Source: Eubacterium sp. AB3007
GTDB taxonomy: Bacteria > Bacillota > Clostridia > Peptostreptococcales > Anaerovoracaceae
Reading direction: 5' to 3'
Assembly: GCF_000688015.1 (NCBI RefSeq)
Contig: NZ_JIAD01000001.1
Location: 310,001-374,000, forward strand
Length of the DNA stretch: 64,000 nucleotides
Both the position numbers and the translations under genes were made by a program. Numbering within the stretch: position 1 is the stretch's first letter; each line of letters starts with the position of its first letter. Below are positions 1 to 64,000 of the stretch, piece after piece. The notes under the pieces were generated by a model. It was not told where the DNA came from. It worked only from the letters and a program-made list of their open reading frames with translations, and ran no database searches.

Positions 1-774
1 ACTTTGTCGCCGAAGAATATGCAGGATTATGGGTTCATGCAGGGGCTGGACGTGAGCAGCGAGGAGTTCTGGTCGCTTTGTTCGGCGCTGACAAAGCAGA
101 ACAACATGGACAGCATCCTTTCCTATATGTATATGATGTTGGAGAAGGGGCACAACCAGTTTCTGTTGAAGAGGGAGAACTTTCAGGCGCTGGGCCGCAG
201 CGTAAAACTGTTTCCTGGGGTGAGAAACTGGTTTGGGCGCATGAACGAGTACTGCGAGGCGCAGGGATTGAGCTGTGAGCACTACATCATCTCTTCTGGA
301 CTGAAGGAGATCATCGAGGGCACAGAGATCGCAGGGGAGTTCAAGGAAGTCTACGCCGCGGAGTTCCTCTATGGGGAGGACGGGCTGGCGAAGTGGCCGG
401 CTATGGCGGTGAATTACACCAGCAAGACGCAGTTTCTCTACCGCATCAACAAAGGCGTGTTCGATGTGACGGAGCAGAAACAGCTGAACCAGTACGTGCC
501 GGAGGATGACCGAAGGGTTCCGTTCCGGAACATGATCTATTTCGGGGATGGGGACACGGACGTTCCCTGCATGAAACTGACCAGAACCAACGGCGGCCAT
601 TCTATCGTGGTCTACGAGAAGGATCGCAAGGAGGCGGAGAGGCTGATCAACGAGAACCGGGCAAACTTCGCTCTGAAGGCGGACTACAGCAAGAACTCCG
701 CTCTGGACAAAACCGTGAAACTCATCATCGACCAGATCGCCGCCACCGAACGTCTGAAGAAACTGGAAAAGTAA
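1..774 (+). CDS. HAD-family phosphatase, 5' truncated by window edge
   Basis: The reading frame is open from the first base and no ribosome binding site precedes the TTG at 4, so the start lies upstream of the window. The protein resembles haloacid-dehalogenase hydrolases of the phosphoserine phosphatase type. Motif II is the serine in YIISSGLKE, motif III the lysine in a SKTQFLYRINK stretch, and motif IV the aspartates of IYFGDGDTDVPC. Motif I (DxDGT with the nucleophilic Asp) is not present and should be in the missing N-terminus. The likely activity is hydrolysis of a small phosphorylated metabolite; the substrate cannot be told. It is followed after 16 bases by a thioesterase gene and is probably cotranscribed with it. 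Confidence 0.8.
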   Translation, partial: TLSPKNMQDYGFMQGLDVSSEEFWSLCSALTKQNNMDSILSYMYMMLEKGHNQFLLKRENFQALGRSVKLFPGVRNWFGRMNEYCEAQGLSCEHYIISSGLKEIIEGTEIAGEFKEVYAAEFLYGEDGLAKWPAMAVNYTSKTQFLYRINKGVFDVTEQKQLNQYVPEDDRRVPFRNMIYFGDGDTDVPCMKLTRTNGGHSIVVYEKDRKEAERLINENRANFALKADYSKNSALDKTVKLIIDQIAATERLKKLEK

Positions 775-790
775 AGAAACGGAGCATCGA

Positions 791-1201
791 ATGAAACCAT
801 ACAGACACACTGTCCAATACTATGAAACAGATAGGATGGGGATCACCCACCACTCGAATTATATTCGCTGGATGGAGGAGGCAAGGGTAGATTTCCTGGC
901 GCAGATCGGATGGGACTATGCGAGGCTGGAGGAGATGGGGGTGATCTCGCCGGTGATCGGGATCGAGTGCAAATATGCGACAGCTACCACGTTTGCTGAC
1001 GTGGTGGAGATCAGCGTGGAAGTGGAAGCCCTGAAGGGGGTTCGGCTGCGGCTGCGGTATGTGATGACCAATCAGCATGGGAAGACCGTGTGCGAGGGAC
1101 ACTCGGAACATTGCTTTGTGAATGAAGAGGGGAGACCGATCCGATTGAAGAGGGAACAACCTGAGTTCTACGAGGTTCTGTCGGAAATGGCACAGGGCTG
1201 A
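791..1201 (+). CDS. acyl-CoA thioesterase, YbgC/FadM hotdog family
   Basis: A 136-residue single hotdog domain, the normal size for this family. The N-terminus has the family signature YYETDRMGITHHSNYIRWMEEAR, in which the Asp of the ETD/H-xxN segment is the expected catalytic residue of 4-hydroxybenzoyl-CoA-type thioesterases. The product should hydrolyse acyl-CoA thioesters in the cytoplasm; chain-length preference is unknown. ATG at 791 is preceded by a GGAG-like Shine-Dalgarno (aaacggagcatcga). It closely follows the HAD gene, and a strong promoter starts just after its stop, so it ends a transcription unit. Confidence 0.88.
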   Translation: MKPYRHTVQYYETDRMGITHHSNYIRWMEEARVDFLAQIGWDYARLEEMGVISPVIGIECKYATATTFADVVEISVEVEALKGVRLRLRYVMTNQHGKTVCEGHSEHCFVNEEGRPIRLKREQPEFYEVLSEMAQG

Positions 1202-1220
1202 AAAAATATCGAACATATGT

Positions 1221-1249
1221 TTGCATTTTTGCTGTGGAGGTGCTATAAT
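1221..1249 (+). promoter_or_regulatory. sigma-A promoter for the small gene at 1334
   Basis: TTGCAT (1221-1226), 17-base spacer, TATAAT (1244-1249), with an extended -10 TG. It lies inside the longer open frame that begins at 1217, which argues that the true start of that gene is downstream. Confidence 0.75.
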
Positions 1250-1333
1250 ACTGGTACGAGGTTAAGGAAGAGAGAAGTGCCAGCGGAAGGCTTGCGAGCC
1301 GGAGTGGCATGCTTTGCGGTGGAGGTGATTCAG

Positions 1334-1600
1334 GTGAGGAAAGTGCAGAAGGAGATCGACGTCATTGCGACTTTTCGCATCGGAGAGCCGCCGGAACCGC
1401 ATCGGTTCAGGATCGAGGGCCTGGATGGCGAGCGGTATGAGTACCGCATCGGGGAGATCAGGGATATCCGATTGCTGAATGTGTTTGGCGACCGAGTGTG
1501 GAACTATGAGTGTTGCGGACTGATCGGGGGGCACATGCACAGTTATGTGCTCCAGTTCAACCTGCGGCATGCTACATGGAAGATGGTGGAGGTTGGTTGA
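1334..1600 (+). CDS. small protein of unknown function (88 aa)
   Basis: I chose the GTG at 1334 because GGAGGTGATT lies just before it, and because the upstream ATG at 1217 precedes a near-perfect promoter. The 88-residue product is soluble, has no signal peptide or membrane segment, is rich in beta-forming and aromatic residues, and holds a CC pair and a GGHMHSY stretch near the C-terminus. I do not recognise a family. It stands alone between its own promoter and a terminator at 1634, so it is a monocistronic gene. Nothing around it points to a function. Confidence 0.6.
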   Translation: MRKVQKEIDVIATFRIGEPPEPHRFRIEGLDGERYEYRIGEIRDIRLLNVFGDRVWNYECCGLIGGHMHSYVLQFNLRHATWKMVEVG

Positions 1601-1633
1601 GTGTGGATGATCGATCTGTGAGGTAACAGTAGA

Positions 1634-1658
1634 ATCCCGGCGGTGGCTGGGGTTTTTT
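1634..1658 (+). terminator. rho-independent terminator
   Basis: ATCCCGGC, loop GGTG, GCTGGGGT (eight pairs with two G-U type wobbles), followed by a T run. It ends the small gene at 1334. Confidence 0.65.
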
Positions 1659-1880
1659 ATTGTATATGTTTTTATCTAAAAGCTTAACGAGAAAACCCCC
1701 ACTTCTGCAAGTGGAGGGATGAATCGTTCGGTATGGGCCAAAGAATGCTATACGGCTATACCCTCGAGTGTCGCTCTGCAGGAGAGCCATTTCTGAGTAA
1801 AATGATAGGAACTTCCTGTTTCGATATTGCATAAACGGATGACATGTGATACGATAAGAACATACGTTCGGAGGTGTATC

Positions 1881-2984
1881 ATGAAGCGTATCAGAGGATA
1901 CCGGTATCGCGCATATCCAGACCGGAAACAGCAGGCGTTCTTCGCACGGACCTTTGGGGCCTGTCGTTTTGTATATAACTACTATCTTGAACAGAAGAAA
2001 ACGTTTTGGGAGGAGTGTCATGACACGCTGAAATACACAGAAGAAAGCAGAGATCTGTCCCATCACCTGAAAAAGGAGGCACCATGGCTGAAAGAAGCTG
2101 ACAGCATCGCGCTGCAGCAAGCCCTGAGACACCTGGAACAAGCATATGAGAACTTTTTTCAGAAGCGAGGAGGGTATCCGAAGTTCAAAAGCAAACGGCA
2201 TGCTCAGAGTTACCGAACGATGAATGTAAATGGCAGCATCCGGATCGGAGGAGACCGGATCCGGGTACCGAAAGCGGGAGAAGTTAAGATCCGAAATACA
2301 AGAGTCTTTGACGGAAGGATCCTGTCGGCCACGGTATCCATGACAGCCAGCGGGAGGTATTACATCACGCTGCAGGTAGAGGAGGAGGCAGAAGTGCTTC
2401 CGAACAAAGGAGGAGAAACGGGGCTGGATGCTGGGCTGACGGTCCTGTATACTGATTCATCCGGGAAGAGCGTTCCGAACCCAAGGACACAGAAGAAGCA
2501 CGAGAAGAAGATCGCAAGACTTGCGAAGAAGCTTTCGAGAAAGAAGAGAGGATCGAAGAACCGGGAGAAGGCAAGGAAGAAACTTGCGAGAGAACAGGAG
2601 AAGGTAGCAGACATCAGAAGAGACTATTTGCATAAGGAGACCTGTCGGCTGGCGAACGAGAACCAAGTCGTCTGCGTAGAGGATCTGAATGTAAAAGGGA
2701 TGATGAAAAACCACAGGCTCGCCAGGTCCATCGGAGACGCGTCGTGGGGGGAGTTCTACCGGATGCTGGAATACAAGCTGGCAGATCATGGCGGGGTACT
2801 GGTGAAGGTACCGCGGACATTCCCGTCAAGCCAGCAATGTTCATGCTGTGGAAAGAGAAACACGGGGGTCAAGGATCTTTCGGTCAGGAGATGGAAGTGC
2901 CCGGTGTGTGGAGCGCTGCATGACAGAGATGTGAATGCAGCGATCAATATACTGAAGAAAGGGAAGGAGATCCTGGCGGCATAG
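1881..2984 (+). CDS. tnpB: TnpB, RNA-guided DNA endonuclease of IS200/IS605 type
   Basis: 367 residues from the ATG at 1881, which has a GGAGGTG Shine-Dalgarno; the frame is open from 1827 but that start has no such site. The N-terminal OrfB_IS605 helix-turn-helix region is followed by a complete RuvC-like nuclease. Asp183 lies in GLDAGL, Glu267 in VCVEDL and Asp350 in DRDVNAA. A zinc ribbon sits between the last two (Cys320, Cys323, Cys340, Cys343). All catalytic residues are intact, so the protein should be active. TnpB proteins of this family cut DNA using an omega RNA made from the right end of the element. There is no neighbouring tnpA. Confidence 0.93.
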
Positions 2985-3142
2985 AGCCTCTGGGACGAAA
3001 TATCGTACCGTGGGTCGCACGGGAAGTAAAGCCTGTGGAGAGATTGTAAGACGGAGTTCACAAGGGAACCTGCAGTTCTCGATGAAGCAGGAATCCCCCA
3101 CTTCAAATACGCGTCAGTGTATTAAGTGGTGGGAGCGTTCAA
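2985..3142 (+). ncRNA. candidate omega RNA scaffold at the right end of the tnpB element
   Basis: The 158 bases between the tnpB stop and TTCAA at 3138-3142 contain several short stems and end in the right-end hairpin. By analogy with other TnpB elements this is transcribed together with the end of tnpB, and the guide would be the roughly 16-20 bases starting at 3143. Boundaries and processing are inferred from family knowledge, not seen. Confidence 0.55.
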
Positions 3143-3278
3143 ATATGACATACGAAAACACCCAACTTTTCGTTGCAATATAGGATTGTTTCGGTTATAA
3201 TTTTTATAAAGTAGTTTAAAAGACAGGATTACTACTCCATATGGAGCGGTCTGAAGGTTGCGAGAGTCAAATAGAGAG

Positions 3279-3812
3279 AAGCAAGGAGCACACCATCGGT
3301 AGATGGTGTGCTCTGGCTATAGTCGACAGGGCCGCTTGGAAAAGTCGGTAGATAGAGCCTGAAATTACGCTTCTCACAATTTTCATGCGACTCATAATTC
3401 CACATACTGCCTTTGGTTTCCTGAAGATGTGGAATACTTCAGCGCGGGAATTCCACAGATTATCCATGGAACGCTAAAAATGTTGAAAAATCACAGGCAG
3501 CAATTCCACATATCGGATTTATAATTATAAAATGTAGAAAAAATAAAGATAATAATTCCACATATCCATTTTTAATTCTAGAAATGTTGAAAAATCCAAG
3601 ACAGCAATTCTACATATCAGTTCTATAATCCAAAAATGTTGAAAAATCCAAGACAATAGTTCCACATATCTGCTTGCAATCCTAAAAATGTTGAAAATGT
3701 CGATATAATCATTCCACACATCACTTTGCGCATGTCTTGATCTCCCTCGTAAGCAGGTTTGTCTACAGTCTGGAGCACACCACCGGGAAGGGTGGTGTGC
3801 TTCTGCTTTGTG
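3279..3812 (+). repeat. non-coding repeat element, copy A: hairpin-bearing inverted ends and six 52-53 bp units
   Basis: The left end carries a 12-bp perfect hairpin (3286-3297 with 3302-3313). The right end carries an 11-bp hairpin (3774-3784 with 3791-3801) of nearly the same stem sequence. The two ends are imperfect inverted repeats that also share a TGTAGAC/GTCTACA-like block. Between them a conserved block (GTCGGTAGATAG, 3344-3355) leads to units starting at 3396, 3449, 3502, 3554, 3606 and 3658. Most units contain AATTCCACATATC, a variable stretch of about 15 bases, AAAATGTTGAAAA, and a second variable stretch. The array ends in CTCCCTCGTAAGCAGG (3743-3756). A second copy lies inverted at 37066-37445. 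No convincing open frame is inside. Confidence 0.85.
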
Positions 3813-3813
3813 G

Positions 3814-3842
3814 TTGAATAAATACAAGGGATAGGGTATAAT
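3814..3842 (+). promoter_or_regulatory. sigma-A promoter of the ZIP transporter gene
   Basis: TTGAAT (3814-3819), 17-base spacer, TATAAT (3837-3842). It begins directly at the right edge of repeat element A. Confidence 0.75.
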
Positions 3843-3877
3843 TGTTAGAAATCGATCCGTATGAGCAGGAGGAATAC

Positions 3878-4663
3878 ATGTTGTCACAAGAGGTATTACT
3901 GGGGCTGATGCTCCCGTTGGCGGGAACGACGGCGGGGAGCGCCTGTGTGTTTTTTATGAAGCGCGGGCTGCGGATGCAGGTGCAGAAGGCGCTGGCGGGA
4001 TTCGCGTCGGGTGTCATGATGGCAGCTTCCATCTGGAGTCTTCTTATCCCTGCGCTGGAGCAGGCAAACGCCATGGGGCGGCTTGCCTTTCTTCCGGCGG
4101 TGGCGGGGTTTTGGCTGGGGGTGCTGTTTCTGTGCCTGCTGGATCACCTCATCCCGCATCTGCATGTGAACGAAAGCAAGGCTGAGGGAATGCACAGCCA
4201 TATGGCCAGAACCACCATGATGGTCATGGCGGTGGTGCTGCATAACATCCCAGAGGGAATGGCGGTAGGGATCGTATATGCCGGGTATGTGTCCGGCTCC
4301 GGGATGATCACGGCAGGTGGCGCGCTGGCTCTTGCCGCAGGGATCGCGATCCAGAATTTCCCGGAAGGAGCCATCATCTCCATGCCGCTGTATGCTGCCG
4401 GAAGGAGCAGGGGCCGGGCGTTCGTCGATGGGTTCCTGTCCGGTGTTGTGGAACCGGCGGCTGGATTGTTGACGGTGCTTGCCGCCAGTGTGATTCTCCC
4501 GGCCATGCCGTATTTGCTTTCTTTTGCGGCAGGGGCCATGATCTACGTGGTCGTGGAGGAACTGATCCCGGAAATGACCGAAGGGGAGCACTCGCATGTA
4601 GGTGTGCTTCTGTTTGCGGTGGGATTCTCCGTCATGATGACGCTGGATGTATCGCTCGGATGA
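3878..4663 (+). CDS. ZIP-family metal transporter
   Basis: 261 residues from the ATG at 3878, which has AGGAGG seven bases upstream; the frame extends to a TTG at 3842, but that overlaps the promoter. The protein has about eight membrane segments. The ZIP signature is present in membrane segments IV and V: HNIPEGMAVG and, further on, QNFPEGAIISMP, which carry the metal-binding His/Asn/Glu residues. A histidine-containing loop lies before them. The likely role is uptake of zinc or another divalent cation across the cytoplasmic membrane, similar to ZupT/GufA. It is a single-gene unit with its own promoter. Confidence 0.9.
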   Translation: MLSQEVLLGLMLPLAGTTAGSACVFFMKRGLRMQVQKALAGFASGVMMAASIWSLLIPALEQANAMGRLAFLPAVAGFWLGVLFLCLLDHLIPHLHVNESKAEGMHSHMARTTMMVMAVVLHNIPEGMAVGIVYAGYVSGSGMITAGGALALAAGIAIQNFPEGAIISMPLYAAGRSRGRAFVDGFLSGVVEPAAGLLTVLAASVILPAMPYLLSFAAGAMIYVVVEELIPEMTEGEHSHVGVLLFAVGFSVMMTLDVSLG

Positions 4664-4706
4664 GGAAAGAGTAGGGAGAGTCCGCCAAAAAGTTTTCCGC
4701 CACATC

Positions 4707-4735
4707 TTGTTCTGCCACCACCGATATGATATAAT
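4707..4735 (+). promoter_or_regulatory. promoter of tRNA-Leu
   Basis: TTGTTC (4707-4712), 17-base spacer, TATAAT (4730-4735), 22 bases upstream of the mature tRNA 5' end. Confidence 0.65.
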
Positions 4736-4757
4736 TGCTACGTTGGGGCGATATTTT

Positions 4758-4840
4758 GCGCGATTGGCGGAACTGGCAGACGCGCTAGATTTAGGTTCTA
4801 GTGGGAGACCGTGGGGGTTCAAGTCCCTCATCGCGCACCA
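4758..4840 (+). tRNA. tRNA-Leu (anticodon UAG)
   Basis: The acceptor stem GCGCGAT (4758-4764) pairs with ATCGCGC (4830-4836), followed by A and an encoded CCA. The anticodon arm is CTAGA-TTTAGGT-TCTAG, giving anticodon TAG. The variable arm and the GTTCAAGTC T-loop are as expected for a class II tRNA. Confidence 0.96.
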
Positions 4841-4843
4841 TCT

Positions 4844-4872
4844 AAATCGTTGAAATTTCAACGATTTTTTTA
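4844..4872 (+). terminator. terminator of tRNA-Leu
   Basis: Perfect stem AAATCGTTGAAA / TTTCAACGATTT followed by a T run. Confidence 0.8.
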
Positions 4873-4966
4873 TTGCCAGTTCCGCGTTTGGACCCATTCG
4901 ATCGGGGGTATTATAAGTTGAGATATGCTGTAGTGGCAGCAATACGATAGAAAAGGAGGAGAGTGC

Positions 4967-6691
4967 ATGAGTATGATCAGAACTCTATTGACGTATTTCC
5001 GGCCGCACAGGAAACTGTTTGCCATCGATCTGTTCTGTGCCATCATGGTGGCGGTGGTGGATCTGGCGTTTCCGCTGGTCTCCAGGCACGCTATGTACAA
5101 TATGCTTCCAAACCAGATGTTCGGCGTGTTCTTTGGACTGATGGCTACGGTGGCGGTGTTCTACATGCTCAGATCTCTCTGCTATTATTTCATGACATAC
5201 ATCGGTCACACCTTCGGGGTGCTGGTGGAGGCAGACATCCGGGCGGCTTTGTTCAACCATCTGCAGGAACTGGATTTTGAGTTCTACGACAACAACCGCA
5301 CCGGCAAGCTGATGAGCCGGGTGACCGGGGACCTGTTCGAGATCACGGAGCTGGCGCATCACGGGCCGGAGGATCTGCTGATCTCTGTGCTCACTATCGT
5401 CGGTTCGCTGACCTTCATGTTTACCATCGAGTGGAGGCTGGCGCTGGTGGTGGCGGTGCTGATCCCGATCTTCCTGATCATCGTCATGAACCGCCGGCGG
5501 AACATGGCCCGGGCGTCCAAGGAAGTGAAGGTCAGACTAGCCGCCATCAACGCGGAGATCGAGACAAGCATCTCTGGCATCCGCACCAGCAAGGCCTTTG
5601 CCAACGAGGGTGTGGAGAGGGAGCGGTTCTCGGAATCCAATGACACGTTTGTGGGGGCCAAGAGCGACTATTATAAGGCCATGGGCACATTTAACGCCAG
5701 CCAGGAGTTTTTCATGTGCATCATGCCGGTGGCCGTGATCACGTTCGGTGGTTACCTGATCATGAAAGGGCACCTGAACTACATCGACCTGATCACCTTC
5801 ACCCTGTTCGTCAACACCTTTGTGACCCCCATCCGCAAGCTTTCCAATTTTGCGGAGGTCTTCGCCAATGGCACCGCGGGACTGTCCAGGTTCATGGAAC
5901 TGATGGCACTTCGGCCCAATGTGACAGAGAAACCGGATGCCATGCCGCTCAGAGTCTCCGAGGGGGATATCCGCATCGAAGATATCTCCTTCGCCTACAA
6001 CGAAAAGGCAGAGGTCATCGACCATCTCAATCTGCACGTACATCCGGGGGAGACGGTGGCCGTGGTGGGGCATTCCGGCGGCGGCAAAACAACGCTTTGT
6101 CAGCTGATCCCCAGGTTCTATGACGTGACGGAGGGCCGCATCCTCATCGACGGTACCGATATCCGCGACGTCACCAAGACATCCATCCGCGAAAGCATCG
6201 GTATCGTACAGCAGGAGGTATTCATCTTTGCGGACACGATCTTTGAGAACATCCGTTACGGGCGGCCGGGCGCCTCTTACGAGGAAGTGGTGGCTGCGGC
6301 CAGAAAGGCGGAGCTCTACGACGATATCATGGAGATGCCGGATCAGTTCCAGACCTACGTGGGAGAACGTGGCACAAAGTTATCCGGCGGGCAGAAGCAG
6401 CGGGTATCCATCGCCCGTATCATTCTGAAGAACCCGAAGATCCTCATTCTGGACGAGGCCACCTCGGCGCTGGATACCATCACCGAGCAGCACATCCAGA
6501 AGAGTTTTGATGAGCTGTCCAAAGGTCGTACCAGTCTGGTGATCGCACACCGGCTGTCCACCGTGCGGGATGCGGACCGGATCATCGTGATCGAACACGG
6601 GCAGATCGCAGAGGAAGGCACGCATCAGGAACTGTTGGACAGAGGGGGCGAGTACGCCAGGTTATATCACACACAGCAACTGTCGAAATAG
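4967..6691 (+). CDS. ABC exporter, fused permease and ATPase (MdlB-like)
   Basis: 574 residues, the usual half-transporter length. Residues about 1-310 form the six-helix exporter membrane domain. The ATPase follows with Walker A GHSGGGKTT (about 366-374), signature LSGGQKQR (about 471) and Walker B ILILDEATSALD (about 491). The final switch His is in VIAHRLSTV. ATG at 4967 follows AAGGAGGAGA. Such half-transporters act as homo- or heterodimers that export lipids, drugs or peptides; there is no second half-transporter next to it, so a homodimer is likely. The substrate cannot be told from sequence. Confidence 0.93.
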   Translation: MSMIRTLLTYFRPHRKLFAIDLFCAIMVAVVDLAFPLVSRHAMYNMLPNQMFGVFFGLMATVAVFYMLRSLCYYFMTYIGHTFGVLVEADIRAALFNHLQELDFEFYDNNRTGKLMSRVTGDLFEITELAHHGPEDLLISVLTIVGSLTFMFTIEWRLALVVAVLIPIFLIIVMNRRRNMARASKEVKVRLAAINAEIETSISGIRTSKAFANEGVERERFSESNDTFVGAKSDYYKAMGTFNASQEFFMCIMPVAVITFGGYLIMKGHLNYIDLITFTLFVNTFVTPIRKLSNFAEVFANGTAGLSRFMELMALRPNVTEKPDAMPLRVSEGDIRIEDISFAYNEKAEVIDHLNLHVHPGETVAVVGHSGGGKTTLCQLIPRFYDVTEGRILIDGTDIRDVTKTSIRESIGIVQQEVFIFADTIFENIRYGRPGASYEEVVAAARKAELYDDIMEMPDQFQTYVGERGTKLSGGQKQRVSIARIILKNPKILILDEATSALDTITEQHIQKSFDELSKGRTSLVIAHRLSTVRDADRIIVIEHGQIAEEGTHQELLDRGGEYARLYHTQQLSK

Positions 6692-6704
6692 TCGAGGATA
6701 GCGC

Positions 6705-6733
6705 TTGAATTAGCAGGGAAAATAGAGTATAAT
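6705..6733 (+). promoter_or_regulatory. sigma-A promoter of the L,D-transpeptidase gene
   Basis: TTGAAT (6705-6710), 17-base spacer, TATAAT (6728-6733), starting just after the ABC exporter stop. Confidence 0.75.
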
Positions 6734-6771
6734 GTCTCGTATGTGTTTAGAAACAAAGGGGGACCAGACAT

Positions 6772-8652
6772 TTGGCAAGAAATAGAGGAAAGCACGATGC
6801 CAAGCATGGTCAGATCGCAAGGAACAAGCATCAGGCCAAGCGGAATGAGCGTAGGAAGAAGCTTTACAGCCACCCTGTGGTTGTGGAGGAAGAACCATAT
6901 ATCGAGGTAGAGGAATCTGTCGAGGAACCTGTCGAGGAACCGGAAGCGGTCGCTGTGGCAGCCGAGGAGGTGGAAGCACCGGCGGCACCAGCCGAAGAGG
7001 AAGCCCTGGCCGAAGAGGCGGCACCAGCCGAGGAGGAAACCCCGGCCGAGGAGGAAACCCCGGCCGAAGAGGAGGCGCCAGCCGAGGAGGAAACCCCGGC
7101 CGAAGAGGAGGCGCCAGCCGAAGAGGAAGCCCCGGCCGATGAGGAGGCGCCAGCCGAAGAGGAAGCCCCGGCCGAGGAACCTTCGACAAAACCGGAAGGG
7201 AAGGGACTGACCTTCTCTGAGGTGTTTGAGGAAGAAGACCGGGAGGAAGAGTCCAGGCGCCGCGGGAAAGGGCTGAAAATCGCAGCGGTCCTGATCATAC
7301 TGGCCATCCTTCTGGGTGCGGGCTACGTGTTGTCCGACCGTTACCTCATGAGCCCGAACACCTTCCAGAAGGACAGCACCATCAACGACGTGGACGTATC
7401 CGGGCTGACAGAGGAGCAGGCCCAGACGAAGGTCAGGGACTACATCAACAGTGAGACCCTGCGGCTCTATCAGGATGGGGAACCCATTGGCACGATCAGC
7501 GATTTTGAGTTCAACTATGATTTCGGAAACAAGATCAGCAAGTGCCTGTACCCGGGATTCCCCAAGAAGTTCACCAGGCTCTTCGACAAGGATCAGCGTG
7601 AGTACGAGATCGATCTGAAGCCCATCAATCAGGACAAGAACTTCAACAAGCAGTTCGCGGCCCTGGATATCGTCAAGCATGCCAAGGGCACCGAGGAGAC
7701 CAAGAACGCCTACGTGGATCTGACGACTCATGATTTCAACGTGGTGTCCGAGGTTTACGGTAACGGCATTGATACCAGGAAACTCAAGCAGGCATTGATG
7801 GACAGTGTCGGTGCCAACGAGATGGAGTTCCAGTACGATCCGGACGATTTCCGACTGCAGCCCACCATCAAGGCCAACAGCCCGGAGATCCAGCAGCGGC
7901 TGGAGTACTGCAAGAAGTACCTGTCGCAGGAGATCAAGCTGAACACCTTCAAGGGTCCCTACACCATTCCGCCAAAGGAAATGAACAAGTTCATCGAGGC
8001 GGATGCGCAGGGGAATCGCATTATCAAGAAGAAAAAACTCAAGAAATACGTCAAGAAGCTCCGGGAGAACTTCAGTGTCAGCGGCGGGGAGTATGACCTG
8101 GATCTGGTGGGCGGCCATGTCCATGTCAGCGGCGGTAACTACGGTGTCTATGTGGATACCTCTGCGGAGTACAAGCAGCTGAAGAAGGACTTTGCGGCAG
8201 GCACCAACGTGACCAGAGACCTCCTCTATGAGGGCGGAAGGACACCGGCGAGCGGCAACGACATCGGCAACTCCTATGTGGAGATCGACATCAGCCGCCA
8301 GAAACTCTGGTGCGTGGTGAACGGCAAGACCGTCGTCAAGAGCGATGTGGTCACTGGTAACGAGGCAGAAGGGTACGGAACACCGACCGGTCTCTATGTG
8401 ATCGCCTACAAGGTCTCTCCGTGCACGCTGCGGGGAGAGAATGCGGACGGAAGCAAGTACGAGTCCAAGGTTTCCTACTGGATGCCATTCAATGGCGGTA
8501 TCGGCTGTCATGACGCTACATGGCGGGGCAGCTTCGGCGGGAGCATCTATCGGTATTCCGGAAGCCACGGGTGCGTGAACATGCCGTACAGCAAGGCAGA
8601 GGAGCTTTACTACAACGTGGATGCCGGCATGCCGGTGGTGGTACACAACTGA
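6772..8652 (+). CDS. membrane-anchored L,D-transpeptidase (YkuD domain) with acidic repeat region
   Basis: 626 residues from a TTG at 6772 with AAGGGGG upstream; no ATG is better placed. The order is: a basic cytoplasmic N-terminus, an acidic repeat region of PAEEEAP/PAEEETP units (about residues 65-138), one membrane helix (about 168-188), extracellular peptidoglycan-binding-like domains, then the YkuD domain. The active site is SGSHGCVNM, with His599 and Cys601. The enzyme should form 3-3 crosslinks or attach proteins in the cell wall. It is a single gene between its own promoter and terminator. The acidic tract is unusual and is built from near-identical 18-base DNA units, so its length may vary between strains. 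Confidence 0.9.
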   Translation: MARNRGKHDAKHGQIARNKHQAKRNERRKKLYSHPVVVEEEPYIEVEESVEEPVEEPEAVAVAAEEVEAPAAPAEEEALAEEAAPAEEETPAEEETPAEEEAPAEEETPAEEEAPAEEEAPADEEAPAEEEAPAEEPSTKPEGKGLTFSEVFEEEDREEESRRRGKGLKIAAVLIILAILLGAGYVLSDRYLMSPNTFQKDSTINDVDVSGLTEEQAQTKVRDYINSETLRLYQDGEPIGTISDFEFNYDFGNKISKCLYPGFPKKFTRLFDKDQREYEIDLKPINQDKNFNKQFAALDIVKHAKGTEETKNAYVDLTTHDFNVVSEVYGNGIDTRKLKQALMDSVGANEMEFQYDPDDFRLQPTIKANSPEIQQRLEYCKKYLSQEIKLNTFKGPYTIPPKEMNKFIEADAQGNRIIKKKKLKKYVKKLRENFSVSGGEYDLDLVGGHVHVSGGNYGVYVDTSAEYKQLKKDFAAGTNVTRDLLYEGGRTPASGNDIGNSYVEIDISRQKLWCVVNGKTVVKSDVVTGNEAEGYGTPTGLYVIAYKVSPCTLRGENADGSKYESKVSYWMPFNGGIGCHDATWRGSFGGSIYRYSGSHGCVNMPYSKAEELYYNVDAGMPVVVHN

Positions 8653-8663
8653 TCATAGTTTTT

Positions 8664-8689
8664 ACAGGGCACAAAGCCCTGTTTTTTTG
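8664..8689 (+). terminator. terminator after the L,D-transpeptidase gene
   Basis: ACAGGGC, loop, GCCCTGT and seven Ts. Confidence 0.8.
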
Positions 8690-8700
8690 TTTGCAGGGAC

Positions 8701-8728
8701 TTGACTTTTTCAGCGAACGTGGTAGAGT
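8701..8728 (+). promoter_or_regulatory. promoter of htpG
   Basis: TTGACT (8701-8706), 16-base spacer, TAGAGT (8723-8728). The CIRCE operator starts 12 bases downstream, at the expected transcription start. Confidence 0.6.
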
Positions 8729-8739
8729 ATATATGTGTG

Positions 8740-8766
8740 TTAGCACTCGTAGATGTAGAGTGCTAA
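8740..8766 (+). promoter_or_regulatory. CIRCE operator (HrcA site) before htpG
   Basis: TTAGCACTC, nine bases, GAGTGCTAA: a perfect match to the known HrcA operator. It places htpG under heat-shock repression by HrcA, which is not in this window. Confidence 0.93.
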
Positions 8767-8790
8767 ATCAGAATAATCGGAGGCGAGATA

Positions 8791-10737
8791 ATGGCAAAGA
8801 AACAGTTTAAGGCAGAATCTAAGAAACTGCTTGACCTGATGGTGAATTCCATCTATACCAACAAGGAGATCTTTATCAGAGAATTGATCAGCAACGCCAG
8901 TGACGCGCTGGACAAGCTGTATTACAAGAGCCTGGAGTCCGGAGATACCGGCATCAAGCGCTCTGACTTTGTGATCCGCATCGATGCGGACAAGGACGCG
9001 CGGACGCTGACCATCAGCGACAATGGCATCGGCATGACCAGGGAAGAGCTGGAGCAGAACCTGGGCACCATCGCCAAGAGCGGAAGTCTTGCGTTCAAGC
9101 AGGAGCATGCAGAGGATGGCAAGGATGAGAATGACATCGTTGGGGCCAAGGCACAGAAGGCAACGGATATCATCGGGCAGTTCGGTGTCGGTTTCTACTC
9201 TGCGTTCATGGTGGCTGATCAGGTGAAGGTGACTTCCAGAGCCTATGGCAGCGAGGAATGCTTTGTGTGGGAATCCACCGGCTCTGACGGATACACCGTG
9301 GAAGAGAGCGAGATGGAGAGCAACGGGACCAGTGTGGTGCTGCATCTGAAGGAGGACGTGGAAGGAGAAAAGTTCAGCGACTATCTCAGCGAGTACACCA
9401 TCCGCGACCTGGTGAAGCGCTACTCGGACTACATCCGCTACCCGATCCAGATGATGGTGGAGAAGACTCAGCCCAAGGAAGGCACCGAGGAGGATGAGAA
9501 GCCGGAGATGGAGACCATCCACGAACTGGAGACCCTCAACACCATGGAGCCTATCTGGAAACGCCAGAAGAGCAAGGTCAAGGACGAGGATTACAACGAG
9601 TATTATAAGAGCAAGTTCACCGATTACATGGATCCGGCCAGGGTCATCCGCACCAGCGTAGAGGGTGTATCCAGCTATACGGCGCTGATGTTCATTCCCG
9701 GTCACGTGCCCTATGACTACTACACCAAGGACTATGAGAAGGGGCTGCAGTTGTACTCCAGCGGCGTGCTGATCATGGAGAAATGCAAGGACCTGCTGCC
9801 GGATTACTTCAACTTTGTGAAGGGGCTGGTGGACTCTCAGGACCTGTCGCTGAACATCTCCCGTGAGACACTGCAGCAGGATCGTCAGCTGAAGAACATC
9901 GCCAAGAACCTGGAGAAGAAGATCAAGAAGGAACTGGTCAAGTGGATGAAAGACGACCGGGAAGGCTACGAGGCGTTCTTCAAGAACTTTGGCCGACAGA
10001 TGAAGTTCGGTTTGTACGAGAGTTTCGGCATGCACAAAGACGTCCTGATGGATCTGATGTTGTTCTACTCTTCGTCGGAGCAGAAGATGGTCACGCTGGA
10101 CGAGTACATCGAGCGCATGGGCGAGGACCAGAAGAACATCTACTATGCTCCCGGCGAGACCATCGAGAAGATCGACATGCTCCCGCAGACAGCGGCTGCC
10201 AAGGCCAAGGGGTATGAGATCCTCTATATGACGGACGAGATCGACGAGTTCGCCATCCGCATGGTGAACGAATACAAGGAGAAGCCGTTTAAATCTATTT
10301 CTGACGAGGACATGACCGAGGAGCTGTCGGAGGAAGAGAAGGAAGCCGTCAAGAAGGCAGAGGAAGAAAACAAGGATCTGCTGGACTTTGTGAAGGAGAC
10401 TCTGGGAGGAAAGGTGGCCGAGGTCAGCCTGTCCGCAAAACTGGCGGACGCGGCGTGTTGCTTGATCAGCAAGGGCGGCATCTCTCTGGAGATGGAGAAG
10501 ACCATCAACGCCATGCCTACCGATGAGCATATCAGCGCGGAGAAGGTGCTTCAGATCAATCCGGAGCATGCGGTGATGGCGAAACTGCAGGATGCGTTCA
10601 CGCACGGCGCAGAAGGCAAGGAGCGGGCGGCAGTGATCGCCAGACTGCTTTATGACCAGGCAGCGCTGGTGAGCGGACTTGCAGTGGAGGATCCTGTGCA
10701 GCTCAGCAAGGATATCTGCAGCATGATCACACAGTAA
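8791..10737 (+). CDS. htpG: Hsp90-family chaperone HtpG
   Basis: 648 residues, close to the usual 620-650. The N-terminal GHKL ATPase domain shows the family motifs: ELISNASDALDK, DNGIGMTREEL, and the lid segment IGQFGVGFYSAFMV. The middle domain contains RETLQQDRQLKNI with the catalytic arginine region, and the C-terminal dimerisation domain follows. The protein is a cytosolic ATP-dependent chaperone for stressed proteins. ATG at 8791 follows GGAGGCGAGATA. A CIRCE operator in front indicates HrcA control, which is uncommon for htpG in Bacillus subtilis but known in other Firmicutes. It is a single-gene unit. Confidence 0.96.
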   Translation: MAKKQFKAESKKLLDLMVNSIYTNKEIFIRELISNASDALDKLYYKSLESGDTGIKRSDFVIRIDADKDARTLTISDNGIGMTREELEQNLGTIAKSGSLAFKQEHAEDGKDENDIVGAKAQKATDIIGQFGVGFYSAFMVADQVKVTSRAYGSEECFVWESTGSDGYTVEESEMESNGTSVVLHLKEDVEGEKFSDYLSEYTIRDLVKRYSDYIRYPIQMMVEKTQPKEGTEEDEKPEMETIHELETLNTMEPIWKRQKSKVKDEDYNEYYKSKFTDYMDPARVIRTSVEGVSSYTALMFIPGHVPYDYYTKDYEKGLQLYSSGVLIMEKCKDLLPDYFNFVKGLVDSQDLSLNISRETLQQDRQLKNIAKNLEKKIKKELVKWMKDDREGYEAFFKNFGRQMKFGLYESFGMHKDVLMDLMLFYSSSEQKMVTLDEYIERMGEDQKNIYYAPGETIEKIDMLPQTAAAKAKGYEILYMTDEIDEFAIRMVNEYKEKPFKSISDEDMTEELSEEEKEAVKKAEEENKDLLDFVKETLGGKVAEVSLSAKLADAACCLISKGGISLEMEKTINAMPTDEHISAEKVLQINPEHAVMAKLQDAFTHGAEGKERAAVIARLLYDQAALVSGLAVEDPVQLSKDICSMITQ

Positions 10738-10742
10738 AAAAC

Positions 10743-10775
10743 AAGGCGGCTGTTCGAGGAACAGCCGCCTTTTGG
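10743..10775. terminator. bidirectional terminator between htpG and trkH
   Basis: Perfect 13-bp stem AAGGCGGCTGTTC / GAACAGCCGCCTT with a three-base loop. The T run follows on the + strand; on the - strand the A/T-rich flank is weaker. It separates convergent htpG and trkH. Confidence 0.8.
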
Positions 10776-10790
10776 TAAGCCAGGAAGAAC

Positions 10791-12254
10791 TCAACCTTTT
10801 CGGACCACCGCCGCGACCAAGGCTGCCAGCGGATAGAATTCCAGGCGACCCACCAGCATGTCCAGGATCAAAACGATCTTGGAGAGTGGACTGAAAGTGG
10901 CGTAGCTGCCCTGGGCGGAGATCTCTGCGATGCCGGTGCCGGTGTTGTTGATGCAGGCGATCACTGCTGAGAAGTTCGCATCTATACTGTGGCCGTTGGG
11001 ATCTGCGGAGATGATCAGAAAAGAGGCGATGACCACCATGAAATAGACCGTCAGGAAGGTGACGATGCGGCGCATCGTGCTTTCGGAGACGGTCTTTCCG
11101 TTCAGGCGGATGACCATGACCCGGTTGGGCTCCAGCCGTTCCACCATGGTGCGGTGGATATCTTTGGATAGCAGCAGGGCTCGGCCGATCTTGATCCCGC
11201 CGGAGGTGCTTCCCATACAGCCTCCACACCACAGCAGCAGATAGAGCAGGGTCAGGGCCAGGCCGGACCACTGGGCAAAATTGGTCACCGTGAAGCCGGT
11301 GGTGGTAATGATGCTGGTGACCTGGAAGGCAGCGCTTCCCAGGGCGCCCAGGGCTGTGCCTGCGTCACCCCGGCGATAGATGCTCCAGGCGACCAGAAGG
11401 GAACTCAGGAGGATCAGCAGAAGATAGGTGCGGAGCTCCTCGTCCCGTAGGAATTGCCTGTAGTTGCCCGTGCTCCCCAATAGATACAGAGCGTAGTTGA
11501 TACCGAACAGGAGCATGAAAAGCAGGGTGATGACTTTGGCGGCAACCGGATAACTGGTCAGTCCTGTGTTCAGCACGGTAAATCCGCCGGTGCTTGCCGT
11601 TCCAAAGGCGATGCAGCAGGCATCGAACATGGGCATGCCGCTGAGCTTCAGAAGGAGCATGTCCAGCAGGGTCAGGCCTGCGTAGATCAACAGGATCCTC
11701 TCCGTGGTGCGGGAGACCATGGGCAGGTAGCTCCCGGCTTTGTGCCGGAGAGAGGCGCTCTGGATCAGTTCCTGCAGGTGGCCGCGACGATAGGAGTTGT
11801 TTGGCAGCAGCTGAAGGAAGAACAGAAGCACAGCAAGACCGCCGACCCACTGGCTGAAGCTGCGCCAGAATAACAGTCCGGGGCCCAGGTCACTCACGTC
11901 TGACAGCAGTGAGGCGCCTGTGGTGGTGAAACCGGAGGTGATCTCGAACAGGCTGTCTATATAGGATGGCATATGACCGGAAAACCAGAAGGGCAGAGCC
12001 CCTGTGAGGCAGACAGCCACATAGCTGAGCCCGGCGCACAGGAACATCTCCCAACCGGCGTATCGTCTGGATTCCGAACGGGTCAGGCCCAGGAGCAGCA
12101 ACGCGGCCACCCCCGTGATCGCGATGGATTTCAGGAAGGCTCCCGTCACCTGGTGATCGCCGTTGTTGGCGGTGAAAAGCAAAGAGGGGAGCATGAGCGC
12201 GATCTCTATCAAAAGGACGATTCCAAGGAACCATCCGATTCTCTTGTAGTTCAT
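10791..12254 (-). CDS. trkH: potassium uptake protein TrkH/KtrB family
   Basis: 487 residues with about ten membrane segments and the four-fold repeated selectivity-filter pattern of the Trk/Ktr/HKT family. Visible filter-like segments include ITSGFTTTGASLL, FGTASTGGFTVLN, ITTTGFTVTNF and IACINNTGTGI. The protein is the membrane channel of a K+ (with H+ or Na+) uptake system and is regulated by the cytoplasmic TrkA. The gene is 19 bases downstream of trkA on the same strand, so the two form an operon transcribed trkA then trkH. It ends at a terminator shared with htpG. Confidence 0.93.
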   Translation of the reverse strand: MNYKRIGWFLGIVLLIEIALMLPSLLFTANNGDHQVTGAFLKSIAITGVAALLLLGLTRSESRRYAGWEMFLCAGLSYVAVCLTGALPFWFSGHMPSYIDSLFEITSGFTTTGASLLSDVSDLGPGLLFWRSFSQWVGGLAVLLFFLQLLPNNSYRRGHLQELIQSASLRHKAGSYLPMVSRTTERILLIYAGLTLLDMLLLKLSGMPMFDACCIAFGTASTGGFTVLNTGLTSYPVAAKVITLLFMLLFGINYALYLLGSTGNYRQFLRDEELRTYLLLILLSSLLVAWSIYRRGDAGTALGALGSAAFQVTSIITTTGFTVTNFAQWSGLALTLLYLLLWCGGCMGSTSGGIKIGRALLLSKDIHRTMVERLEPNRVMVIRLNGKTVSESTMRRIVTFLTVYFMVVIASFLIISADPNGHSIDANFSAVIACINNTGTGIAEISAQGSYATFSPLSKIVLILDMLVGRLEFYPLAALVAAVVRKG

Positions 12255-12273
12255 GGTGTCTCCTGTCTATAGT

Positions 12274-13623
12274 TTATCTGAACAGATCGTTGAATCCTTT
12301 GATGTCATCCCGGGAGTAGACAGCCAGCACACGGTCGCCGCTGAGGAACATGGAGTCTGCACCCGGAAGGATATTGCTTCCGTAGCGGTTGATGGATGCC
12401 AGCAATACGTTGCTCTTGAAACGGATGTCCTTCAGCTTCTCGCCGCAGTGGCGCGCGCCGGGACCTATGATGAACTCGGCGATCTGGGTGTCTCCTGCGA
12501 TGGTGCGAACGGAGACAGCCGCGTTGGACTGGCCCTCCAGCGACCGGACGAAACGGATAATGCTGTCAGCACAAAGCCTTCGGGGGTTGATGATGTTCCC
12601 GTGGGTCTTGTGCCCGAAGATCCGCTGATAGTCGTCGTCTTTCAGTTTGATGATGATCTCTGGCACGTCCAGACTGTTTCCATACACGCCCAGGATGGTG
12701 TTGGTCTCGTCGCTGCCGGATAGGCAGAGCAGCGCGTCTTGCTGGGCGAGTCCCTGCTCATCCAGGAAGGACAGGTGGCTGGCATCTCCGCAGATGACGG
12801 TGACATCGTGGAAGTTGGAGGCCAGTTGCTCGCAGAGGCTGCGGCTTCGCTCGATGACCGTCAGGCGGTAATGTCTGGACCTGAGACGGCGGATCACCTC
12901 GCGGCTGGTATCGCCGCCGCCGATGATCATCACGTCACGTGTCCTCTTGCGTTTGCCAAAGGAGGTGAGAAGGGTCTTCAGGTCCTTCTCAGAGGCAGTT
13001 ACATAGACCTGATCGTGGGCCTGCAAAACAAAATCCGCCCCCGGTGTCTCCGCCTTCCCGTTGCGTACCACGGCACAGATCAGCGCCCGGAGCCCGGTGA
13101 TCTTGGGCATATCGATCAGTGGGTGGCCGCACAGGGGGTGGCCCTCCGGAATGTCAAGGGTCATGACATCCGTCATATCTCTGGCGAACCGTTCCCTATG
13201 CAGAAAACCCGGATAGGCCAGCAAGGACTCGATATCCTTGGCAGCGTAGAGCTCCGGGTCGATGGTCATGGACAGCCCGAACTTGTCATAGTAGAGCCCT
13301 GTGGTCTCTGAGTAGTCCGGCGTGCGTATTCTGGCGATGGTACGGATCTCACTGTTCAGGTCGTGGGCAGTGATGCAGCTGAGGAGATTCTTCTCATCGG
13401 ACTCTGTGGCGGCGATCAGAATGTTCGCCTCCATGATGCCCGCCTCCTGCAAGGCGCTGATGGCGGCGCAGTTGCCCCGGATGACACGGATGTCCTTGGT
13501 ATCCAGACTGTAGCGGATCCGCGGCAGTTCCCGCTCGATGAGGATGACCTCGTGGCCTTCGTCCTGCAGCCGTGCACAAAGCTCGATGCCCAGTGTCGTA
13601 ATGCCTGAGAGTATGATCTTCAT
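12274..13623 (-). CDS. trkA: potassium uptake regulatory protein TrkA
   Basis: 449 residues with two tandem RCK units, the usual TrkA size. The first nucleotide-binding domain starts MKIILSGITTLGIELC, where the usual GxGxxG is reduced to GxxxxG. The second starts RDVMIIGGGDTSREV, where the last Gly is Ser. Each unit has a TrkA_C domain after it. It binds NAD(H)/nucleotides on the cytoplasmic face and gates TrkH. The ATG at 13623 has GGAGGCAAACC before it. An extended -10 (TGATATAAT, - strand, near 13671-13679) lies upstream. It is divergent from trxA. Confidence 0.93.
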   Translation of the reverse strand: MKIILSGITTLGIELCARLQDEGHEVILIERELPRIRYSLDTKDIRVIRGNCAAISALQEAGIMEANILIAATESDEKNLLSCITAHDLNSEIRTIARIRTPDYSETTGLYYDKFGLSMTIDPELYAAKDIESLLAYPGFLHRERFARDMTDVMTLDIPEGHPLCGHPLIDMPKITGLRALICAVVRNGKAETPGADFVLQAHDQVYVTASEKDLKTLLTSFGKRKRTRDVMIIGGGDTSREVIRRLRSRHYRLTVIERSRSLCEQLASNFHDVTVICGDASHLSFLDEQGLAQQDALLCLSGSDETNTILGVYGNSLDVPEIIIKLKDDDYQRIFGHKTHGNIINPRRLCADSIIRFVRSLEGQSNAAVSVRTIAGDTQIAEFIIGPGARHCGEKLKDIRFKSNVLLASINRYGSNILPGADSMFLSGDRVLAVYSRDDIKGFNDLFR

Positions 13624-13707
13624 AATGGTTTGCCTCCTTGGGGACAGCCCATGGCTTTGTCCCTGAGAAGATTATATCACATCTGAGGGGATTGGGATAC
13701 GAGGTTT

Positions 13708-13749
13708 TGTGACAAGGTCACAGAACGACTCTCGCCAAAACGCTATAAT
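13708..13749 (+). promoter_or_regulatory. trxA promoter with Crp/Fnr-like palindrome near -41
   Basis: A perfect palindrome TGTGAC-AAG-GTCACA (13708-13722) lies upstream of TATAAT (13744-13749). No good -35 is present at the expected 13721-13726. The palindrome centre is about 41 bases upstream of the expected start (near 13756), the class II activator position for Crp/Fnr proteins. A Crp/Fnr-family gene lies directly downstream of trxA. The link is an inference. Confidence 0.6.
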
Positions 13750-13816
13750 AAAACCATAAACAGTGAAGAAAGCGCACGCCGCCAATGGATGGCAGGGTGC
13801 AGGAAAGGAGAATACA

Positions 13817-14125
13817 ATGGCAGAAGTAGTATTGACAAAGGACAATTTTCAGGCAGAGGTAATGGAATCTGAGGTGCCGGTACTGGTGGATTTCTGGGCG
13901 AGCTGGTGCGGACCGTGCCAGATGCTGGGACCTGTGGTCGCGGAGATCGCGGAGGAGCACCCGGAGTTCAAGGTCGGCAAGGTGAACGTGGATGAGCAGC
14001 CGGAGCTGGCGCGGCAGTACGGGATCATGAGCATTCCTACACTGTATGTGTTCAAGGATGGAGAGGCTGTGAGCCACACCATGGGTGTGCAGCCCAAGGA
14101 GAGCATCCTGGAGATGATGAAGTAA
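13817..14125 (+). CDS. trxA: thioredoxin
   Basis: 102 residues, standard single thioredoxin fold with active site WCGPC (residues 30-34) and the cis-proline loop SIPTLYVFKDG. It reduces protein disulfides in the cytoplasm using electrons from thioredoxin reductase, which is not in this window. The ATG at 13817 has GAAAGGAGAA before it; the frame is open back to 13763 but without a better start. A Crp/Fnr-like palindrome in the promoter suggests redox or metabolic control. A hairpin terminator separates it from the regulator gene downstream. Confidence 0.95.
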   Translation: MAEVVLTKDNFQAEVMESEVPVLVDFWASWCGPCQMLGPVVAEIAEEHPEFKVGKVNVDEQPELARQYGIMSIPTLYVFKDGEAVSHTMGVQPKESILEMMK

Positions 14126-14159
14126 GCTGCCGGATGTAACTATTGAAAATAGCCTTTGA

Positions 14160-14196
14160 CAGATGGTATACTTGATGTATATCATCTGTTTTTTTT
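14160..14196 (+). terminator. hairpin between trxA and the Crp/Fnr gene; terminator and possible operator
   Basis: CAGATGgTATAC, loop TTGAT, GTATAtCATCTG, then eight Ts: a terminator for trxA. The same bases overlap a promoter for the next gene (TTGACA 14156-14161, TATATC 14178-14183, 16-base spacer), so the dyad may also be an operator. Confidence 0.6.
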
Positions 14197-14210
14197 GGAT
14201 AGGAGAGACT

Positions 14211-14912
14211 ATGGACAAGAGTCAGGAGACGAGAAACCAGATCGAGAGGATGCCCTTCTGGGCGCATATGTCAGAGCGGGAACGGACCAGACTGATGGAA
14301 TTTGCGGTGATCCGGGAGTATGAGGCGGGGAGTATGCTTCATGCTACCGATGGGGACTGTTTGGGGATGGTGGTAGTCCTGCAGGGCTCTGTTCGTGCGT
14401 ACATGGTCTCAGAGGAGGGCAGGGAGATCACCCTCTATCATATCAACAAAGGAGAGACGGATGTGCTTACCGCCTCCTGCATTCTGTACCAGATCACCTT
14501 CGACACGGAGATGGTGGTGGAGGAGGACAGCCGGATCCTGATCCTGCCTACGGTGGTGTTGAAGGGGCTGAAGGAAGAGAACGTCTATGTCCGCAGTTAC
14601 ATCTACGAGGTCCTGACAGAGCGTTTCTCCGATGTGATGTGGACTATGCAGCAGATCCTGTTCTATGGTATCGATCAGCGGATCGCGGCATTTCTACTGG
14701 ATCAGGTCGCTGGGAATGGGATCGGGTCCGGGCAGGTGCCGGAGATCCATATCACCCATGAGCAGATCGCTCGGGAGATCAATACCGCGCGTGAAGTGGT
14801 CGCCAGGATCATTCGCCGGTTCGTGGCCGATGGGTTGGTGGAAACCGGTCGCGGCCGTCTGCGTCTCATAGATCTGAAAGGCCTGCGGGCACTGACGGAA
14901 GGAATGGGATGA
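14211..14912 (+). CDS. Crp/Fnr-family transcriptional regulator
   Basis: 233 residues from the ATG at 14211 with TAGGAGAGACT upstream. The N-terminal half is a cyclic-nucleotide-binding-type beta roll, and the C-terminal end a winged helix with recognition segment THEQIAREINTAREVVARII. There is no FNR-like cysteine cluster at the N-terminus, and I cannot tell the effector. Close neighbours and a matching palindrome before trxA suggest that it controls thioredoxin expression and perhaps itself. It is followed by a terminator belonging to the opposite-strand tRNA-Arg. Confidence 0.88.
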   Translation: MDKSQETRNQIERMPFWAHMSERERTRLMEFAVIREYEAGSMLHATDGDCLGMVVVLQGSVRAYMVSEEGREITLYHINKGETDVLTASCILYQITFDTEMVVEEDSRILILPTVVLKGLKEENVYVRSYIYEVLTERFSDVMWTMQQILFYGIDQRIAAFLLDQVAGNGIGSGQVPEIHITHEQIAREINTAREVVARIIRRFVADGLVETGRGRLRLIDLKGLRALTEGMG

Positions 14913-14938
14913 CCACCGATAGCTTGCCAAAAAACAAA

Positions 14939-14979
14939 ACAGGAACCATAGAATCGTTGAAATTCCAATGGTTCCTGTG
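14939..14979 (-). terminator. terminator of tRNA-Arg (- strand), possibly also of the Crp/Fnr gene
   Basis: On the - strand, ACAGGAACCAT pairs with ATGGTTCCTGT across a short loop, followed by TTTTGTTTTTT. Confidence 0.7.
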
Positions 14980-14980
14980 A

Positions 14981-15056
14981 TGGTGCGCCAGGAGGGAATC
15001 GAACCCTCGGCCTTCACATTCGGAGTGTGCTACTCTATCCCCTGAGCTACTGGCGC
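14981..15056 (-). tRNA. tRNA-Arg (anticodon CCG)
   Basis: On the - strand the acceptor stem is GCGCCAG / CTGGCGC with an encoded ACCA end (CCA at 14981). The anticodon loop CTCCGAA gives CCG, reading CGG. D-loop (AGCTCAGGGGAT) and T-arm (GAGGGTTCGATTCCCTC) are canonical. 76 nucleotides. Confidence 0.96.
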
Positions 15057-15118
15057 AAAACGTCTTTACCATTATAGCACAACCGGGTAGAAATGCCAAG
15101 AAGTATTTCAGTTATTTT

Positions 15119-16132
15119 TTACTCAACCAGGGGTATCATCCCTTCGATCACCGGCATCAGTGACATGACGAATCGATTGATGGTGGCGTCGCTGGATGTG
15201 CCGTGATCAGAGAGGATCAGGTAGCCACTCTCCATGCCGGGCATGCAGGCCAGATCCTCCGGAATGCCTCCTGCGTCCTGCAGCAGATTCTGGGCATCGG
15301 CAACGCTAAGCCCTTTCGCGGCGGTGATGGCAGGCACCAGGATCTCGCAGGTGTCTTCTCCGCTGGAGGCGGTGATGCTGCAGGGGAATGCCTCGGTTGG
15401 GAAGTGAATATAGTCTACGGGCTGCGGAAGGCGGGCTGCAATGTGCAGACCGTCTTTCTTTACCTGGCACCGCTGCACAAAGCTTTGTCCGGCGGGGAAT
15501 CCCAGGCAGGCCATGGCTCTGTGGAAGCGAGACTTCTCGATGACCGGAAGGATGCGGTAAAGCTGCATGATATCGTCATGGTTGTGCAGGAGGATGGTCT
15601 TCTCCAGAGCGGTGTTAGGCGACTCCAGGTACCGGTTGTAGAGACGGACGCTTTCGCCGCCATCGATCTCGTCATCTCTGGTGGTGGCCAGATCCATGAA
15701 CTTTTCGATGGACTTTTGGCGGAGACTGCCCAGCATATCCTTCAGGTCAGAGTGATAGCGCAGGACAGTGTAGAGATCCAGGTCACAGAAGGAAGCAGGG
15801 GCTAGGAGCCGATATCGTTTGGCCCGGGCCTGCAGAAAGGGTAGGTCGAAGGAGCGCCCGTTGTAGGTGATAATGACGTCGGATAGGGCTAGTTGCTTCA
15901 GTGTAGCGTCCACAACGGCCTTCTCCTGAGAGGGATCCTCTGCGAAATATTGGGTTACCGTTGCCAGGTTATTGTCGATCGAAATCAACCCGCTCAGGAT
16001 CAGCTGATCGCGGCGCGGGTAGAGGCCGGTGGTCTCGATATCGAAGATGCAAAGTGACCGACCACCGAAGTACATATCAAACGTCCGGCTACTGTAGGGT
16101 GTCAGGCGATAGCGTTCTGTGATGGTTTTCAT
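15119..16132 (-). CDS. YprB-like DEDD-type exonuclease (RNase H-like fold)
   Basis: 337 residues. The exonuclease I motif is FDIETTGLYP (Asp31, Glu33). Exo II is in ITYNGRSFDLPFL, and the last acidic motif is HNHDDIMQLYRI. This pattern and length match the YprB-like ribonuclease H-like proteins of Firmicutes, which are predicted 3'-5' nucleases with no proven substrate. The C-terminal part, after about residue 215, has no motif I recognise. It is monocistronic and lies on the minority strand next to tRNA-Arg. Confidence 0.8.
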   Translation of the reverse strand: MKTITERYRLTPYSSRTFDMYFGGRSLCIFDIETTGLYPRRDQLILSGLISIDNNLATVTQYFAEDPSQEKAVVDATLKQLALSDVIITYNGRSFDLPFLQARAKRYRLLAPASFCDLDLYTVLRYHSDLKDMLGSLRQKSIEKFMDLATTRDDEIDGGESVRLYNRYLESPNTALEKTILLHNHDDIMQLYRILPVIEKSRFHRAMACLGFPAGQSFVQRCQVKKDGLHIAARLPQPVDYIHFPTEAFPCSITASSGEDTCEILVPAITAAKGLSVADAQNLLQDAGGIPEDLACMPGMESGYLILSDHGTSSDATINRFVMSLMPVIEGMIPLVE

Positions 16133-16402
16133 GTTGGCTCCTCGGTTAAAACACTTGGTTTACTATCCTTATACCCGTGTTGTGACAAAAATAACAAAAT
16201 AGACCGCAGGGGAGCAGTCTACTTTGTTCAAAAGGGGTATTGGGATTAGAGATTAATGAGGTTATCAGGGGGATAACCACATCTTGATTATACTGGATGA
16301 TAAAGTAAAATGCAATACCAAAAAACAAAATTTATAGGATTTTTTCTGAATATTACTTAAAAACTTTGTTGACAAGTGCTATAATATTGTAAAACAAGGA
16401 AA
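16133..16402. other. intergenic region between divergent YprB-like and NUDIX genes
   Basis: A/T-rich. It contains a perfect GGTTATC / GATAACC hairpin (16259-16277) and a second weaker stem near 16201-16230. A TATAAT at 16380-16385 is a candidate -10 for the NUDIX gene, but its -35 is poor; the TTGACA at 16369 is too close to pair with it. No open frame. Confidence 0.4.
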
Positions 16403-16975
16403 ATGGAGTATACCATCATGATATTTGAAGAGAAGACACTCAGTTCGGAGTATGCGTTCAGAGGGAAACTAATCAATGTACGAGTAGATCGGGTCACCAC
16501 GGTGGACGGTGAGTCTATTCGGGAAATAGCTGAGCACTGTGCCGGGGCCGCAATGGTGGCACTGCTGCCGGACGGAAGAATTCCTATGGTAAGGCAGTAT
16601 CGCAAGGCCTTTGAGCAGGTGGTGTTTGAGCTTCCTGCCGGGAAGGCGGATCCTGGAGAGGATCCACTGGTGACTGCAGGCAGAGAACTGAAGGAAGAGA
16701 CTGGATACTCTGCTGAGAACATCCGGCTGCTGGCGCCGATGATGCCTTCTCCTGGGTTTACGGATGAGGTGGTCTACATCTATCTTTGTACCGGACTGAA
16801 CAGCGGGGAGCAGTCGCTGGATGCCAATGAGGCGTTGGATGTGGAATACCATGACATATGGGAACTGTCTGACATGTGTATGCGAGGTGAGATCCCGGAT
16901 GCCAAGACGCAGATCGGGATCCTCATGACCAGGGCCCTTGTAGACAGCGGTGAGTTGGATGAATATATCGGATAG
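16403..16975 (+). CDS. NUDIX hydrolase, ADP-ribose pyrophosphatase type
   Basis: 190 residues with a complete NUDIX box at residues 80-102 (G-x5-E-x7-REL-x-EETG). The DPGEDP insertion, and a proline some 15 residues after the box in MMPSPGFTDEV, are typical of ADP-ribose pyrophosphatases (NudF/YqkG). It should hydrolyse ADP-ribose to AMP and ribose 5-phosphate. An alternative start is the ATG at 16418. The next gene, 11 bases on, is a XerD homologue; the nudF-to-xerD order matches the Bacillus subtilis locus, minus spoIIM. Confidence 0.9.
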   Translation: MEYTIMIFEEKTLSSEYAFRGKLINVRVDRVTTVDGESIREIAEHCAGAAMVALLPDGRIPMVRQYRKAFEQVVFELPAGKADPGEDPLVTAGRELKEETGYSAENIRLLAPMMPSPGFTDEVVYIYLCTGLNSGEQSLDANEALDVEYHDIWELSDMCMRGEIPDAKTQIGILMTRALVDSGELDEYIG

Positions 16976-16986
16976 AGAGGAAGATC

Positions 16987-17868
16987 ATGACAACTGCATT
17001 TCTGGAATATATAGAAAAGAAAAAGAAAGCCTCCAGGAACACCCTGGCGGCATACAGGCAGGATCTGAACGGGTTCGGCCATTATCTGGAGGAGAAGGGC
17101 ATGACGCTGGAGAAGGCGACCAATACCCAGGTGGTCGCATACATCATGCTCCTTAAGAAGGAAGGAAAGTCCCGCGCCACAGTGAACCGGAAACTGGCTT
17201 CCCTACGGGCATTTTACCGGTATCTTATCGGACAGGGAGTGATCCAGGAGGATCCCACAGAGGGGATCAAGTCGCCTCGCATCGAGCGGAAAGAGATCTC
17301 CTATCTTTCTGTAGAGGAGGTGGAACATCTGCTGGAGCTCCCGGACGAGTCCATCAAGGGGAAACGTGACAAAGCCATGCTGGAACTGCTTTACGCCACT
17401 GGGATCCGGGTCAGCGAGATCATCGAACTGACCATGGCGGATATCAACCTGACGATGGGCTTTGTGAAATGCAACGGCAACCACGGGAGAGCCAGGATCG
17501 TGCCTATGGGTAAGCCGTGCCGAAGAGCGCTGAAGACTTATCTGGAGGAGAGCAGGATGGCGCTGCTTCGGGAGGAAGAGGATACCGAGGACAGTCCGCT
17601 GTTCCTGAACTATGTGGGAAAGGCCTTCACCAGGCAGGGGTTCTGGAAGGTACTGAAGCAGTACGGGGACGCGGCGGATCTTTCTGAGAAGCTGACTCCG
17701 CAGACTTTGCGGAATTCTTTTGCCATGCACATGGTGGAGAACGGGATCGACATGAAGTCTCTTCAGGAGATGATGGGGCACGAGGATATACTGGCTACCC
17801 AGGCGTATTTTGAGAACACCAGGACCAGAATCAAGGATGTCTACGACCGCACGCACCCTCGTGCATAG
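16987..17868 (+). CDS. XerD-like tyrosine recombinase with altered catalytic positions
   Basis: 293 residues: an N-terminal SAM-like core-binding domain (about 1-85) and a C-terminal catalytic domain. The first catalytic Arg is Arg141 (ATGIRVSEI), the second Arg242, the second His265 (GHED) and the Tyr274 (AYFENT) are present. The first catalytic His (TPHxLRH in XerD) is Gln239, the residue after Arg242 is Asn rather than His, and the beta-hairpin lysine segment GKGNK reads CNGNH. The family resolves chromosome dimers at dif. The genomic place after a NUDIX gene is that of xerD (ripX) in Bacillus. Whether this protein still recombines is open. Confidence 0.85.
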   Translation: MTTAFLEYIEKKKKASRNTLAAYRQDLNGFGHYLEEKGMTLEKATNTQVVAYIMLLKKEGKSRATVNRKLASLRAFYRYLIGQGVIQEDPTEGIKSPRIERKEISYLSVEEVEHLLELPDESIKGKRDKAMLELLYATGIRVSEIIELTMADINLTMGFVKCNGNHGRARIVPMGKPCRRALKTYLEESRMALLREEEDTEDSPLFLNYVGKAFTRQGFWKVLKQYGDAADLSEKLTPQTLRNSFAMHMVENGIDMKSLQEMMGHEDILATQAYFENTRTRIKDVYDRTHPRA

Positions 17869-17902
17869 CGTGTGTCAAAGGGGACGGTTCTTTTTGACAC
17901 AC
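17869..17902 (+). repeat. REP-like palindrome after the xerD-like gene
   Basis: GTGTGTCAAA ... TTTTTGACACAC around a GGGGACGGTTC core forms a strong hairpin. The core resembles a palindrome that I recall as common in many bacterial genomes near REP-associated transposases. It may also act as the terminator of the upstream operon. Confidence 0.5.
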
Positions 17903-17928
17903 TGACACACCATACAGCAAAAAAGTCC

Positions 17929-17957
17929 TTGCATTGTGATGGAAAATGTGATATTAT
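17929..17957 (+). promoter_or_regulatory. promoter of rplS
   Basis: TTGCAT (17929-17934), 17-base spacer, TATTAT (17952-17957). Confidence 0.7.
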
Positions 17958-17969
17958 GGCTGATGTATT

Positions 17970-18031
17970 ACGGGCGTTCCTCTGGAGGAGGCAGAGCCAA
18001 GGATTTCACGAACGTCTACGAGAGGAAGGAG
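17970..18031 (+). ncRNA. L19-leader-like structured 5' region
   Basis: The transcript leader folds with GGGCGTTC (17972) pairing to GAACGTCT (18010) around smaller stems (CCTC/GAGG). Position directly before rplS and the overall size fit the ribosomal protein L19 leader known in Firmicutes, which is thought to allow feedback by L19. The assignment is from context and partial resemblance. Confidence 0.5.
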
Positions 18032-18041
18032 GATACACAGA

Positions 18042-18392
18042 ATGAACGTTTTAGATGCTGTTGCTCAGGATTATATGAAGAACGATATTCCTGAATTCAG
18101 TGTAGGTGATACAGTCAGAGTACACATCAAGATCAAGGAAGGAAACAGAGAGAGAATCCAGATCTTTGAGGGATATGTACTGAAGCGCCAGAACGGAGGG
18201 ATCGCAGAGACTTTCACAGTCAGAAGGATCGCGTCCGGAATCGGCGTTGAGAAGACTTTCCCACTGCATTCTCCCTGGGTCGAGAAGATCGAGGTTGTTC
18301 GCAAGGGCAGAGTCAGAAGAGCCAGACTGCACTACATGCGTAGCAGAACCGGTAAGGCTGCTAAGATCAGACAGAAGAAAGTCGTTAAATAG
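18042..18392 (+). CDS. rplS: 50S ribosomal protein L19
   Basis: 116 residues, the normal length. The family motif region [19 protein letters not shown], the segment [12 protein letters not shown] and the basic C-terminus are present. L19 lies at the 30S-50S interface of the ribosome. It has its own promoter and leader, and a strong terminator follows. It usually sits beside rpsP-rimM-trmD; here those genes are absent and rbgA follows instead, as in several Firmicutes. Confidence 0.97.
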
Positions 18393-18398
18393 ACTCTT

Positions 18399-18429
18399 AA
18401 GGGGAACCTCGCGGTTCCCCTTATTTTAT
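18399..18429 (+). terminator. terminator after rplS
   Basis: AAGGGGAACC, TCGC, GGTTCCCCTT, then ATTTTA. Confidence 0.8.
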
Positions 18430-18461
18430 GTAACTAAAGCGTTGTATACAAGGTAAGAAAC

Positions 18462-19370
18462 ATGATCGAGAACATCAACTGGTATCCCGGCCACATGAAG
18501 AAAACACGGGAGTTGATCCGGAACAACCTTAAGATGGTAGACATCGTTATCGAGGTGATCGATGCCAGGATCCCGCAGTCCAGTCGTAATCCAATCATCG
18601 ACGAGTTGGTGGGGGACAAGCCCCGCATCATCGTTCTGAACAAGAAAGATCTGGCGGATCCGGCAGAAAACAGACGGTGGATGGATGCACTCTCTACAGA
18701 GAGTACCAGCGTTCTGGAACTGAACTGTATGAGCGGTGACGGGATCAAGAAACTGCTGCGCATGTTGGAGGAAGCGCAGCGCAAGCGGGTGGAGGCACTG
18801 AATAAAGCCGCAGAGAGCACTGGAGCGTCTGCGGAGGGTGCATCCGCACATACGGCCATCACTGCCAAGCGGAAATCCACACCGTTCCGTATGATGGTTG
18901 TAGGCGTTCCCAATGTGGGGAAATCCTCCCTGATCAACCGGCTGACAGGAAAGAAGTCCGCCCAGACCGGCGACAGACCCGGTGTCACCAAGGGGAAGCA
19001 GTGGCTCACCATTCCAGGTGGCATGCAGCTTTTGGACACACCGGGCATCCTGTGGCCCAAGTTCGAAGACCCGCAGGTAGGGCTGAATCTGGCATACTGT
19101 GGCAGCATCCGGGATGAGATTCTGGATGTGGCGGAGCTGGCGCTTTCCTTCATTACGGAGATGCAGGAGCGCTATCCAGGCCTCCTGATGGAACGGTACA
19201 AGCTGGAGGAACTGGCAGAGATGCCGGTGGAGACCATGGAGATGATCGCCCAAAAGAGAGGGTTTATCCTCCCCGGCAAGCGCATCGACTATGAGCGCTG
19301 CGCCCGTACGGTGCTGGATGAGTTCAGAGGAGGAAAGATCGGTCAGATCACTCTGGAGGTTGCGCCATGA
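18462..19370 (+). CDS. rbgA: ribosome biogenesis GTPase RbgA (YlqF)
   Basis: 302 residues with circularly permuted G motifs, the hallmark of the family: G4 NKKD (residues 60-63) comes before G1 GVPNVGKSS (about 149-157) and G3 DTPG. The start WYPGHMKKT is the conserved N-terminal signature. An Ala/Thr-rich insert lies between G5 and G1. The protein helps late 50S assembly. The gene overlaps rnhB by four bases (ATGA), so translation is likely coupled, and the order rplS-rbgA-rnhB matches Bacillus. Confidence 0.95.
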   Translation: MIENINWYPGHMKKTRELIRNNLKMVDIVIEVIDARIPQSSRNPIIDELVGDKPRIIVLNKKDLADPAENRRWMDALSTESTSVLELNCMSGDGIKKLLRMLEEAQRKRVEALNKAAESTGASAEGASAHTAITAKRKSTPFRMMVVGVPNVGKSSLINRLTGKKSAQTGDRPGVTKGKQWLTIPGGMQLLDTPGILWPKFEDPQVGLNLAYCGSIRDEILDVAELALSFITEMQERYPGLLMERYKLEELAEMPVETMEMIAQKRGFILPGKRIDYERCARTVLDEFRGGKIGQITLEVAP

Positions 19371-20026
19371 CCAAACAGGAGCGGGAACAGAAGATGGTCG
19401 CTCGTCTGGCAGAGATGAAGCAATACGAGAATGCCCTGCGGGAGCAGGGCGTACAGTATATTGCGGGGATGGATGAGGTGGGTCGCGGCCCGCTGGCAGG
19501 GCCGGTAGTAGCCGCCTGTGTGGTACTCCCTGCGGATTTCAGTGTGTTGGGGGTAGATGACTCCAAGAAACTCTCCGAGAAGCGCAGGGAGACGCTCTAC
19601 GACCAGATTCTGGAACACGCACTGGCCTGGGGCACCGGAGAGAAGGACAATCACATCATCGACGAGATCAACATACTGGAGGCCACCAAGCTTGCAATGC
19701 TGGAGGCAGTGGCAGGCTGTGAATCCATGCTCCGGGAGCGTACGGGAGCATCCGTGGAACACGTGCTGATCGATGCTTTGTCGCTGGATGATCTGCATAA
19801 GCCGCAGACTGCCATCATCAAGGGAGATGGCGCCAGCGTATCCATCGCCGCAGCGTCCATCGTAGCCAAGGTCACCAGAGATCGACAGATGATCGCGTAT
19901 GCAGACGAGTTTCCAGGGTATGCGTTCGAGAAGAACAAGGGATACGGCACAAAAGCACATTACGAGGGGATACGTGCACAGGGGATCACGAGGATCCACC
20001 GGGTATCCTTTCTGAAAAATCTATAG
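19367..20026 (+). CDS. rnhB: ribonuclease HII
   Basis: 219 residues. The catalytic segment is [16 protein letters not shown] with the DE pair, and further acidic residues are in LIDALSLDD and [10 protein letters not shown]. It removes ribonucleotides from DNA. The first 35 or so residues are an extra helical region, as in other Gram-positive RNase HII proteins. It overlaps rbgA and is followed after 16 bases by fhs. Confidence 0.95.
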
Positions 20027-20042
20027 ACAGGAGGAACTACAG

Positions 20043-21722
20043 ATGAGAATAAAAAGTGATATCGAGATCGCCCAGGCGACAGAGATGCAGGAGATCGGCC
20101 AGATTGCGGAGAAACTGGGGATCGGCGAGGAGCATCTGGAGAAGTACGGCAAATACAAAGCCAAGCTGGACTATTCGCTGATGCGCGAGAAGGGCAACGA
20201 GAAAGACGGGAAACTGATCCTGGTTACCGCCATCTCGCCCACACCGGCAGGAGAAGGAAAGACCACGACCTCTGTCGGTCTGTCGGATGCGATGAACAAG
20301 CTGGGAAAGAAAACCGTTGTTTGCCTGCGTGAACCTTCCATGGGGCCGGTGTTCGGCATCAAGGGCGGTGCTGCCGGCGGCGGGTACGCCCAGGTGATCC
20401 CCATGGAGGATATCAACCTTCATTTTACCGGTGACATGCACGCCATCGGGGCGGCGAACAACCTGATCGCCGCCATCATCGACAACCACATTCAGCAGGG
20501 GAACAAGCTGCGGATCGATGCCAGGACCATCACCTGGCGGCGCGCCATGGATATGAATGACCGCCAGCTGCGCCATATTGTAGATGGGCTCAGTGGTAAG
20601 GCCAACGGTGTCCCCCGGGATGACGGGTTTGAGATCACCGTAGCCAGTGAGATCATGGCCATCCTTTGCCTGGCCCAGGACATCGAGGATATGAAGGAGC
20701 GGATCGCTTCCATCGTTGTGGGTTATAATTTTGACGATCAGCCGGTGACAGTGGGAGAACTGGAGGTGGAAGGCGCTGTGGCGGCCCTGCTGAAGGACGC
20801 GCTGAAGCCGAACCTGGTCCAGACCCTGGAGCACAATCCGGCATTCATTCACGGCGGGCCCTTCGCCAACATCGCCCACGGCTGCAACTCTCTGATTGCC
20901 ACCAGGACTGCGCTGAAGCTGGCGGATTACGTGGTGACAGAGGCTGGTTTTGCGGCAGATCTGGGAGCAGAGAAGTTTGTGGATATCAAGTGCCGCAAGG
21001 GAGGGCTTCGGCCGGATGCCTGCGTGCTGGTAGCTACGGTACGTGCGTTGAAGTATCACGGCGGCGTAGGCAAGAACCATCTGAACGAGGAGAATCTGGA
21101 GGCCTTGGAGAAGGGGATGCCAAACCTGCTGCAGCATCTGTCCAACATTCAGAATGAGTACGGCCTGCCGACAGTGGTGGCGCTGAACGCTTTTCCCACA
21201 GATACGGAAGCAGAGATCAGCCTGGTTCAGGAAATGTGTCGGGAGCAGGGAGCAGATGTAGTTCTCTCCGAAGTATGGGCCAAGGGCGGCGAAGGCGGCG
21301 TGGCGCTTGCCGAGGAGGTGCTGCGACTCGTCGAGGAAGGAAAGAACGACTTCCACTACGTCTATCCGCTGGATCTTCCCATCAAGGACAAGATCGACAT
21401 GATCGCCCGGAAGATCTACCATGCGGACAGTGTGGTCTACGAACTGAAGGCAAGCAAGGCCATCAGACGTCTGGAGGAGAACGGATACGGCAATCTGCCG
21501 ATCTGCATGGCAAAGACACAGTTCAGTTTCTCCGATGATGCATCCCTGCTCGGTGCACCGAGAGGGTTCGAGATTACCGTCACCGAGGTGAAGGTGAATG
21601 CCGGCGCGGGGTTCATCGTAGCCAAGACAGGAACCATCATGACCATGCCGGGACTTCCCAAGGTGCCTGCAGCAGAGAAGATCGATGTTGATAATGAAGG
21701 AAGAATTACAGGACTGTTCTAG
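20043..21722 (+). CDS. fhs: formate-tetrahydrofolate ligase
   Basis: 559 residues, full family length. The P-loop [14 protein letters not shown], the segment [22 protein letters not shown] and HFTGDMHAI are characteristic. The enzyme joins formate and tetrahydrofolate with ATP to give 10-formyl-THF, feeding purine synthesis or, in anaerobes, the methyl branch of the Wood-Ljungdahl or glycine pathways. With fchA (24897) and glyA (47927) in the same window, the organism has active folate C1 metabolism. ATG at 20043 follows AGGAGGAACTACAG. It probably shares the rbgA-rnhB transcript. Confidence 0.96.
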
Positions 21723-22123
21723 AGAGCAACGAGCAGGATGATCAGAGTCAGTACTGTCAAGACTCAACGGATCCTGCTGGTGAGGCTACATTTTTTACCT
21801 GGCGGGAGGATGGCTTTGTGCAAGGTGCCGGGTGGCACCGCTGCTACCCAGTGCGTGTAGACCTGCTGAATGACTCGCCGCCTATCGAGACGGGAATATC
21901 TAACTACCGTTATAAATATTCGTGTCTTGCATACAGTGTTTCTTCTTCAAACTGACCAAGTGGATATTTCATCGTCAAATCAGAGGAAATATCCATAACC
22001 TGTCTCCGCCAGAATATGACTGCGAAAAGTGTATGGTATGTTTATAATTATTGACAGTCACTACATTATTCGATACCCTGTACTCGAGTTATCATAATGA
22101 TACAAACGGAGAAAGGTGTCGGG
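21723..22123. other. intergenic region after fhs, with stems and a possible gene remnant
   Basis: AGCAGGAT / ATCCTGCT (about 21731-21778) and GGATATTTC / GAAATATCC (about 21960-21998) can form stems. From 21722 to 21955 one + frame stays open for 77 codons without a well-placed start. It contains a coherent-looking stretch (FFTWREDGFVQGAGWHRC), so it could be the decayed 3' part of a gene. A/T content rises towards 22120. I see no promoter I would defend. Confidence 0.3.
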
Positions 22124-22414
22124 ATGGAATACTTCGGCCAAAAGCTAATAACTGTGTTTCTTACACTGTTCATTTGCAGCGCATTAATAACGGGGTGTAG
22201 TTCCAAGGAAGATGGCGCATCAGCCATCCAGAAAGTTAGTTTTGTTGTTGCTGATGATGACGAATCAACGATCACATATGTTTTCAGAGAGTACTACATC
22301 AAGGGGTTTGCCGATGATGTGCTTTTGCTCGAAAGCGAATACAAGGACAGCGTAGTCGAAAAGGAAGGCAAGCAGGTGAAGGCATACTGTGAGAAGTTCG
22401 TTGAAATAGAGTAA
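22124..22414 (+). CDS. small lipoprotein of unknown function
   Basis: 96 residues from the ATG at 22124 (AAAGGTG upstream; an in-frame ATG at 22097 lacks a site). The N-terminus is a lipoprotein signal with a hydrophobic core and lipobox LITGC, so Cys25 or so should be lipid-modified and the rest displayed outside the membrane. The mature part is about 70 residues, acidic, with no motif I know. Base composition is more A/T-rich than the neighbours. It sits alone between fhs and the thrS leader. Confidence 0.65.
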   Translation: MEYFGQKLITVFLTLFICSALITGCSSKEDGASAIQKVSFVVADDDESTITYVFREYYIKGFADDVLLLESEYKDSVVEKEGKQVKAYCEKFVEIE

Positions 22415-22443
22415 AAGACCAGGAAAAATTCTCGATTTTCAAG

Positions 22444-22472
22444 TTGTCATTTCCTTTATTTGGTGGTATAGT
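22444..22472 (+). promoter_or_regulatory. promoter of the thrS T-box leader
   Basis: TTGTCA (22444-22449), 17-base spacer, TATAGT (22467-22472). Confidence 0.7.
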
Positions 22473-22479
22473 ATATTCA

Positions 22480-22715
22480 ATACGTTGATGAGGAGAGTAG
22501 GCTCGTGGCCCTGCCGCAGCGAGGGATGGACGGTGGAAGCATCCCGGCAGGAACGGACTGAAGACCACCTCGGAGTGGCACCAATCATGCCCGCGTGGCT
22601 GCGTTACAGGCCGAATGAGAGTCGGAGTCAATAGGCTCCGGAAGATGGGTGGAACCGCGCATACATGAGAGTATACGTCCCTTCTGACAGCAGATCTGTC
22701 GGAAGGGATTTTTTG
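22480..22715 (+). ncRNA. T-box riboswitch upstream of thrS
   Basis: The T-box core GATGGGTGGAACCGCG lies at 22644-22659, preceded by a long Stem I region and followed by the attenuator hairpin CCCTTCTGACAG / CTGTCGGAAGGG and a T run (about 22678-22715). T-box RNAs bind uncharged tRNA, here tRNA-Thr by context, and open the terminator. I could not fix the specifier codon with certainty. Confidence 0.9.
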
Positions 22716-22720
22716 CTTGT

Positions 22721-22816
22721 CCTAACCCGATTCTGTAGAGCGAAGCGATAACAGAATCGATGGTAGGCCAGCCGCGAGAGTTGCCCGAAGCGGAGCGAGG
22801 ATGCAACTTACCGCGC
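22721..22816 (+). repeat. palindromic repeat family (CCTAACCCGA ... TACCGCG), copy in the thrS leader
   Basis: CCTAACCCGA starts a unit with the hairpin GATTCTGT / ACAGAATC, then GGTAGG(C)CAGCCGCGAG, GTTGC / GCAAC and TTACCGCG. The same order of blocks is found between ilvC and ilvD (36818-37040). It lies after the T-box terminator and before the thrS start, so it is part of the read-through mRNA. Confidence 0.75.
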
Positions 22817-22857
22817 TTTCGGCGGAGAATTATTAGGAGTAGGAGGAATAACCAAAC

Positions 22858-24897
22858 ATGATCATCACACTGAAAGACGGCAGTCAGAAACAGTATGACC
22901 AGCCCATGGCGGTCATCGACATTGCCAGAGACCTGAGCGACGGGCTTGCCCGCATGGCCTGCATCGGCCAGGTAGACGGAGAATATGTAGACCTGAGAAC
23001 GGTTGTCGATAAGGATGCTTCTGTAAACATCCTGACCTTCGAGGACGACCACGGCAAGGAAGCCTATCGCCACACCTGCGCCCACGTGCTGGCAGAGGCG
23101 GTGCAGAACCTGTTCCCCGAGGCCAAGCTGGCCATCGGACCGTCCATCGACAACGGTTTCTACTATGACTTCGATCTGCGTCCACTGGACAGAGAGGACC
23201 TGGACAAGATCGAGAAGGAAATGAAGAAGATCATCAAGAAGGGGGACGAACTGAAATACTACACTCTCCCCAGAGAAGAGGCCATCGCGCTGATGGAGAG
23301 CAGGGAGGAGCCTTATAAGGTCGAGATGATCAAGGACCTGCCGGAGGATGAGACCATCTCCTTCTACCAGCAGGGCGATTTCATCGAGCTTTGTGCTGGA
23401 CCGCACCTGATGAGCACCAAGCCCATCAAGGCATTCAAGCTCACCTCTAGCTCCGGTGCTTACTGGAGAGGCGATGAGCATAACAAGATGCTGACACGTA
23501 TCTACGGCACTGCCTACACCAAGAAGGCAGACCTGGAGGAGCGTCTCGCGTTCCTGGCAGACATCAAGAACAGAGACCACAACCGCCTGGGGCGTGAGAT
23601 GGGTCTGTTCACCACCGTAGATGTGATCGGCCAGGGGCTGCCCCTGTTCCTGCCCAAGGGAACCAAGATGATCCAGAAGCTGCAGCGCTGGATCGAGGAC
23701 CTGGAGGATTACGAGTGGGGCTACGTGCGTACCCGTACACCGCTGATGGCCAAGTCCACCCTGTACAAGATCTCCGACCACTGGTATCACTACAAGGACG
23801 GAATGTTCACCTTTGGCTACGAGAGCAAGGAGGATATGGAGAAGGCAGAGGATCGCTCCGGCGAGATCCGCGGCGTGGAAGACCTGGCACTCATCGAGAA
23901 CGACGCGGATGCCAACGTCTACGCCATGCGCCCCATGACCTGCCCGTTCCAGTACTATGTGTACAAAGCCACCCAGAAGAGTTACCGTGACCTGCCGTAC
24001 AGAATGGGAGAGACATCGACCCTGTTCAGAAACGAGGATTCCGGTGAGATGCACGGGCTGACACGTGTCCGCCAATTCACGATCTCTGAGGGGCATCTGG
24101 TGTGCACACCGGAGCAGATCGACCAGGAGTTCAAGGATTGCGTCCGCCTGGCGAAATACTGCCTGACCACGCTGGGTGTGGAAGAAGATGTGACCTACCG
24201 GTTCTCCAAGTGGGACCCGAACGATTCCGATAAGTACATCGGGGACGCAGCCTCCTGGGACAAGGTTCAGGGAATGATGAAGAAGATCCTGGACGAGATC
24301 GGACTGGAATATACAGAGGCAGAGGGCGAGGCCGCCTTCTATGGGCCCAAGCTGGATATCCAGGCCAAGAACGTCTACGGCAAGGAAGACACCATGATCA
24401 CCATCCAGCTGGACATGTTCCTGGCGGAGCGGTACGACATGTACTACATCGACAAGGACGGCAGCAAGAAGCGTCCATACATCATCCACAGAACTTCCAT
24501 GGGTTGCTACGAGAGAACGCTGGCATGGCTCATCGAGAAGTATGCCGGCAAGTTCCCCACATGGCTTTGTGCGGAGCAGGTACGCGTGCTCCCGGTCTCC
24601 GAGAAATACGCGGACTACGCACAGGAAGTATTCAAGGAACTCCGCAGGAACGGGGTGGATGTTACTGTGGACAACAGTGCTGAGCGTCTTGGTTACAAGC
24701 TCCGCCAGGCGCAGCTTGACCGTCTGCCGTACATGCTGGTAGTTGGCGGCAAGGAAGAAGAAGAAAAGACTGTCTCCGTCAGAAGCCGGTTCGCCGGAGA
24801 TGAAGGCAGCAAGCCGTTGTCCGCGTTCGTCGATCAGATCTGCGAGGAGATCCGCACAAAGGCTATCCGCAAGGAAGAACCAAAGGATGAGAAATAA
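22858..24897 (+). CDS. thrS: threonyl-tRNA synthetase
   Basis: 679 residues with the usual order: N-terminal TGS domain (about 1-60), editing domain with HTCAHVLAEA, class II catalytic core and C-terminal anticodon-binding domain. The catalytic core shows motif 2 near FRNEDSGEMHGLTRVR and the zinc ligand Cys in RPMTCPFQYY. It charges tRNA-Thr and its editing domain removes mischarged Ser. Expression is set by the T-box leader. The last base of the stop codon is the first of the fchA start, so the two genes are coupled. Confidence 0.97.
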   Translation: MIITLKDGSQKQYDQPMAVIDIARDLSDGLARMACIGQVDGEYVDLRTVVDKDASVNILTFEDDHGKEAYRHTCAHVLAEAVQNLFPEAKLAIGPSIDNGFYYDFDLRPLDREDLDKIEKEMKKIIKKGDELKYYTLPREEAIALMESREEPYKVEMIKDLPEDETISFYQQGDFIELCAGPHLMSTKPIKAFKLTSSSGAYWRGDEHNKMLTRIYGTAYTKKADLEERLAFLADIKNRDHNRLGREMGLFTTVDVIGQGLPLFLPKGTKMIQKLQRWIEDLEDYEWGYVRTRTPLMAKSTLYKISDHWYHYKDGMFTFGYESKEDMEKAEDRSGEIRGVEDLALIENDADANVYAMRPMTCPFQYYVYKATQKSYRDLPYRMGETSTLFRNEDSGEMHGLTRVRQFTISEGHLVCTPEQIDQEFKDCVRLAKYCLTTLGVEEDVTYRFSKWDPNDSDKYIGDAASWDKVQGMMKKILDEIGLEYTEAEGEAAFYGPKLDIQAKNVYGKEDTMITIQLDMFLAERYDMYYIDKDGSKKRPYIIHRTSMGCYERTLAWLIEKYAGKFPTWLCAEQVRVLPVSEKYADYAQEVFKELRRNGVDVTVDNSAERLGYKLRQAQLDRLPYMLVVGGKEEEEKTVSVRSRFAGDEGSKPLSAFVDQICEEIRTKAIRKEEPKDEK

Positions 24898-25532
24898 TGA
24901 CTGAGAGATTGACGACCCTGCGCTGCGATGAGTTCGTGGCGCAACTGGGATCCGATGCGCCGGTGCCGGGAGGCGGAAGTGCCTCCGGTCTGGTGGCGGC
25001 ACTGGCGACTGCCCTTGCCAATATGGTGGGACATCTGACTGTCGGAAAGAAGAAATACGCAGAGGTGGAGGAGGAGATCCAGACACTCATGAAGCGCTGC
25101 GATGCGCTGGAGAAGGAGATGCTGGCCATGGCTGAGAAGGACGCGGAGGCATTCCGGCCCCTGTCAGCCGCTTATCGTATGCCGGAGGATACCCCGGAAC
25201 AGGCTGAAGAGAAAGCCCGTGTTATGGAAGAGGTGTTGGCGGAGGCGACGTATGCGCCGCTGGAGATCGTCCGGGGATGTCGAGAGGTCATCGAGATCTG
25301 CGATGCGTTTGCCCACAAGGGCAGCCGTCTGGCGGTGAGCGATGCCGGTGTTGGTGTGCTCTTCGCCAAGTCCGCCATGCAAGGTGCGGCGCTGAATGTG
25401 TTCATCAACACCAGATCCATGAAAGACCGAAAGCAGGCAGCAGACATCAACCGGGAGACCGAGGCGATCCTGTCCGTTTACGGCCGGAAGGCCGACGAGG
25501 TGTACGCATACGTACGGAACCAGCTGCGGTAG
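24897..25532 (+). CDS. fchA: cyclodeaminase/cyclohydrolase family protein (FchA-like)
   Basis: 211 residues, the typical size of stand-alone FTCD_C-domain proteins, all helical. The N-terminal loop GSDAPVPGGGSASGLVAALA is the folate-binding signature. In Clostridia this protein is methenyl-THF cyclohydrolase; in histidine degradation the same fold is formimino-THF cyclodeaminase. The presence of fhs in the window favours the cyclohydrolase role, but no folD or hut genes are nearby to settle it. It is translated directly after thrS. Confidence 0.85.
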   Translation: MTERLTTLRCDEFVAQLGSDAPVPGGGSASGLVAALATALANMVGHLTVGKKKYAEVEEEIQTLMKRCDALEKEMLAMAEKDAEAFRPLSAAYRMPEDTPEQAEEKARVMEEVLAEATYAPLEIVRGCREVIEICDAFAHKGSRLAVSDAGVGVLFAKSAMQGAALNVFINTRSMKDRKQAADINRETEAILSVYGRKADEVYAYVRNQLR

Positions 25533-25533
25533 A

Positions 25534-26619
25534 TCACAGGTCGGTGTAGAAAATCCCTGTCAGTAACTGCACGCCGATGGATACGGCGGTGATGGCGCAC
25601 CAGCAGCAGAAGCCCAGGAGGATTGGTTTTCCGCCTTTGCGGACAAGGTCCACGAGGTTGGTATTCAGTCCGATGGCGCACATGGCCATGGCGATGAAGA
25701 ACCGTGCCAGCCATTTGGTCACCGGCACAAAGCCGTCCATGTAGCCGGCGGCGAAGGCGCCGGCAGGCAGGAGGCCTGCCAGTGTGGTGATCAGGGAGGC
25801 CCCAATGAAGAACAGAATGAAGAACGGGAAGACGCTCTTGACGGAGTAGCTTCCCGTTTTGCTTTCCTGGTCCTGGATATGGCTGTGGCGGGAAGCGTGG
25901 TAAATTGCAAGCACCAGTGTGATGGGAATGATGGCCAGGGTACGGGTTAGTTTCACGGTGACAGCGGCAGACAGGATACCATCTGTTCCATAGATGCTCT
26001 CTGCGGTGGCGGCAGCGGCGGTGACAGAGGAAGTGTCATTGACCGCTGTGCCGGCGAACACAGCGAAGCCCTCTGACCCCAGGCCGATGGCATGGCCCAG
26101 GGTGGGGAAGATCAGGGCAGCGATGACGTTAAAGAAGAAGATCACAGAGATGGACTGGGCGATCTGTTCGTCATCGGCATCGATCACCGGGGCGGTGGCA
26201 GCAATGGCGGAGCCGCCGCATATGGAAGACCCTACACCGATGAGCGTGGCGATCTTGCCGTTCATGCGCAGGGCTTTGTGCAGGATATAGGCCACGAGCA
26301 GGGAGGTGCTGATGGTGGACACGATCACCGGAAGGCTCATGCTCCCCACGCTGGCGATGGTGCCCAGGTTCAATGAGAAGCCAAGGATGATCACAGCGTA
26401 CTGCAGGATCTTCTTGGAGGTGAATCGGATGCCGTCCTTGGTGGTATCCATAGAGGCCAGAGTGGGAATGGCCATGGTGATGACCATTCCCAGCAGGATG
26501 GCAAAGACAGGGGCCCCCACCAGATCCAGCGAGAATCTTCCGATGTGCAGGCGGGACAAGAGGGTGGCGATGGCTGCGATGGCCGCGCAGAGAAGTATTC
26601 CGGGTAGCTTTGTTTTCAT
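25534..26619 (-). CDS. YeiH-family putative sulfate/anion exporter (UPF0324)
   Basis: 361 residues with about ten membrane helices. The conserved family segments are visible: GSSICGGSAIAA, GTAVNDTSSVTAA and the C-terminal AMCAIGLNTN. The family is annotated as putative sulfate or sulfonate-related transporter without firm biochemistry. A LysR-family gene is divergently transcribed, the same arrangement as yeiH-yeiE in enterobacteria, which suggests control by it. Start ATG at 26619 follows an A/G-rich region (AAAGGAATC). It overlaps nothing and ends next to fchA on the other strand. Confidence 0.88.
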   Translation of the reverse strand: MKTKLPGILLCAAIAAIATLLSRLHIGRFSLDLVGAPVFAILLGMVITMAIPTLASMDTTKDGIRFTSKKILQYAVIILGFSLNLGTIASVGSMSLPVIVSTISTSLLVAYILHKALRMNGKIATLIGVGSSICGGSAIAATAPVIDADDEQIAQSISVIFFFNVIAALIFPTLGHAIGLGSEGFAVFAGTAVNDTSSVTAAAATAESIYGTDGILSAAVTVKLTRTLAIIPITLVLAIYHASRHSHIQDQESKTGSYSVKSVFPFFILFFIGASLITTLAGLLPAGAFAAGYMDGFVPVTKWLARFFIAMAMCAIGLNTNLVDLVRKGGKPILLGFCCWCAITAVSIGVQLLTGIFYTDL

Positions 26620-26668
26620 TTTTTTGATTCCTTTCTGTGATTTCCAAGGTTGATTATAGCACCGTATC

Positions 26669-26709
26669 GTGATAATATCTAATTATTATTTGTGATGTGG
26701 TGATAATAT
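26669..26709. promoter_or_regulatory. direct repeats in the yeiH-like/lysR control region
   Basis: GTGATAATAT occurs at 26669-26678 and 26700-26709, 31 bases apart (about three DNA turns), inside the divergent intergenic region. They are candidate binding sites for the LysR-type regulator. This is an inference from position and spacing. Confidence 0.45.
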
Positions 26710-26727
26710 AGATTTATGAGGTGCGAG

Positions 26728-27621
26728 ATGATCGACCAGAGGCTAAAGACATTTGTGGTATTGTGCAGGCTGATGAACTATCGGAGGACGGCGGAGGCGC
26801 TGAATATGACGCAGCCGGCGGTGACGCAGCACATCCAGTATCTGGAGAAGCAGTACGGGTGCAGACTGTTTCTGTATGACAGGCGGAAGCTGATCATGAC
26901 CCCTGAAGGAGAGGTGCTTCTGAAATACGCTGAGAATGTTCTGTACCAGGAGAAGAAACTGCGGGAGCAACTGGCGGAGCAGAGAGGGTGGGATCTTTCT
27001 ATCGGCGCGACCAAGACCATCGGGGAGTTCGTGATCTCGGAGCATGTGGAGGCATGGCTGGCGGTGGCGGGTAATCGTCTGTCCGTGGAAGTGGATAACA
27101 CGGAGCATCTGCTGGGCAAACTCTCCGATGGTTCTCTTGATTTCGCGTTGATCGAGGGCACGTTTGACCGGCAGATGTTCGCCAGTCAGCTATATCGGGA
27201 GGAACTCTTTCTGGGGATCTGCGGCAAGGAGCACCCTTTTGCAGGGCAGATCGTGCCGTTGGACTCTCTTTGGAAAGAGCACCTGATCCTGCGAGAAGAG
27301 GGTTCCGGGACCAGAAACATTCTGGAGCAGGTGCTGGCAGAGCATAACCGAAGTGTAAAGGATTTTCGCATGGTCACCACCATCAGCAATTTCGGGCTGA
27401 TGATGCGGCTCGTCCGGGATACAGGGGGGATCACCTTTGCATACCAGGCGGTGCTCGACCAGAATGATGGATTGACCGCCTTTGCGGTAAAGGGGTGGGA
27501 GATCCTGCGGGAGTTCAACTATGTATTCCTGGATACGCCTGTTTCCAGACAGGCTGTCAAGCTGTTCGAGGAGGTCCGCCCCACCGCCGGTCCTTCCGTT
27601 GACACCTATCACTTACGATAG
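26728..27621 (+). CDS. LysR-family transcriptional regulator
   Basis: 297 residues from the ATG at 26728, chosen because GAGGTGCGAG precedes it; the ATG at 26716 lacks a site. The N-terminal winged helix has the family pattern RTAEALNMTQPAVTQHIQYLEKQYG. The rest is the two-lobe effector-binding domain. It probably controls the divergent YeiH-like transporter. It resembles CysL/YeiE-type regulators by context, but the effector cannot be told. Confidence 0.92.
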   Translation: MIDQRLKTFVVLCRLMNYRRTAEALNMTQPAVTQHIQYLEKQYGCRLFLYDRRKLIMTPEGEVLLKYAENVLYQEKKLREQLAEQRGWDLSIGATKTIGEFVISEHVEAWLAVAGNRLSVEVDNTEHLLGKLSDGSLDFALIEGTFDRQMFASQLYREELFLGICGKEHPFAGQIVPLDSLWKEHLILREEGSGTRNILEQVLAEHNRSVKDFRMVTTISNFGLMMRLVRDTGGITFAYQAVLDQNDGLTAFAVKGWEILREFNYVFLDTPVSRQAVKLFEEVRPTAGPSVDTYHLR

Positions 27622-27655
27622 TAAAATATGTGATATACACAGGAGGTAAGCGACG

Positions 27656-27832
27656 ATGAAGAAAACGGCGATACTGTGTTCCTTGCTAGTGCTGATCGCT
27701 TTTCTGGTGATCCTTATGATCACCGGTGCTCTGGGACAGGTGTTCGGAAAGAAGGTAGAGATCATCGCGCTGGTGATCATCGCTATCGGTCTGGCGGGGT
27801 TTCTTCTCCTGGACCGAAGGAAAGGAGACTGA
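27656..27832 (+). CDS. small two-helix membrane protein (58 aa)
   Basis: ATG at 27656 follows an excellent ACAGGAGGTAAGCGACG site. The 58-residue product is MKKTAILCSLLVLIAFLVIL at the start, then a short loop with GQVFGKK, a second hydrophobic helix and a basic DRRKGD tail. It predicts as two membrane segments with no catalytic residues. It ends two bases before the alpha/beta hydrolase start, so both are on one mRNA. The function is unknown. It is real on the strength of its ribosome binding site and tight packing. Confidence 0.7.
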   Translation: MKKTAILCSLLVLIAFLVILMITGALGQVFGKKVEIIALVIIAIGLAGFLLLDRRKGD

Positions 27833-27833
27833 G

Positions 27834-28559
27834 ATGCGAAGGCGACGGATATGGATCCCGGCCATCTTGCTTGGGATCTTGCTGCTATGCCTTGCCGCAT
27901 TCTTCCTATATACAGGGAACTATTATCACGCAGATCCTGCTGCAGACAAGGCGCTGGTTTCGGACAGCGATGTGTCGGTTTCCAGGGAATCCTACGGCTG
28001 GCGGTTCGATGGACCCTCTGAGGACAGTGCATTGATCTTCTACCCGGGAGGCAAGGTGGAGGCCTCTGCCTACGCGCCGTTGCTGCACCGGCTGGCTGCC
28101 GGTGGAATGGACGCAATGCTGGTGGAGATGCCTTTTCGGCTTGCGGTTTTTGGGACAGGGAAGGCAGAGAATGTCATAGAAGCGCACGACTATCGCCATT
28201 GGTACATCGGCGGACACTCTCTGGGAGGTGTGATGGCAGCTGATTACGCCGCAGACCATGAGGATGCGGTGGAAGGGGTCGTGCTCCTTGCCTCCTATCC
28301 TTCGAAGAAGCTTGCGGATCCACTTACGGAAATCAGCATATATGGCTCTCATGACCGGGTGCTGAATATGACGAGCATGGAGAAAGCCAGGGGATTTGCT
28401 TCGTCCGACTTCCGGGAGCACGTGATCCGGGGAGGCAATCACGCTCAGTTTGGCAACTACGGCACGCAGAGAGGAGACGGAACGGCAAAGATCTCCGCGG
28501 ATGCACAGCAGCAGGAGACCGTTCGTCTGCTTCTGCAGGATGTAGGTAAGACAGAATGA
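27834..28559 (+). CDS. membrane-anchored alpha/beta hydrolase
   Basis: 241 residues. An N-terminal hydrophobic helix (about 5-25) should anchor or export it. The hydrolase core has the oxyanion-loop segment FYPGGKVEASAYAPL, the nucleophile elbow GGHSLGG, and probable acid Asp in YGSHDRVL and His in RGGNHAQFGNYG. The NHAQFG ending and fold match the Abhydrolase_5 group. The substrate is unknown, and an extracytoplasmic ester or lipid is likely. It overlaps sfsA by four bases. Confidence 0.85.
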   Translation: MRRRRIWIPAILLGILLLCLAAFFLYTGNYYHADPAADKALVSDSDVSVSRESYGWRFDGPSEDSALIFYPGGKVEASAYAPLLHRLAAGGMDAMLVEMPFRLAVFGTGKAENVIEAHDYRHWYIGGHSLGGVMAADYAADHEDAVEGVVLLASYPSKKLADPLTEISIYGSHDRVLNMTSMEKARGFASSDFREHVIRGGNHAQFGNYGTQRGDGTAKISADAQQQETVRLLLQDVGKTE

Positions 28560-29248
28560 AGTACGAGAATATCAGAGAAGCAGTGTTCCTGCGTCGGCTT
28601 AATCGCTTTGTGGCAGAGGTGGAGATCGATGGCAGACAGGAGCGGGTGCATGTTAAGAACACCGGGCGCTGCAGGGAGCTGCTGATCCCCGGCAGCCAGA
28701 TCTGGCTCACAAAGCCCGGTACCCCGGGCCGCAAGACGGAATACGATCTGGTGGCGGTGCGGAAGGACAACGGACTGCTGTTTAACATCGACAGCCAGGC
28801 ACCCAACAAGGTGGTCGCGGAATGGCTGGCTGAACAGAATTATGAGGTGGTGAAGCCTGAGTTTACCTACGGGGATTCCCGCATCGACTTCTATATGGAG
28901 CGGGAGGATATCCGCTGTCTGATGGAAGTGAAGGGCTGTACGCTGGAGATCGACGGTGTCGGGTACTTTCCAGATGCCCCAACGGAGAGGGGAGTCAAGC
29001 ACATCCGGGAACTGATCCGCGCACGAGAAGAAGGCTATGAGGCGGCTCTGGCCTTCGTCATCCAGATGGACGGCATAACAGAGGTGCGCCCCAATGTGGC
29101 TACGCATCCTGCTTTCGGGGAGGCCATGGAGGATGCCCGGAAGGCGGGCGTGCAGATCTTGTTCCTTCCCTGCCATGTGGAGCCAGACGAACTGAGGATT
29201 GTAGGGGGTGAACATGCATTATATCAATGCCAGGACCATTCTGAATAA
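28556..29248 (+). CDS. sfsA: SfsA family nuclease-like protein
   Basis: 230 residues, the full family length. Conserved segments are VHVKNTGRCRELL, the PD-(D/E)XK-like part DSRIDFYME ... CLMEVKGCTLE, and FPDAPTERGVKH. SfsA was named for sugar fermentation stimulation in E. coli, and the fold suggests a DNA/RNA-binding nuclease; its real role is not settled. The gene overlaps the hydrolase upstream and shares 35 bases with the next gene in another frame, so translation is probably coupled. Confidence 0.93.
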   Translation: MKYENIREAVFLRRLNRFVAEVEIDGRQERVHVKNTGRCRELLIPGSQIWLTKPGTPGRKTEYDLVAVRKDNGLLFNIDSQAPNKVVAEWLAEQNYEVVKPEFTYGDSRIDFYMEREDIRCLMEVKGCTLEIDGVGYFPDAPTERGVKHIRELIRAREEGYEAALAFVIQMDGITEVRPNVATHPAFGEAMEDARKAGVQILFLPCHVEPDELRIVGGEHALYQCQDHSE

Positions 29249-30092
29249 CAATCACGGTGCAGTGGGCATGAATCTCTATCGGGGGTGCTCCCACGGCTGC
29301 ATCTATTGTGACAGTCGCAGCAGAGTATACCAGATGGATCATCCCTTTGAGGACATCGCCGTCAAACAAAATGCTCCGGAACTTCTGGAAAAAGCCCTTG
29401 GCACCAAACGCAAAAAGTGCATGATCGGTACTGGGTCCATGTCAGATCCATATATTCCGCTAGAGGAGGAACTGCAGTTGACCCGTCGTTGCCTGGAGAT
29501 TATCCGAAACCACGATTTCGGAGTGACTATGATCACCAAGTCCGACCGCATCCTGCGAGACCTGGACCTACTGGTTGAGATCCACCGGAGAGCCAGATGT
29601 GTGGTTCAGATGACGCTGACCACCTGGGATGAGGCTTTGTGCAGAGTACTGGAACCAGGAGTGTGCAGTTCCCAGCGAAGAGTGGAGGTGCTGCGCATAT
29701 TGCGGGATCATGGGATCCCAACAGTGGTATGGCTCACACCCATTCTTCCTTATATTAACGACACAGAAGAAAACCTGCTGTCTATCCTCTCCGCTTGTGC
29801 AGAAGCTGAAGTGCAGGGGATCATCTGTTTTGGTATGGGTGTCACCATGCGTGAGGGGAACCGGGAGTATTTCTACGAAGCGCTGGATCGTCATTTTCCA
29901 GGAATGAAAGACCGATACATTCGTTCCTTTGGACTCAATTACCAACTGATAAGTCCTAACCACCGGCCACTGATGAAACTCTTTCATGGCTTTTGCCGGA
30001 AACACGGGATCATTGACACACCGGAGGACTGCTTTCGTTTTCTTTCAGAATTTCAGGAAAAGGATGATCAGATCAGTTTTTTCGATATGTGA
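29214..30092 (+). CDS. radical SAM protein, SPL/Rv2578c-like family
   Basis: 292 residues from the ATG at 29214, preceded by GTAGGGGG; an in-frame GTG at 29208 is less likely. The cluster motif is CSHGCIYCD (CxxxCxxC). The segment GTGSMSDPYIPLEEE is typical of the spore-photoproduct-lyase-like group that holds many unassigned members. The C-terminus ends with QISFFDM. It should bind a [4Fe-4S] cluster and SAM and start radical chemistry. The substrate is unknown; true SplB has a conserved Cys near its C-terminus, and I see no clear equivalent. Confidence 0.88.
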   Translation: MHYINARTILNNNHGAVGMNLYRGCSHGCIYCDSRSRVYQMDHPFEDIAVKQNAPELLEKALGTKRKKCMIGTGSMSDPYIPLEEELQLTRRCLEIIRNHDFGVTMITKSDRILRDLDLLVEIHRRARCVVQMTLTTWDEALCRVLEPGVCSSQRRVEVLRILRDHGIPTVVWLTPILPYINDTEENLLSILSACAEAEVQGIICFGMGVTMREGNREYFYEALDRHFPGMKDRYIRSFGLNYQLISPNHRPLMKLFHGFCRKHGIIDTPEDCFRFLSEFQEKDDQISFFDM

Positions 30093-30108
30093 GTGGAAAG
30101 GAGACGGT

Positions 30109-30819
30109 ATGTCCAGAAATGAAATAAGGCGAATCACCTGTCCGCAGTGTGGTGCGGAGAGCGATTTCGTCGTTTGGAGCAGTGTGAACACGGGAATGGA
30201 CCCCGCACAGAAGGAGAAGGTGCTGGACCGCTCGCTGTTTCAGTTCACATGTCCGGAATGCGGGGAAGTCGCTACGGTGGATCACAGTTTCCTGTATCAC
30301 GATGTGGAACAGAGGCTCATGCTCTATATGGTCAAGGAAGAAGAGACTTTCCGGGAGGCGGTAGACTTTTTCACCAGCGATCTGCAGGTGGAGGAGAAGG
30401 ACCCGGAGAAGGCCCTGCTTGCCAGGGCCCTGAACGATGCTCAGAAGGAGTACGTGCAGCGGATCATCTTCAATATTAACCAACTGGAGGAGAAGATCCG
30501 GGTCTTTGATGCCGGACGTGATGACCGTGTGATAGAACTGCTGAAGGTGTTTTTTCAGAACCGGATCATGTCAGAGCAGCCGCAACTGGGGGATGTGGAA
30601 CTGTACTATGCCGATGACGAAGGGAAGGACGTCTTTGTGGTAATAGGCATGGAGGGTCCTCTTGGATCCTTGGAAATTCCGGAGGAACTGTACCAGGAGA
30701 CGGTGGATAATTTTGGCGGCCAGATGGCAGATCTGCGGGGCAGACAGGATCTGATCGTAGATGAGAAATGGGCGATGGAAGTGATCAAGGCGGTCTCTGT
30801 GCCGGGGAACAGATCATGA
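30109..30819 (+). CDS. CpXC-domain protein
   Basis: 236 residues from the ATG at 30109 with AAAGGAGACGG upstream. The N-terminal quarter holds a CxxC pair (TCPQCGAES) and a second (TCPECGEVA), the pattern of the CpXC domain, which should bind one zinc. The rest is acidic and helical and has no motif I know. The function of the family is unknown. The stop overlaps the ogt start (ATGA), so they form one operon with the radical SAM gene upstream. Confidence 0.8.
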   Translation: MSRNEIRRITCPQCGAESDFVVWSSVNTGMDPAQKEKVLDRSLFQFTCPECGEVATVDHSFLYHDVEQRLMLYMVKEEETFREAVDFFTSDLQVEEKDPEKALLARALNDAQKEYVQRIIFNINQLEEKIRVFDAGRDDRVIELLKVFFQNRIMSEQPQLGDVELYYADDEGKDVFVVIGMEGPLGSLEIPEELYQETVDNFGGQMADLRGRQDLIVDEKWAMEVIKAVSVPGNRS

Positions 30820-31361
30820 GCGCGCTGATCGGGCGGCCGGACAGCCAGGTGATCAGAACCTTTTTTCCGGAGTTTTATCGCATGGTCTATCACACCCCCT
30901 CGGGCTTGGATGACATCCTGCTGACCAGCGACGGCACGGCAATCACCGGACTGCGTTTTCTGCAGAACGGGGCACAAAGCCCTGTATCGGAAGAACAAGT
31001 CCCGGTGTTTGAGGAAGCAGCACGCTGGCTGGACGATTATTTTGCCGGGCATCCTGGGAGCACGTTGCCGAAGATCCGGATCGAGGAGTTGACTCCCTTT
31101 CGGAAGGAAGTACTGTCCAGGCTCATGGAGATCCCCTATGGAGAAACGGTGACTTATGGGGAAATCGCACAGGAGATCGCACAGAAGCGCAGTACGACCG
31201 GGCGCATGTCTGCCCAGGCAGTGGGCGGTGCGGTGGGATGGAATCCCATCTGTATCATGATCCCGTGTCACCGGGTGATCGGTGCGGACGGATCTTTGAC
31301 TGGATATGGTGGTGGTATAGAAAACAAGCGCTGGCTGCTTGTACACGAAGGAATACTATAG
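30816..31361 (+). CDS. ogt: methylated-DNA-protein cysteine methyltransferase
   Basis: 181 residues from the ATG at 30816. The active-site segment is MIPCHRVIGADGSLTGYGGG, in which the Cys takes the alkyl group from O6-alkylguanine. The helix-turn-helix part TYGEIAQEIAQKR and the segment QAVGGAVGWNPI precede it. It is a suicide DNA repair protein in the cytoplasm. There is no Ada-type regulatory domain, so it is Ogt-like. It overlaps the CpXC gene and is 10 bases from the VOC gene. Confidence 0.94.
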   Translation: MSALIGRPDSQVIRTFFPEFYRMVYHTPSGLDDILLTSDGTAITGLRFLQNGAQSPVSEEQVPVFEEAARWLDDYFAGHPGSTLPKIRIEELTPFRKEVLSRLMEIPYGETVTYGEIAQEIAQKRSTTGRMSAQAVGGAVGWNPICIMIPCHRVIGADGSLTGYGGGIENKRWLLVHEGIL

Positions 31362-31371
31362 GAGGCGTATT

Positions 31372-31749
31372 ATGATCAAGGGAATCCATCATGTTTCAAT
31401 GCAGTGCAACTCACCGGAGGAGTTCTCGAAGGCAGTGTCATTCTACCGCGATGTGCTGGGGATGCGTGTGGTGCGTGAGTGGCACCGGGGGGTCCAGATC
31501 GACACTGGATGTGGACTGATTGAGATCTTCATGGATACAGAAGGCGTGTTTTTGAACGGAGCCGTGGAGCACTTTGCGCTGGCTACCGATCAGGTGGACG
31601 CATGCATCGCCAGGATCCGGGAGGCTGGCTATGAGGTGTTGGTCGAACCGAAGGACGTGGAACTGGACTCTGACCCGGTATTTCCCATCCGGATCGCTTT
31701 CTTTACCGGACCTCTGGGAGAGAAGGTGGAGTTGTTTCAGGAGAAGTGA
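31372..31749 (+). CDS. VOC-superfamily (glyoxalase-like) protein
   Basis: 125 residues from the ATG at 31372 with TAGGAGGCG upstream. Two beta-alpha-beta-beta-beta modules are visible. Possible metal ligands are His7 or so in GIHHVSMQC, the Glu in GCGLIEIF, the His in AVEHFALAT and the Glu in GEKVELFQ, the usual H/E/H/E pattern. Members of this family include lactoylglutathione lyase and methylmalonyl-CoA epimerase; this one cannot be assigned. It lies between ogt and a carbonic anhydrase gene on the same strand. Confidence 0.85.
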   Translation: MIKGIHHVSMQCNSPEEFSKAVSFYRDVLGMRVVREWHRGVQIDTGCGLIEIFMDTEGVFLNGAVEHFALATDQVDACIARIREAGYEVLVEPKDVELDSDPVFPIRIAFFTGPLGEKVELFQEK

Positions 31750-31758
31750 GGTGACGAT

Positions 31759-32322
31759 ATGCTTTCGGCAAAAGAAGCAAGGCAGAAATTGATCGACGGG
31801 AACCAGGCATATATAGAGGCCAGAACAGGGCAGGGAGACATTTCCCCGGAAATCAGGCTGCAGACAGCGGAGAAGGGGCAGCATCCCTATGCGATCATCA
31901 TTACCTGCTCCGATTCCAGAGTGATCCCGGAGAGTATATTCTCTGCAGGGATCGGTGAGTTGTTCGTGATCCGGGTAGCCGGCAATGTGTTGGATAACCA
32001 TCAGCTTGGGAGTATCGAGTACGCGGCAGAACATCTTGGAACAAAACTGATCGTTATGATGGGGCATACCCGGTGTGGCGCAGTGGGCTCCGTGATCGCC
32101 GGACATTCCGGCGGGTTCATCGACTACATTCTGAAGGATATCTCGCTGGCCATCGGGGATGAGACAGATGATCAGAAGGCAAGCTGCCTGAACGTGATGC
32201 ACGGTGTAGAGCGGATCCGCCACGAACTTGCGATCCATCCCATCGAGGACGAAAAGGGCCTGGAGGTCGTGGGGGCTTTGTATCATGTGGAGGATGGAAG
32301 GGTGGAGTTTCTGCCGGAATAG
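31759..32322 (+). CDS. beta-class carbonic anhydrase
   Basis: 187 residues. Zinc ligands and the catalytic dyad are in ITCSDSRVIPE (Cys, Asp, Arg) and MGHTRCGAVG (His, Cys). It interconverts CO2 and bicarbonate in the cytoplasm, supplying bicarbonate for carboxylations. The ATG at 31759 follows a GAAGTGAGGTGACGAT region. It is packed nine bases after the VOC gene and 15 bases before a lipoprotein gene. Confidence 0.93.
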   Translation: MLSAKEARQKLIDGNQAYIEARTGQGDISPEIRLQTAEKGQHPYAIIITCSDSRVIPESIFSAGIGELFVIRVAGNVLDNHQLGSIEYAAEHLGTKLIVMMGHTRCGAVGSVIAGHSGGFIDYILKDISLAIGDETDDQKASCLNVMHGVERIRHELAIHPIEDEKGLEVVGALYHVEDGRVEFLPE

Positions 32323-32337
32323 TAGAGGAGGATTGCT

Positions 32338-33486
32338 ATGTTCAGTAGAGAGTGGAAGAAATGGATCCTGGCGATGACGGCTTTGTGTACGATGGCGCTG
32401 CTCGCTGCGGGATGCGGTGACAAGGAGTCGTTGACCGAAAAGACGTTCAAGTCGATCACCGAGAAGACGGGCGTTCACATGGAGGTGGAGCAGCTGGATA
32501 GCGGTTCCAGGACGATCATCGGAGTCGCCAAGAAGGGCGATCACCTGTATGCCAGCGTGGAAGCGGGTGGGCAGAAGGCGATCATACTCAGCGATGGAAG
32601 GACGATCACGACCCTTGATCCGGCCAGCAAGACCATGGTGAAGGAGGAAATCAACGAGGCGTATCAGAAGCAGCTTGACCAGATCGCCAGCGGCACGGAT
32701 GCCATCATGGCGGCGGGAGAGAGTGTCTCCGGCGACTACGAGGAGGGGAGCGTCAAGTATGATGGAGAAGAGTATGCCACAGAGACCTTCAGAGATGGCG
32801 AGGACGAGGCGGTGTTCGGTTACAAGGATGGCAAGCTGGGGTACTTTGCCCTGACCCGGGGTGGACAGAAGCAGGTCCTGAAGATCAACGCGCTGGATGG
32901 CGAGGTGGACGAGGCTTTGTTCCTGATACCGGAGGAGTACACTGCGGCTGGCAGGGAAGCGGCGCCTTCCAATACCAGGGAGGAGGGAAGTTACAAGTCT
33001 ATCGATGCGGTGGGAGCTTCCGTGGGATCCGCTGGCACCGGTACACCTTCCGGGAACTACGTGGAGGTGAATAACGATCGCGGCGGGTACTCCTTCCAGA
33101 TGGACAAAGCCTTCCAGAGCGAGATCCAGGAGGCACACAGTTATGTATACATCGAGAAGGGTAAGAAGGTTCCCCACTTTGACGTGGAGCCTATCTCTTT
33201 TGGCGGGGATCTGGATCAGTATTTTGACACACTGATCGAGAATCTGCTGAAGAGTCAGGAAAAGGAGATGTCCGTGAGACCTGTTCGAACACAGATATCT
33301 GTCAAGGGGATGAAGGTCAAGGGGATCGAATACATTCTGAAGACCGGAAACAGTGAGATGGTCTGCATGTTCTATGTATATCCGGCAGGAGAGAACTACT
33401 ACAAATTCGCCGGGTTCTACATCAAGGATGACATGACTACACCATATGCGTTGCAGCATGCGATGGAAACTTTCCGGACAGTCTGA
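32338..33486 (+). CDS. lipoprotein of unknown function
   Basis: 382 residues from the ATG at 32338 with GAGGAGGATTGCT before it. The N-terminus has a basic start, a hydrophobic core and the lipobox LLAAGCGDK, so Cys25 or so should be lipidated. The mature part looks like two related beta-rich halves separated by a Ser/Gly/Thr-rich linker (about residues 215-240), resembling LolA/LppX-like or DUF-type outer-surface proteins in architecture only. The function is unknown. It ends the operon that begins upstream; a strong promoter for ilvB follows. Confidence 0.75.
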   Translation: MFSREWKKWILAMTALCTMALLAAGCGDKESLTEKTFKSITEKTGVHMEVEQLDSGSRTIIGVAKKGDHLYASVEAGGQKAIILSDGRTITTLDPASKTMVKEEINEAYQKQLDQIASGTDAIMAAGESVSGDYEEGSVKYDGEEYATETFRDGEDEAVFGYKDGKLGYFALTRGGQKQVLKINALDGEVDEALFLIPEEYTAAGREAAPSNTREEGSYKSIDAVGASVGSAGTGTPSGNYVEVNNDRGGYSFQMDKAFQSEIQEAHSYVYIEKGKKVPHFDVEPISFGGDLDQYFDTLIENLLKSQEKEMSVRPVRTQISVKGMKVKGIEYILKTGNSEMVCMFYVYPAGENYYKFAGFYIKDDMTTPYALQHAMETFRTV

Positions 33487-33503
33487 GAGAGTGGGGATAT
33501 AAG

Positions 33504-33564
33504 TTGACTTTTTTTAGAAAAGGGCTATAATTGTCTTGACGCATTTTTGTGCGCGAAAGACAAT
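33504..33564 (+). promoter_or_regulatory. ilvB promoter with operator-like inverted repeat
   Basis: TTGACT (33504-33509), 16-base spacer, TATAAT (33526-33531). A perfect ATTGTCTT / AAGACAAT pair (33530-33537, 33557-33564) with an inner CGCA / TGCG begins at the -10 and covers the start of transcription. It could be a repressor site or a 5' hairpin. No T-box motif is present here. Confidence 0.6.
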
Positions 33565-33591
33565 AATTAGATGAGAGGAAGATAGATAACT

Positions 33592-35250
33592 ATGAGATTG
33601 ACAGGGTCACAGATCGTTCTGGAAGTCCTGCTGGATCACGGGGTGGATACGGTATTTGGATACCCCGGAGGCGCTGCGCTGAACATCTACGATGAACTAT
33701 ATAAGTACAGTGACAAGATCAAGCATGTGATGACTGCCCACGAGCAGGGGGCCTCCCATGCGGCAGACGGCTATGCCAGAGCGACAGGAAAGACAGGCGT
33801 GGTGTTCTCCACCAGTGGACCGGGTGCGACCAACCTGGTCACCGGAATCGCGACCGCTTATATGGACAGCGTACCTATGGTCGCGATTACCTCCAATGTT
33901 ACCAACGATCTGATCGGAAGAGATGCATTCCAGGAGATCTACATCGCCGGCATCACCATTCCAATCACCAAGATGAACTATTTCGTCAATGACATTGATA
34001 ATCTGGAGGATGCTCTTCGCAACGCTTTCCGTATCGCCAACAGTGGACGGAAAGGGCCGGTGCTGGTGGATATCACCAAGGATGTGACCGCTGCCAAAAC
34101 AGAGTTTACCAACAAGGCACCGTTGCCTCTGGATCCTAAACCGGAAGTCAGTGAGAAGCAACTGAAGGAGATCGTCAAGCTGATCAACAACGCAGAGAAG
34201 CCGGTGGCCTATATCGGTGGTGGCTGCGTGGCTTCGGATGCAGAGAAGGAAGTCAAAGAGCTTCTTCACAAGGCCGATATTCCTTCCGTTCATACGCTGA
34301 TGGCGGATGGTGTTGTCAGCTGTGAGGATGCACTGGATCTGGGGCTGGTAGGAATGCACGGAACAGTGGCTGCCAACCGAGCCATCGATCAGGCGGATCT
34401 GATCCTGGCACTGGGAGCCAGGTTCAGCGATCGGGTCGCTCTCAACACCAAGAAGTGGGGACGGCGAGCGAGGATCGTACAGGTGGATATCGACGCCAGT
34501 GAGATCGACAAGAATGTGGAGACCTACACCTGCTGTGTTGCTGATGTGAAGGATTTCCTGACCCAGGCGCTTCCGGACGTGGCCAAGACGACTCATCCGG
34601 AATGGCATGACCGGGTCACTGCCTGGAAACAGAAGGTACTTCCACGGACCATGGATCACGGGACGGATCCGATGGAGATCCTGCATACCATTTCGGATAT
34701 GTGTGATGAGGACACCATTTATGTGACGGATGTGGGGCAGCACCAGATGTGGTCAGCCCAGTATCTGCATATGAGGAAACCAAAGAAATTCCTGACCAGT
34801 GGAGGTCTGGGGACCATGGGTTATGGATACGGGGCTGCGATCGGCGCCAAGATCGGACAGCCGGATTGCAGAGTCGTGCATCTGACAGGAGACGGATCCT
34901 TCCACATGAACCTGAACGAGGCCTGCACGGCGGTCAGCCAGAACCTGCCGATCATCACTGTGATCTTCAACAATACAGTGCTCGGTATGGTGTATCAGTG
35001 GCAGACCATCTTCTATGATCGGAGGTACTCCAGTACCATGCCGGCAAGGAAGACAGACTACGTGAAACTGGCAGAGGGCTTTGGTGCCAAGGGATACCAT
35101 ACGGAGAGCCTGGAGGAGTTCCGGGCAGCCATGGAAGAGGCCATGAAGGTCGATGGACCGGTGTGGATCGAGGTCATGATCGAACCGGAGGAGAGGGTGC
35201 TCCCTATGATTCCGGGCGGCAAGACTGTGGAAGAGATCATTTTGGATTAG
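33592..35250 (+). CDS. ilvB: acetolactate synthase, large subunit
   Basis: 552 residues. The thiamine diphosphate Glu is in TAHEQGASHAADGYARATG. The FAD region includes ALGARFSDRVAL, and the cofactor Mg site is GDGSFHMNLNEACTA with the downstream IFNN. It condenses two pyruvates to 2-acetolactate, the first common step of valine, leucine and isoleucine synthesis. It is followed after nine bases by ilvN and then ilvC and ilvD, giving a complete core pathway short of the final transaminase. Confidence 0.96.
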   Translation: MRLTGSQIVLEVLLDHGVDTVFGYPGGAALNIYDELYKYSDKIKHVMTAHEQGASHAADGYARATGKTGVVFSTSGPGATNLVTGIATAYMDSVPMVAITSNVTNDLIGRDAFQEIYIAGITIPITKMNYFVNDIDNLEDALRNAFRIANSGRKGPVLVDITKDVTAAKTEFTNKAPLPLDPKPEVSEKQLKEIVKLINNAEKPVAYIGGGCVASDAEKEVKELLHKADIPSVHTLMADGVVSCEDALDLGLVGMHGTVAANRAIDQADLILALGARFSDRVALNTKKWGRRARIVQVDIDASEIDKNVETYTCCVADVKDFLTQALPDVAKTTHPEWHDRVTAWKQKVLPRTMDHGTDPMEILHTISDMCDEDTIYVTDVGQHQMWSAQYLHMRKPKKFLTSGGLGTMGYGYGAAIGAKIGQPDCRVVHLTGDGSFHMNLNEACTAVSQNLPIITVIFNNTVLGMVYQWQTIFYDRRYSSTMPARKTDYVKLAEGFGAKGYHTESLEEFRAAMEEAMKVDGPVWIEVMIEPEERVLPMIPGGKTVEEIILD

Positions 35251-35259
35251 GAGGACGCG

Positions 35260-36812
<1,553 letters not shown>

Positions 36813-36817
36813 CATGA

Positions 36818-37040
36818 CCTAACCCGATCGCTGCGAGCACAGCGATGCAGGGATCGTAGGTAGGTCAGCCGCGAGGGACGCCCGAGAACGCAAGCAGAGC
36901 GAAGCGTGATCGGATGCGGCCTACCGCGCGATGAGTTTGCGGAGCAAATGGATGGTAGGTCAGCCGCGAGGGACGCCCGAGAACGCAAGCAGAGCGAAGC
37001 GTGATCGGACGCGGCCTACCGCGCGATGACCTAACCCGAG
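36818..37040 (+). repeat. palindromic repeat family, tandem copies in the ilvC-ilvD gap
   Basis: CCTAACCCGA (36818) leads into an ATCGCTG / CAGCGAT hairpin. Two 76-base direct copies follow, 36859-36934 and 36954-37029, that differ at one base; each begins GGTAGGTCAGCCGCGAGG and ends GCCTACCGCGCGATGA, with GTAGG / CCTAC closing stems. A partial CCTAACCCGA appears again at 37029. Related to the unit at 22721. Confidence 0.85.
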
Positions 37041-37065
37041 CACAGCGATGCAATATATGTAGAAT

Positions 37066-37445
37066 GATTGCGGGCGGACGTTGTCCGCCCGCAGCGTGTA
37101 GACAAATCTCCTGCTTACGAGGGAGTCAAGTAATTCGTAAGGTGATATGTGGAATGATTATTCCGACGTTTTCAACGTTTTTGGAGTACAAAGCTGATAT
37201 GTAGAATTATTGTCTCTGTTTCTTCAACATTTTCAGGGTTCTATGGGTAATCTGTGGAATTCCTCGGCTGAATTACTCCACATCTTCAGGGATCCAAAGG
37301 CAGTATGTGGAATTATCATCGTGTGGAAGTTGTGAGAGTCGTAAGTTCAGTATCTATCTACCGACTTCCCCAGGCGGACAGCCGCCGGTTGAGTATGACT
37401 TTGTCTACAGTCTGAGGGCGGACGCTGTCCGCCCGTGCTTTGTAG
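37066..37445 (-). repeat. non-coding repeat element, copy B (inverted), between ilvC and ilvD
   Basis: Both ends carry hairpins with the same stem: GCGGGCGGAC / GTCCGCCCGC (37070-37092) and GGGCGGAC / GTCCGCCC (37416-37434), each next to GTAGACAAA or its complement. Read on the - strand the inner blocks match copy A in order: GTCGGTAGATAG, a first unit with a hairpin, then AATTCCACA-type units at about 52-53 bp spacing (on the + strand TGTGGAATT-like sites at 37306, 37253, 37200 and 37148), then CTCCCTCGTAAGCAGG. Copy B has three units against six in copy A. It ends about ten bases before the ilvD ribosome binding site. Confidence 0.85.
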
Positions 37446-37457
37446 AAGGAGAATAGC

Positions 37458-39122
37458 ATGAGAAGAAGTGATAACGTAACAAAGGGCGTGGAACGTGCTC
37501 CTATGCGGAGTCTGTTCTACGCCATGGGATACACCAAGGAAGAACTGGACCGTCCACTGATCGGCGTCGTGTCCGCTCATAGCGAGATCGTTCCGGGACA
37601 CATCCATCTGGACAAGATCACCGAAGCCGTCAAGGCCGGTGTACGTATGGCCGGCGGCACCCCCATCATGGTACCGGCCATCGGTGTCTGCGATGGTATT
37701 GCCATGGGACACATAGGCATGAAATATTCTCTGCCGAGCAGAGAACTGATCGCTGACAGTGTGGAGACCATGGCCAACGCCCACCAGTTCGACGGGCTGG
37801 TGCTGGTCCCTAACTGTGACAAGATCGTGCCAGGTATGGTAATGGGAGCATGCCGCCTGGATATCCCGGCAGTCGTATGCTCCGGTGGGCCCATGCTCAG
37901 CGGCGTGGTAGCAGGTACAGAGACGTCTTTGTCCAAGATGTTCGAAGCCGTTGGAGCAAGGAAGGCAGATATTATCGATGACGAAGGTCTGCTGGAGTTT
38001 GAACAGAACGTCTGTCCGGGATGTGGATCGTGCTCCGGCATGTATACCGCCAACAGCATGAACTGTCTGTGCGAAGCCATCGGTATCGCGCTGCCTGGCA
38101 ACGGCACCATTCCGGCTGTCCACAGCGGCAGGATCATGCTGGCTAAGCACGCTGGCATGGCGATCATGAATCTGGTAGAGAAGGGTATCACCGCCCGCCA
38201 GATCATCAACGAGAAGTCCATCCGCAACGCTCTGGCCTGTGACATGGCACTGGGTTGCTCCTCCAACTCTGTGCTGCACCTTCTGGCCATTGCCAATGAG
38301 GCCGGTGTGGAGTTGAACATGGAGATCTTCAACGAAATGAGTGGAAAGACCCCGAATCTGTGCCATCTGGCACCGGCCGGCGGCACCCACATGCATGACC
38401 TGAACGCTGCAGGCGGCGTTCAGGCGGTGATCGCAGAACTGAACAAGAAGGGTCTGATCGATACTTCCCTGATCACGGCCAGCGGGCTGACCGTAGGGGA
38501 GAACATTGCCGAGGCATATGTCAAGACCGATGCCATACGTTCCGTGGACAATCCCTACAGTGAGACCGGCGGTCTCGCCATCATGTGGGGGAACATTGCC
38601 CAGGAGGGCAGCGTGGTCAAGCGTAGCGCGGTGGCACCGGAGATGCTGACCCATACAGGACCTGCCCGTGTGTATGACGGCGAGGAGGAAGCCATTGCGG
38701 ACATCTACGCCGGTAAGATCAAGGACGGCGATGTGGTGGTCATCCGCTACGAAGGCCCCAAGGGAGGTCCCGGCATGCGGGAGATGCTGAATCCTACCAG
38801 CGCCCTGGCAGGCATGAAACTGGACAAGACCGTGGCGCTGATCACCGACGGACGTTTCAGCGGAGCAAGCCGCGGGGCTTCCATCGGGCACGTCTGCCCA
38901 GAGGCAGCCAGCGGCGGCAATATCGGTCTGCTGCAGGAGGGAGACATCATCGAGATCGATATCCCCGCCGGTAAGCTGAATGCCCAGGTTTCTGATGAGG
39001 AGTTCGCCAGACGCCGGGCCGCTTATGTTGCACCGGAGCCGAAGGTCCGCCATGGCTGGCTGTACAGATACAGCAAGCTGGTTGGCCCGTCCTGCAAGGG
39101 CGCGGTGATGTCTGAGGAGTAG
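37458..39122 (+). CDS. ilvD: dihydroxy-acid dehydratase
   Basis: 554 residues. Iron-sulfur cysteines are in [28 protein letters not shown] and the later GCSSNS region. The C-terminus holds the [10 protein letters not shown] active-site loop. It dehydrates dihydroxy-acids to 2-keto acids in branched-chain amino acid synthesis. ATG at 37458 has AGAAGGAGAATAGC upstream, immediately after repeat element B. Whether it is read from the ilvB promoter through the repeats or from a promoter inside them is not clear. Confidence 0.95.
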
Positions 39123-39151
39123 TGACAGGACAAAGCAATATGCGTCAGAAC

Positions 39152-39181
39152 AGAGAACTGTCTCACCTGAGACAGTTCTCT
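39152..39181 (+). terminator. hairpin after ilvD
   Basis: AGAGAACTGTCTC, ACCT, GAGACAGTTCTCT: a perfect 13-bp stem, but without a T run directly after it. It may terminate weakly or protect the ilv mRNA 3' end. Confidence 0.55.
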
Positions 39182-39194
39182 GCAGTATTGGGAT

Positions 39195-39222
39195 TTGCTT
39201 TTTTTGCATTTTTTGATATAAT
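39195..39222 (+). promoter_or_regulatory. promoter of the LtaS-like gene
   Basis: TTGCTT (39195-39200), 16-base spacer, TATAAT (39217-39222). Confidence 0.6.
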
Positions 39223-39264
39223 GTTTCTTTGGATATACGCATTATGCAGTTGCGAGGTGAAAGT

Positions 39265-41952
39265 TTGAAAATAGACAACATATACGAGAGCAAGAGAAGT
39301 TTTATATGGAAGATCATCCTGTGTCTGGTGCTGATCGGGGTACTGGGGTTTATCATGTCTCAGAAATCAAACTTCCTGAAGAATGACCAGTATCTGAATG
39401 ACGAGAAGCTGGCCTACATCCATCAGGGGGATGTGAACGACGAGCACAGGCACCCGACAGGGAAGGTGAAGTCCGATCAGGATCTGTATCGCTACCAGTT
39501 CCGGACGGAGAACAAGCTGTCCATGCAGGGGACCAAAACCCTGAAACAACGCTTTGTGGCTCAGGACAAGCGACTTTCCGAAGTGCGGCTGGTCTTCAAC
39601 AACCCGCTGAGTTACAAGAGCACCGGCGAGGTAAGCGTCATCATTCAGGACGAAAATGGGAAGAAGGTAGTGGATGCCAAACTGCCCACTAACATGGTGG
39701 CGCACAACGCGGTGACCCGGTTCTCCTTCAGCGGAGACACCATCGACCTGAACGCCAAGGGAACACTGAACTGGCTGAACAATGACAAGAACAAGCAGGG
39801 TACCAGGGTCACTGTGGGTAACGTCTATTACGTCGTGCTGCAGACCAAGGGACTGAACGAGACCGCACCATTTGACGTCTACCTCTGTAACGAGAAGGTA
39901 GACGATGAGAACGTCCTGACACTGGATGGGAAGAAACTGGCGGGGCAGCACCTGTTCGCGGCTAACGTTTACAGGCATTTTACCTACACCGTGTTCACAT
40001 TCTTCATCCTGGCGGTGATCTTCACCTGTGTGCTGATCCTGATCCCGCTGAACAAGGTGGAGGATCGTCTGAACAGACGTCGTGAGCCGAAGGGCAAGAA
40101 GCCGTTGAATCTGAACGTGCTCCTCTCCAGGATCATGTTCTTCCTGAGTCCGTTTGCGTCCTTCTACATCATCTGCAAAATCTCCGGAAGGCCGGTTCTC
40201 AGCGTGTTCCGACTGCTGTTCCGATTTGATGGGCTGCTGAACATGATGATCATCGGATGCATCTGGTTCGTGGTCTATGCGATCTGTAACAGGACCAAGT
40301 ACACGTCTGTGATCCTGACGCTGATCACCTTCTTGTTCGGTCTGGCCAACTATATGCTCCTGGTGTTCCGCAACTCGCCGCTGATCCCCACGGATATTAC
40401 CGCGTGGGAGACCGGCCTGCAGGTGGTGGGCAGCTACAGCCTCACCTTCAACAAAGCCATGCTCTGGGGGATCCTGCTCTCGGCGATATGGATCTGCCTG
40501 GCCCTTTCCCTGAAGAGTTACAAGGGTCTTCCCTGGAAGAAGCGAATCGCTGTGATCCTGCTGGCGTGCGCGTGGGTGTATGCGGTGGATTATGTGATCT
40601 TTGAGAGCGACATCATCGAGAAGCATGACATCCGTCTCACCAACTTCAAACCCAAGAAGAAATACAAGAAATACGGATACTATCTGTCCTTCATGATCAT
40701 GGCCCGCAACTCCGTGGTCCAGAAGCCGGATGGGTATTCGCCGGAGGCGGCGAAGGAGATTGCCGACAGGTACCAGTCCGATCCTGCGACCAAGGTGACT
40801 GCGGTCACAAAGCAAACGCCCAACATTATCGTGGTCATGAACGAGGCGTATTCGGATCTCTCTGTCCACAAGGGACTGGAGACGAACATTCCGTACATGC
40901 CGTATTTCAACAGTATCAAGAAGAACACGGTGCGGGGGACACTGCACATGTCCGTGCTGGGCGGCTCCACCGCCAACTCGGAATTTGAGTTCCTGACGGG
41001 GCACACCATGCAGTTCCTGCCCTTCCACTCACTGCCGTATATCGGCATCATGAAAGAGAACGAGCCGATCCCGTCCATGACCTGGGATTTGCGGTCCGAA
41101 GGCTACTCCGGATTGACAGCTTTCCATCCGGGCATGCGGAACTCCTACCACCGGAACCTGGTCTACCCGGATCTGGGTTTTGAGAAGCACATCGCTGTGG
41201 AGGATCTGGGCGATCATGACACTATTCGGGCTTATGCCACAGACGCCTTTGACTTCGAAGTTTTGGAGAAGGATTACGAGGAGACCCGGAAGAAGAGCAA
41301 GCTGCCTTACTACATGTTCAACGTGACCATCCAGAATCACGGTGGCTACAAACTGTCTGAGGGCGTGATCCAGCCGAAGAAGGTACAGATCACCAGCAAT
41401 AGCGCCCGGGAAGAGCAGGCAGAGCAGTATCTGAACCTGATCAAGATCACCGACGAGGCCATGCCGCAACTGTTCGACTACTTCAGCAAGGTGAAAGAAC
41501 CGACCATTATCATCTGGTTCGGCGATCACCAGCCACGGCTTGGAAACAGCTTCTACAACAGTCTCTACGGCAAGAGCGAAGAGAAGATGAACATCGAGGA
41601 GATCGAGAAGAAGTATCAGGTACCGTTCCTCATCTGGCACAACTACGACTACAAGGCAGAGGAGGGACTGGACATGAGCGCCAACTACCTGAAGGCGTAC
41701 CTGAAGCAGCAGACCGGTCTGCCCATGACAGGGTATGATAAGTACCTGATGGATCTGCGGAAGGATGTCCCGGTGATCTCCGATATCTGCTACAAAGACA
41801 GCACCGGCAAGATGTATAAGCCGGACGAAGAGACAGCCGTCAGTCCGAAGATCGAGGAGTACAAGAAGCTTCAGTACAACGGTTTGATCGATGGAAAGAA
41901 CAGACTGAGCGAGTTCTTCTACCTGAAGGGCGCGAAGGACCCGGCGGAATAA
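39265..41952 (+). CDS. LTA synthase/sulfatase-family phosphoglycerol transferase
   Basis: I prefer the TTG at 39265 (GAGGTGA upstream, 895 residues) to the ATG at 39229, which lies only six bases after the -10. One N-terminal membrane helix is followed by an extracellular domain of about 200 residues, then a further set of membrane helices, then an extracellular alkaline-phosphatase-like sulfatase domain. Its catalytic region is GGSTANSEFEFLTG (the Thr or Ser is the probable nucleophile) and later FNVTIQNHGGY and IIWFGDHQPRLG. The family polymerises glycerophosphate onto lipids or modifies glycans. The extra extracellular domain at the N-terminus is absent in classic LtaS and suggests a variant role. 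Confidence 0.85.
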   Translation: MKIDNIYESKRSFIWKIILCLVLIGVLGFIMSQKSNFLKNDQYLNDEKLAYIHQGDVNDEHRHPTGKVKSDQDLYRYQFRTENKLSMQGTKTLKQRFVAQDKRLSEVRLVFNNPLSYKSTGEVSVIIQDENGKKVVDAKLPTNMVAHNAVTRFSFSGDTIDLNAKGTLNWLNNDKNKQGTRVTVGNVYYVVLQTKGLNETAPFDVYLCNEKVDDENVLTLDGKKLAGQHLFAANVYRHFTYTVFTFFILAVIFTCVLILIPLNKVEDRLNRRREPKGKKPLNLNVLLSRIMFFLSPFASFYIICKISGRPVLSVFRLLFRFDGLLNMMIIGCIWFVVYAICNRTKYTSVILTLITFLFGLANYMLLVFRNSPLIPTDITAWETGLQVVGSYSLTFNKAMLWGILLSAIWICLALSLKSYKGLPWKKRIAVILLACAWVYAVDYVIFESDIIEKHDIRLTNFKPKKKYKKYGYYLSFMIMARNSVVQKPDGYSPEAAKEIADRYQSDPATKVTAVTKQTPNIIVVMNEAYSDLSVHKGLETNIPYMPYFNSIKKNTVRGTLHMSVLGGSTANSEFEFLTGHTMQFLPFHSLPYIGIMKENEPIPSMTWDLRSEGYSGLTAFHPGMRNSYHRNLVYPDLGFEKHIAVEDLGDHDTIRAYATDAFDFEVLEKDYEETRKKSKLPYYMFNVTIQNHGGYKLSEGVIQPKKVQITSNSAREEQAEQYLNLIKITDEAMPQLFDYFSKVKEPTIIIWFGDHQPRLGNSFYNSLYGKSEEKMNIEEIEKKYQVPFLIWHNYDYKAEEGLDMSANYLKAYLKQQTGLPMTGYDKYLMDLRKDVPVISDICYKDSTGKMYKPDEETAVSPKIEEYKKLQYNGLIDGKNRLSEFFYLKGAKDPAE

Positions 41953-41953
41953 G

Positions 41954-42003
41954 AAAAAGGGGACAGACACACAAGGCGTGTGCGTCTGCCCCCCCCTTTT
42001 TTT
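41954..42003 (+). terminator. terminator after the LtaS-like gene
   Basis: AAAAAGGGGaCAGACaCAC pairs with GTGTGcGTCTGcCCCC, followed by a run of eight Ts. Confidence 0.75.
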
Positions 42004-42272
42004 ACCTATTGGGATTCAGAGTCTTTTTTTGGTTCTGTGGTTTCTGCCCTTTCTTCTGTAACGTCTAAAAAACAAGGCTGCTGCTCTGGGTGTATCAATA
42101 CACTTTCAGGCAACAGCCTCGTAAGTTTTTGAAGGCTGGAGCAAGCTCCAGTATACTTCGAAAAACGGAGAGGGCAATGAATAAAATTACATAAATAATA
42201 ATACATTGTCCTGTATGTTTTGTCAATACTATTCTTGAAAAAATTGGGCTCCATGGGATCACAATTTCCCTC
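42004..42272. other. intergenic region with two inverted repeats
   Basis: A long imperfect stem AAGGCTGCTG ... CAACAGCCT encloses GGGTGTAT / ATACACT (42075-42120). A second, GCTGGAGC / GCTCCAG (about 42137-42152), follows. The rest is A/T-rich. The 90-codon frame on the - strand at 42006-42278 has no credible start site. I see no gene. Confidence 0.4.
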
Positions 42273-42300
42273 TTGCATACATTGGAATATGTGTTACAAT
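42273..42300 (+). promoter_or_regulatory. promoter of the valS T-box leader
   Basis: TTGCAT (42273-42278), 16-base spacer, TACAAT (42295-42300). Confidence 0.65.
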
Positions 42301-42309
42301 AGTAGGGTA

Positions 42310-42525
42310 ATTGCATAGAACGTTGAGGAAGAGGAGTACGCAGAGAACCCTGTACAGAGAGTGGCATCCGTGGCTGAGAGGTGCCGAAGGCAGTGACTGC
42401 GGAAGGTCGCTTCGGAGTTCAGTTGGTTGAATGAGAGCCGGATCGCACTGCTTTGTGCACCGGAAGCAAGGTGGTACCGCGGAGATATTTCGTCCTTTGC
42501 ACATTGGGTGCAGAGGACTTTTTTT
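42310..42525 (+). ncRNA. T-box riboswitch upstream of valS
   Basis: The T-box core CAAGGTGGTACCGCGG is at 42467-42482. The attenuator hairpin GTCCTTTGCAC (42492-42502) / GTGCAGAGGAC (42508-42518) with seven Ts follows. By context it senses uncharged tRNA-Val. I did not assign the specifier. Confidence 0.92.
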
Positions 42526-42575
42526 GAGGAAAGACTGTGCGCCATCGAGAATACACTTATAAGAAAGGATAGAGA

Positions 42576-45314
42576 ATGAGTAAGAACTTAGCCAAGACTT
42601 ACGATCCCAAGGATTTTGAGGATCGCATCTACAAGATGTGGGAAGAGAACGGGGCGTTTCGTGCCGAAATAGACAAGGACAAGAAGCCCTTCACCATCGT
42701 CATGCCGCCACCGAACATCACGGGACAGCTGCACATGGGGCATGCGTTGGACCAGACGCTCCAGGACGTGCTCATCCGTTGGAAGAGGATGCAGGGCTAC
42801 AGCGCTCTGTGGCTGCCGGGTTCTGACCATGCCAGCATCGCCACAGAGGTGAAGGTGGTGGACAAGATCCGTGAGGAAGAGGGTCTGGAAAAGGAAGATC
42901 TTGGAAGAGAAGAATTCCTGAAGCGCGCCTGGGCCTGGAAGGAAGAGTACGGCGGACGGATCACCAGACAGTGCCGTAAGCTGGGCGACTCCTGCGATTG
43001 GGAGAGAGAACGTTTCACCATGGACGAGGGCTGCAGCAAGGCCGTCCGGACTTTCTTTGTGAAGCTCTACAAGAAGGGGCTGATCTATCGCGGAAACCGT
43101 CTCATCAACTGGTGTCCCTCCTGTGGAACATCCTTGTCTGACGCAGAGGTGGAGCACGAGGACAAGGATGGTCTCTATTGGTACTTCCGCTATCCTGCTG
43201 CAGAAGAAGGTGGCAAGGATATGGTGGTCGCTACCTCCCGTCCGGAGACCATGTTTGGAGATGTGGCCATCGCCGTGAACCCGGAAGACGATAAGTATAC
43301 CGATATGATCGGACAGAAGGTGATTCTGCCACTGGTGGGCAAGGAGATCCCCATCATCGCCGACCCCTATCCGGATCCGGAGAAGGGAACCGGTGCCGTG
43401 AAGATCACTCCGGCCCATGACCCCAACGACTTTGAGGTCGGGCAGCGGCATGATCTGGAGGTCATCTCCTGCATCAACGAGGATGCAACCATGAACGAGT
43501 ATGCCGGCAAGTATGCAGGCATGGACAGATACGAGTGCCGTAAGCAGTGGGTCGCGGACCTGGAGGAAGCCGGCTATCTGGTGAAGACCGAGAACATGGT
43601 CATTCCAGTGGGCGAGTGCTATCGCTGCCACACCGTCATTGAGCCCATGCTCTCTGATCAGTGGTTCGTTTCCATGGCAGAGTTGGCCAAGCCGGCCATC
43701 GAGGCGGCGGAATCCGGCAAGCTGAAGCACGTACCGGAGAGATTCCAGAAGACCTATCTGCGCTGGCTATACGAGATCCGCGACTGGTGCATCTCCCGTC
43801 AGCTGTGGTGGGGACACCGGATCCCTGCCTGGTACTGCCAGGACTGCGGTGAGGTGATCGTGGACATGGAAGACCCCACCGTCTGCCCCAAGTGCGGAAG
43901 CAAGCACCTGAAGCAGGACGAGGACGTGTTGGATACCTGGTTCTCCTCCGCACTCTGGCCTTTCTCTACGCTGGGATGGCCGGAGAAGACACCGGAACTG
44001 GAGTATTTCTATCCTACCAACGTACTGGTGACCGGATACGATATCATCTTCTTCTGGATCGTTCGCATGGTCTTCGCAGCCTGTGAGGCGGTGGAAGAGC
44101 CACCGTTCGAGTACGTCTTTGTGCACGGACTGGTGAGAGACGCGCAGGGCCGCAAGATGAGTAAATCTCTTGGCAACGGTATCGATCCGCTGGAGGAGAT
44201 CGACAAATTCGGCGCAGATGCGCTGCGGTTCATGCTGGTGACCGGCATCACCCCGGGCAATGACATGCGTTACCTGGAGGAGAGGATCCTGGCTGCCCGT
44301 AACTTCGCCAACAAGCTCTGGAACGCATCCAGATTCGTCATCATGAATCTTCAGGATGAGGAGGGAAACTTCCTTCCGTTGGCCAAGTGCTGTGATGATT
44401 GCTGTGGCAGAGCCTGCTGCGACACCAACGATTTCAGCCGTATCGCCCTGCGGGACGAGGATAAGTGGATGATCAGCCGTGTTAACGACGCAGCGAAGTA
44501 CGTCACCGAGGAGATGGACAAGTTCGATCTGGGGCTGGCGGGACAGCGTGTCTACGACCTGATCTGGAACGAGTACTGCGACTGGTACATCGAGATCGTG
44601 AAGAAGCGCCTGTGGTCAGAGGACGAGGAAGACAAGAAGGTCGCCCGTTTCGTCCTGGTCATGGTGCTGAAGAATATGCTGGAACTGCTGCATCCTTTCA
44701 TGCCGTTCATTACAGAGGAGATCTGGAGTTATCTGCCTCACGAGACAGATGAGAATGTCCCGGCAAATGGATATCTGATCCGGGCGCCGTGGCCTGTTTA
44801 TAGTGAGTCCAGGAACTTTCCGGCAGAGGAGGCGATCCTGAACAAAGCCATGGAGGCCGTCACGGCTGTCCGTAACATCCGGGCCGAGGCCGAGGCAGCG
44901 CCTTCCCGCAAGCTGACGGCAGTGATCGTTTCTGAGGGAGAGACCATGGAGCAGCTGAAGGCCGGTGAACGTTACATCAAGGATCTGGCCAATATCACTG
45001 AGATCACATTCACCGGACAGAAAACCGATGCACCGGAAGATTCCATGTCCAAGGTCATCGCCGGTGCGCAGATCTTTGTGCCACTGGAGGAACTGGTGGA
45101 TATGGAAGCAGAACTCGCACGTCTCGCCAAGGAGAAGGATCGTCTCACCAAGGAAGTTCAGCGCGTAGAGAAGAAACTGGCCAACCAGGGATTTGTGTCC
45201 AAGGCACCCCAGAAGGTAGTGGACGAGGAGAAAGCCAAGATGGCCAAGTATTCTGAGATGTTAGAGAAGGTCGTTCAGCAGCTTACACAGATCGAAGGAA
45301 AGGTGAATAAGTAA
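42576..45314 (+). CDS. valS: valyl-tRNA synthetase with a cysteine-rich insertion
   Basis: 912 residues. Class I motifs are PPPNITGQLHMGHAL (HIGH) and GRKMSKSLGNG (KMSKS). A CP1 editing domain lies between them. Two zinc-ribbon-like CxxC pairs are at WCPSCG and DCGEVIVDMEDPTVCPKC. The C-terminal coiled coil (about 840-905) is present. At residues 605-615, near the start of the anticodon-binding domain, six Cys occur within eleven residues (KCCDDCCGRACCD), which I do not know from ValRS generally. Expression is set by the T-box leader. It abuts folC with no gap. Confidence 0.96.
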   Translation: MSKNLAKTYDPKDFEDRIYKMWEENGAFRAEIDKDKKPFTIVMPPPNITGQLHMGHALDQTLQDVLIRWKRMQGYSALWLPGSDHASIATEVKVVDKIREEEGLEKEDLGREEFLKRAWAWKEEYGGRITRQCRKLGDSCDWERERFTMDEGCSKAVRTFFVKLYKKGLIYRGNRLINWCPSCGTSLSDAEVEHEDKDGLYWYFRYPAAEEGGKDMVVATSRPETMFGDVAIAVNPEDDKYTDMIGQKVILPLVGKEIPIIADPYPDPEKGTGAVKITPAHDPNDFEVGQRHDLEVISCINEDATMNEYAGKYAGMDRYECRKQWVADLEEAGYLVKTENMVIPVGECYRCHTVIEPMLSDQWFVSMAELAKPAIEAAESGKLKHVPERFQKTYLRWLYEIRDWCISRQLWWGHRIPAWYCQDCGEVIVDMEDPTVCPKCGSKHLKQDEDVLDTWFSSALWPFSTLGWPEKTPELEYFYPTNVLVTGYDIIFFWIVRMVFAACEAVEEPPFEYVFVHGLVRDAQGRKMSKSLGNGIDPLEEIDKFGADALRFMLVTGITPGNDMRYLEERILAARNFANKLWNASRFVIMNLQDEEGNFLPLAKCCDDCCGRACCDTNDFSRIALRDEDKWMISRVNDAAKYVTEEMDKFDLGLAGQRVYDLIWNEYCDWYIEIVKKRLWSEDEEDKKVARFVLVMVLKNMLELLHPFMPFITEEIWSYLPHETDENVPANGYLIRAPWPVYSESRNFPAEEAILNKAMEAVTAVRNIRAEAEAAPSRKLTAVIVSEGETMEQLKAGERYIKDLANITEITFTGQKTDAPEDSMSKVIAGAQIFVPLEELVDMEAELARLAKEKDRLTKEVQRVEKKLANQGFVSKAPQKVVDEEKAKMAKYSEMLEKVVQQLTQIEGKVNK

Positions 45315-46607
45315 ATGAAGGCATTGGAGAGAGTGCACTCGTATCTTACGTTTGGTGTGGTTCTCGGCCTGGACAGAATGGAAGTGCTCCTCGGGAAACT
45401 CGGACATCCCGAGGAGTGTCTTGATGTTATACATGTGGCCGGAACCAACGGGAAGGGCTCCATATGCAGATACGTCTACGAGGCGCTGCGGGAGGGAGGC
45501 TACCATGTTGGCCTGTTCACTTCCCCTTATCTGGAAGTATTCAACGAGAGGATCGAGTATGACGGCGCCTACATCGCCGACGATGATCTGGAGGAGATCG
45601 CAAATCTGGTCTGTGACAAAGCCGATGAGATGAAGGCCGAAGGCTATGAGTCGCCAACGGAATTCGAGGTAGTCACCGCTATGGCACTTCTGTATTTCGC
45701 GCGCAAGGGTTGCGATTACGTGGTGCTGGAGGTGGGCCTGGGCGGCAGAGGAGATTCCACCAATGTGGTGAAGCATCCGCTCTGCTGCATCATCGCTTCC
45801 ATTTCCCTGGATCACATGGACAGATTGGGGGAGACCATCCCTGAGATCGCTTTTGAGAAGGCGGGGATCATCAAGCGGGGATGCCCGGTGGTGGTAAATA
45901 CAGAGAGGCCGGAGGCGCTTGCTGTGTTCCGCAAGCGGGCCCACGAGCTGGATGCACCGCTGTTTGATGCTACGTTGGTGCAGCCACGGGTCAAGCGGCA
46001 GGATGCGTTCGGCAGCCTGTTCGATGTGGAGATTCTGGAACATAATTACAAAGGGGTCGAACTGACCATGGCCGGTGCGCACCAGGTGAGCAATGCGGTG
46101 GCAGCCCTCTATGGACTGACGCTTCTGATTGAGCAGGGCAAGCTGGAGCTCACCACCAGAGAGATCAAGACCGGGTTCAGGCGCGCCAGGCAGATCGGAC
46201 GGTTCGAGATCCTCGGACGTGATCCCTATGTGATCATTGACGGGGCGCACAACGAGGACGGCGCACGTCGGTTGGCTGAGACCATCCGCCAGGACTTTGC
46301 TGGCCGGGATATCCTCATGGTCACCGGCATTCTGGCGGACAAAGCCGTGGAGGATGTACTGGATCACTTCCTCACCATTACAGATAATTTTATTGTCACA
46401 GAACCTGTGAATGATCGGAAGCTGGAGGCCGAAAGGCTTTGTGCAAGGATCAGAGAGCGAGGAGCTCAGGCCCGGGCCTGCAGCGATCCGTTTACGGCGG
46501 TGAAGACCGCGCTGGAAGAGAAGGAGCAGCACGACCTGATCCTGTTCTCGGGGTCTCTCTATCTGATCGGTGCCATTCGGGGAGCTATTATCGATGAATT
46601 ACGATAA
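45315..46607 (+). CDS. folC: folylpolyglutamate synthase / dihydrofolate synthase
   Basis: 430 residues. The P-loop is VAGTNGKGSICRY, and the Mur-ligase-type segments FTSPYLEVFNERI, LEVGLGGRGDSTNV and the Asp/His of IIDGAHNEDGAR are present. It adds glutamates to folates, retaining the cofactors used by fhs, fchA and glyA. The ATG follows the valS stop directly (GAATAAGTAAATG), so its translation is probably coupled. It overlaps the next gene by 14 bases. Confidence 0.95.
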   Translation: MKALERVHSYLTFGVVLGLDRMEVLLGKLGHPEECLDVIHVAGTNGKGSICRYVYEALREGGYHVGLFTSPYLEVFNERIEYDGAYIADDDLEEIANLVCDKADEMKAEGYESPTEFEVVTAMALLYFARKGCDYVVLEVGLGGRGDSTNVVKHPLCCIIASISLDHMDRLGETIPEIAFEKAGIIKRGCPVVVNTERPEALAVFRKRAHELDAPLFDATLVQPRVKRQDAFGSLFDVEILEHNYKGVELTMAGAHQVSNAVAALYGLTLLIEQGKLELTTREIKTGFRRARQIGRFEILGRDPYVIIDGAHNEDGARRLAETIRQDFAGRDILMVTGILADKAVEDVLDHFLTITDNFIVTEPVNDRKLEAERLCARIRERGAQARACSDPFTAVKTALEEKEQHDLILFSGSLYLIGAIRGAIIDELR

Positions 46608-47352
46608 GATCTTGCAAACTATACTGGATATCGGCGAAGAGATGGTGGTGGCCGGCGCGGAGATCCACCGGGTGGAGGACAGCGTGGAACGTATGTGTGC
46701 CGCCTACGGGTTTGACCGGGTGAACGTGTTCATCATCGTATCCAACCTGCAGGTCACGGTGGAAACGCCGGACGGTAGGATCCTGACCCATATCCGCAGG
46801 ATCGTTCGTAACGACGTCAATTTCGATCGGATGGACTACCTGAACGATCTGTCTCGCTACGTCTGTGCTAACACGCCGGAGGTGCCGGTGATGCAGGAGA
46901 AGTTACAGGAGGTCATGGAGCGGAAGCAGCAGCCCCTGTGGCTGACGTTTGTTGGAAACATCTTTGCGGCATCAGGGTTTACCGTGTTCTTTGGCGGCAC
47001 ACCGCTGGACGCGGGTGCTGCGGCGTTTATGGCGCTTCTGATCGTCTGCCTGCAGATGGCGCTGCAGGACAGGGAGACCAACTCTTTCGTCTACAATATT
47101 TCCGTATCCTTTGTGGCAGGGGTGGCAGCGATCCTCATGGTCGATATCGGCATGGGGGAGCACGCAGACATCATCATGATGGGCGGGATCATGCTCCTGA
47201 TCCCCGGGATCGCCATGACCAACGCCATCCGGGATATGCTCATCGGCGATACGGCTACAGGTCTTCTGCGACTTTTCAACGCGCTGATGACAGCGGCGGC
47301 CATTGCCTGCGGATTCGCATTATCTATCGTGCTCCTGGGAGGTACGCTATGA
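46594..47352 (+). CDS. threonine/serine exporter family protein, first half (ThrE_1-like)
   Basis: 252 residues from the ATG at 46594. A cytoplasmic N-terminal domain with the family pattern GEEMVVAGAEIHRVEDSVERM is followed by about five membrane helices. The family (DUF1212, ThrE N-terminal part) works in split form with a shorter DUF3815 partner, which is the next gene and overlaps by four bases. Together they should export threonine, serine or a related compound; the substrate is inferred. Confidence 0.9.
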   Translation: MNYDKILQTILDIGEEMVVAGAEIHRVEDSVERMCAAYGFDRVNVFIIVSNLQVTVETPDGRILTHIRRIVRNDVNFDRMDYLNDLSRYVCANTPEVPVMQEKLQEVMERKQQPLWLTFVGNIFAASGFTVFFGGTPLDAGAAAFMALLIVCLQMALQDRETNSFVYNISVSFVAGVAAILMVDIGMGEHADIIMMGGIMLLIPGIAMTNAIRDMLIGDTATGLLRLFNALMTAAAIACGFALSIVLLGGTL

Positions 47353-47807
47353 ATGAGATACAGGTACTGATACAACTCACAGCTGCCTTCTTCGGATCCG
47401 TAGGGTTTGCCATCATCTTGAGGATCCGAGGCAAGCAAATTGCATACTCCGGTGTCGGGGGACTGATGACCTGGGGAATCTACCTGATCGCGTTCCAGGT
47501 GGCAGACAGTTACTTCATGGGCAATTTTGTGGCGTCGATCTTCATCGCCTTCTATGCCGAGGTGTGTGCCCGCAGGAACAAAGCCCCCGCTACGATCTTT
47601 CTGATAGCATCGGCAGTCCCTTTGATTCCGGGACGGAATCTCTACAACATGATGTTTGGTCTGGTCAGTCAGAATTCTGCGATGGCATGGGAGAACGGAG
47701 TGACGGCTCTGGTGATCGCGCTTGCGATCGCGCTGGGTTTCGTAGTTGTCACCGTGTTAAATAAATATGTGAGCCGGATGAAACGTTTTGCGAAAGACGT
47801 GCTCTAA
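47349..47807 (+). CDS. threonine/serine exporter family protein, second half (DUF3815)
   Basis: 152 residues from the ATG at 47349 that overlaps the upstream stop (ATGA). About five membrane helices fill it. The motif ASAVPLIPGRNLYN, with the conserved Pro-Gly, is shared with the C-terminal half of ThrE. It should pair with the upstream protein in one transporter. It ends at the terminator that overlaps the glyA promoter. Confidence 0.88.
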   Translation: MNEIQVLIQLTAAFFGSVGFAIILRIRGKQIAYSGVGGLMTWGIYLIAFQVADSYFMGNFVASIFIAFYAEVCARRNKAPATIFLIASAVPLIPGRNLYNMMFGLVSQNSAMAWENGVTALVIALAIALGFVVVTVLNKYVSRMKRFAKDVL

Positions 47808-47837
47808 ATTGATGCATTATTGTATAGAGATTGTATT

Positions 47838-47872
47838 AAGCCCTTGTCGGACAGGGGCTTTTTTGGTATAAT
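47838..47872 (+). terminator. terminator overlapping the glyA promoter
   Basis: AAGCCCTTGT / ACAGGGGCTT with a T run ends the valS operon. Within the same bases TTGTCG (47844-47849), 17-base spacer, TATAAT (47867-47872) forms the glyA promoter, so the -35 lies in the hairpin. Confidence 0.7.
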
Positions 47873-47926
47873 TTATTCTAACAAAATATTGCTTCTATAT
47901 TCTGATTAGTAATAGGAGAGTAGCAT

Positions 47927-49195
47927 ATGTTTAACAAAGAAGGTAAGGATAACAGCACCTACAACGTTGACAATTTTGAATTCATCAAGAAGACCTCCCC
48001 GATCGTCGGTGGCCTGATCGAGAAGGAGTACAACAGACAGAAGAACAACGTCGAGCTGATCGCGTCGGAGAACTACTGCTCTGAGGCAGTGCTGGCTGCA
48101 TGCGGAAGCTGCCTGTCCTGGAAGTATGCGGAAGGATATCCGTATGTTAGAGAGATGGGTAACAAGGGCCGTTACTACGGTGGAACCGAGTTCGTCGATG
48201 AGCTGGAGGAGTACTGTGTACAGCAGTGGAAGAAGGTCTTCAACACTGACTACCATGTAAATGTACAGCCGCATAGTGGATCTCAGGCGAACTTTGCCGG
48301 ATACAAGGCAATCCTGGAGCCGGGCGACACCATCCTGTCCCTTAGCCTGGATAACGGTGGACATCTGACCCACGGATCCCCGGTCAACTTCAGCGGCAAG
48401 TTGTATGACATGCACTTCTACGATGTTGATGAGAGGGGATTCATCGACATGGAAGACGTCAGAAAGAAAGCGCATGAGCTCCACCCGAAACTGATCATGA
48501 CCGGTGCCAGTGCCTATTCCAGAATCATCGATTTCAAGGCATTTTCTGAGATCGCCAAGGAAGTGGACGCTTACTTCATGGTAGACATGGCTCACATCGC
48601 AGGGCTGATTGCCGCAGGCGTACACCCATCCCCCTTCGGCTATGCGGATATCATTACGACAACTACACATAAGACCCTGAGAGGCCCCAGAGGCGGTTTG
48701 ATCTTCGCCAAGCCTGAGCTGGCCAAGAAGGTCGATAGCGCAGTCTTCCCATATGCACAGGGCGGTCCGCTGGAGCACATCATTGCCGGTAAGGCAGTTG
48801 CTGCTGAAGAAGCACAGAAGCCGGAATTCAAGGAATATCAGAAGAAGGTCGTAGAGAACTGCGCGGCACTTGCTGATGAGTTCCTGAAACTGGGCTACAA
48901 GATCGTCACTGGCGGAACTGACAACCACGTATTCCTGCTGGACCTGAAAGGCTATGCTTTCAGCGGCAAGGAACTTCAGGCAAGATGCGACGAGAATGGC
49001 ATCACACTGAACAAGAACGCTGTTCCGGGAGATCCTCGTTCCCCGATGCAGACCAGTGGTGTACGTATCGGTACCGCACCGATGACCACCAGAGGATTCG
49101 GTCCGGAGGACTTCAGAGAGGTTGCCAGAAGAATCGACGTCATCATCAAGGAACTGATCAAGGAGAAGGAAGAGGAAGCAAAGGAAGAGAAATAG
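47927..49195 (+). CDS. glyA: serine hydroxymethyltransferase
   Basis: 422 residues. The pyridoxal phosphate lysine is in TTTTHKTLRGPRGG; other conserved parts are VQPHSGSQANFAGY, HGGHLTHGSPVNFSG and VDMAHIAGLIAAG. It interconverts serine and glycine with transfer of C1 to THF. Near the N-terminus the common KYAEGYPGKRYYGG reads KYAEGYPYVREMGNKGRYYGG, an insertion of several residues next to the active-site tyrosines, and the following TEFVDELE looks like the eukaryotic-type sequence. It is a single-gene unit with its own promoter and terminator. Confidence 0.96.
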   Translation: MFNKEGKDNSTYNVDNFEFIKKTSPIVGGLIEKEYNRQKNNVELIASENYCSEAVLAACGSCLSWKYAEGYPYVREMGNKGRYYGGTEFVDELEEYCVQQWKKVFNTDYHVNVQPHSGSQANFAGYKAILEPGDTILSLSLDNGGHLTHGSPVNFSGKLYDMHFYDVDERGFIDMEDVRKKAHELHPKLIMTGASAYSRIIDFKAFSEIAKEVDAYFMVDMAHIAGLIAAGVHPSPFGYADIITTTTHKTLRGPRGGLIFAKPELAKKVDSAVFPYAQGGPLEHIIAGKAVAAEEAQKPEFKEYQKKVVENCAALADEFLKLGYKIVTGGTDNHVFLLDLKGYAFSGKELQARCDENGITLNKNAVPGDPRSPMQTSGVRIGTAPMTTRGFGPEDFREVARRIDVIIKELIKEKEEEAKEEK

Positions 49196-49218
49196 TCTCT
49201 GACTTTTGACGAACCACG

Positions 49219-49246
49219 GGGCGCCGCATTATGCGGCGCTCTTTTT
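49219..49246 (+). terminator. terminator after glyA
   Basis: GCGCCGCA, TTA, TGCGGCGC, then CTTTTTG. Confidence 0.8.
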
Positions 49247-49248
49247 GC

Positions 49249-49277
49249 TTGTAAGCAAGGAGATTATCTGATATAAT
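49249..49277 (+). promoter_or_regulatory. promoter of the plsX operon
   Basis: TTGTAA (49249-49254), 17-base spacer, TATAAT (49272-49277). It begins directly after the glyA terminator. No FapR-like site is visible. Confidence 0.65.
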
Positions 49278-49297
49278 AAGATGTTATATTATGAGAT

Positions 49298-49468
49298 AAC
49301 GAGCGCCAGATATGCCCGCCTCTGAAGGCGGCGGGTTCCACTTACGGGTTTCGGTGGGGATTCGTAATCCCCCCACTGAAACTCAGAGGAGCTGAAGCTC
49401 CTGACGCTCGGTGCAGGCGGTCGCTTCGTCCTCGACGTGCGAGCACGTCAGGAACTTCGCTCCGCCTT
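49298..49468 (+). ncRNA. multi-hairpin 5' leader of plsX, unknown
   Basis: CGAGCG (49300) pairs with CGCTCG (about 49405) and encloses three hairpins: CCCGCC / GGCGGG, GTTTCgGTGGGGat / CCCCCCACtGAAAC and AGGAGCT / AGCTCCT. A second stem-loop follows, AGGCGG ... CCGCCT, containing GACGTGC / GCACGTC. It lies between the promoter and the plsX start. I recognise no known riboswitch; it may be a structured RNA or a decayed mobile element end. Confidence 0.5.
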
Positions 49469-49515
49469 AAATGCCAGTGCCGACAGCGGTCGGAAGAAAG
49501 ATATGAGGAGAGAAT

Positions 49516-50514
49516 ATGAAGATCATATTGGACGGTATGGGCGGTGACAACGCGCCGGAAGCGATCTGCCAGGGTGCTATTGATGCCATCGAGGAGCTTT
49601 CTCCGGAAGATGATATCACTATCGTCGGACAGGAGGAGCTGCTCCGCCAGACACTGGAGAAGAACGGATATACGGGAGATCGGATCACTATCGTCCATGC
49701 GGAGGACGTGATCACCAATGACGAAGCGCCTGTCAAGGCAGTCCGTCGCAAGAAGAACTCCTCCATCGTGATCGGACTGAACATGGTGAAGGAAGGAATC
49801 GGCGATGTGTTTATCTCTGCCGGGAGCACCGGAGCGATTCTGGCGGGCGGAACACTCATTCTGGGACGGATCAAGGGTGTGGACAGACCTACGCTGGCGA
49901 CCGTGTATCCGGTGATCGGATATGAGCCCTCCCTTTTGGTGGATACTGGGGCAAACGCAGAGTGCAAGGCGAAGAACCTGCTGGAGTTTGGCCTGATGGG
50001 AAGCATCTACATGGAGAAGGTCCTGGATCGGGAAGACCCCAGCGTTGGCCTGGTCAATAACGGGACAGAAAGCCACAAGGGAACGACGCTCACCAAGGAA
50101 GCGTACACACTCCTGAAGGAGAGCGATCTGAATTTTATCGGGAATATCGAGACAAGAGAACTGCAGAATGCTGTCTGTGACGTGATCGTCACAGACGGGT
50201 TTACCGGAAATGCCATTATTAAACTGACTGAGGGCATGGGATTGATGGTGCTTCGGGAGTTGAAGAAGAGATTCCTGACCAACACTAAGTCCAAGTTGGG
50301 AGCACTGCTTCTGAAGGATCAGCTGACAGGGATCAAGAAGGAATTCAATTACGTGGAATATGGCGGGGCGCCTATTCTGGGTGTCAAGGGGGCCTTGCTG
50401 AAGATGCACGGTTCTTCCGACCGGACGGCTGTCAGGATGACCATCCTGAAAGCGATTCCCTATGTCCGCGAGGATGTGGTAGGTACCATTGAGAAAGCAA
50501 TCAGAGAGAATTAA
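49516..50514 (+). CDS. plsX: phosphate acyltransferase PlsX
   Basis: 332 residues. Family segments are MKIILDGMGGDNAPEA at the start, GDVFISAGSTGAILAGG, and the C-terminal EYGGAPILGVKGALLKMHG. It makes acyl-phosphate from acyl-ACP, the first step of the PlsX/PlsY route to phosphatidic acid in the cytoplasm. plsY is 7.5 kb downstream in the same array. acpP, usually next to plsX in Firmicutes, is not here. ATG at 49516 follows TGAGGAGAGAAT. Confidence 0.96.
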   Translation: MKIILDGMGGDNAPEAICQGAIDAIEELSPEDDITIVGQEELLRQTLEKNGYTGDRITIVHAEDVITNDEAPVKAVRRKKNSSIVIGLNMVKEGIGDVFISAGSTGAILAGGTLILGRIKGVDRPTLATVYPVIGYEPSLLVDTGANAECKAKNLLEFGLMGSIYMEKVLDREDPSVGLVNNGTESHKGTTLTKEAYTLLKESDLNFIGNIETRELQNAVCDVIVTDGFTGNAIIKLTEGMGLMVLRELKKRFLTNTKSKLGALLLKDQLTGIKKEFNYVEYGGAPILGVKGALLKMHGSSDRTAVRMTILKAIPYVREDVVGTIEKAIREN

Positions 50515-50519
50515 GACAG

Positions 50520-51209
50520 ATGGAAATAGAAACGATCGAAAACAAGCTACACTATGAGTTCCAGAACAAGGATCTTTTGAAAACGGCGCTTACCCACAGT
50601 TCCTATTGCCGGGAGCACGGGATCCCCCACGGGAGATGTAATGAGCGGCTTGAGTTTCTGGGAGATGCCTATCTGGATGCTGTGGTCAGTGCCTACCTAT
50701 ATAGCCACATGCCACAGGTGGCCGAGGGCAACCTGACCAAGCTCAGAGCGCAGGTGGTATGCGAACAGTCTCTGGCAGAACTGGGAAACAGACTCGGAAT
50801 CGGCGCGTTGCTGTTCATGGGGAATGGCGAGAGCCGGAACGGAGGCCGCCATCGCTCCTCTATCATAGCGGATGCTGTGGAGGCGGTGATCGGCGCCATC
50901 TTCCTGGACGGCGGTTACGAGGCCGTCCAGGGCTTTGTGCTCAGGGAGTTTTCGGATACCATCCGAAAAGCGAAGGAAGGAAAGCTTTTCAGCGACTATA
51001 AGACACAGGTACAGGAAATCCTGCAGAAGGACGGCACCGCACCTGTGATTCGTTATGTTCTGGACCGCACAGAGGGACCGGACCACGACAAGGTCTTCTA
51101 CGTTCACCTTTGCTGCAATGACCGGATCCTGGGAAAGGGCAGCGGTCACAGCAAGAAGGAGGCAGAACAGAATGCGGCCAGAAATACACTAGACGGAGGA
51201 CTTATTTAA
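50520..51209 (+). CDS. rnc: ribonuclease III
   Basis: 229 residues. The catalytic signature NERLEFLGDAYLDAVVS is in the N-terminal domain and the second acidic site in DAVEAVIGAIFLDGG; a double-stranded RNA binding domain ends the protein (SKKEAEQNAARNTL). It cuts double-stranded RNA in rRNA processing and mRNA turnover. Its stop overlaps the smc start by one base, the conserved rnc-smc-ftsY order of Firmicutes. Confidence 0.96.
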   Translation: MEIETIENKLHYEFQNKDLLKTALTHSSYCREHGIPHGRCNERLEFLGDAYLDAVVSAYLYSHMPQVAEGNLTKLRAQVVCEQSLAELGNRLGIGALLFMGNGESRNGGRHRSSIIADAVEAVIGAIFLDGGYEAVQGFVLREFSDTIRKAKEGKLFSDYKTQVQEILQKDGTAPVIRYVLDRTEGPDHDKVFYVHLCCNDRILGKGSGHSKKEAEQNAARNTLDGGLI

Positions 51210-54200
51210 TGTACTTTAAAAGACTGGAAATGCATGGCTTCAAGTCATTTGCCGAACCGGTCGTGATGGATTTTCACGAGGGGGTCACCTGTATCGTTGG
51301 TCCCAACGGAAGTGGAAAGAGCAACATCAGTGATGCGCTGCGCTGGGTTTTGGGAGAACAGAGTCCTAAGGCACTTCGTGGAGGCAAGATGGAAGAAGTG
51401 ATCTTCAACGGAACCGAGAGCAGGCGTCCGCGTGGTATGGCGGAGGTTACGCTGGTCATCGACAACTCCGCAGGGATCCTTGATATAGAATACAAGGAAG
51501 TCGCCATCACCAGAAGGATGTACCGCTCGGGTGAGAGCGAATATCTGATCAATAACAATCCCTGCAGGCTGAAGGATATCAGGGAACTGATCATGGATAC
51601 AGGGATCGGTGTGGATGGATACTCTATCATCGGACAGGGAAAGATTGCGGATATCGTCAGCAACAAGTCCGAAACACGCAGGGAGATCTTTGAGGAGGCC
51701 GCCGGCATTGTGGCCTACAAGACCAGGAAAGCCGAGGCAGAACGCAAACTGGCTGGTACCAGAAACAATCTGGACAGGATAGAAGATATAGTGGGAGAGA
51801 TCGAAGGCAGGATCGGAGGTCTGGAGGAGGATAGCCGGAAGGCTCAGCGCTATCTAACGCTGCGAGAACGCTATCAGGATCTGGAGATCAACATCACCCT
51901 TCGAAACATAGAGAATGCCGAGAAGCGGGATCTACAGTTCCGCGATGATGCAGCAGCTCTGGGACAGACGATCGGAGACCTTGAGAAAAGCAAGGTCGAC
52001 ACGGACAGGGAGCTGGCCGAGAACAACAGCAGAAGTTCCACGCTGGACAAGATCAGCGAGGAAGCACATACCGGGAAACTGGCGGTCATTGAGGAGATCA
52101 ATTCCATCAGCAGCCAGAGTGAGCTGAACCGTCAGACACTGGCTAACTATCACAGAGAGGAAGAGCGTCTGCATGCAGAGATCGCAGAGGCGGAGAAGAA
52201 ACTGACCACCGAGAAGAGCGAGGAAGAACGTCTGAATCAGGAACGGCTGAAGACTCGAATCGAGGCTAACGAAGCCCGGAAGCGCCTGGACGAGAAGATC
52301 GACGTCTATCAGAAGATGACCTCGGAATCCACAAGGTTCACCGAGAAGATGGATCAGGGGAACGAGAAGATCATCGACCTATCTGGCAAGGCCTCTTCCA
52401 AGCGCAGCGAAGCCAGCTCTTACGAGAATTTCAAGGTGACCTTGCAGGAAAGAAAAACAAACATCCTGCAGGAGATCCAGGAATTGGAAGAAGAACTGAA
52501 AGAAGATCGCAGGACTTTGTCCGAGATGGAAGATGCGCAGTCGAAAGATCGCAGTACCGGTGGTGATCTCACGACCAGAAGGAAAGAGACAGCTGATGCG
52601 TTACAGAAGGCGCAGGAGAAGGAAGCCGATTTCCGCAGAAAGATCGAGGAACTGAAGATCGAATGCGGGAGCATGGAGTCCCGTTGCCGTACCATTGAGG
52701 AACTGGAACAAAACCACGAGGGCTACAACAACGCCGTCAAATACATTATGCGGATGGGACTGAAGGGCATCTGCGGCGTGGCCGGTGAGATGATGAAGGT
52801 ACCGGATGGTTACGAGACCGCAATTGAGACCGCCATGGGCGGCGCGATGCAGAACATCATCTCAGAGGATGACGACAGTGCCAAGCGCGCTATCACGGTG
52901 CTTAAGATCAACAAGGTCGGGCGACTGACCTTCCTGCCTGTCACCTCCATCAAGGGGCGCACCGTGCGTCCAGAGGAAAGGGTGCTGCGGGACAAAGGTT
53001 TCATTGGTATGGCAGTAGACCTGGTGCAGTTTGATGAGCGCTACCGGAACGTATACGAGTATCTGCTGGGACGTGTAGCCGTGGTGGACACGTTGGATTC
53101 TGCCATCGCCATGTCCAAGTATATGAGGAACGGTGTGCGTTTCGTGACACTGGAGGGCGAGGTCATCAACGCCAGCGGAGCCATCACCGGCGGACGCTTC
53201 AAGAACAAGTCCGCGGGGCTTTTGGAGCGTCGGAACGAGATCGACAGAATGAAGACACAGCTCGCGGAGAAATCCGAGGAATTATCCTCAGTCGCTGCCA
53301 CCTACAGCGAGGTAAGAGAGCAACTGCGGCAGTTGCAGGAGCAGATGGATGATCTCCGCAAGGAAGCGCAGGAACATGCGCTCAGGCAGGCGACTATGAG
53401 AGAGCAGATCATTTCTCTCAGCAATGACATCGACGATCGCGAAGACGTGATCGCCAAAAACAAAACCGAGATCGAAAGCATTGATCAGGAACTGAGTGAC
53501 GTGGACAAACTCATCGCTCAGATGGTGCAGGAATCCAAGGAGGCCGAGTCTGAGATCGACAGGATCACCCACGAGATGGATATGCTGTCTGAGGAGCACC
53601 GCGAAACCAAAGATGCGGTCGACAAAGCCGGGGACGAGATCACTGAGGCACGGATCGAGGCGGAACGTGCAGAAGAGAAGACGGAAGGAATCGAGGAACT
53701 TCTGAGCAGAGTCAGAGAATCCATCGAAGATATCACCTTCCAGATCGAAGACAAGCAAGAGGAACTGGAGGAGCTCACGCGTGCAGTCGGCGAGCTTGAT
53801 ACAAATAGTGACGACGCTGATCAGAGACTGGAAGAGCTGGAAAAGAAAAGAGAAGAACTGGACGGCCGACTAGCCGCAGTGGGAAAAGAAAAGGAGACAT
53901 TGCTGGCCAGAGCCAGGGAAATCTCGGAGATGACTGCAGAGACGGAGCAGAAGATCAACGCTCTGAGGGATCAGAAATACCAGATGGAGATCCGTCTGGC
54001 CAAGAACGAGACCCAGATGGAGAACATGAAGGAGCGGCTCTGGACAGAGTTCGAGGTGACCTATGCCCAGGCGTTAGACCGGCGGCAGGAAGATTTTGCG
54101 GTTGGTGCAGCCACCAGGGAGAGCAGGGAGATCCGAAAAGAACTCCGAGAGATCGGTGACGTGAACGTAGGCGCTATCGAAGAGTTCCGTCAGGTGAGTC

Positions 54201-54769
54201 AACGGTACGAGTTCCTGACCTCCCAGCGAGATGATGTGGTGAAGGCTATGCAGGAACTCACTGCCATCATCACGGATCTTGATAGGACCATCATCCGAAC
54301 CTTCCGGGAAAACTTCAACAGGGTCGAAGAGAATTTTGAGAGTGTGTTCACAGAGTTGTTTGGTGGCGGGCATGCTGAACTTCGAATGGAGAACGAATCC
54401 GATCCTCTGGAATCCGGCATCGATATTGTTGCGCAGCCTCCGGGAAAGCGGCTGCAGAATATCAACCTGCTCTCTGGTGGAGAAAAGACCATGACGGCCA
54501 TTGCGTTGATGTTCGCTGTGCTGAAGGCAAAGCCGACTCCATTCTGTATTCTTGACGAGGTGGAGGCAGCGCTGGACGACGAGAACATCTACAAGTTTTC
54601 CCACTATCTGCAGAAGTTTTCAGAGACGCAGTTTGCGCTGATCACTCACCAGAAGGCTACCATGGAGACCGCGGATGTGCTGTACGGCATTACCATGCCG
54701 GAACACGGTGTATCCAAGATGCTCAGCCTCAGAATGGGAGATTACGATCCAAAAGAGTATGTCAACTGA
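51209..54769 (+). CDS. smc: chromosome segregation protein SMC
   Basis: 1186 residues, full length. The N-terminal ATPase half has VGPNGSGKSNISDALRWVLGEQ and the C-terminal half LLSGGEKTMTAIALMFA and FCILDEVEAALDD. Two long coiled coils (about 170-500 and 680-1020) flank a hinge (about 515-670). SMC with ScpAB condenses and separates chromosomes. It starts at an ATG overlapping the rnc stop; ftsY follows after 25 bases. Confidence 0.97.
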   Translation: MYFKRLEMHGFKSFAEPVVMDFHEGVTCIVGPNGSGKSNISDALRWVLGEQSPKALRGGKMEEVIFNGTESRRPRGMAEVTLVIDNSAGILDIEYKEVAITRRMYRSGESEYLINNNPCRLKDIRELIMDTGIGVDGYSIIGQGKIADIVSNKSETRREIFEEAAGIVAYKTRKAEAERKLAGTRNNLDRIEDIVGEIEGRIGGLEEDSRKAQRYLTLRERYQDLEINITLRNIENAEKRDLQFRDDAAALGQTIGDLEKSKVDTDRELAENNSRSSTLDKISEEAHTGKLAVIEEINSISSQSELNRQTLANYHREEERLHAEIAEAEKKLTTEKSEEERLNQERLKTRIEANEARKRLDEKIDVYQKMTSESTRFTEKMDQGNEKIIDLSGKASSKRSEASSYENFKVTLQERKTNILQEIQELEEELKEDRRTLSEMEDAQSKDRSTGGDLTTRRKETADALQKAQEKEADFRRKIEELKIECGSMESRCRTIEELEQNHEGYNNAVKYIMRMGLKGICGVAGEMMKVPDGYETAIETAMGGAMQNIISEDDDSAKRAITVLKINKVGRLTFLPVTSIKGRTVRPEERVLRDKGFIGMAVDLVQFDERYRNVYEYLLGRVAVVDTLDSAIAMSKYMRNGVRFVTLEGEVINASGAITGGRFKNKSAGLLERRNEIDRMKTQLAEKSEELSSVAATYSEVREQLRQLQEQMDDLRKEAQEHALRQATMREQIISLSNDIDDREDVIAKNKTEIESIDQELSDVDKLIAQMVQESKEAESEIDRITHEMDMLSEEHRETKDAVDKAGDEITEARIEAERAEEKTEGIEELLSRVRESIEDITFQIEDKQEELEELTRAVGELDTNSDDADQRLEELEKKREELDGRLAAVGKEKETLLARAREISEMTAETEQKINALRDQKYQMEIRLAKNETQMENMKERLWTEFEVTYAQALDRRQEDFAVGAATRESREIRKELREIGDVNVGAIEEFRQVSQRYEFLTSQRDDVVKAMQELTAIITDLDRTIIRTFRENFNRVEENFESVFTELFGGGHAELRMENESDPLESGIDIVAQPPGKRLQNINLLSGGEKTMTAIALMFAVLKAKPTPFCILDEVEAALDDENIYKFSHYLQKFSETQFALITHQKATMETADVLYGITMPEHGVSKMLSLRMGDYDPKEYVN

Positions 54770-54797
54770 TCGGCGAGAGTAGAATAGAGGAGGCATG

Positions 54798-55700
54798 ATG
54801 GAAAGAATATCAGAAAGAAAAAAATCTTTTTTCGGAAAGCTGGCGGAACGGCTGAATGATGCTTTGTATATGCACGTTGAGATCGATGAGGACATGATGG
54901 ATGAGATCGAAGAGATCCTCATCACCTCGGATATCGGCATGGATACCACCATGAACATCATGGAGGAATTGCGCACGTACATCAAGGATAATGCCATCGT
55001 CCTTTCCAAGAACGTCAGAAAGGGACTGAAACAGATCATAGCCCGACTGATCGACAAGGGAGAGCGTAACAAATTATCCGACAAGACCCCGCTGGTCATC
55101 ATGATGATCGGCATCAATGGAGGTGGTAAGACCACCACCATCGCCAAACTGGGAAACAAACTCAAGAGAGAAGGCAAGACTGTCATGTTTGCCGCCGCAG
55201 ATACCTTTCGCGCCGCGGCAGCGGAGCAGCTTGACATCTGGGGCAAGCGCATCGGTGTCAACACCGTCATGCATCAGGAGGGCGCAGATCCCAGCGCTGT
55301 CCTGTTTGATGCGATCCAGTCGGCAAAAGCCAAGCACATCGACGTGCTGATATGTGATACGGCAGGAAGGTTACAGACCAAGAAGAACCTTATGACAGAG
55401 CTTGAGAAGATGAACCGTGTGATCAGCCGAGAGTATCCTGAGGCAGACAGAGAAACCCTTTTGATCCTGGATGCCACCAACGGCAAGAACGCGATCTCTC
55501 AAGCTAAAGAGTTCAACGAGGTGGCGGAGATCTCCGGTGTGGTGATCACCAAACTGGATGGCACTGCAAAGGGTGGGATCGCCATCACCATCGCAGACGA
55601 GTTCGACATGCCCATCAAGTTCATTGGAACAGGAGAGGGCATCGAAGACATCCAGGAATTTGACGCAGAAGAGTTTGCCGGAGGTATTTTCAATGAGTAA
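54798..55700 (+). CDS. ftsY: signal recognition particle receptor FtsY
   Basis: 300 residues from the second of two ATG codons (54795 and 54798); GAGGAGGC is better spaced for 54798. The NG domain is complete: P-loop GINGGGKTTTIAKLG, DTFRAAAAEQL, the Walker B CDTAGRL and TKLDGTAKGG. There is no long acidic A domain, as usual in Gram-positives. It receives SRP-ribosome complexes at the membrane. P-loop Gly-Gly-Gly replaces the common GxNGxGKTT slightly. Its end overlaps the der start by eight bases. Confidence 0.96.
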   Translation: MERISERKKSFFGKLAERLNDALYMHVEIDEDMMDEIEEILITSDIGMDTTMNIMEELRTYIKDNAIVLSKNVRKGLKQIIARLIDKGERNKLSDKTPLVIMMIGINGGGKTTTIAKLGNKLKREGKTVMFAAADTFRAAAAEQLDIWGKRIGVNTVMHQEGADPSAVLFDAIQSAKAKHIDVLICDTAGRLQTKKNLMTELEKMNRVISREYPEADRETLLILDATNGKNAISQAKEFNEVAEISGVVITKLDGTAKGGIAITIADEFDMPIKFIGTGEGIEDIQEFDAEEFAGGIFNE

Positions 55701-57018
55701 GCCAATCGTGGCCGTGGTCGGCAGACCAAACGTGGGAAAGTCCACGTTCTTCAACAGCATCGTGGGACGCCGAGTCTCCATCGTGGAGGACACCCCCGGT
55801 GTGACCAGAGACAGAATCTATGCGGAGGCGGAGTGGAACGGCGTACACTTCGGTCTGATCGACACAGGTGGTATCGAGCCGGATAGCAAGGACGTCATCC
55901 TGTCCCAGATGCGGGAGCAGGCGCAGGTGGCTATGGATATGGCTAATGTGATCATCTTCATGGTAGACGGGAAGGAAGGGATGACAGCTGCAGACGAGGA
56001 AGTCGCTGCCATGCTCCGCAAGACCGGAAAGAAAGTCATCCTTCTTGTAAACAAGATCGACAAGCCCTCCGATCCACCGGACACCCTGTATGATTTCTAT
56101 GAGCTGGGGATCGGCGAACCGATCCCGGTCTCTTCCGCCAACAAACTCAATTTCGGAGATGTGCTGGATGAGGTGGTTGCGGCTTTCCCAAAGGGGGCCG
56201 GAGAAGGAGAGGATGACCGGACACATCTGGCGGTGATCGGAAAGCCAAACGTGGGGAAATCTTCACTCATCAACGCACTCATCAAGGAGAACAGGGTTAT
56301 CGTATCAGACATCGCCGGTACTACCAGAGATTCCATCGACACACCTTTCCGTTGGCAGGGTGAGGAATACGTCCTGATCGATACGGCTGGCATTCGGCGT
56401 AAGAGCAAGGTGTATGAGAATATCGAGAAATACAGCGTGCTCCGTGCAGTAGCTGCCATCGAGCGTTCAGATGTTTGTATCCTGATGATCGATGCGGCAG
56501 AAGGCGTGACAGAGCAGGACAAGAAGATCTGTGGAATCGCCCATGAGGCCGGAAAAGGGATCGTAGTCGTGGTCAACAAGTGGGATCTGATCGAGAAGGA
56601 AACCAATACCATGAGGGACTTCCGGCAGAAGGTGCTTTCTGAACTCGTATTCGCCACCTATGCACCAGTGGTGTTCACCTCGGTGAAGGATAACGTTCGG
56701 TTGCAGGAGGTCATGAAGACCGCTGACAAGGTGGCCCAGATCCGAAAGACCAGGATTCCGACAGGACAGCTGAACAGCCTGATCGCGGATGCGATGATGA
56801 TGAAACAACCGCCTTCCGACAAGGGGAAGAGACTGAAGATATACTATGTAACACAGGTTGGTATCGAGCCACCGCTCTTCTCCTTCCAGGTGAACAAGCG
56901 GAGCCTGATGCACTTCTCCTACTCCCGCTATATCGAAAACAGGATCCGGGATACCTTCGGGTTTGAAGGTACTTCCATCAAGTTCGTGTTCAGAGAGAAG
57001 AGAGAGAAGGATCAATGA
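55693..57018 (+). CDS. der: ribosome biogenesis GTPase Der (EngA)
   Basis: 441 residues from the ATG at 55693, which matches the conserved family start SKPIVAVVGRPNVGKST. Two tandem G domains are present: the first with GRPNVGKST, DTPGVTRDR, DTGG and NKID; the second with GKPNVGKSS, DTAGIRRK and NKWD. A KH-like C-terminal domain follows. It works in 50S subunit assembly. The frame is open upstream inside ftsY, but that part is a shadow. The gene order ftsY-der-plsY-gpsA is common in Clostridia. Confidence 0.97.
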   Translation: MSKPIVAVVGRPNVGKSTFFNSIVGRRVSIVEDTPGVTRDRIYAEAEWNGVHFGLIDTGGIEPDSKDVILSQMREQAQVAMDMANVIIFMVDGKEGMTAADEEVAAMLRKTGKKVILLVNKIDKPSDPPDTLYDFYELGIGEPIPVSSANKLNFGDVLDEVVAAFPKGAGEGEDDRTHLAVIGKPNVGKSSLINALIKENRVIVSDIAGTTRDSIDTPFRWQGEEYVLIDTAGIRRKSKVYENIEKYSVLRAVAAIERSDVCILMIDAAEGVTEQDKKICGIAHEAGKGIVVVVNKWDLIEKETNTMRDFRQKVLSELVFATYAPVVFTSVKDNVRLQEVMKTADKVAQIRKTRIPTGQLNSLIADAMMMKQPPSDKGKRLKIYYVTQVGIEPPLFSFQVNKRSLMHFSYSRYIENRIRDTFGFEGTSIKFVFREKREKDQ

Positions 57019-57623
57019 TGGTTAATGGATATTTTATTTTGTCTGTCGTCATCGCTTATTTTCTGGGGAACATATCTCCTTCTACGATCCAGGCGAAGAT
57101 GGCAGGTCATGACATCAAGAAGGAAGGCAGTGGCAATGCAGGCACCACCAATACGTTTCGTGTGTTGGGGGCCAAGGCAGCCGTTATCACACTTGTGATC
57201 GATATCGCCAAAGGCGTTCTGGCGGTTTTGCTGGGCGGATGGCTTTGTTCTTCGGTTGCGGCTTATGCCTGTGCGCTGGCCGTACTGCTGGGACATGTGT
57301 TCCCGGTACTCCTGAGGTTTCAGGGGGGAAAGGGAGTAGCCACCGCGTTTGGCGCGTTTCTGGCTATCGACTGGAGGATGGCGCTTCTATGCCTGCTGAT
57401 CGTAGCTGTGGTAGTGCTTCTGTCCAGATATGTTTCGCTGGGGTCCTTGACGGCAGCCATCGCATGTCCGTTTCTGTGTATGTGGCTGGAACCCGGCTTT
57501 GTGCCTTATGGCGTAGTGATGGCACTGATCGTGATTTTCAAGCACCGGAGCAACCTGATGAGGCTTGTCCGTGGTGAAGAAAATAAATTGAATTTCCATA
57601 AGAGAGACAGGAAAGGGGAATGA
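57015..57623 (+). CDS. plsY: glycerol-3-phosphate acyltransferase PlsY
   Basis: 202 residues with five or so membrane helices. Family motifs are GNISPSTIQAKMAGHDIKKEGSGNAGTTNTFRVLG and GHVFPVLLRFQGGKGVATAFGA, given here by their key words; the Ser/Gly/Asn clusters bind acyl-phosphate. It transfers acyl groups from acyl-phosphate made by PlsX to glycerol 3-phosphate. It starts at an ATG overlapping the der stop (or at 57018). gpsA, which makes its substrate, is next. Confidence 0.95.
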   Translation: MMVNGYFILSVVIAYFLGNISPSTIQAKMAGHDIKKEGSGNAGTTNTFRVLGAKAAVITLVIDIAKGVLAVLLGGWLCSSVAAYACALAVLLGHVFPVLLRFQGGKGVATAFGAFLAIDWRMALLCLLIVAVVVLLSRYVSLGSLTAAIACPFLCMWLEPGFVPYGVVMALIVIFKHRSNLMRLVRGEENKLNFHKRDRKGE

Positions 57624-57624
57624 T

Positions 57625-58623
57625 ATGAAGACAATTGGCGTAATCGGAGCAGGTAGCTGGGGAACTGCATTGGCACTGACACTGGCCGGCAAAGGTCATG
57701 ATGTTCGGATCTGCGACGTGGATGCTTCGCATATTGAAGAGATGAAAGCACATAGGGAGAATGTCAGGTATTTGCCGGGGATCCCGTTTCCGGAGAATCT
57801 AAAGATCGTGGATGACTCTGCAGAAGCCCTGGATGGCGCTGATATTGCGCTGTTCTCTGCACCGGCGCAGCATTTCCGCAGCGCTTTTGAACATGCGATC
57901 CCGTTCCTGGAGGATAACATGGTTGTCGTGAACGTGGCAAAGGGGATCGAGAAGGGTACCCTGATGCGCATGTCTGAAATCGCGAAGATACTCAAGCCGG
58001 ATGTGAAGTATGTAGTGCTTTCCGGACCTTCTCATGCAGAGGAGGTAGGACGTGCAATGCCGACGACGGTGGCCGTGGCTTCCGATGACCGCAAGCTGGC
58101 AGAGTACGTTCAGGATGTGTTTATTACGGATCGCTTCCGCGTCTACACCAATGACGATGTGTGCGGTGTGGAACTGGGTGGTGCCCTGAAGAACATCATC
58201 GCGTTGGGAGCAGGTATCTCTGATGGTATCGGATTCGGCGATAACGCCAAAGCTGCGCTGATGACCAGAGGTATTACAGAGATGAGCCGTCTTGGTGTCA
58301 AGCTGGGCGCAAAGGAAGAAACCTTTGCCGGACTTACCGGTGTGGGTGATCTGATCGTCACATGCTGCAGTATGCACTCCAGAAACCGCCGTTGCGGTAT
58401 CATGATCGGGGAAGGTATCAAGCCCAGTGAGGCCGTTGAGAAGGTCGGCATGGTGGTAGAGGGAATGTTCACCGCCGTAGCAGCCCATGACCTGGCAGAG
58501 AAGGTAGGGGTGGAGATGCCGATCACTGAATGCATCTATGAATGCATCAACGAGCGGATCGATGCCAAGGAAGCTGTGGAGCTTCTGATGGGACGTTCCA
58601 GAAAGCACGAAATGAACCGATGA
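57625..58623 (+). CDS. gpsA: NAD(P)-dependent glycerol-3-phosphate dehydrogenase
   Basis: 332 residues. The nucleotide-binding motif [20 protein letters not shown] is at the N-terminus, the catalytic Lys is in [13 protein letters not shown], and the segment [16 protein letters not shown] is conserved. It reduces dihydroxyacetone phosphate to the glycerol 3-phosphate used by PlsY. Its ATG has AGGAAAGGGGAATGAT upstream, and its stop overlaps the miaB start (ATGA). Confidence 0.96.
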
Positions 58624-59963
58624 GCAGAAAATTCCACATCACCACCTTTGGCTGCCAGATGAATGAGCATGACTCTGAGATCATGGCCGGAATGCTTCAG
58701 GAAATGGGGTACACACCGGCAGATGAACGGAGAGAGGCGAATATCCTCATCATGAACACATGCTCTGTTCGAGAGAACGCAGACAAGCGCTTCTTTGGTA
58801 CGTTGGGGCAGCTGAAGCATCGGAGAGAACAGGAGGACGATCTGATCGTCTGTGTATGCGGCTGCATGATGCAGCAGCAGCATATCATCGATACATTGAA
58901 AGCAAAATACCCCTGGGTAGATCTGGTATTTGGTACGCACAATATTCACAGACTTCCTGAGCTCCTGCGGAATGTTATCTCGGAGCGCGCCAAGATCATC
59001 GAAGTGCCGGACCAGGCAGAAGAGATGGTGGAAGGCCTGCCGGCTAGCCGTCTGTACCAATGCAAAGCGTTGGTGAACATCATGTACGGCTGCAACAACT
59101 TCTGCACCTATTGCATCGTCCCCTATACCAGAGGACGGGAGCGAAGCCGGAGACCGGAGGACATACTTCAGGAGATCCGTGGTCTTGCGGAAGACGGTGT
59201 TCGAGAGGTTATGCTCCTGGGGCAGAATGTGAACTCCTATCGCGGGGAGGATCAGGCAGGGAACAAAGTCTCTTTCGCTCATCTCATCCGGCAGATCGCC
59301 GAGATCGAAGGTGTCGAGCGGATACGTTTCATGACTTCCCACCCGAAGGATCTGTCAGATGAACTGATCGAGGTGTTCCGTACCTGTGACAAACTCTGTA
59401 AGAACATCCATCTTCCGGTGCAATCCGGAAGCACGGAGATCATGCAGAGGATGAACCGTCACTATACCAGAGAGAGTTATCTGGAGATCGTACGCAAACT
59501 GCGAGAGGCGGTGCCGGAGATCACCATCTCTACAGATATCATCGTGGGATTTCCGGGAGAGACCGAGGAGCAATTCCAGGATACACTGAGAATGGTGGAG
59601 GAAGTCCGGTACGATTCTGCTTTTACCTTCCTGTATTCGATTCGGAAGGGTACTCCGGCGGCCTCCTATGAGGAGCAGATCCCAGAGGATGTCAAACACG
59701 AACGGTTCAATCGTCTTGTATCTATGGTTGACAGAATCAGTGCAGAGAAGAACGCAAAGTACGAGGGCAGGATCGAACGTGTTCTGGTAGAAGGCCCCAG
59801 CAAACGTGACAGCAACACGTTGGCTGGACGAACAGACGGGTTTAAACTTGTGAATTTTGCTGGGGATCCATCGCTCACAGGAAAGTTTGTCGATGTGGAG
59901 ATCACAAGAGGAAAGACCTTCAGTCTGGAAGGAAAACTGATAGAGAGGCAGGAACAGAGATGA
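58620..59963 (+). CDS. miaB: tRNA-2-methylthio-N6-dimethylallyladenosine synthase MiaB
   Basis: 447 residues from the ATG at 58620. The N-terminal UPF0004 domain has its three cluster cysteines in [22 protein letters not shown] and CVCGCMMQQ. The radical SAM cluster is in [19 protein letters not shown], and a TRAM domain ends the protein. It methylthiolates i6A37 in tRNAs. It overlaps gpsA and the next gene by four bases each. Confidence 0.96.
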
Positions 59964-61324
59964 AATTTTTGATTGCACTCTGGCTGGGTAAGTTTCTAAA
60001 TTGGCTGATCGGGCGGATCGACCCGAGCAGAGGTTCCAACCTGGCCGGTCAGAAAGCCATGAGGGTGGATCCCTTCATGCTGTTGCATTTCAAGGGAATC
60101 GACCCGGGAAAGGTGTTGTTTATCACGGGTACCAATGGCAAATCCACGACAAACAACCTGATCAACCATATCTTCCGTGAAAACGGGAAGACCGTAGTAT
60201 CCAATCTGGAAGGTGCCAATCTGATCTACGGTGTAGCGACCGCGTTGATAAAAGCCTGCAGTCTGACCGGGCGGCTCAGCGCAGATTACTATATCTTTGA
60301 GACAGATGAGCGCTACATGCCATTGATCAGGAAGCAGATCCCCGCAGCCAATATTCTGATCACGAACCTGCAGAAAGATCAGGTGCAGAGAAACGGAGAT
60401 CCGGATTTCATCTACCGCAAGGTCAGGAAAGCCTTTGGCGGGGAATACACCAAGCTTTTCCTGAACAACGAAGAGCCCAGGACCATGTCCTTTGCGGATC
60501 TGGCAAATGAAGTGGTCACATATGGTGTTGCGCAGCACAGTGAAGCATTTACCAAGAACGACAGTTACGTGACCATGCCATGTCCGAGGTGCCACCACAA
60601 GATCTCCTTTGATTACTATAACACAGACGGTATCGGCAGGTTCCACTGTGACAACTGTGGGCTTTCCAGTATTGAACACGCAGATTATGAGCTCACGGAT
60701 GTGAACTTCGGGGAACGAAGCTTTGTCGCCTGTGGAGAGAGCTTCCCAATGCCCTATGACACGCCATATATGCTCTACAATTATGCGGCAGCTATTGCGG
60801 TAGCCCAGGAACTGGGTGGCATTGCACCTGCAGATGCATCAAGAGCCTTCGCCAGCTTCAAGAACGTGGGCGGCCGGTTTGAGATCATGCATTACAAGGG
60901 AAAGACTATCAAATATATGCGTATCAAGCAGGAAAATCCGGAGACACTTCAGACCAGTATCAATGTGATGGCCGCAGATCCGAACAGAAAAATGATCGCA
61001 CTCGGTCTGTGTCCGCTGGTGGACATGATTCCGCATTATGCTAATTCCTTCTATGCTTTTGACTGTGATCTGTCAAAACTAGTGCAGGGAGATGTAGAGA
61101 AGTACTTCTGTTTCTCGGAGCGGGTATGCTACGATACCGCCAATCGATTAATCTACGAGGGAGTTGATCCGACGTTGATCACCATCGCCGACACAGAAGA
61201 TATCCATACGATCTTCCAGGAAATCGAAGAAGCAGAGACTGACAATATTTACCTGATAACATGGCTTCACACCTATGAACATATGGAGAAATTCCTGAAG
61301 GAAGAAGGTGCAGTATATGAGTGA
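59960..61324 (+). CDS. MurT-like Mur ligase domain protein
   Basis: 454 residues. The Mur ligase P-loop is GTNGKST (residues 57-63), and a four-Cys zinc ribbon is present (Cys208, Cys211, Cys230, Cys233), inserted as in MurT. The C-terminal DUF1727-type domain follows. MurT with GatD amidates the D-Glu of lipid II. Here the sequence is divergent: the segment usually like NLFRDQLDRYGE reads [12 protein letters not shown]. It overlaps miaB upstream and a GatD-like gene downstream, so the pair is coupled. Because the partner lacks its glutaminase residues, I do not assign lipid II amidation with confidence. Confidence 0.8.
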
Positions 61325-62075
61325 TTTCAAGATTGGATGGCTGTTCCCAGACACCCTGTTCCTTCACGGTGAACGGGGGAATTTGCTGGCGTTGGCCAGA
61401 TTTGCACAGCTGGCAGGGCTGTCTCCTGTGGTGGAGAAGATCGACTTTTCTACGGAAGGGTTTGAACCTGCCAACTATGACGTTCTGTTCTGTGCGCCGG
61501 GAGAGATTGCCTGTTTCCAGGATGTGGTGGACTGGCTGACACCCTATAAGGATAAGCTGACCGGATTTGTATCCGGTGGACATCCGTTGATCGTGACCGG
61601 CACCTCCATTGGTCTCTTCTGCCATCAGGTGCTGAGGGCAGATGGTTCTGAGATGTATGGGCTGGGCCTTCTCCGAGCGATCTACGGAGAGAAGGAGGAT
61701 GTCTACGGAGACGACATCTATTTCAAGTGTGTATATAATGATGCGGAAATGGAGATCATAGGAAATCAGATCCGCATGGGCAACCTGGACATTGGCAACG
61801 AAAAACCCTTTGGACATCTGCTCTATGGATACGGTAATCTTGGAAAGGATCGCACAGAGGGAATCATCAAATGGAATTCCATCTTTACCAATACCCTGGG
61901 ACCTATGCTGGTGTGCAACCCCTGGCTGACCCAGCAGATCATTCGGGTAGCAGCCAAGAAGAAAGGCATCGATGATCTGGATTTCCACTTCGATCCGAAA
62001 CTGGAGATGGATTCCTTCCTGACCAAGAAGGAGTTCATCCTGACCAAGGAAACCAAACTGAAGAACTGTAAATAG
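61317..62075 (+). CDS. GatD-like glutamine amidotransferase homologue lacking catalytic residues
   Basis: 252 residues from the ATG at 61317 (AGAAGGTG upstream). The class I amidotransferase fold of GatD can be followed without gaps: GHP LIVTGTS ... ADG SEMYGLG matches GKP VLAICGG ... NGERIEGIG of typical GatD (from memory). In this alignment the nucleophile Cys is Gly95, and the catalytic His in HGPIL is Leu194 (LGPML). So the protein should not hydrolyse glutamine. It is always adjacent to, and coupled with, the MurT-like gene. Possible roles are structural support of the ligase, use of free ammonia, or a different amide or peptide ligation. Confidence 0.75.
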   Translation: MSDFKIGWLFPDTLFLHGERGNLLALARFAQLAGLSPVVEKIDFSTEGFEPANYDVLFCAPGEIACFQDVVDWLTPYKDKLTGFVSGGHPLIVTGTSIGLFCHQVLRADGSEMYGLGLLRAIYGEKEDVYGDDIYFKCVYNDAEMEIIGNQIRMGNLDIGNEKPFGHLLYGYGNLGKDRTEGIIKWNSIFTNTLGPMLVCNPWLTQQIIRVAAKKKGIDDLDFHFDPKLEMDSFLTKKEFILTKETKLKNCK

Positions 62076-62084
62076 GGGGAACAT

Positions 62085-62372
62085 ATGGCATTATTCGAGT
62101 TATTGCAGGAAAGTATTCGTTCTACATCCGATGCGGCAAGCGACTTCATGGAATCGAGCAAACTTAAGCAGAAGATCCGTTCAGAGCAGAAGGCGGTTCG
62201 CGGAGAACTGCAGAAACTTGGGGAGATCTATCTCAATCAACTGCAGGAGGAGGGTGCAGAACCCGGCGAGGAAGAGAAAGGGATCCTGGAACGGATCGAC
62301 GCACACAAGCGGACCATCGATGAGTGCCATGATTCTCTGGATGCACTTGCTGCGTCCAAGGAGACTCTATGA
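62085..62372 (+). CDS. small coiled-coil protein of unknown function
   Basis: 95 residues from an ATG at 62085 with AGGGGGAAC upstream. Almost the whole chain predicts as charged helix with coiled-coil character. There is no signal peptide or membrane segment. It overlaps the M50 protease gene by four bases, so it is translated with it. I do not recognise a family. Confidence 0.7.
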   Translation: MALFELLQESIRSTSDAASDFMESSKLKQKIRSEQKAVRGELQKLGEIYLNQLQEEGAEPGEEEKGILERIDAHKRTIDECHDSLDALAASKETL

Positions 62373-63091
62373 GCAGAAACAGTCTGATGCCTATCGCCAT
62401 TGTCATCGGGGCGATGGTGATCCTGAACGTATTGGATGGCAGTTTCTCGAACTTTCCGCAGTGGATCTATCAGGAACTGTTACTGCTTCCTGGTATTATC
62501 ATCGGTCTTTCATTTCACGAGTTTGCCCATGGTATCGTATCTTACAAGTTGGGAGACCCGACACCTAAGCAGCAGGGCAGACTTACACTGAACCCAATGG
62601 CTCACATCGATCCCATCGGTTTCCTGTGCCTGTTTTTTGCAGGATTCGGCTGGGGAATCCCGGTAGAGATCGATCCCAGATACTACAAACACAGGCGGCG
62701 TGACGAATTCATGGTTTCCCTTGCGGGGGTGGTCATGAACCTGTTGATCGCTATCTTGTTCATGTTAGTGATCCGGCTGCTGTTTTCGCTGACACCGACT
62801 TTTGCAGTTTCGTCGGTGGGTGGCATCGTGCTGGAGATCATCAGAAACGTGGTATTCATCAATCTGGTGCTTATGGTGTTCAACCTGATTCCGGTTCCGC
62901 CATTGGACGGATTCGGGATCCTGACAGAGATCTTCGATCTGCGCCGGTTCAGTTGGTACAGCACCATCTATCAGTATGGCATATTCATTCTTCTGGCACT
63001 GATCCTGTTGAATGTGACGGATATGATCCTGACTCCGTTGGTGAACGGCGCCTGGAGTCTTTTGACGAACATTCTGTTGTCAGGAATGTAG
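62369..63091 (+). CDS. site-2 protease (M50) family membrane protein
   Basis: 240 residues with about six membrane helices. The zinc motif is SFHEFAHG (HExxH) and the second ligand is in NLIPVPPLDG (the family NxxPxPxLDG motif), so both are intact. These short M50 proteins, without a PDZ domain, resemble the YwhC/Rip3-like group. The natural substrate is unknown. It ends the long plsX operon at a terminator. Confidence 0.9.
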   Translation: MSRNSLMPIAIVIGAMVILNVLDGSFSNFPQWIYQELLLLPGIIIGLSFHEFAHGIVSYKLGDPTPKQQGRLTLNPMAHIDPIGFLCLFFAGFGWGIPVEIDPRYYKHRRRDEFMVSLAGVVMNLLIAILFMLVIRLLFSLTPTFAVSSVGGIVLEIIRNVVFINLVLMVFNLIPVPPLDGFGILTEIFDLRRFSWYSTIYQYGIFILLALILLNVTDMILTPLVNGAWSLLTNILLSGM

Positions 63092-63098
63092 ACTCATC

Positions 63099-63129
63099 AC
63101 ACGGCTCATAATAAGAGTCGTGTTTTTTT
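63099..63129 (+). terminator. terminator of the plsX-M50 array
   Basis: ACACGgCTC (63099-63107) and GAGtCGTGT (63115-63123) with a T run. Confidence 0.75.
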
Positions 63130-63140
63130 ATGCGATATTG

Positions 63141-63167
63141 TTAGCACTCTTTTATGTCGAGTGCTAA
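63141..63167 (+). promoter_or_regulatory. CIRCE operator before clpB
   Basis: TTAGCACTC, nine bases, GAGTGCTAA: a perfect HrcA site. Confidence 0.93.
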
Positions 63168-63174
63168 AAAGTTC

Positions 63175-63203
63175 TTTACTTTTTGTATTTCATGGTTTAC
63201 AAT
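63175..63203 (+). promoter_or_regulatory. candidate promoter of clpB
   Basis: TTTACT (63175-63180), 17-base spacer, TACAAT (63198-63203). It begins eight bases downstream of CIRCE, an unusual order, since CIRCE normally overlaps or follows the promoter. Confidence 0.45.
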
Positions 63204-63266
63204 GATTGCATAAGGTAGTTAAAGAAACAATGGATATACAGAAATCTCAAAAGGGGAGGTGGAGCA

Positions 63267-64000
63267 ATGAACGCAGAAAGATACACACAGAACGCACAGA
63301 ATGCGATTATGGACAGCCAGAATATGGCTTTGTCTGAGGGTCATCAGGAACTGTCAGGAGAGCATCTGCACCTGGCGCTGATGATGCAGAAGGATGGTTT
63401 GATCCCGAAACTTGTGAAGTATATGGGAGTCGAGCCTTCGCTTGTGATCGCAGATCTGGAAGCAGAGATGCAGAAATTGCCGAAGGTGTCTGGAGCGGCC
63501 GGAAACGTATATGCGTCCAGACGGCTTAGTGAGCTCTTTATTCAGGCAGAGAAGGAGGCGGACCAGTTTAAGGATGACTACGTCAGCGTGGAGCACCTGT
63601 ATCTGGCGCTTTTGAATGAGAAGAGGACACCTTCTGCGACGATCTTCGGCAAGTATGGGATCGACAGGAATCGGTTCCTGGAGGCTTTGTCCAAGGTGAG
63701 AGGAAATCAGAGGGTTACCAGTCAGAATCCGGAAGAGAACTATGAGGCACTGGAGAAATACGGCCGCGACCTGGTGGAGATGGCCAGGGACGGCAAGCTG
63801 GACCCGGTGATTGGCCGTGACGAAGAGATCCGCCATGCTATTCGGATCCTGTCAAGAAGGACCAAGAACAATCCGGTGCTCATCGGCGAGCCTGGTGTAG
63901 GTAAAACCGCCGTTGTAGAAGGATTGGCCCAGCGTATCCTGAAGGGAGATGTACCCGAGAACCTGAAGGATAAGACGATATTTGCCTTAGACATGGGTGC
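63267..64000 (+). CDS. clpB: ATP-dependent chaperone ClpB, 3' truncated by window edge
   Basis: The first 244 codons are visible. The N-terminal Clp_N repeat domain (about residues 1-145) starts [15 protein letters not shown], and the first AAA domain has [12 protein letters not shown] and Walker [11 protein letters not shown] (about 207-216). ClpB disaggregates proteins with DnaK. The start, ATG at 63267, follows GGGGAGGTGGAGC. CIRCE upstream puts it under HrcA together with htpG. The M-domain that separates ClpB from ClpC lies beyond the window, but the N-terminal sequence and CIRCE favour ClpB. Confidence 0.9.

What the first reader, a model, noticed from the sequence alone, without database searches (positions are those of the whole stretch)
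3279..3812. Unnamed non-coding element with hairpin-bearing inverted ends and a 52-53 bp unit array
Six units start at 3396, 3449, 3502, 3554, 3606 and 3658, and the array ends near 3711. Each unit has two conserved blocks (AATTCCACATATC and AAAATGTTGAAAA) separated by variable stretches of 10-15 bases. The array lies between imperfect inverted repeats that contain hairpins. A second copy with the same block order occurs at 37066-37445 with only three units. This is not a standard IS, MITE or CRISPR array. It looks like a mobile or recombining element with an array that grows and shrinks.
Basis: partly seen in the sequence, partly recalled or inferred. Interest (0 to 1): 0.82.

Follow-up and report, generated by a model that had tools for sequence, protein, structure and literature searches.

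The report
IS1182-type mini-element carrying box lattice
The finding is a small transposon-like element without a transposase gene, whose ends match a known insertion-sequence family and whose middle is a stretchable array of regularly spaced short boxes pointing in alternate directions; the ends are ordinary, while the array, of which this genome has several sequence types, matched nothing convincing in what I searched.

Summary
Copy 1 (3285-3803) and copy 2 (37070-37434, reversed) have six and three 52-53 bp units; six loci in the genome carry such boxes. The ends are not unknown: CAGACTGTAGACAAA with a stem-loop immediately outside is the terminus of IS1182-family insertion sequences. Six of eleven IS1182-type loci examined carry the same stem-loop outside both ends, as do copies 1 and 2 (within-element scores 18-32, between-element maximum 8 in 110). 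So this is a non-autonomous IS1182-type mini-element (MITE) with a duplicated target stem-loop. No IS1182 transposase was found in this genome. The interior is the unusual part: TTCNACAT boxes alternate in orientation with near-fixed gaps (16, then 20/21), boxes much more conserved than spacers (1.74 against 0.74 bits). Two further box types, TTCCGC and TTCCTT, repeat the design with their own rigid gaps; 23 of 26 array loci lie within 450 kb of the inferred origin. I read the array as a protein-binding lattice inside a BOX-like modular element; the binder is unknown. Scans of other genomes, viruses and plasmids gave no array with these gaps.

The parts
3285..3313 (.). Copy 1, left outer stem-loop (one copy of the target stem-loop)
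   Evidence: GGAGCACACCATC..GATGGTGTGCTC; matches the right one with score 19 against a between-element maximum of 8
3314..3395 (+). Copy 1, left terminal region: decayed IS1182-type inverted repeat (GGCTATAGTCGACAG, by eye) and left module with CGGTAGATAGA
   Evidence: Read; left module also in copy 2 and in the copy at 1851 kb (query 51-128, 78%). The left repeat did not pass 3 mismatches
3396..3722 (+). Copy 1 box lattice: six 52-53 bp units plus a closing forward box; TTCNACAT boxes in alternating orientation, gaps 16 and 20/21
3723..3756 (+). Copy 1 right module (CCCTCGTAAGCAGG)
   Evidence: Similar words in copy 2 and in the copy at 1851 kb
3757..3771 (+). Copy 1 right IS1182-type terminal inverted repeat, GTTTGTCTACAGTCT
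   Evidence: same core CAGACTGTAGACAAA in IS1182 element L208
3772..3803 (.). Copy 1, right outer stem-loop (second copy of the target stem-loop)
37070..37092 (.). Copy 2, outer stem-loop GCGGGCGGACGTTGTCCGCCCGC
   Evidence: Same stem as at 37416-37434; score 18
37093..37108 (-). Copy 2 terminal inverted repeat, AGCGTGTAGACAAATC
   Evidence: one mismatch to TTTGTCTACAGNCT; not within 3 mismatches of the longer motif
37109..37143 (-). Copy 2 module with CCTGCTTACGAGGGAG (right module of copy 1, reversed)
37144..37314 (-). Copy 2 box lattice, three units and a closing box
37315..37399 (-). Copy 2 module with CTATCTACCGACTTCC (left module of copy 1, reversed)
37400..37413 (+). Copy 2 terminal inverted repeat, TTTGTCTACAGTCT
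   Evidence: no mismatch
37416..37434 (.). Copy 2, outer stem-loop GGGCGGACGCTGTCCGCCC

Best explanation
A non-autonomous mini-element with IS1182-type ends. Shown by sequence: an end of each window copy matches IS1182-family termini (the opposite ends are decayed), the same stem-loop lies outside both ends of each window copy, no gene is recognised inside, and the interior is a lattice of alternately oriented boxes with near-fixed gaps. Inferred: an IS1182-type transposase acting in trans (none found in the genome now) joined the ends at the feet of a terminator-like stem-loop, and gap filling duplicated that stem-loop. Inferred: the lattice is a set of binding sites for a DNA-binding protein, perhaps the element's transposase or an accessory protein, and changes unit number by unequal recombination or slippage. 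My probabilities: about 0.9 for the ends, 0.5 for a protein-binding lattice, 0.25 for the binder being the element's own transposase.
For: CAGACTGTAGACAAA is found exactly at an end of IS1182-type elements L208 (Enterococcus), L210 (Exiguobacterium) and L212 (Peribacillus), and with one to several changes in L104, L204, L207, L209, L213 and L214; the L104 transposase has DUF772 and DDE_Tnp_1_6 domains. Outer stem-loops agree within copies 1 and 2 and within six IS1182 elements (scores 18-32), against at most 8 in 110 between-element comparisons. PMC5678879 (abstract, sections 21, 22, 24 and part 1 of 29 read) reports stem-loop targets for IS1272 and draws whole stem-loop duplication as one pathway. 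Lattice: head-to-head gap 16 in 16 of 21 pairs 0-25 bp apart, tail-to-tail gap 20 (10) or 21 (11); in the 16 modules chosen for gap 16, boxes average 1.74 bits and spacers 0.74. TTCCGC type: gap 23 in 69 of 71 tail-to-tail and 16 or 5 in 65 of 66 head-to-head pairs. The TTCNACAT array alone does not fold better than shuffles: z -0.66 and -1.32. End motif at <=2 mismatches lies near 10 of 26 array loci; in 264 kb of sampled own sequence it occurs twice, at the two window copies.
Against: No IS1182 transposase found in this genome. 16 of 26 array loci show no end motif at <=2 mismatches, and some of these arrays are long and intact, so arrays exist without such ends. Of eleven IS1182-type loci three have unlike stem-loops at their ends (scores 4-6), one (L205) has end-like motifs on both sides with unlike stem-loops by eye, and one (L211) shows no end. 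No binding protein was identified. One TTCCGC array folds strongly as RNA (z -8.8, 20 shuffles), so for that type a folded strand is not excluded. Head-to-head gaps other than 16 occur: 7 (3), 15 (1), 23 (1).
Confidence: 0.65

Rival explanations
1. Structured-RNA element, like pneumococcal BOX: the array is transcribed and each unit folds.
For: The whole element folds better than shuffles (z -5.0); one TTCCGC array folds strongly (z -8.8); modular design like boxA-(boxB)n-boxC (PMC3049150, passages only).
Against: The TTCNACAT array alone is not special on either strand (z -0.66, -1.32), so the excess probably comes from the end stem-loops. Of 21 facing box pairs only 5 could pair at the variable base. 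Gap lengths stay rigid while loop sequences differ between loci.
Confidence: 0.15
2. Independent host lattice: the boxes are chromosomal binding sites with a role around the origin, and IS1182-type elements merely insert at or carry them.
For: 23 of 26 loci lie within 450 kb of the inferred origin at 1.68 Mb (binomial 2.7e-7, limit chosen afterwards); eight of nine TTCCGC loci lack the end motif at <=2 mismatches.
Against: In copy 1, copy 2 and the 1851-kb copy the array lies between shared modules, so it appears to have moved with the element; both window copies lie far from the origin.
Confidence: 0.15
3. Neutral tandem repeats inside a decayed MITE.
For: Unit number varies (6, 3, 1) and units look recombined; no transposase found.
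Against: Boxes stay while spacers change, with near-fixed gaps in three box types.
Confidence: 0.12
4. REP/BIME-like palindrome arrays moved by a REP-associated tyrosine transposase.
For: Alternating inverted boxes with two linker lengths resemble BIMEs (recalled); two Y1-type transposase genes are in the genome.
Against: In the 3.3-kb loci around these genes there is no A, B or D box and one C box each; the longer gene is flanked by a different palindrome (TGTCAAA..TTTGACA).
Confidence: 0.04

Closest known systems
IS1182-family insertion sequences (including IS1272)
   Same: Terminal motif, stem-loop of variable sequence immediately outside, same stem-loop on both sides in 6 of 11 loci examined
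   Different: No transposase gene here; interior is a box lattice that I did not notice in the IS1182 loci
Pneumococcal BOX elements (boxA-(boxB)n-boxC)
   Same: Two different end modules with a variable number of tandem middle units; 67-637 bp in BOX (PMC3049150, passages), 519 and 365 bp here
   Different: The unit here is a pair of inverted boxes with near-fixed gaps and the ends are IS1182-type; box sequences were not compared
BIME/REPIN arrays (recalled)
   Same: Alternating orientation with regular linkers
   Different: Boxes of about 6-12 bp; no association with a Y1 transposase found
Subterminal transposase-binding arrays of eukaryotic transposons such as Ac and Spm (recalled)
   Same: Many short motifs in both orientations inside the ends
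   Different: Bacterial, near-fixed spacing, no transposase known to bind

Membership tests
IS1182-type MITE | Terminal inverted repeats matching the IS family | tested here: met
   One end of each window copy matches at 0-2 mismatches; the opposite ends are decayed and fail at 3 mismatches
IS1182-type MITE | Stem-loop target, same stem-loop at both ends | tested here: met
   Copies 1 and 2, scores 19 and 18; the other four loci have a recognised end on one side or none, so could not be tested
IS1182-type MITE | Short, no transposase gene | tested here: met
   No Pfam match in the 120-aa ORF crossing copy 1
IS1182-type MITE | Cognate transposase in the same genome | tested here: not met
   NF033551: 0 matches in G000; this is usual but not required of a decayed MITE
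IS1182-type MITE | Empty site in another strain | not tested
   The genome search holds one genome per species; no second strain was looked at
BOX-like modular repeat | Variable number of middle units between constant end modules | tested here: met
   6, 3 and 1 box pairs in the three copies with both modules
BOX-like modular repeat | Sequence homology to pneumococcal BOX | not tested
   No BOX sequence was compared; likeness is of design only
CRISPR array | Near-identical repeats with unique spacers | tested here: not met
   17 units from five loci are 37-91% identical to one another
REP/REPIN | Association with a REP-associated tyrosine transposase | tested here: not met
Known RNA family | Rfam match | tested here: not met
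   Only two tRNAs in the window at gathering score

The most novel reading that the evidence does not exclude
The genome carries a family of DNA lattices of one design (inverted boxes at near-fixed gaps) in at least three, perhaps four, sequence specificities, concentrated around the replication origin and partly riding on IS1182-type mini-elements: a new kind of multi-site protein-binding array, for instance for a fast-evolving transposase or nucleoid protein.
Probability: 0.3. Interest if true: 0.8.

Novelty: new variant of a known kind. Interest (0 to 1): 0.55.

Why it matters
It ties an unnamed repeat to the IS1182 family and shows stem-loop duplication as a recurrent outcome at IS1182-type elements, which the IS1272 paper drew as one possible pathway. 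If the lattice binds protein, it offers an unusually regular natural set of sites in several specificities, with which the binder and its spacing rule could be found directly.

Tried and rejected
IS30 family as parent: four identical IS30-like copies in the genome have other ends and duplications of about 13-14 bp; in 18 of the 30 loci I saw no such end beside a stem-loop (by eye). IS1634 family: an IS1634-like fragment in G012 precedes one such end (L145), which is a result against a pure IS1182 reading of the motif; but IS1634 elements of G007, aligned copy to copy in four groups, have other ends, and this genome has no match. Array parent elsewhere: the one genome-contig scan gave 6 stretches; on reading, 5 look like chance and L137 has five ATGTTGAA/TTCAACAT boxes close together but with other gaps. 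Viral scans for the three box types gave 0, 19 and 113 stretches; the rows listed (all 19; 80 of 113) show a single match each, save one palindromic site counted twice, and I did not read them. A scan for a longer end word gave 0. Phages and plasmids by blastn with copy 1: no match. Copy 1 in 98 other genomes: two weak matches, G062 and G067, read as chance. A TTCCGC array in 30 other genomes: one 29-bp match in G014, E 9.7e-4. The TTCCTT type was sought in the own genome only. A scan for exact 6-mer lattices: four runs of four boxes in 400 kb of three relatives (one with gaps 4, 7, 4; others without a repeated gap) and four runs in 264 kb of this genome, one of them the TTCCGC array at 1480 kb; one shuffle per stretch gave none. 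It missed both window arrays and the TTATGGCA array, so it is insensitive to degenerate boxes. Literature listings showed no title on such an array; I read parts of three papers only (PMC5678879, and passages of PMC3049150 and PMC10969869).

Full report
What is there. Copy 1 spans 3285-3803 between an IS605-type TnpB gene (1827-2984) and a ZIP transporter gene (3842-4663); copy 2 spans 37070-37434 between ilvC and ilvD. In the whole genome (one contig, 2.30 Mb) six loci carry TTCNACAT boxes in this design: 313, 347, 1461, 1603, 1622 and 1851 kb (together). Copy 1, copy 2 and the 1851-kb copy share a left and a right module and hold six, three and one box pairs; the others hold five (1603), three (1622) and three (1461) and lack a recognised end on one or both sides.

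The lattice. Each unit holds one forward box TTCNACAT and one reverse box ATGTNGAA. Counting boxes with at most one mismatch, the gap from a reverse to a forward box is 16 in 16 of 21 pairs that lie 0-25 bp apart; the other five are 7, 7, 7, 15 and 23. The gap from a forward to the next reverse box is 20 (10 pairs) or 21 (11 pairs). The period of 52 or 53 is close to five turns of DNA. In the 16 modules with gap 16, chosen for that gap, box columns average 1.74 bits and spacer columns 0.74. Of 21 facing box pairs 5 could form a base pair at the variable position, which speaks against a conserved hairpin. Copy 1 units 1 and 2 match copy 2 units 1 and 2 at 87% and 81%; copy 2 unit 3 matches copy 1 unit 5 (77%) and 6 (75%), as if joined from both.

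The ends. TTTGTCTACAGTCT with a stem-loop at once outside occurs at ends of the copies and also in other genomes of the order, though several hits of the short pattern there lie in coding sequence. An IS1182-family transposase locus in G019 has this kind of end. With its protein I searched plasmids (2024 records with a match), phages (22) and viral contigs (3 loci), fetched 8 of the 30 plasmid and phage hits listed, and used 2 of the 3 viral loci. Of these 11 loci (with G019) six have the same stem-loop outside both ends, three have unlike stem-loops, L205 has end-like motifs with unlike stem-loops by eye, and L211 shows no end; the last two were not entered. Copies 1 and 2 behave as the six do: scores 19 and 18, six elements 18-32, three elements 4-6, at most 8 in 110 between-element comparisons. 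In copy 1 the two stem-loops differ by paired changes that keep the stem. The IS1272 paper (PMC5678879; abstract, sections 21, 22, 24 and part 1 of 29 read) reports stem-loops as targets, with replacement and no duplication as its mode, and draws whole stem-loop duplication as an alternative. Our cases fit the alternative. One end of this kind also lies beside an IS1634-like fragment (L145), so the motif may not be confined to IS1182.

More lattices in the same genome. Following the end motif led to arrays with other boxes: TTCCGC at nine loci and TTCCTT(CAGAAT) at ten. Not all are long: one TTCCGC locus has three exact boxes, and of the TTCCTT loci three have one to three. For exact boxes and neighbours less than 60 bp apart, the TTCCGC tail-to-tail gap is 23 in 69 of 71 pairs and the head-to-head gap is 16 in 35, 5 in 30 and 6 in 1 of 66; 11 further neighbours point the same way (gaps 34, 35, 45), most with an inexact box between. 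Gaps 16 and 5 alternate strictly at 1480, 1662, 1528 and 1343 kb but not at 1810 kb. For TTCCTT the gaps are 25 in 20 of 22 and 13 or 12 in 13 of 15. The two TTCCGC loci at 1320 and 1323 kb look like one array split by an insertion. A fourth box type (TTATGGCA) was seen once, at 1478 kb. The end motif with at most two mismatches lies near 10 of the 26 array loci; in 264 kb of own sequence, taken as a control, it occurs only at the two window copies.

Place on the chromosome. GC skew changes sign near 1.68 Mb and between 0.45 and 0.56 Mb; DnaA-box words and a GyrB pattern lie at 1.680-1.684 Mb, while my DnaA protein pattern gave no match in the 100 kb read. Of 26 loci 23 lie within 450 kb of 1.68 Mb (binomial 2.7e-7). 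The limit was chosen after seeing the data and a few loci are neighbours, so the number overstates the case; with 24 loci and a 500-kb limit around 1.65 Mb it was 21 of 24, 1.0e-5. The two window copies are exceptions, nearer the inferred terminus.

How it may work. The ends and the doubled stem-loop are best explained by insertion through an IS1182-type transposase acting in trans; none was found in the genome. The array most likely binds protein, since box sequence and spacing are held while spacers drift, and since the array strand does not fold better than shuffles. Which protein binds is open. A TTCCGC array folds strongly as RNA, so the folding view is not excluded there.

Range. I found no array with these gaps outside this genome: one genome-contig scan for the TTCNACAT type, 6 stretches read; viral scans for three types, single matches, not read; 98 other genomes with copy 1 and 30 with a TTCCGC array; plasmids and phages with copy 1. 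Records very near the window's own genome may be left out of those collections, and no metagenome collection was searched.

Verdict. Known ends, unusual interior. New variant of a known kind, interest 0.55.

Noticed in passing
G000 1662538-1662955, 1528720-1529305, 1342000-1343850, 1810377-1811145, 1948929-1949599 (L271, L273, L275, L269, L099): Long arrays of GTTCCGC/GCGGAAC boxes with head-to-head gaps 16 and 5 (strictly alternating in the first three); units within one array are nearly identical by eye, as if recently expanded.
   Followed up: partly
G000 1477997-1478150 (L294): A fourth array type with TTATGGCA boxes in both orientations, followed by another repeat with GGATACG words.
   Followed up: no
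G000 1391-1394, 1792-1795, 1804-1807, 2187-2190 kb (L091-L094): Four identical copies of a 1708-bp IS30-like element with a 443-aa frame, duplications of about 13-14 bp and repeated TTACAAC-like words near its ends.
   Followed up: partly
window 1827-3170: IS605-type TnpB gene (Cas12f1-like TNB domain) just before copy 1; the stretch after it may hold its guide RNA (inference).
   Followed up: no
window 36820-37040: Two copies of a GC-rich repeat (GGTAGGTCAGCCGCGAGGGACGCCCGAG...) beside copy 2; similar words beside the array at 1949 kb.
   Followed up: no
L323 (G000 1111295-1111624): A 245-aa Y1-type transposase flanked by palindromes TGTCAAA...TTTGACA, also seen in L024: looks like a REP-associated transposase with its repeats.
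   Followed up: partly
window 6991-7175: Tandem 18-bp/54-bp repeat GCCGAAGAGGAAGCCCCG inside a large ORF.
   Followed up: no
G069 898700-900000 (L048) and other G069, G080 loci: Short elements or single ends of other sequence with the same terminal motif in genomes where one search found no IS1182 transposase.
   Followed up: partly
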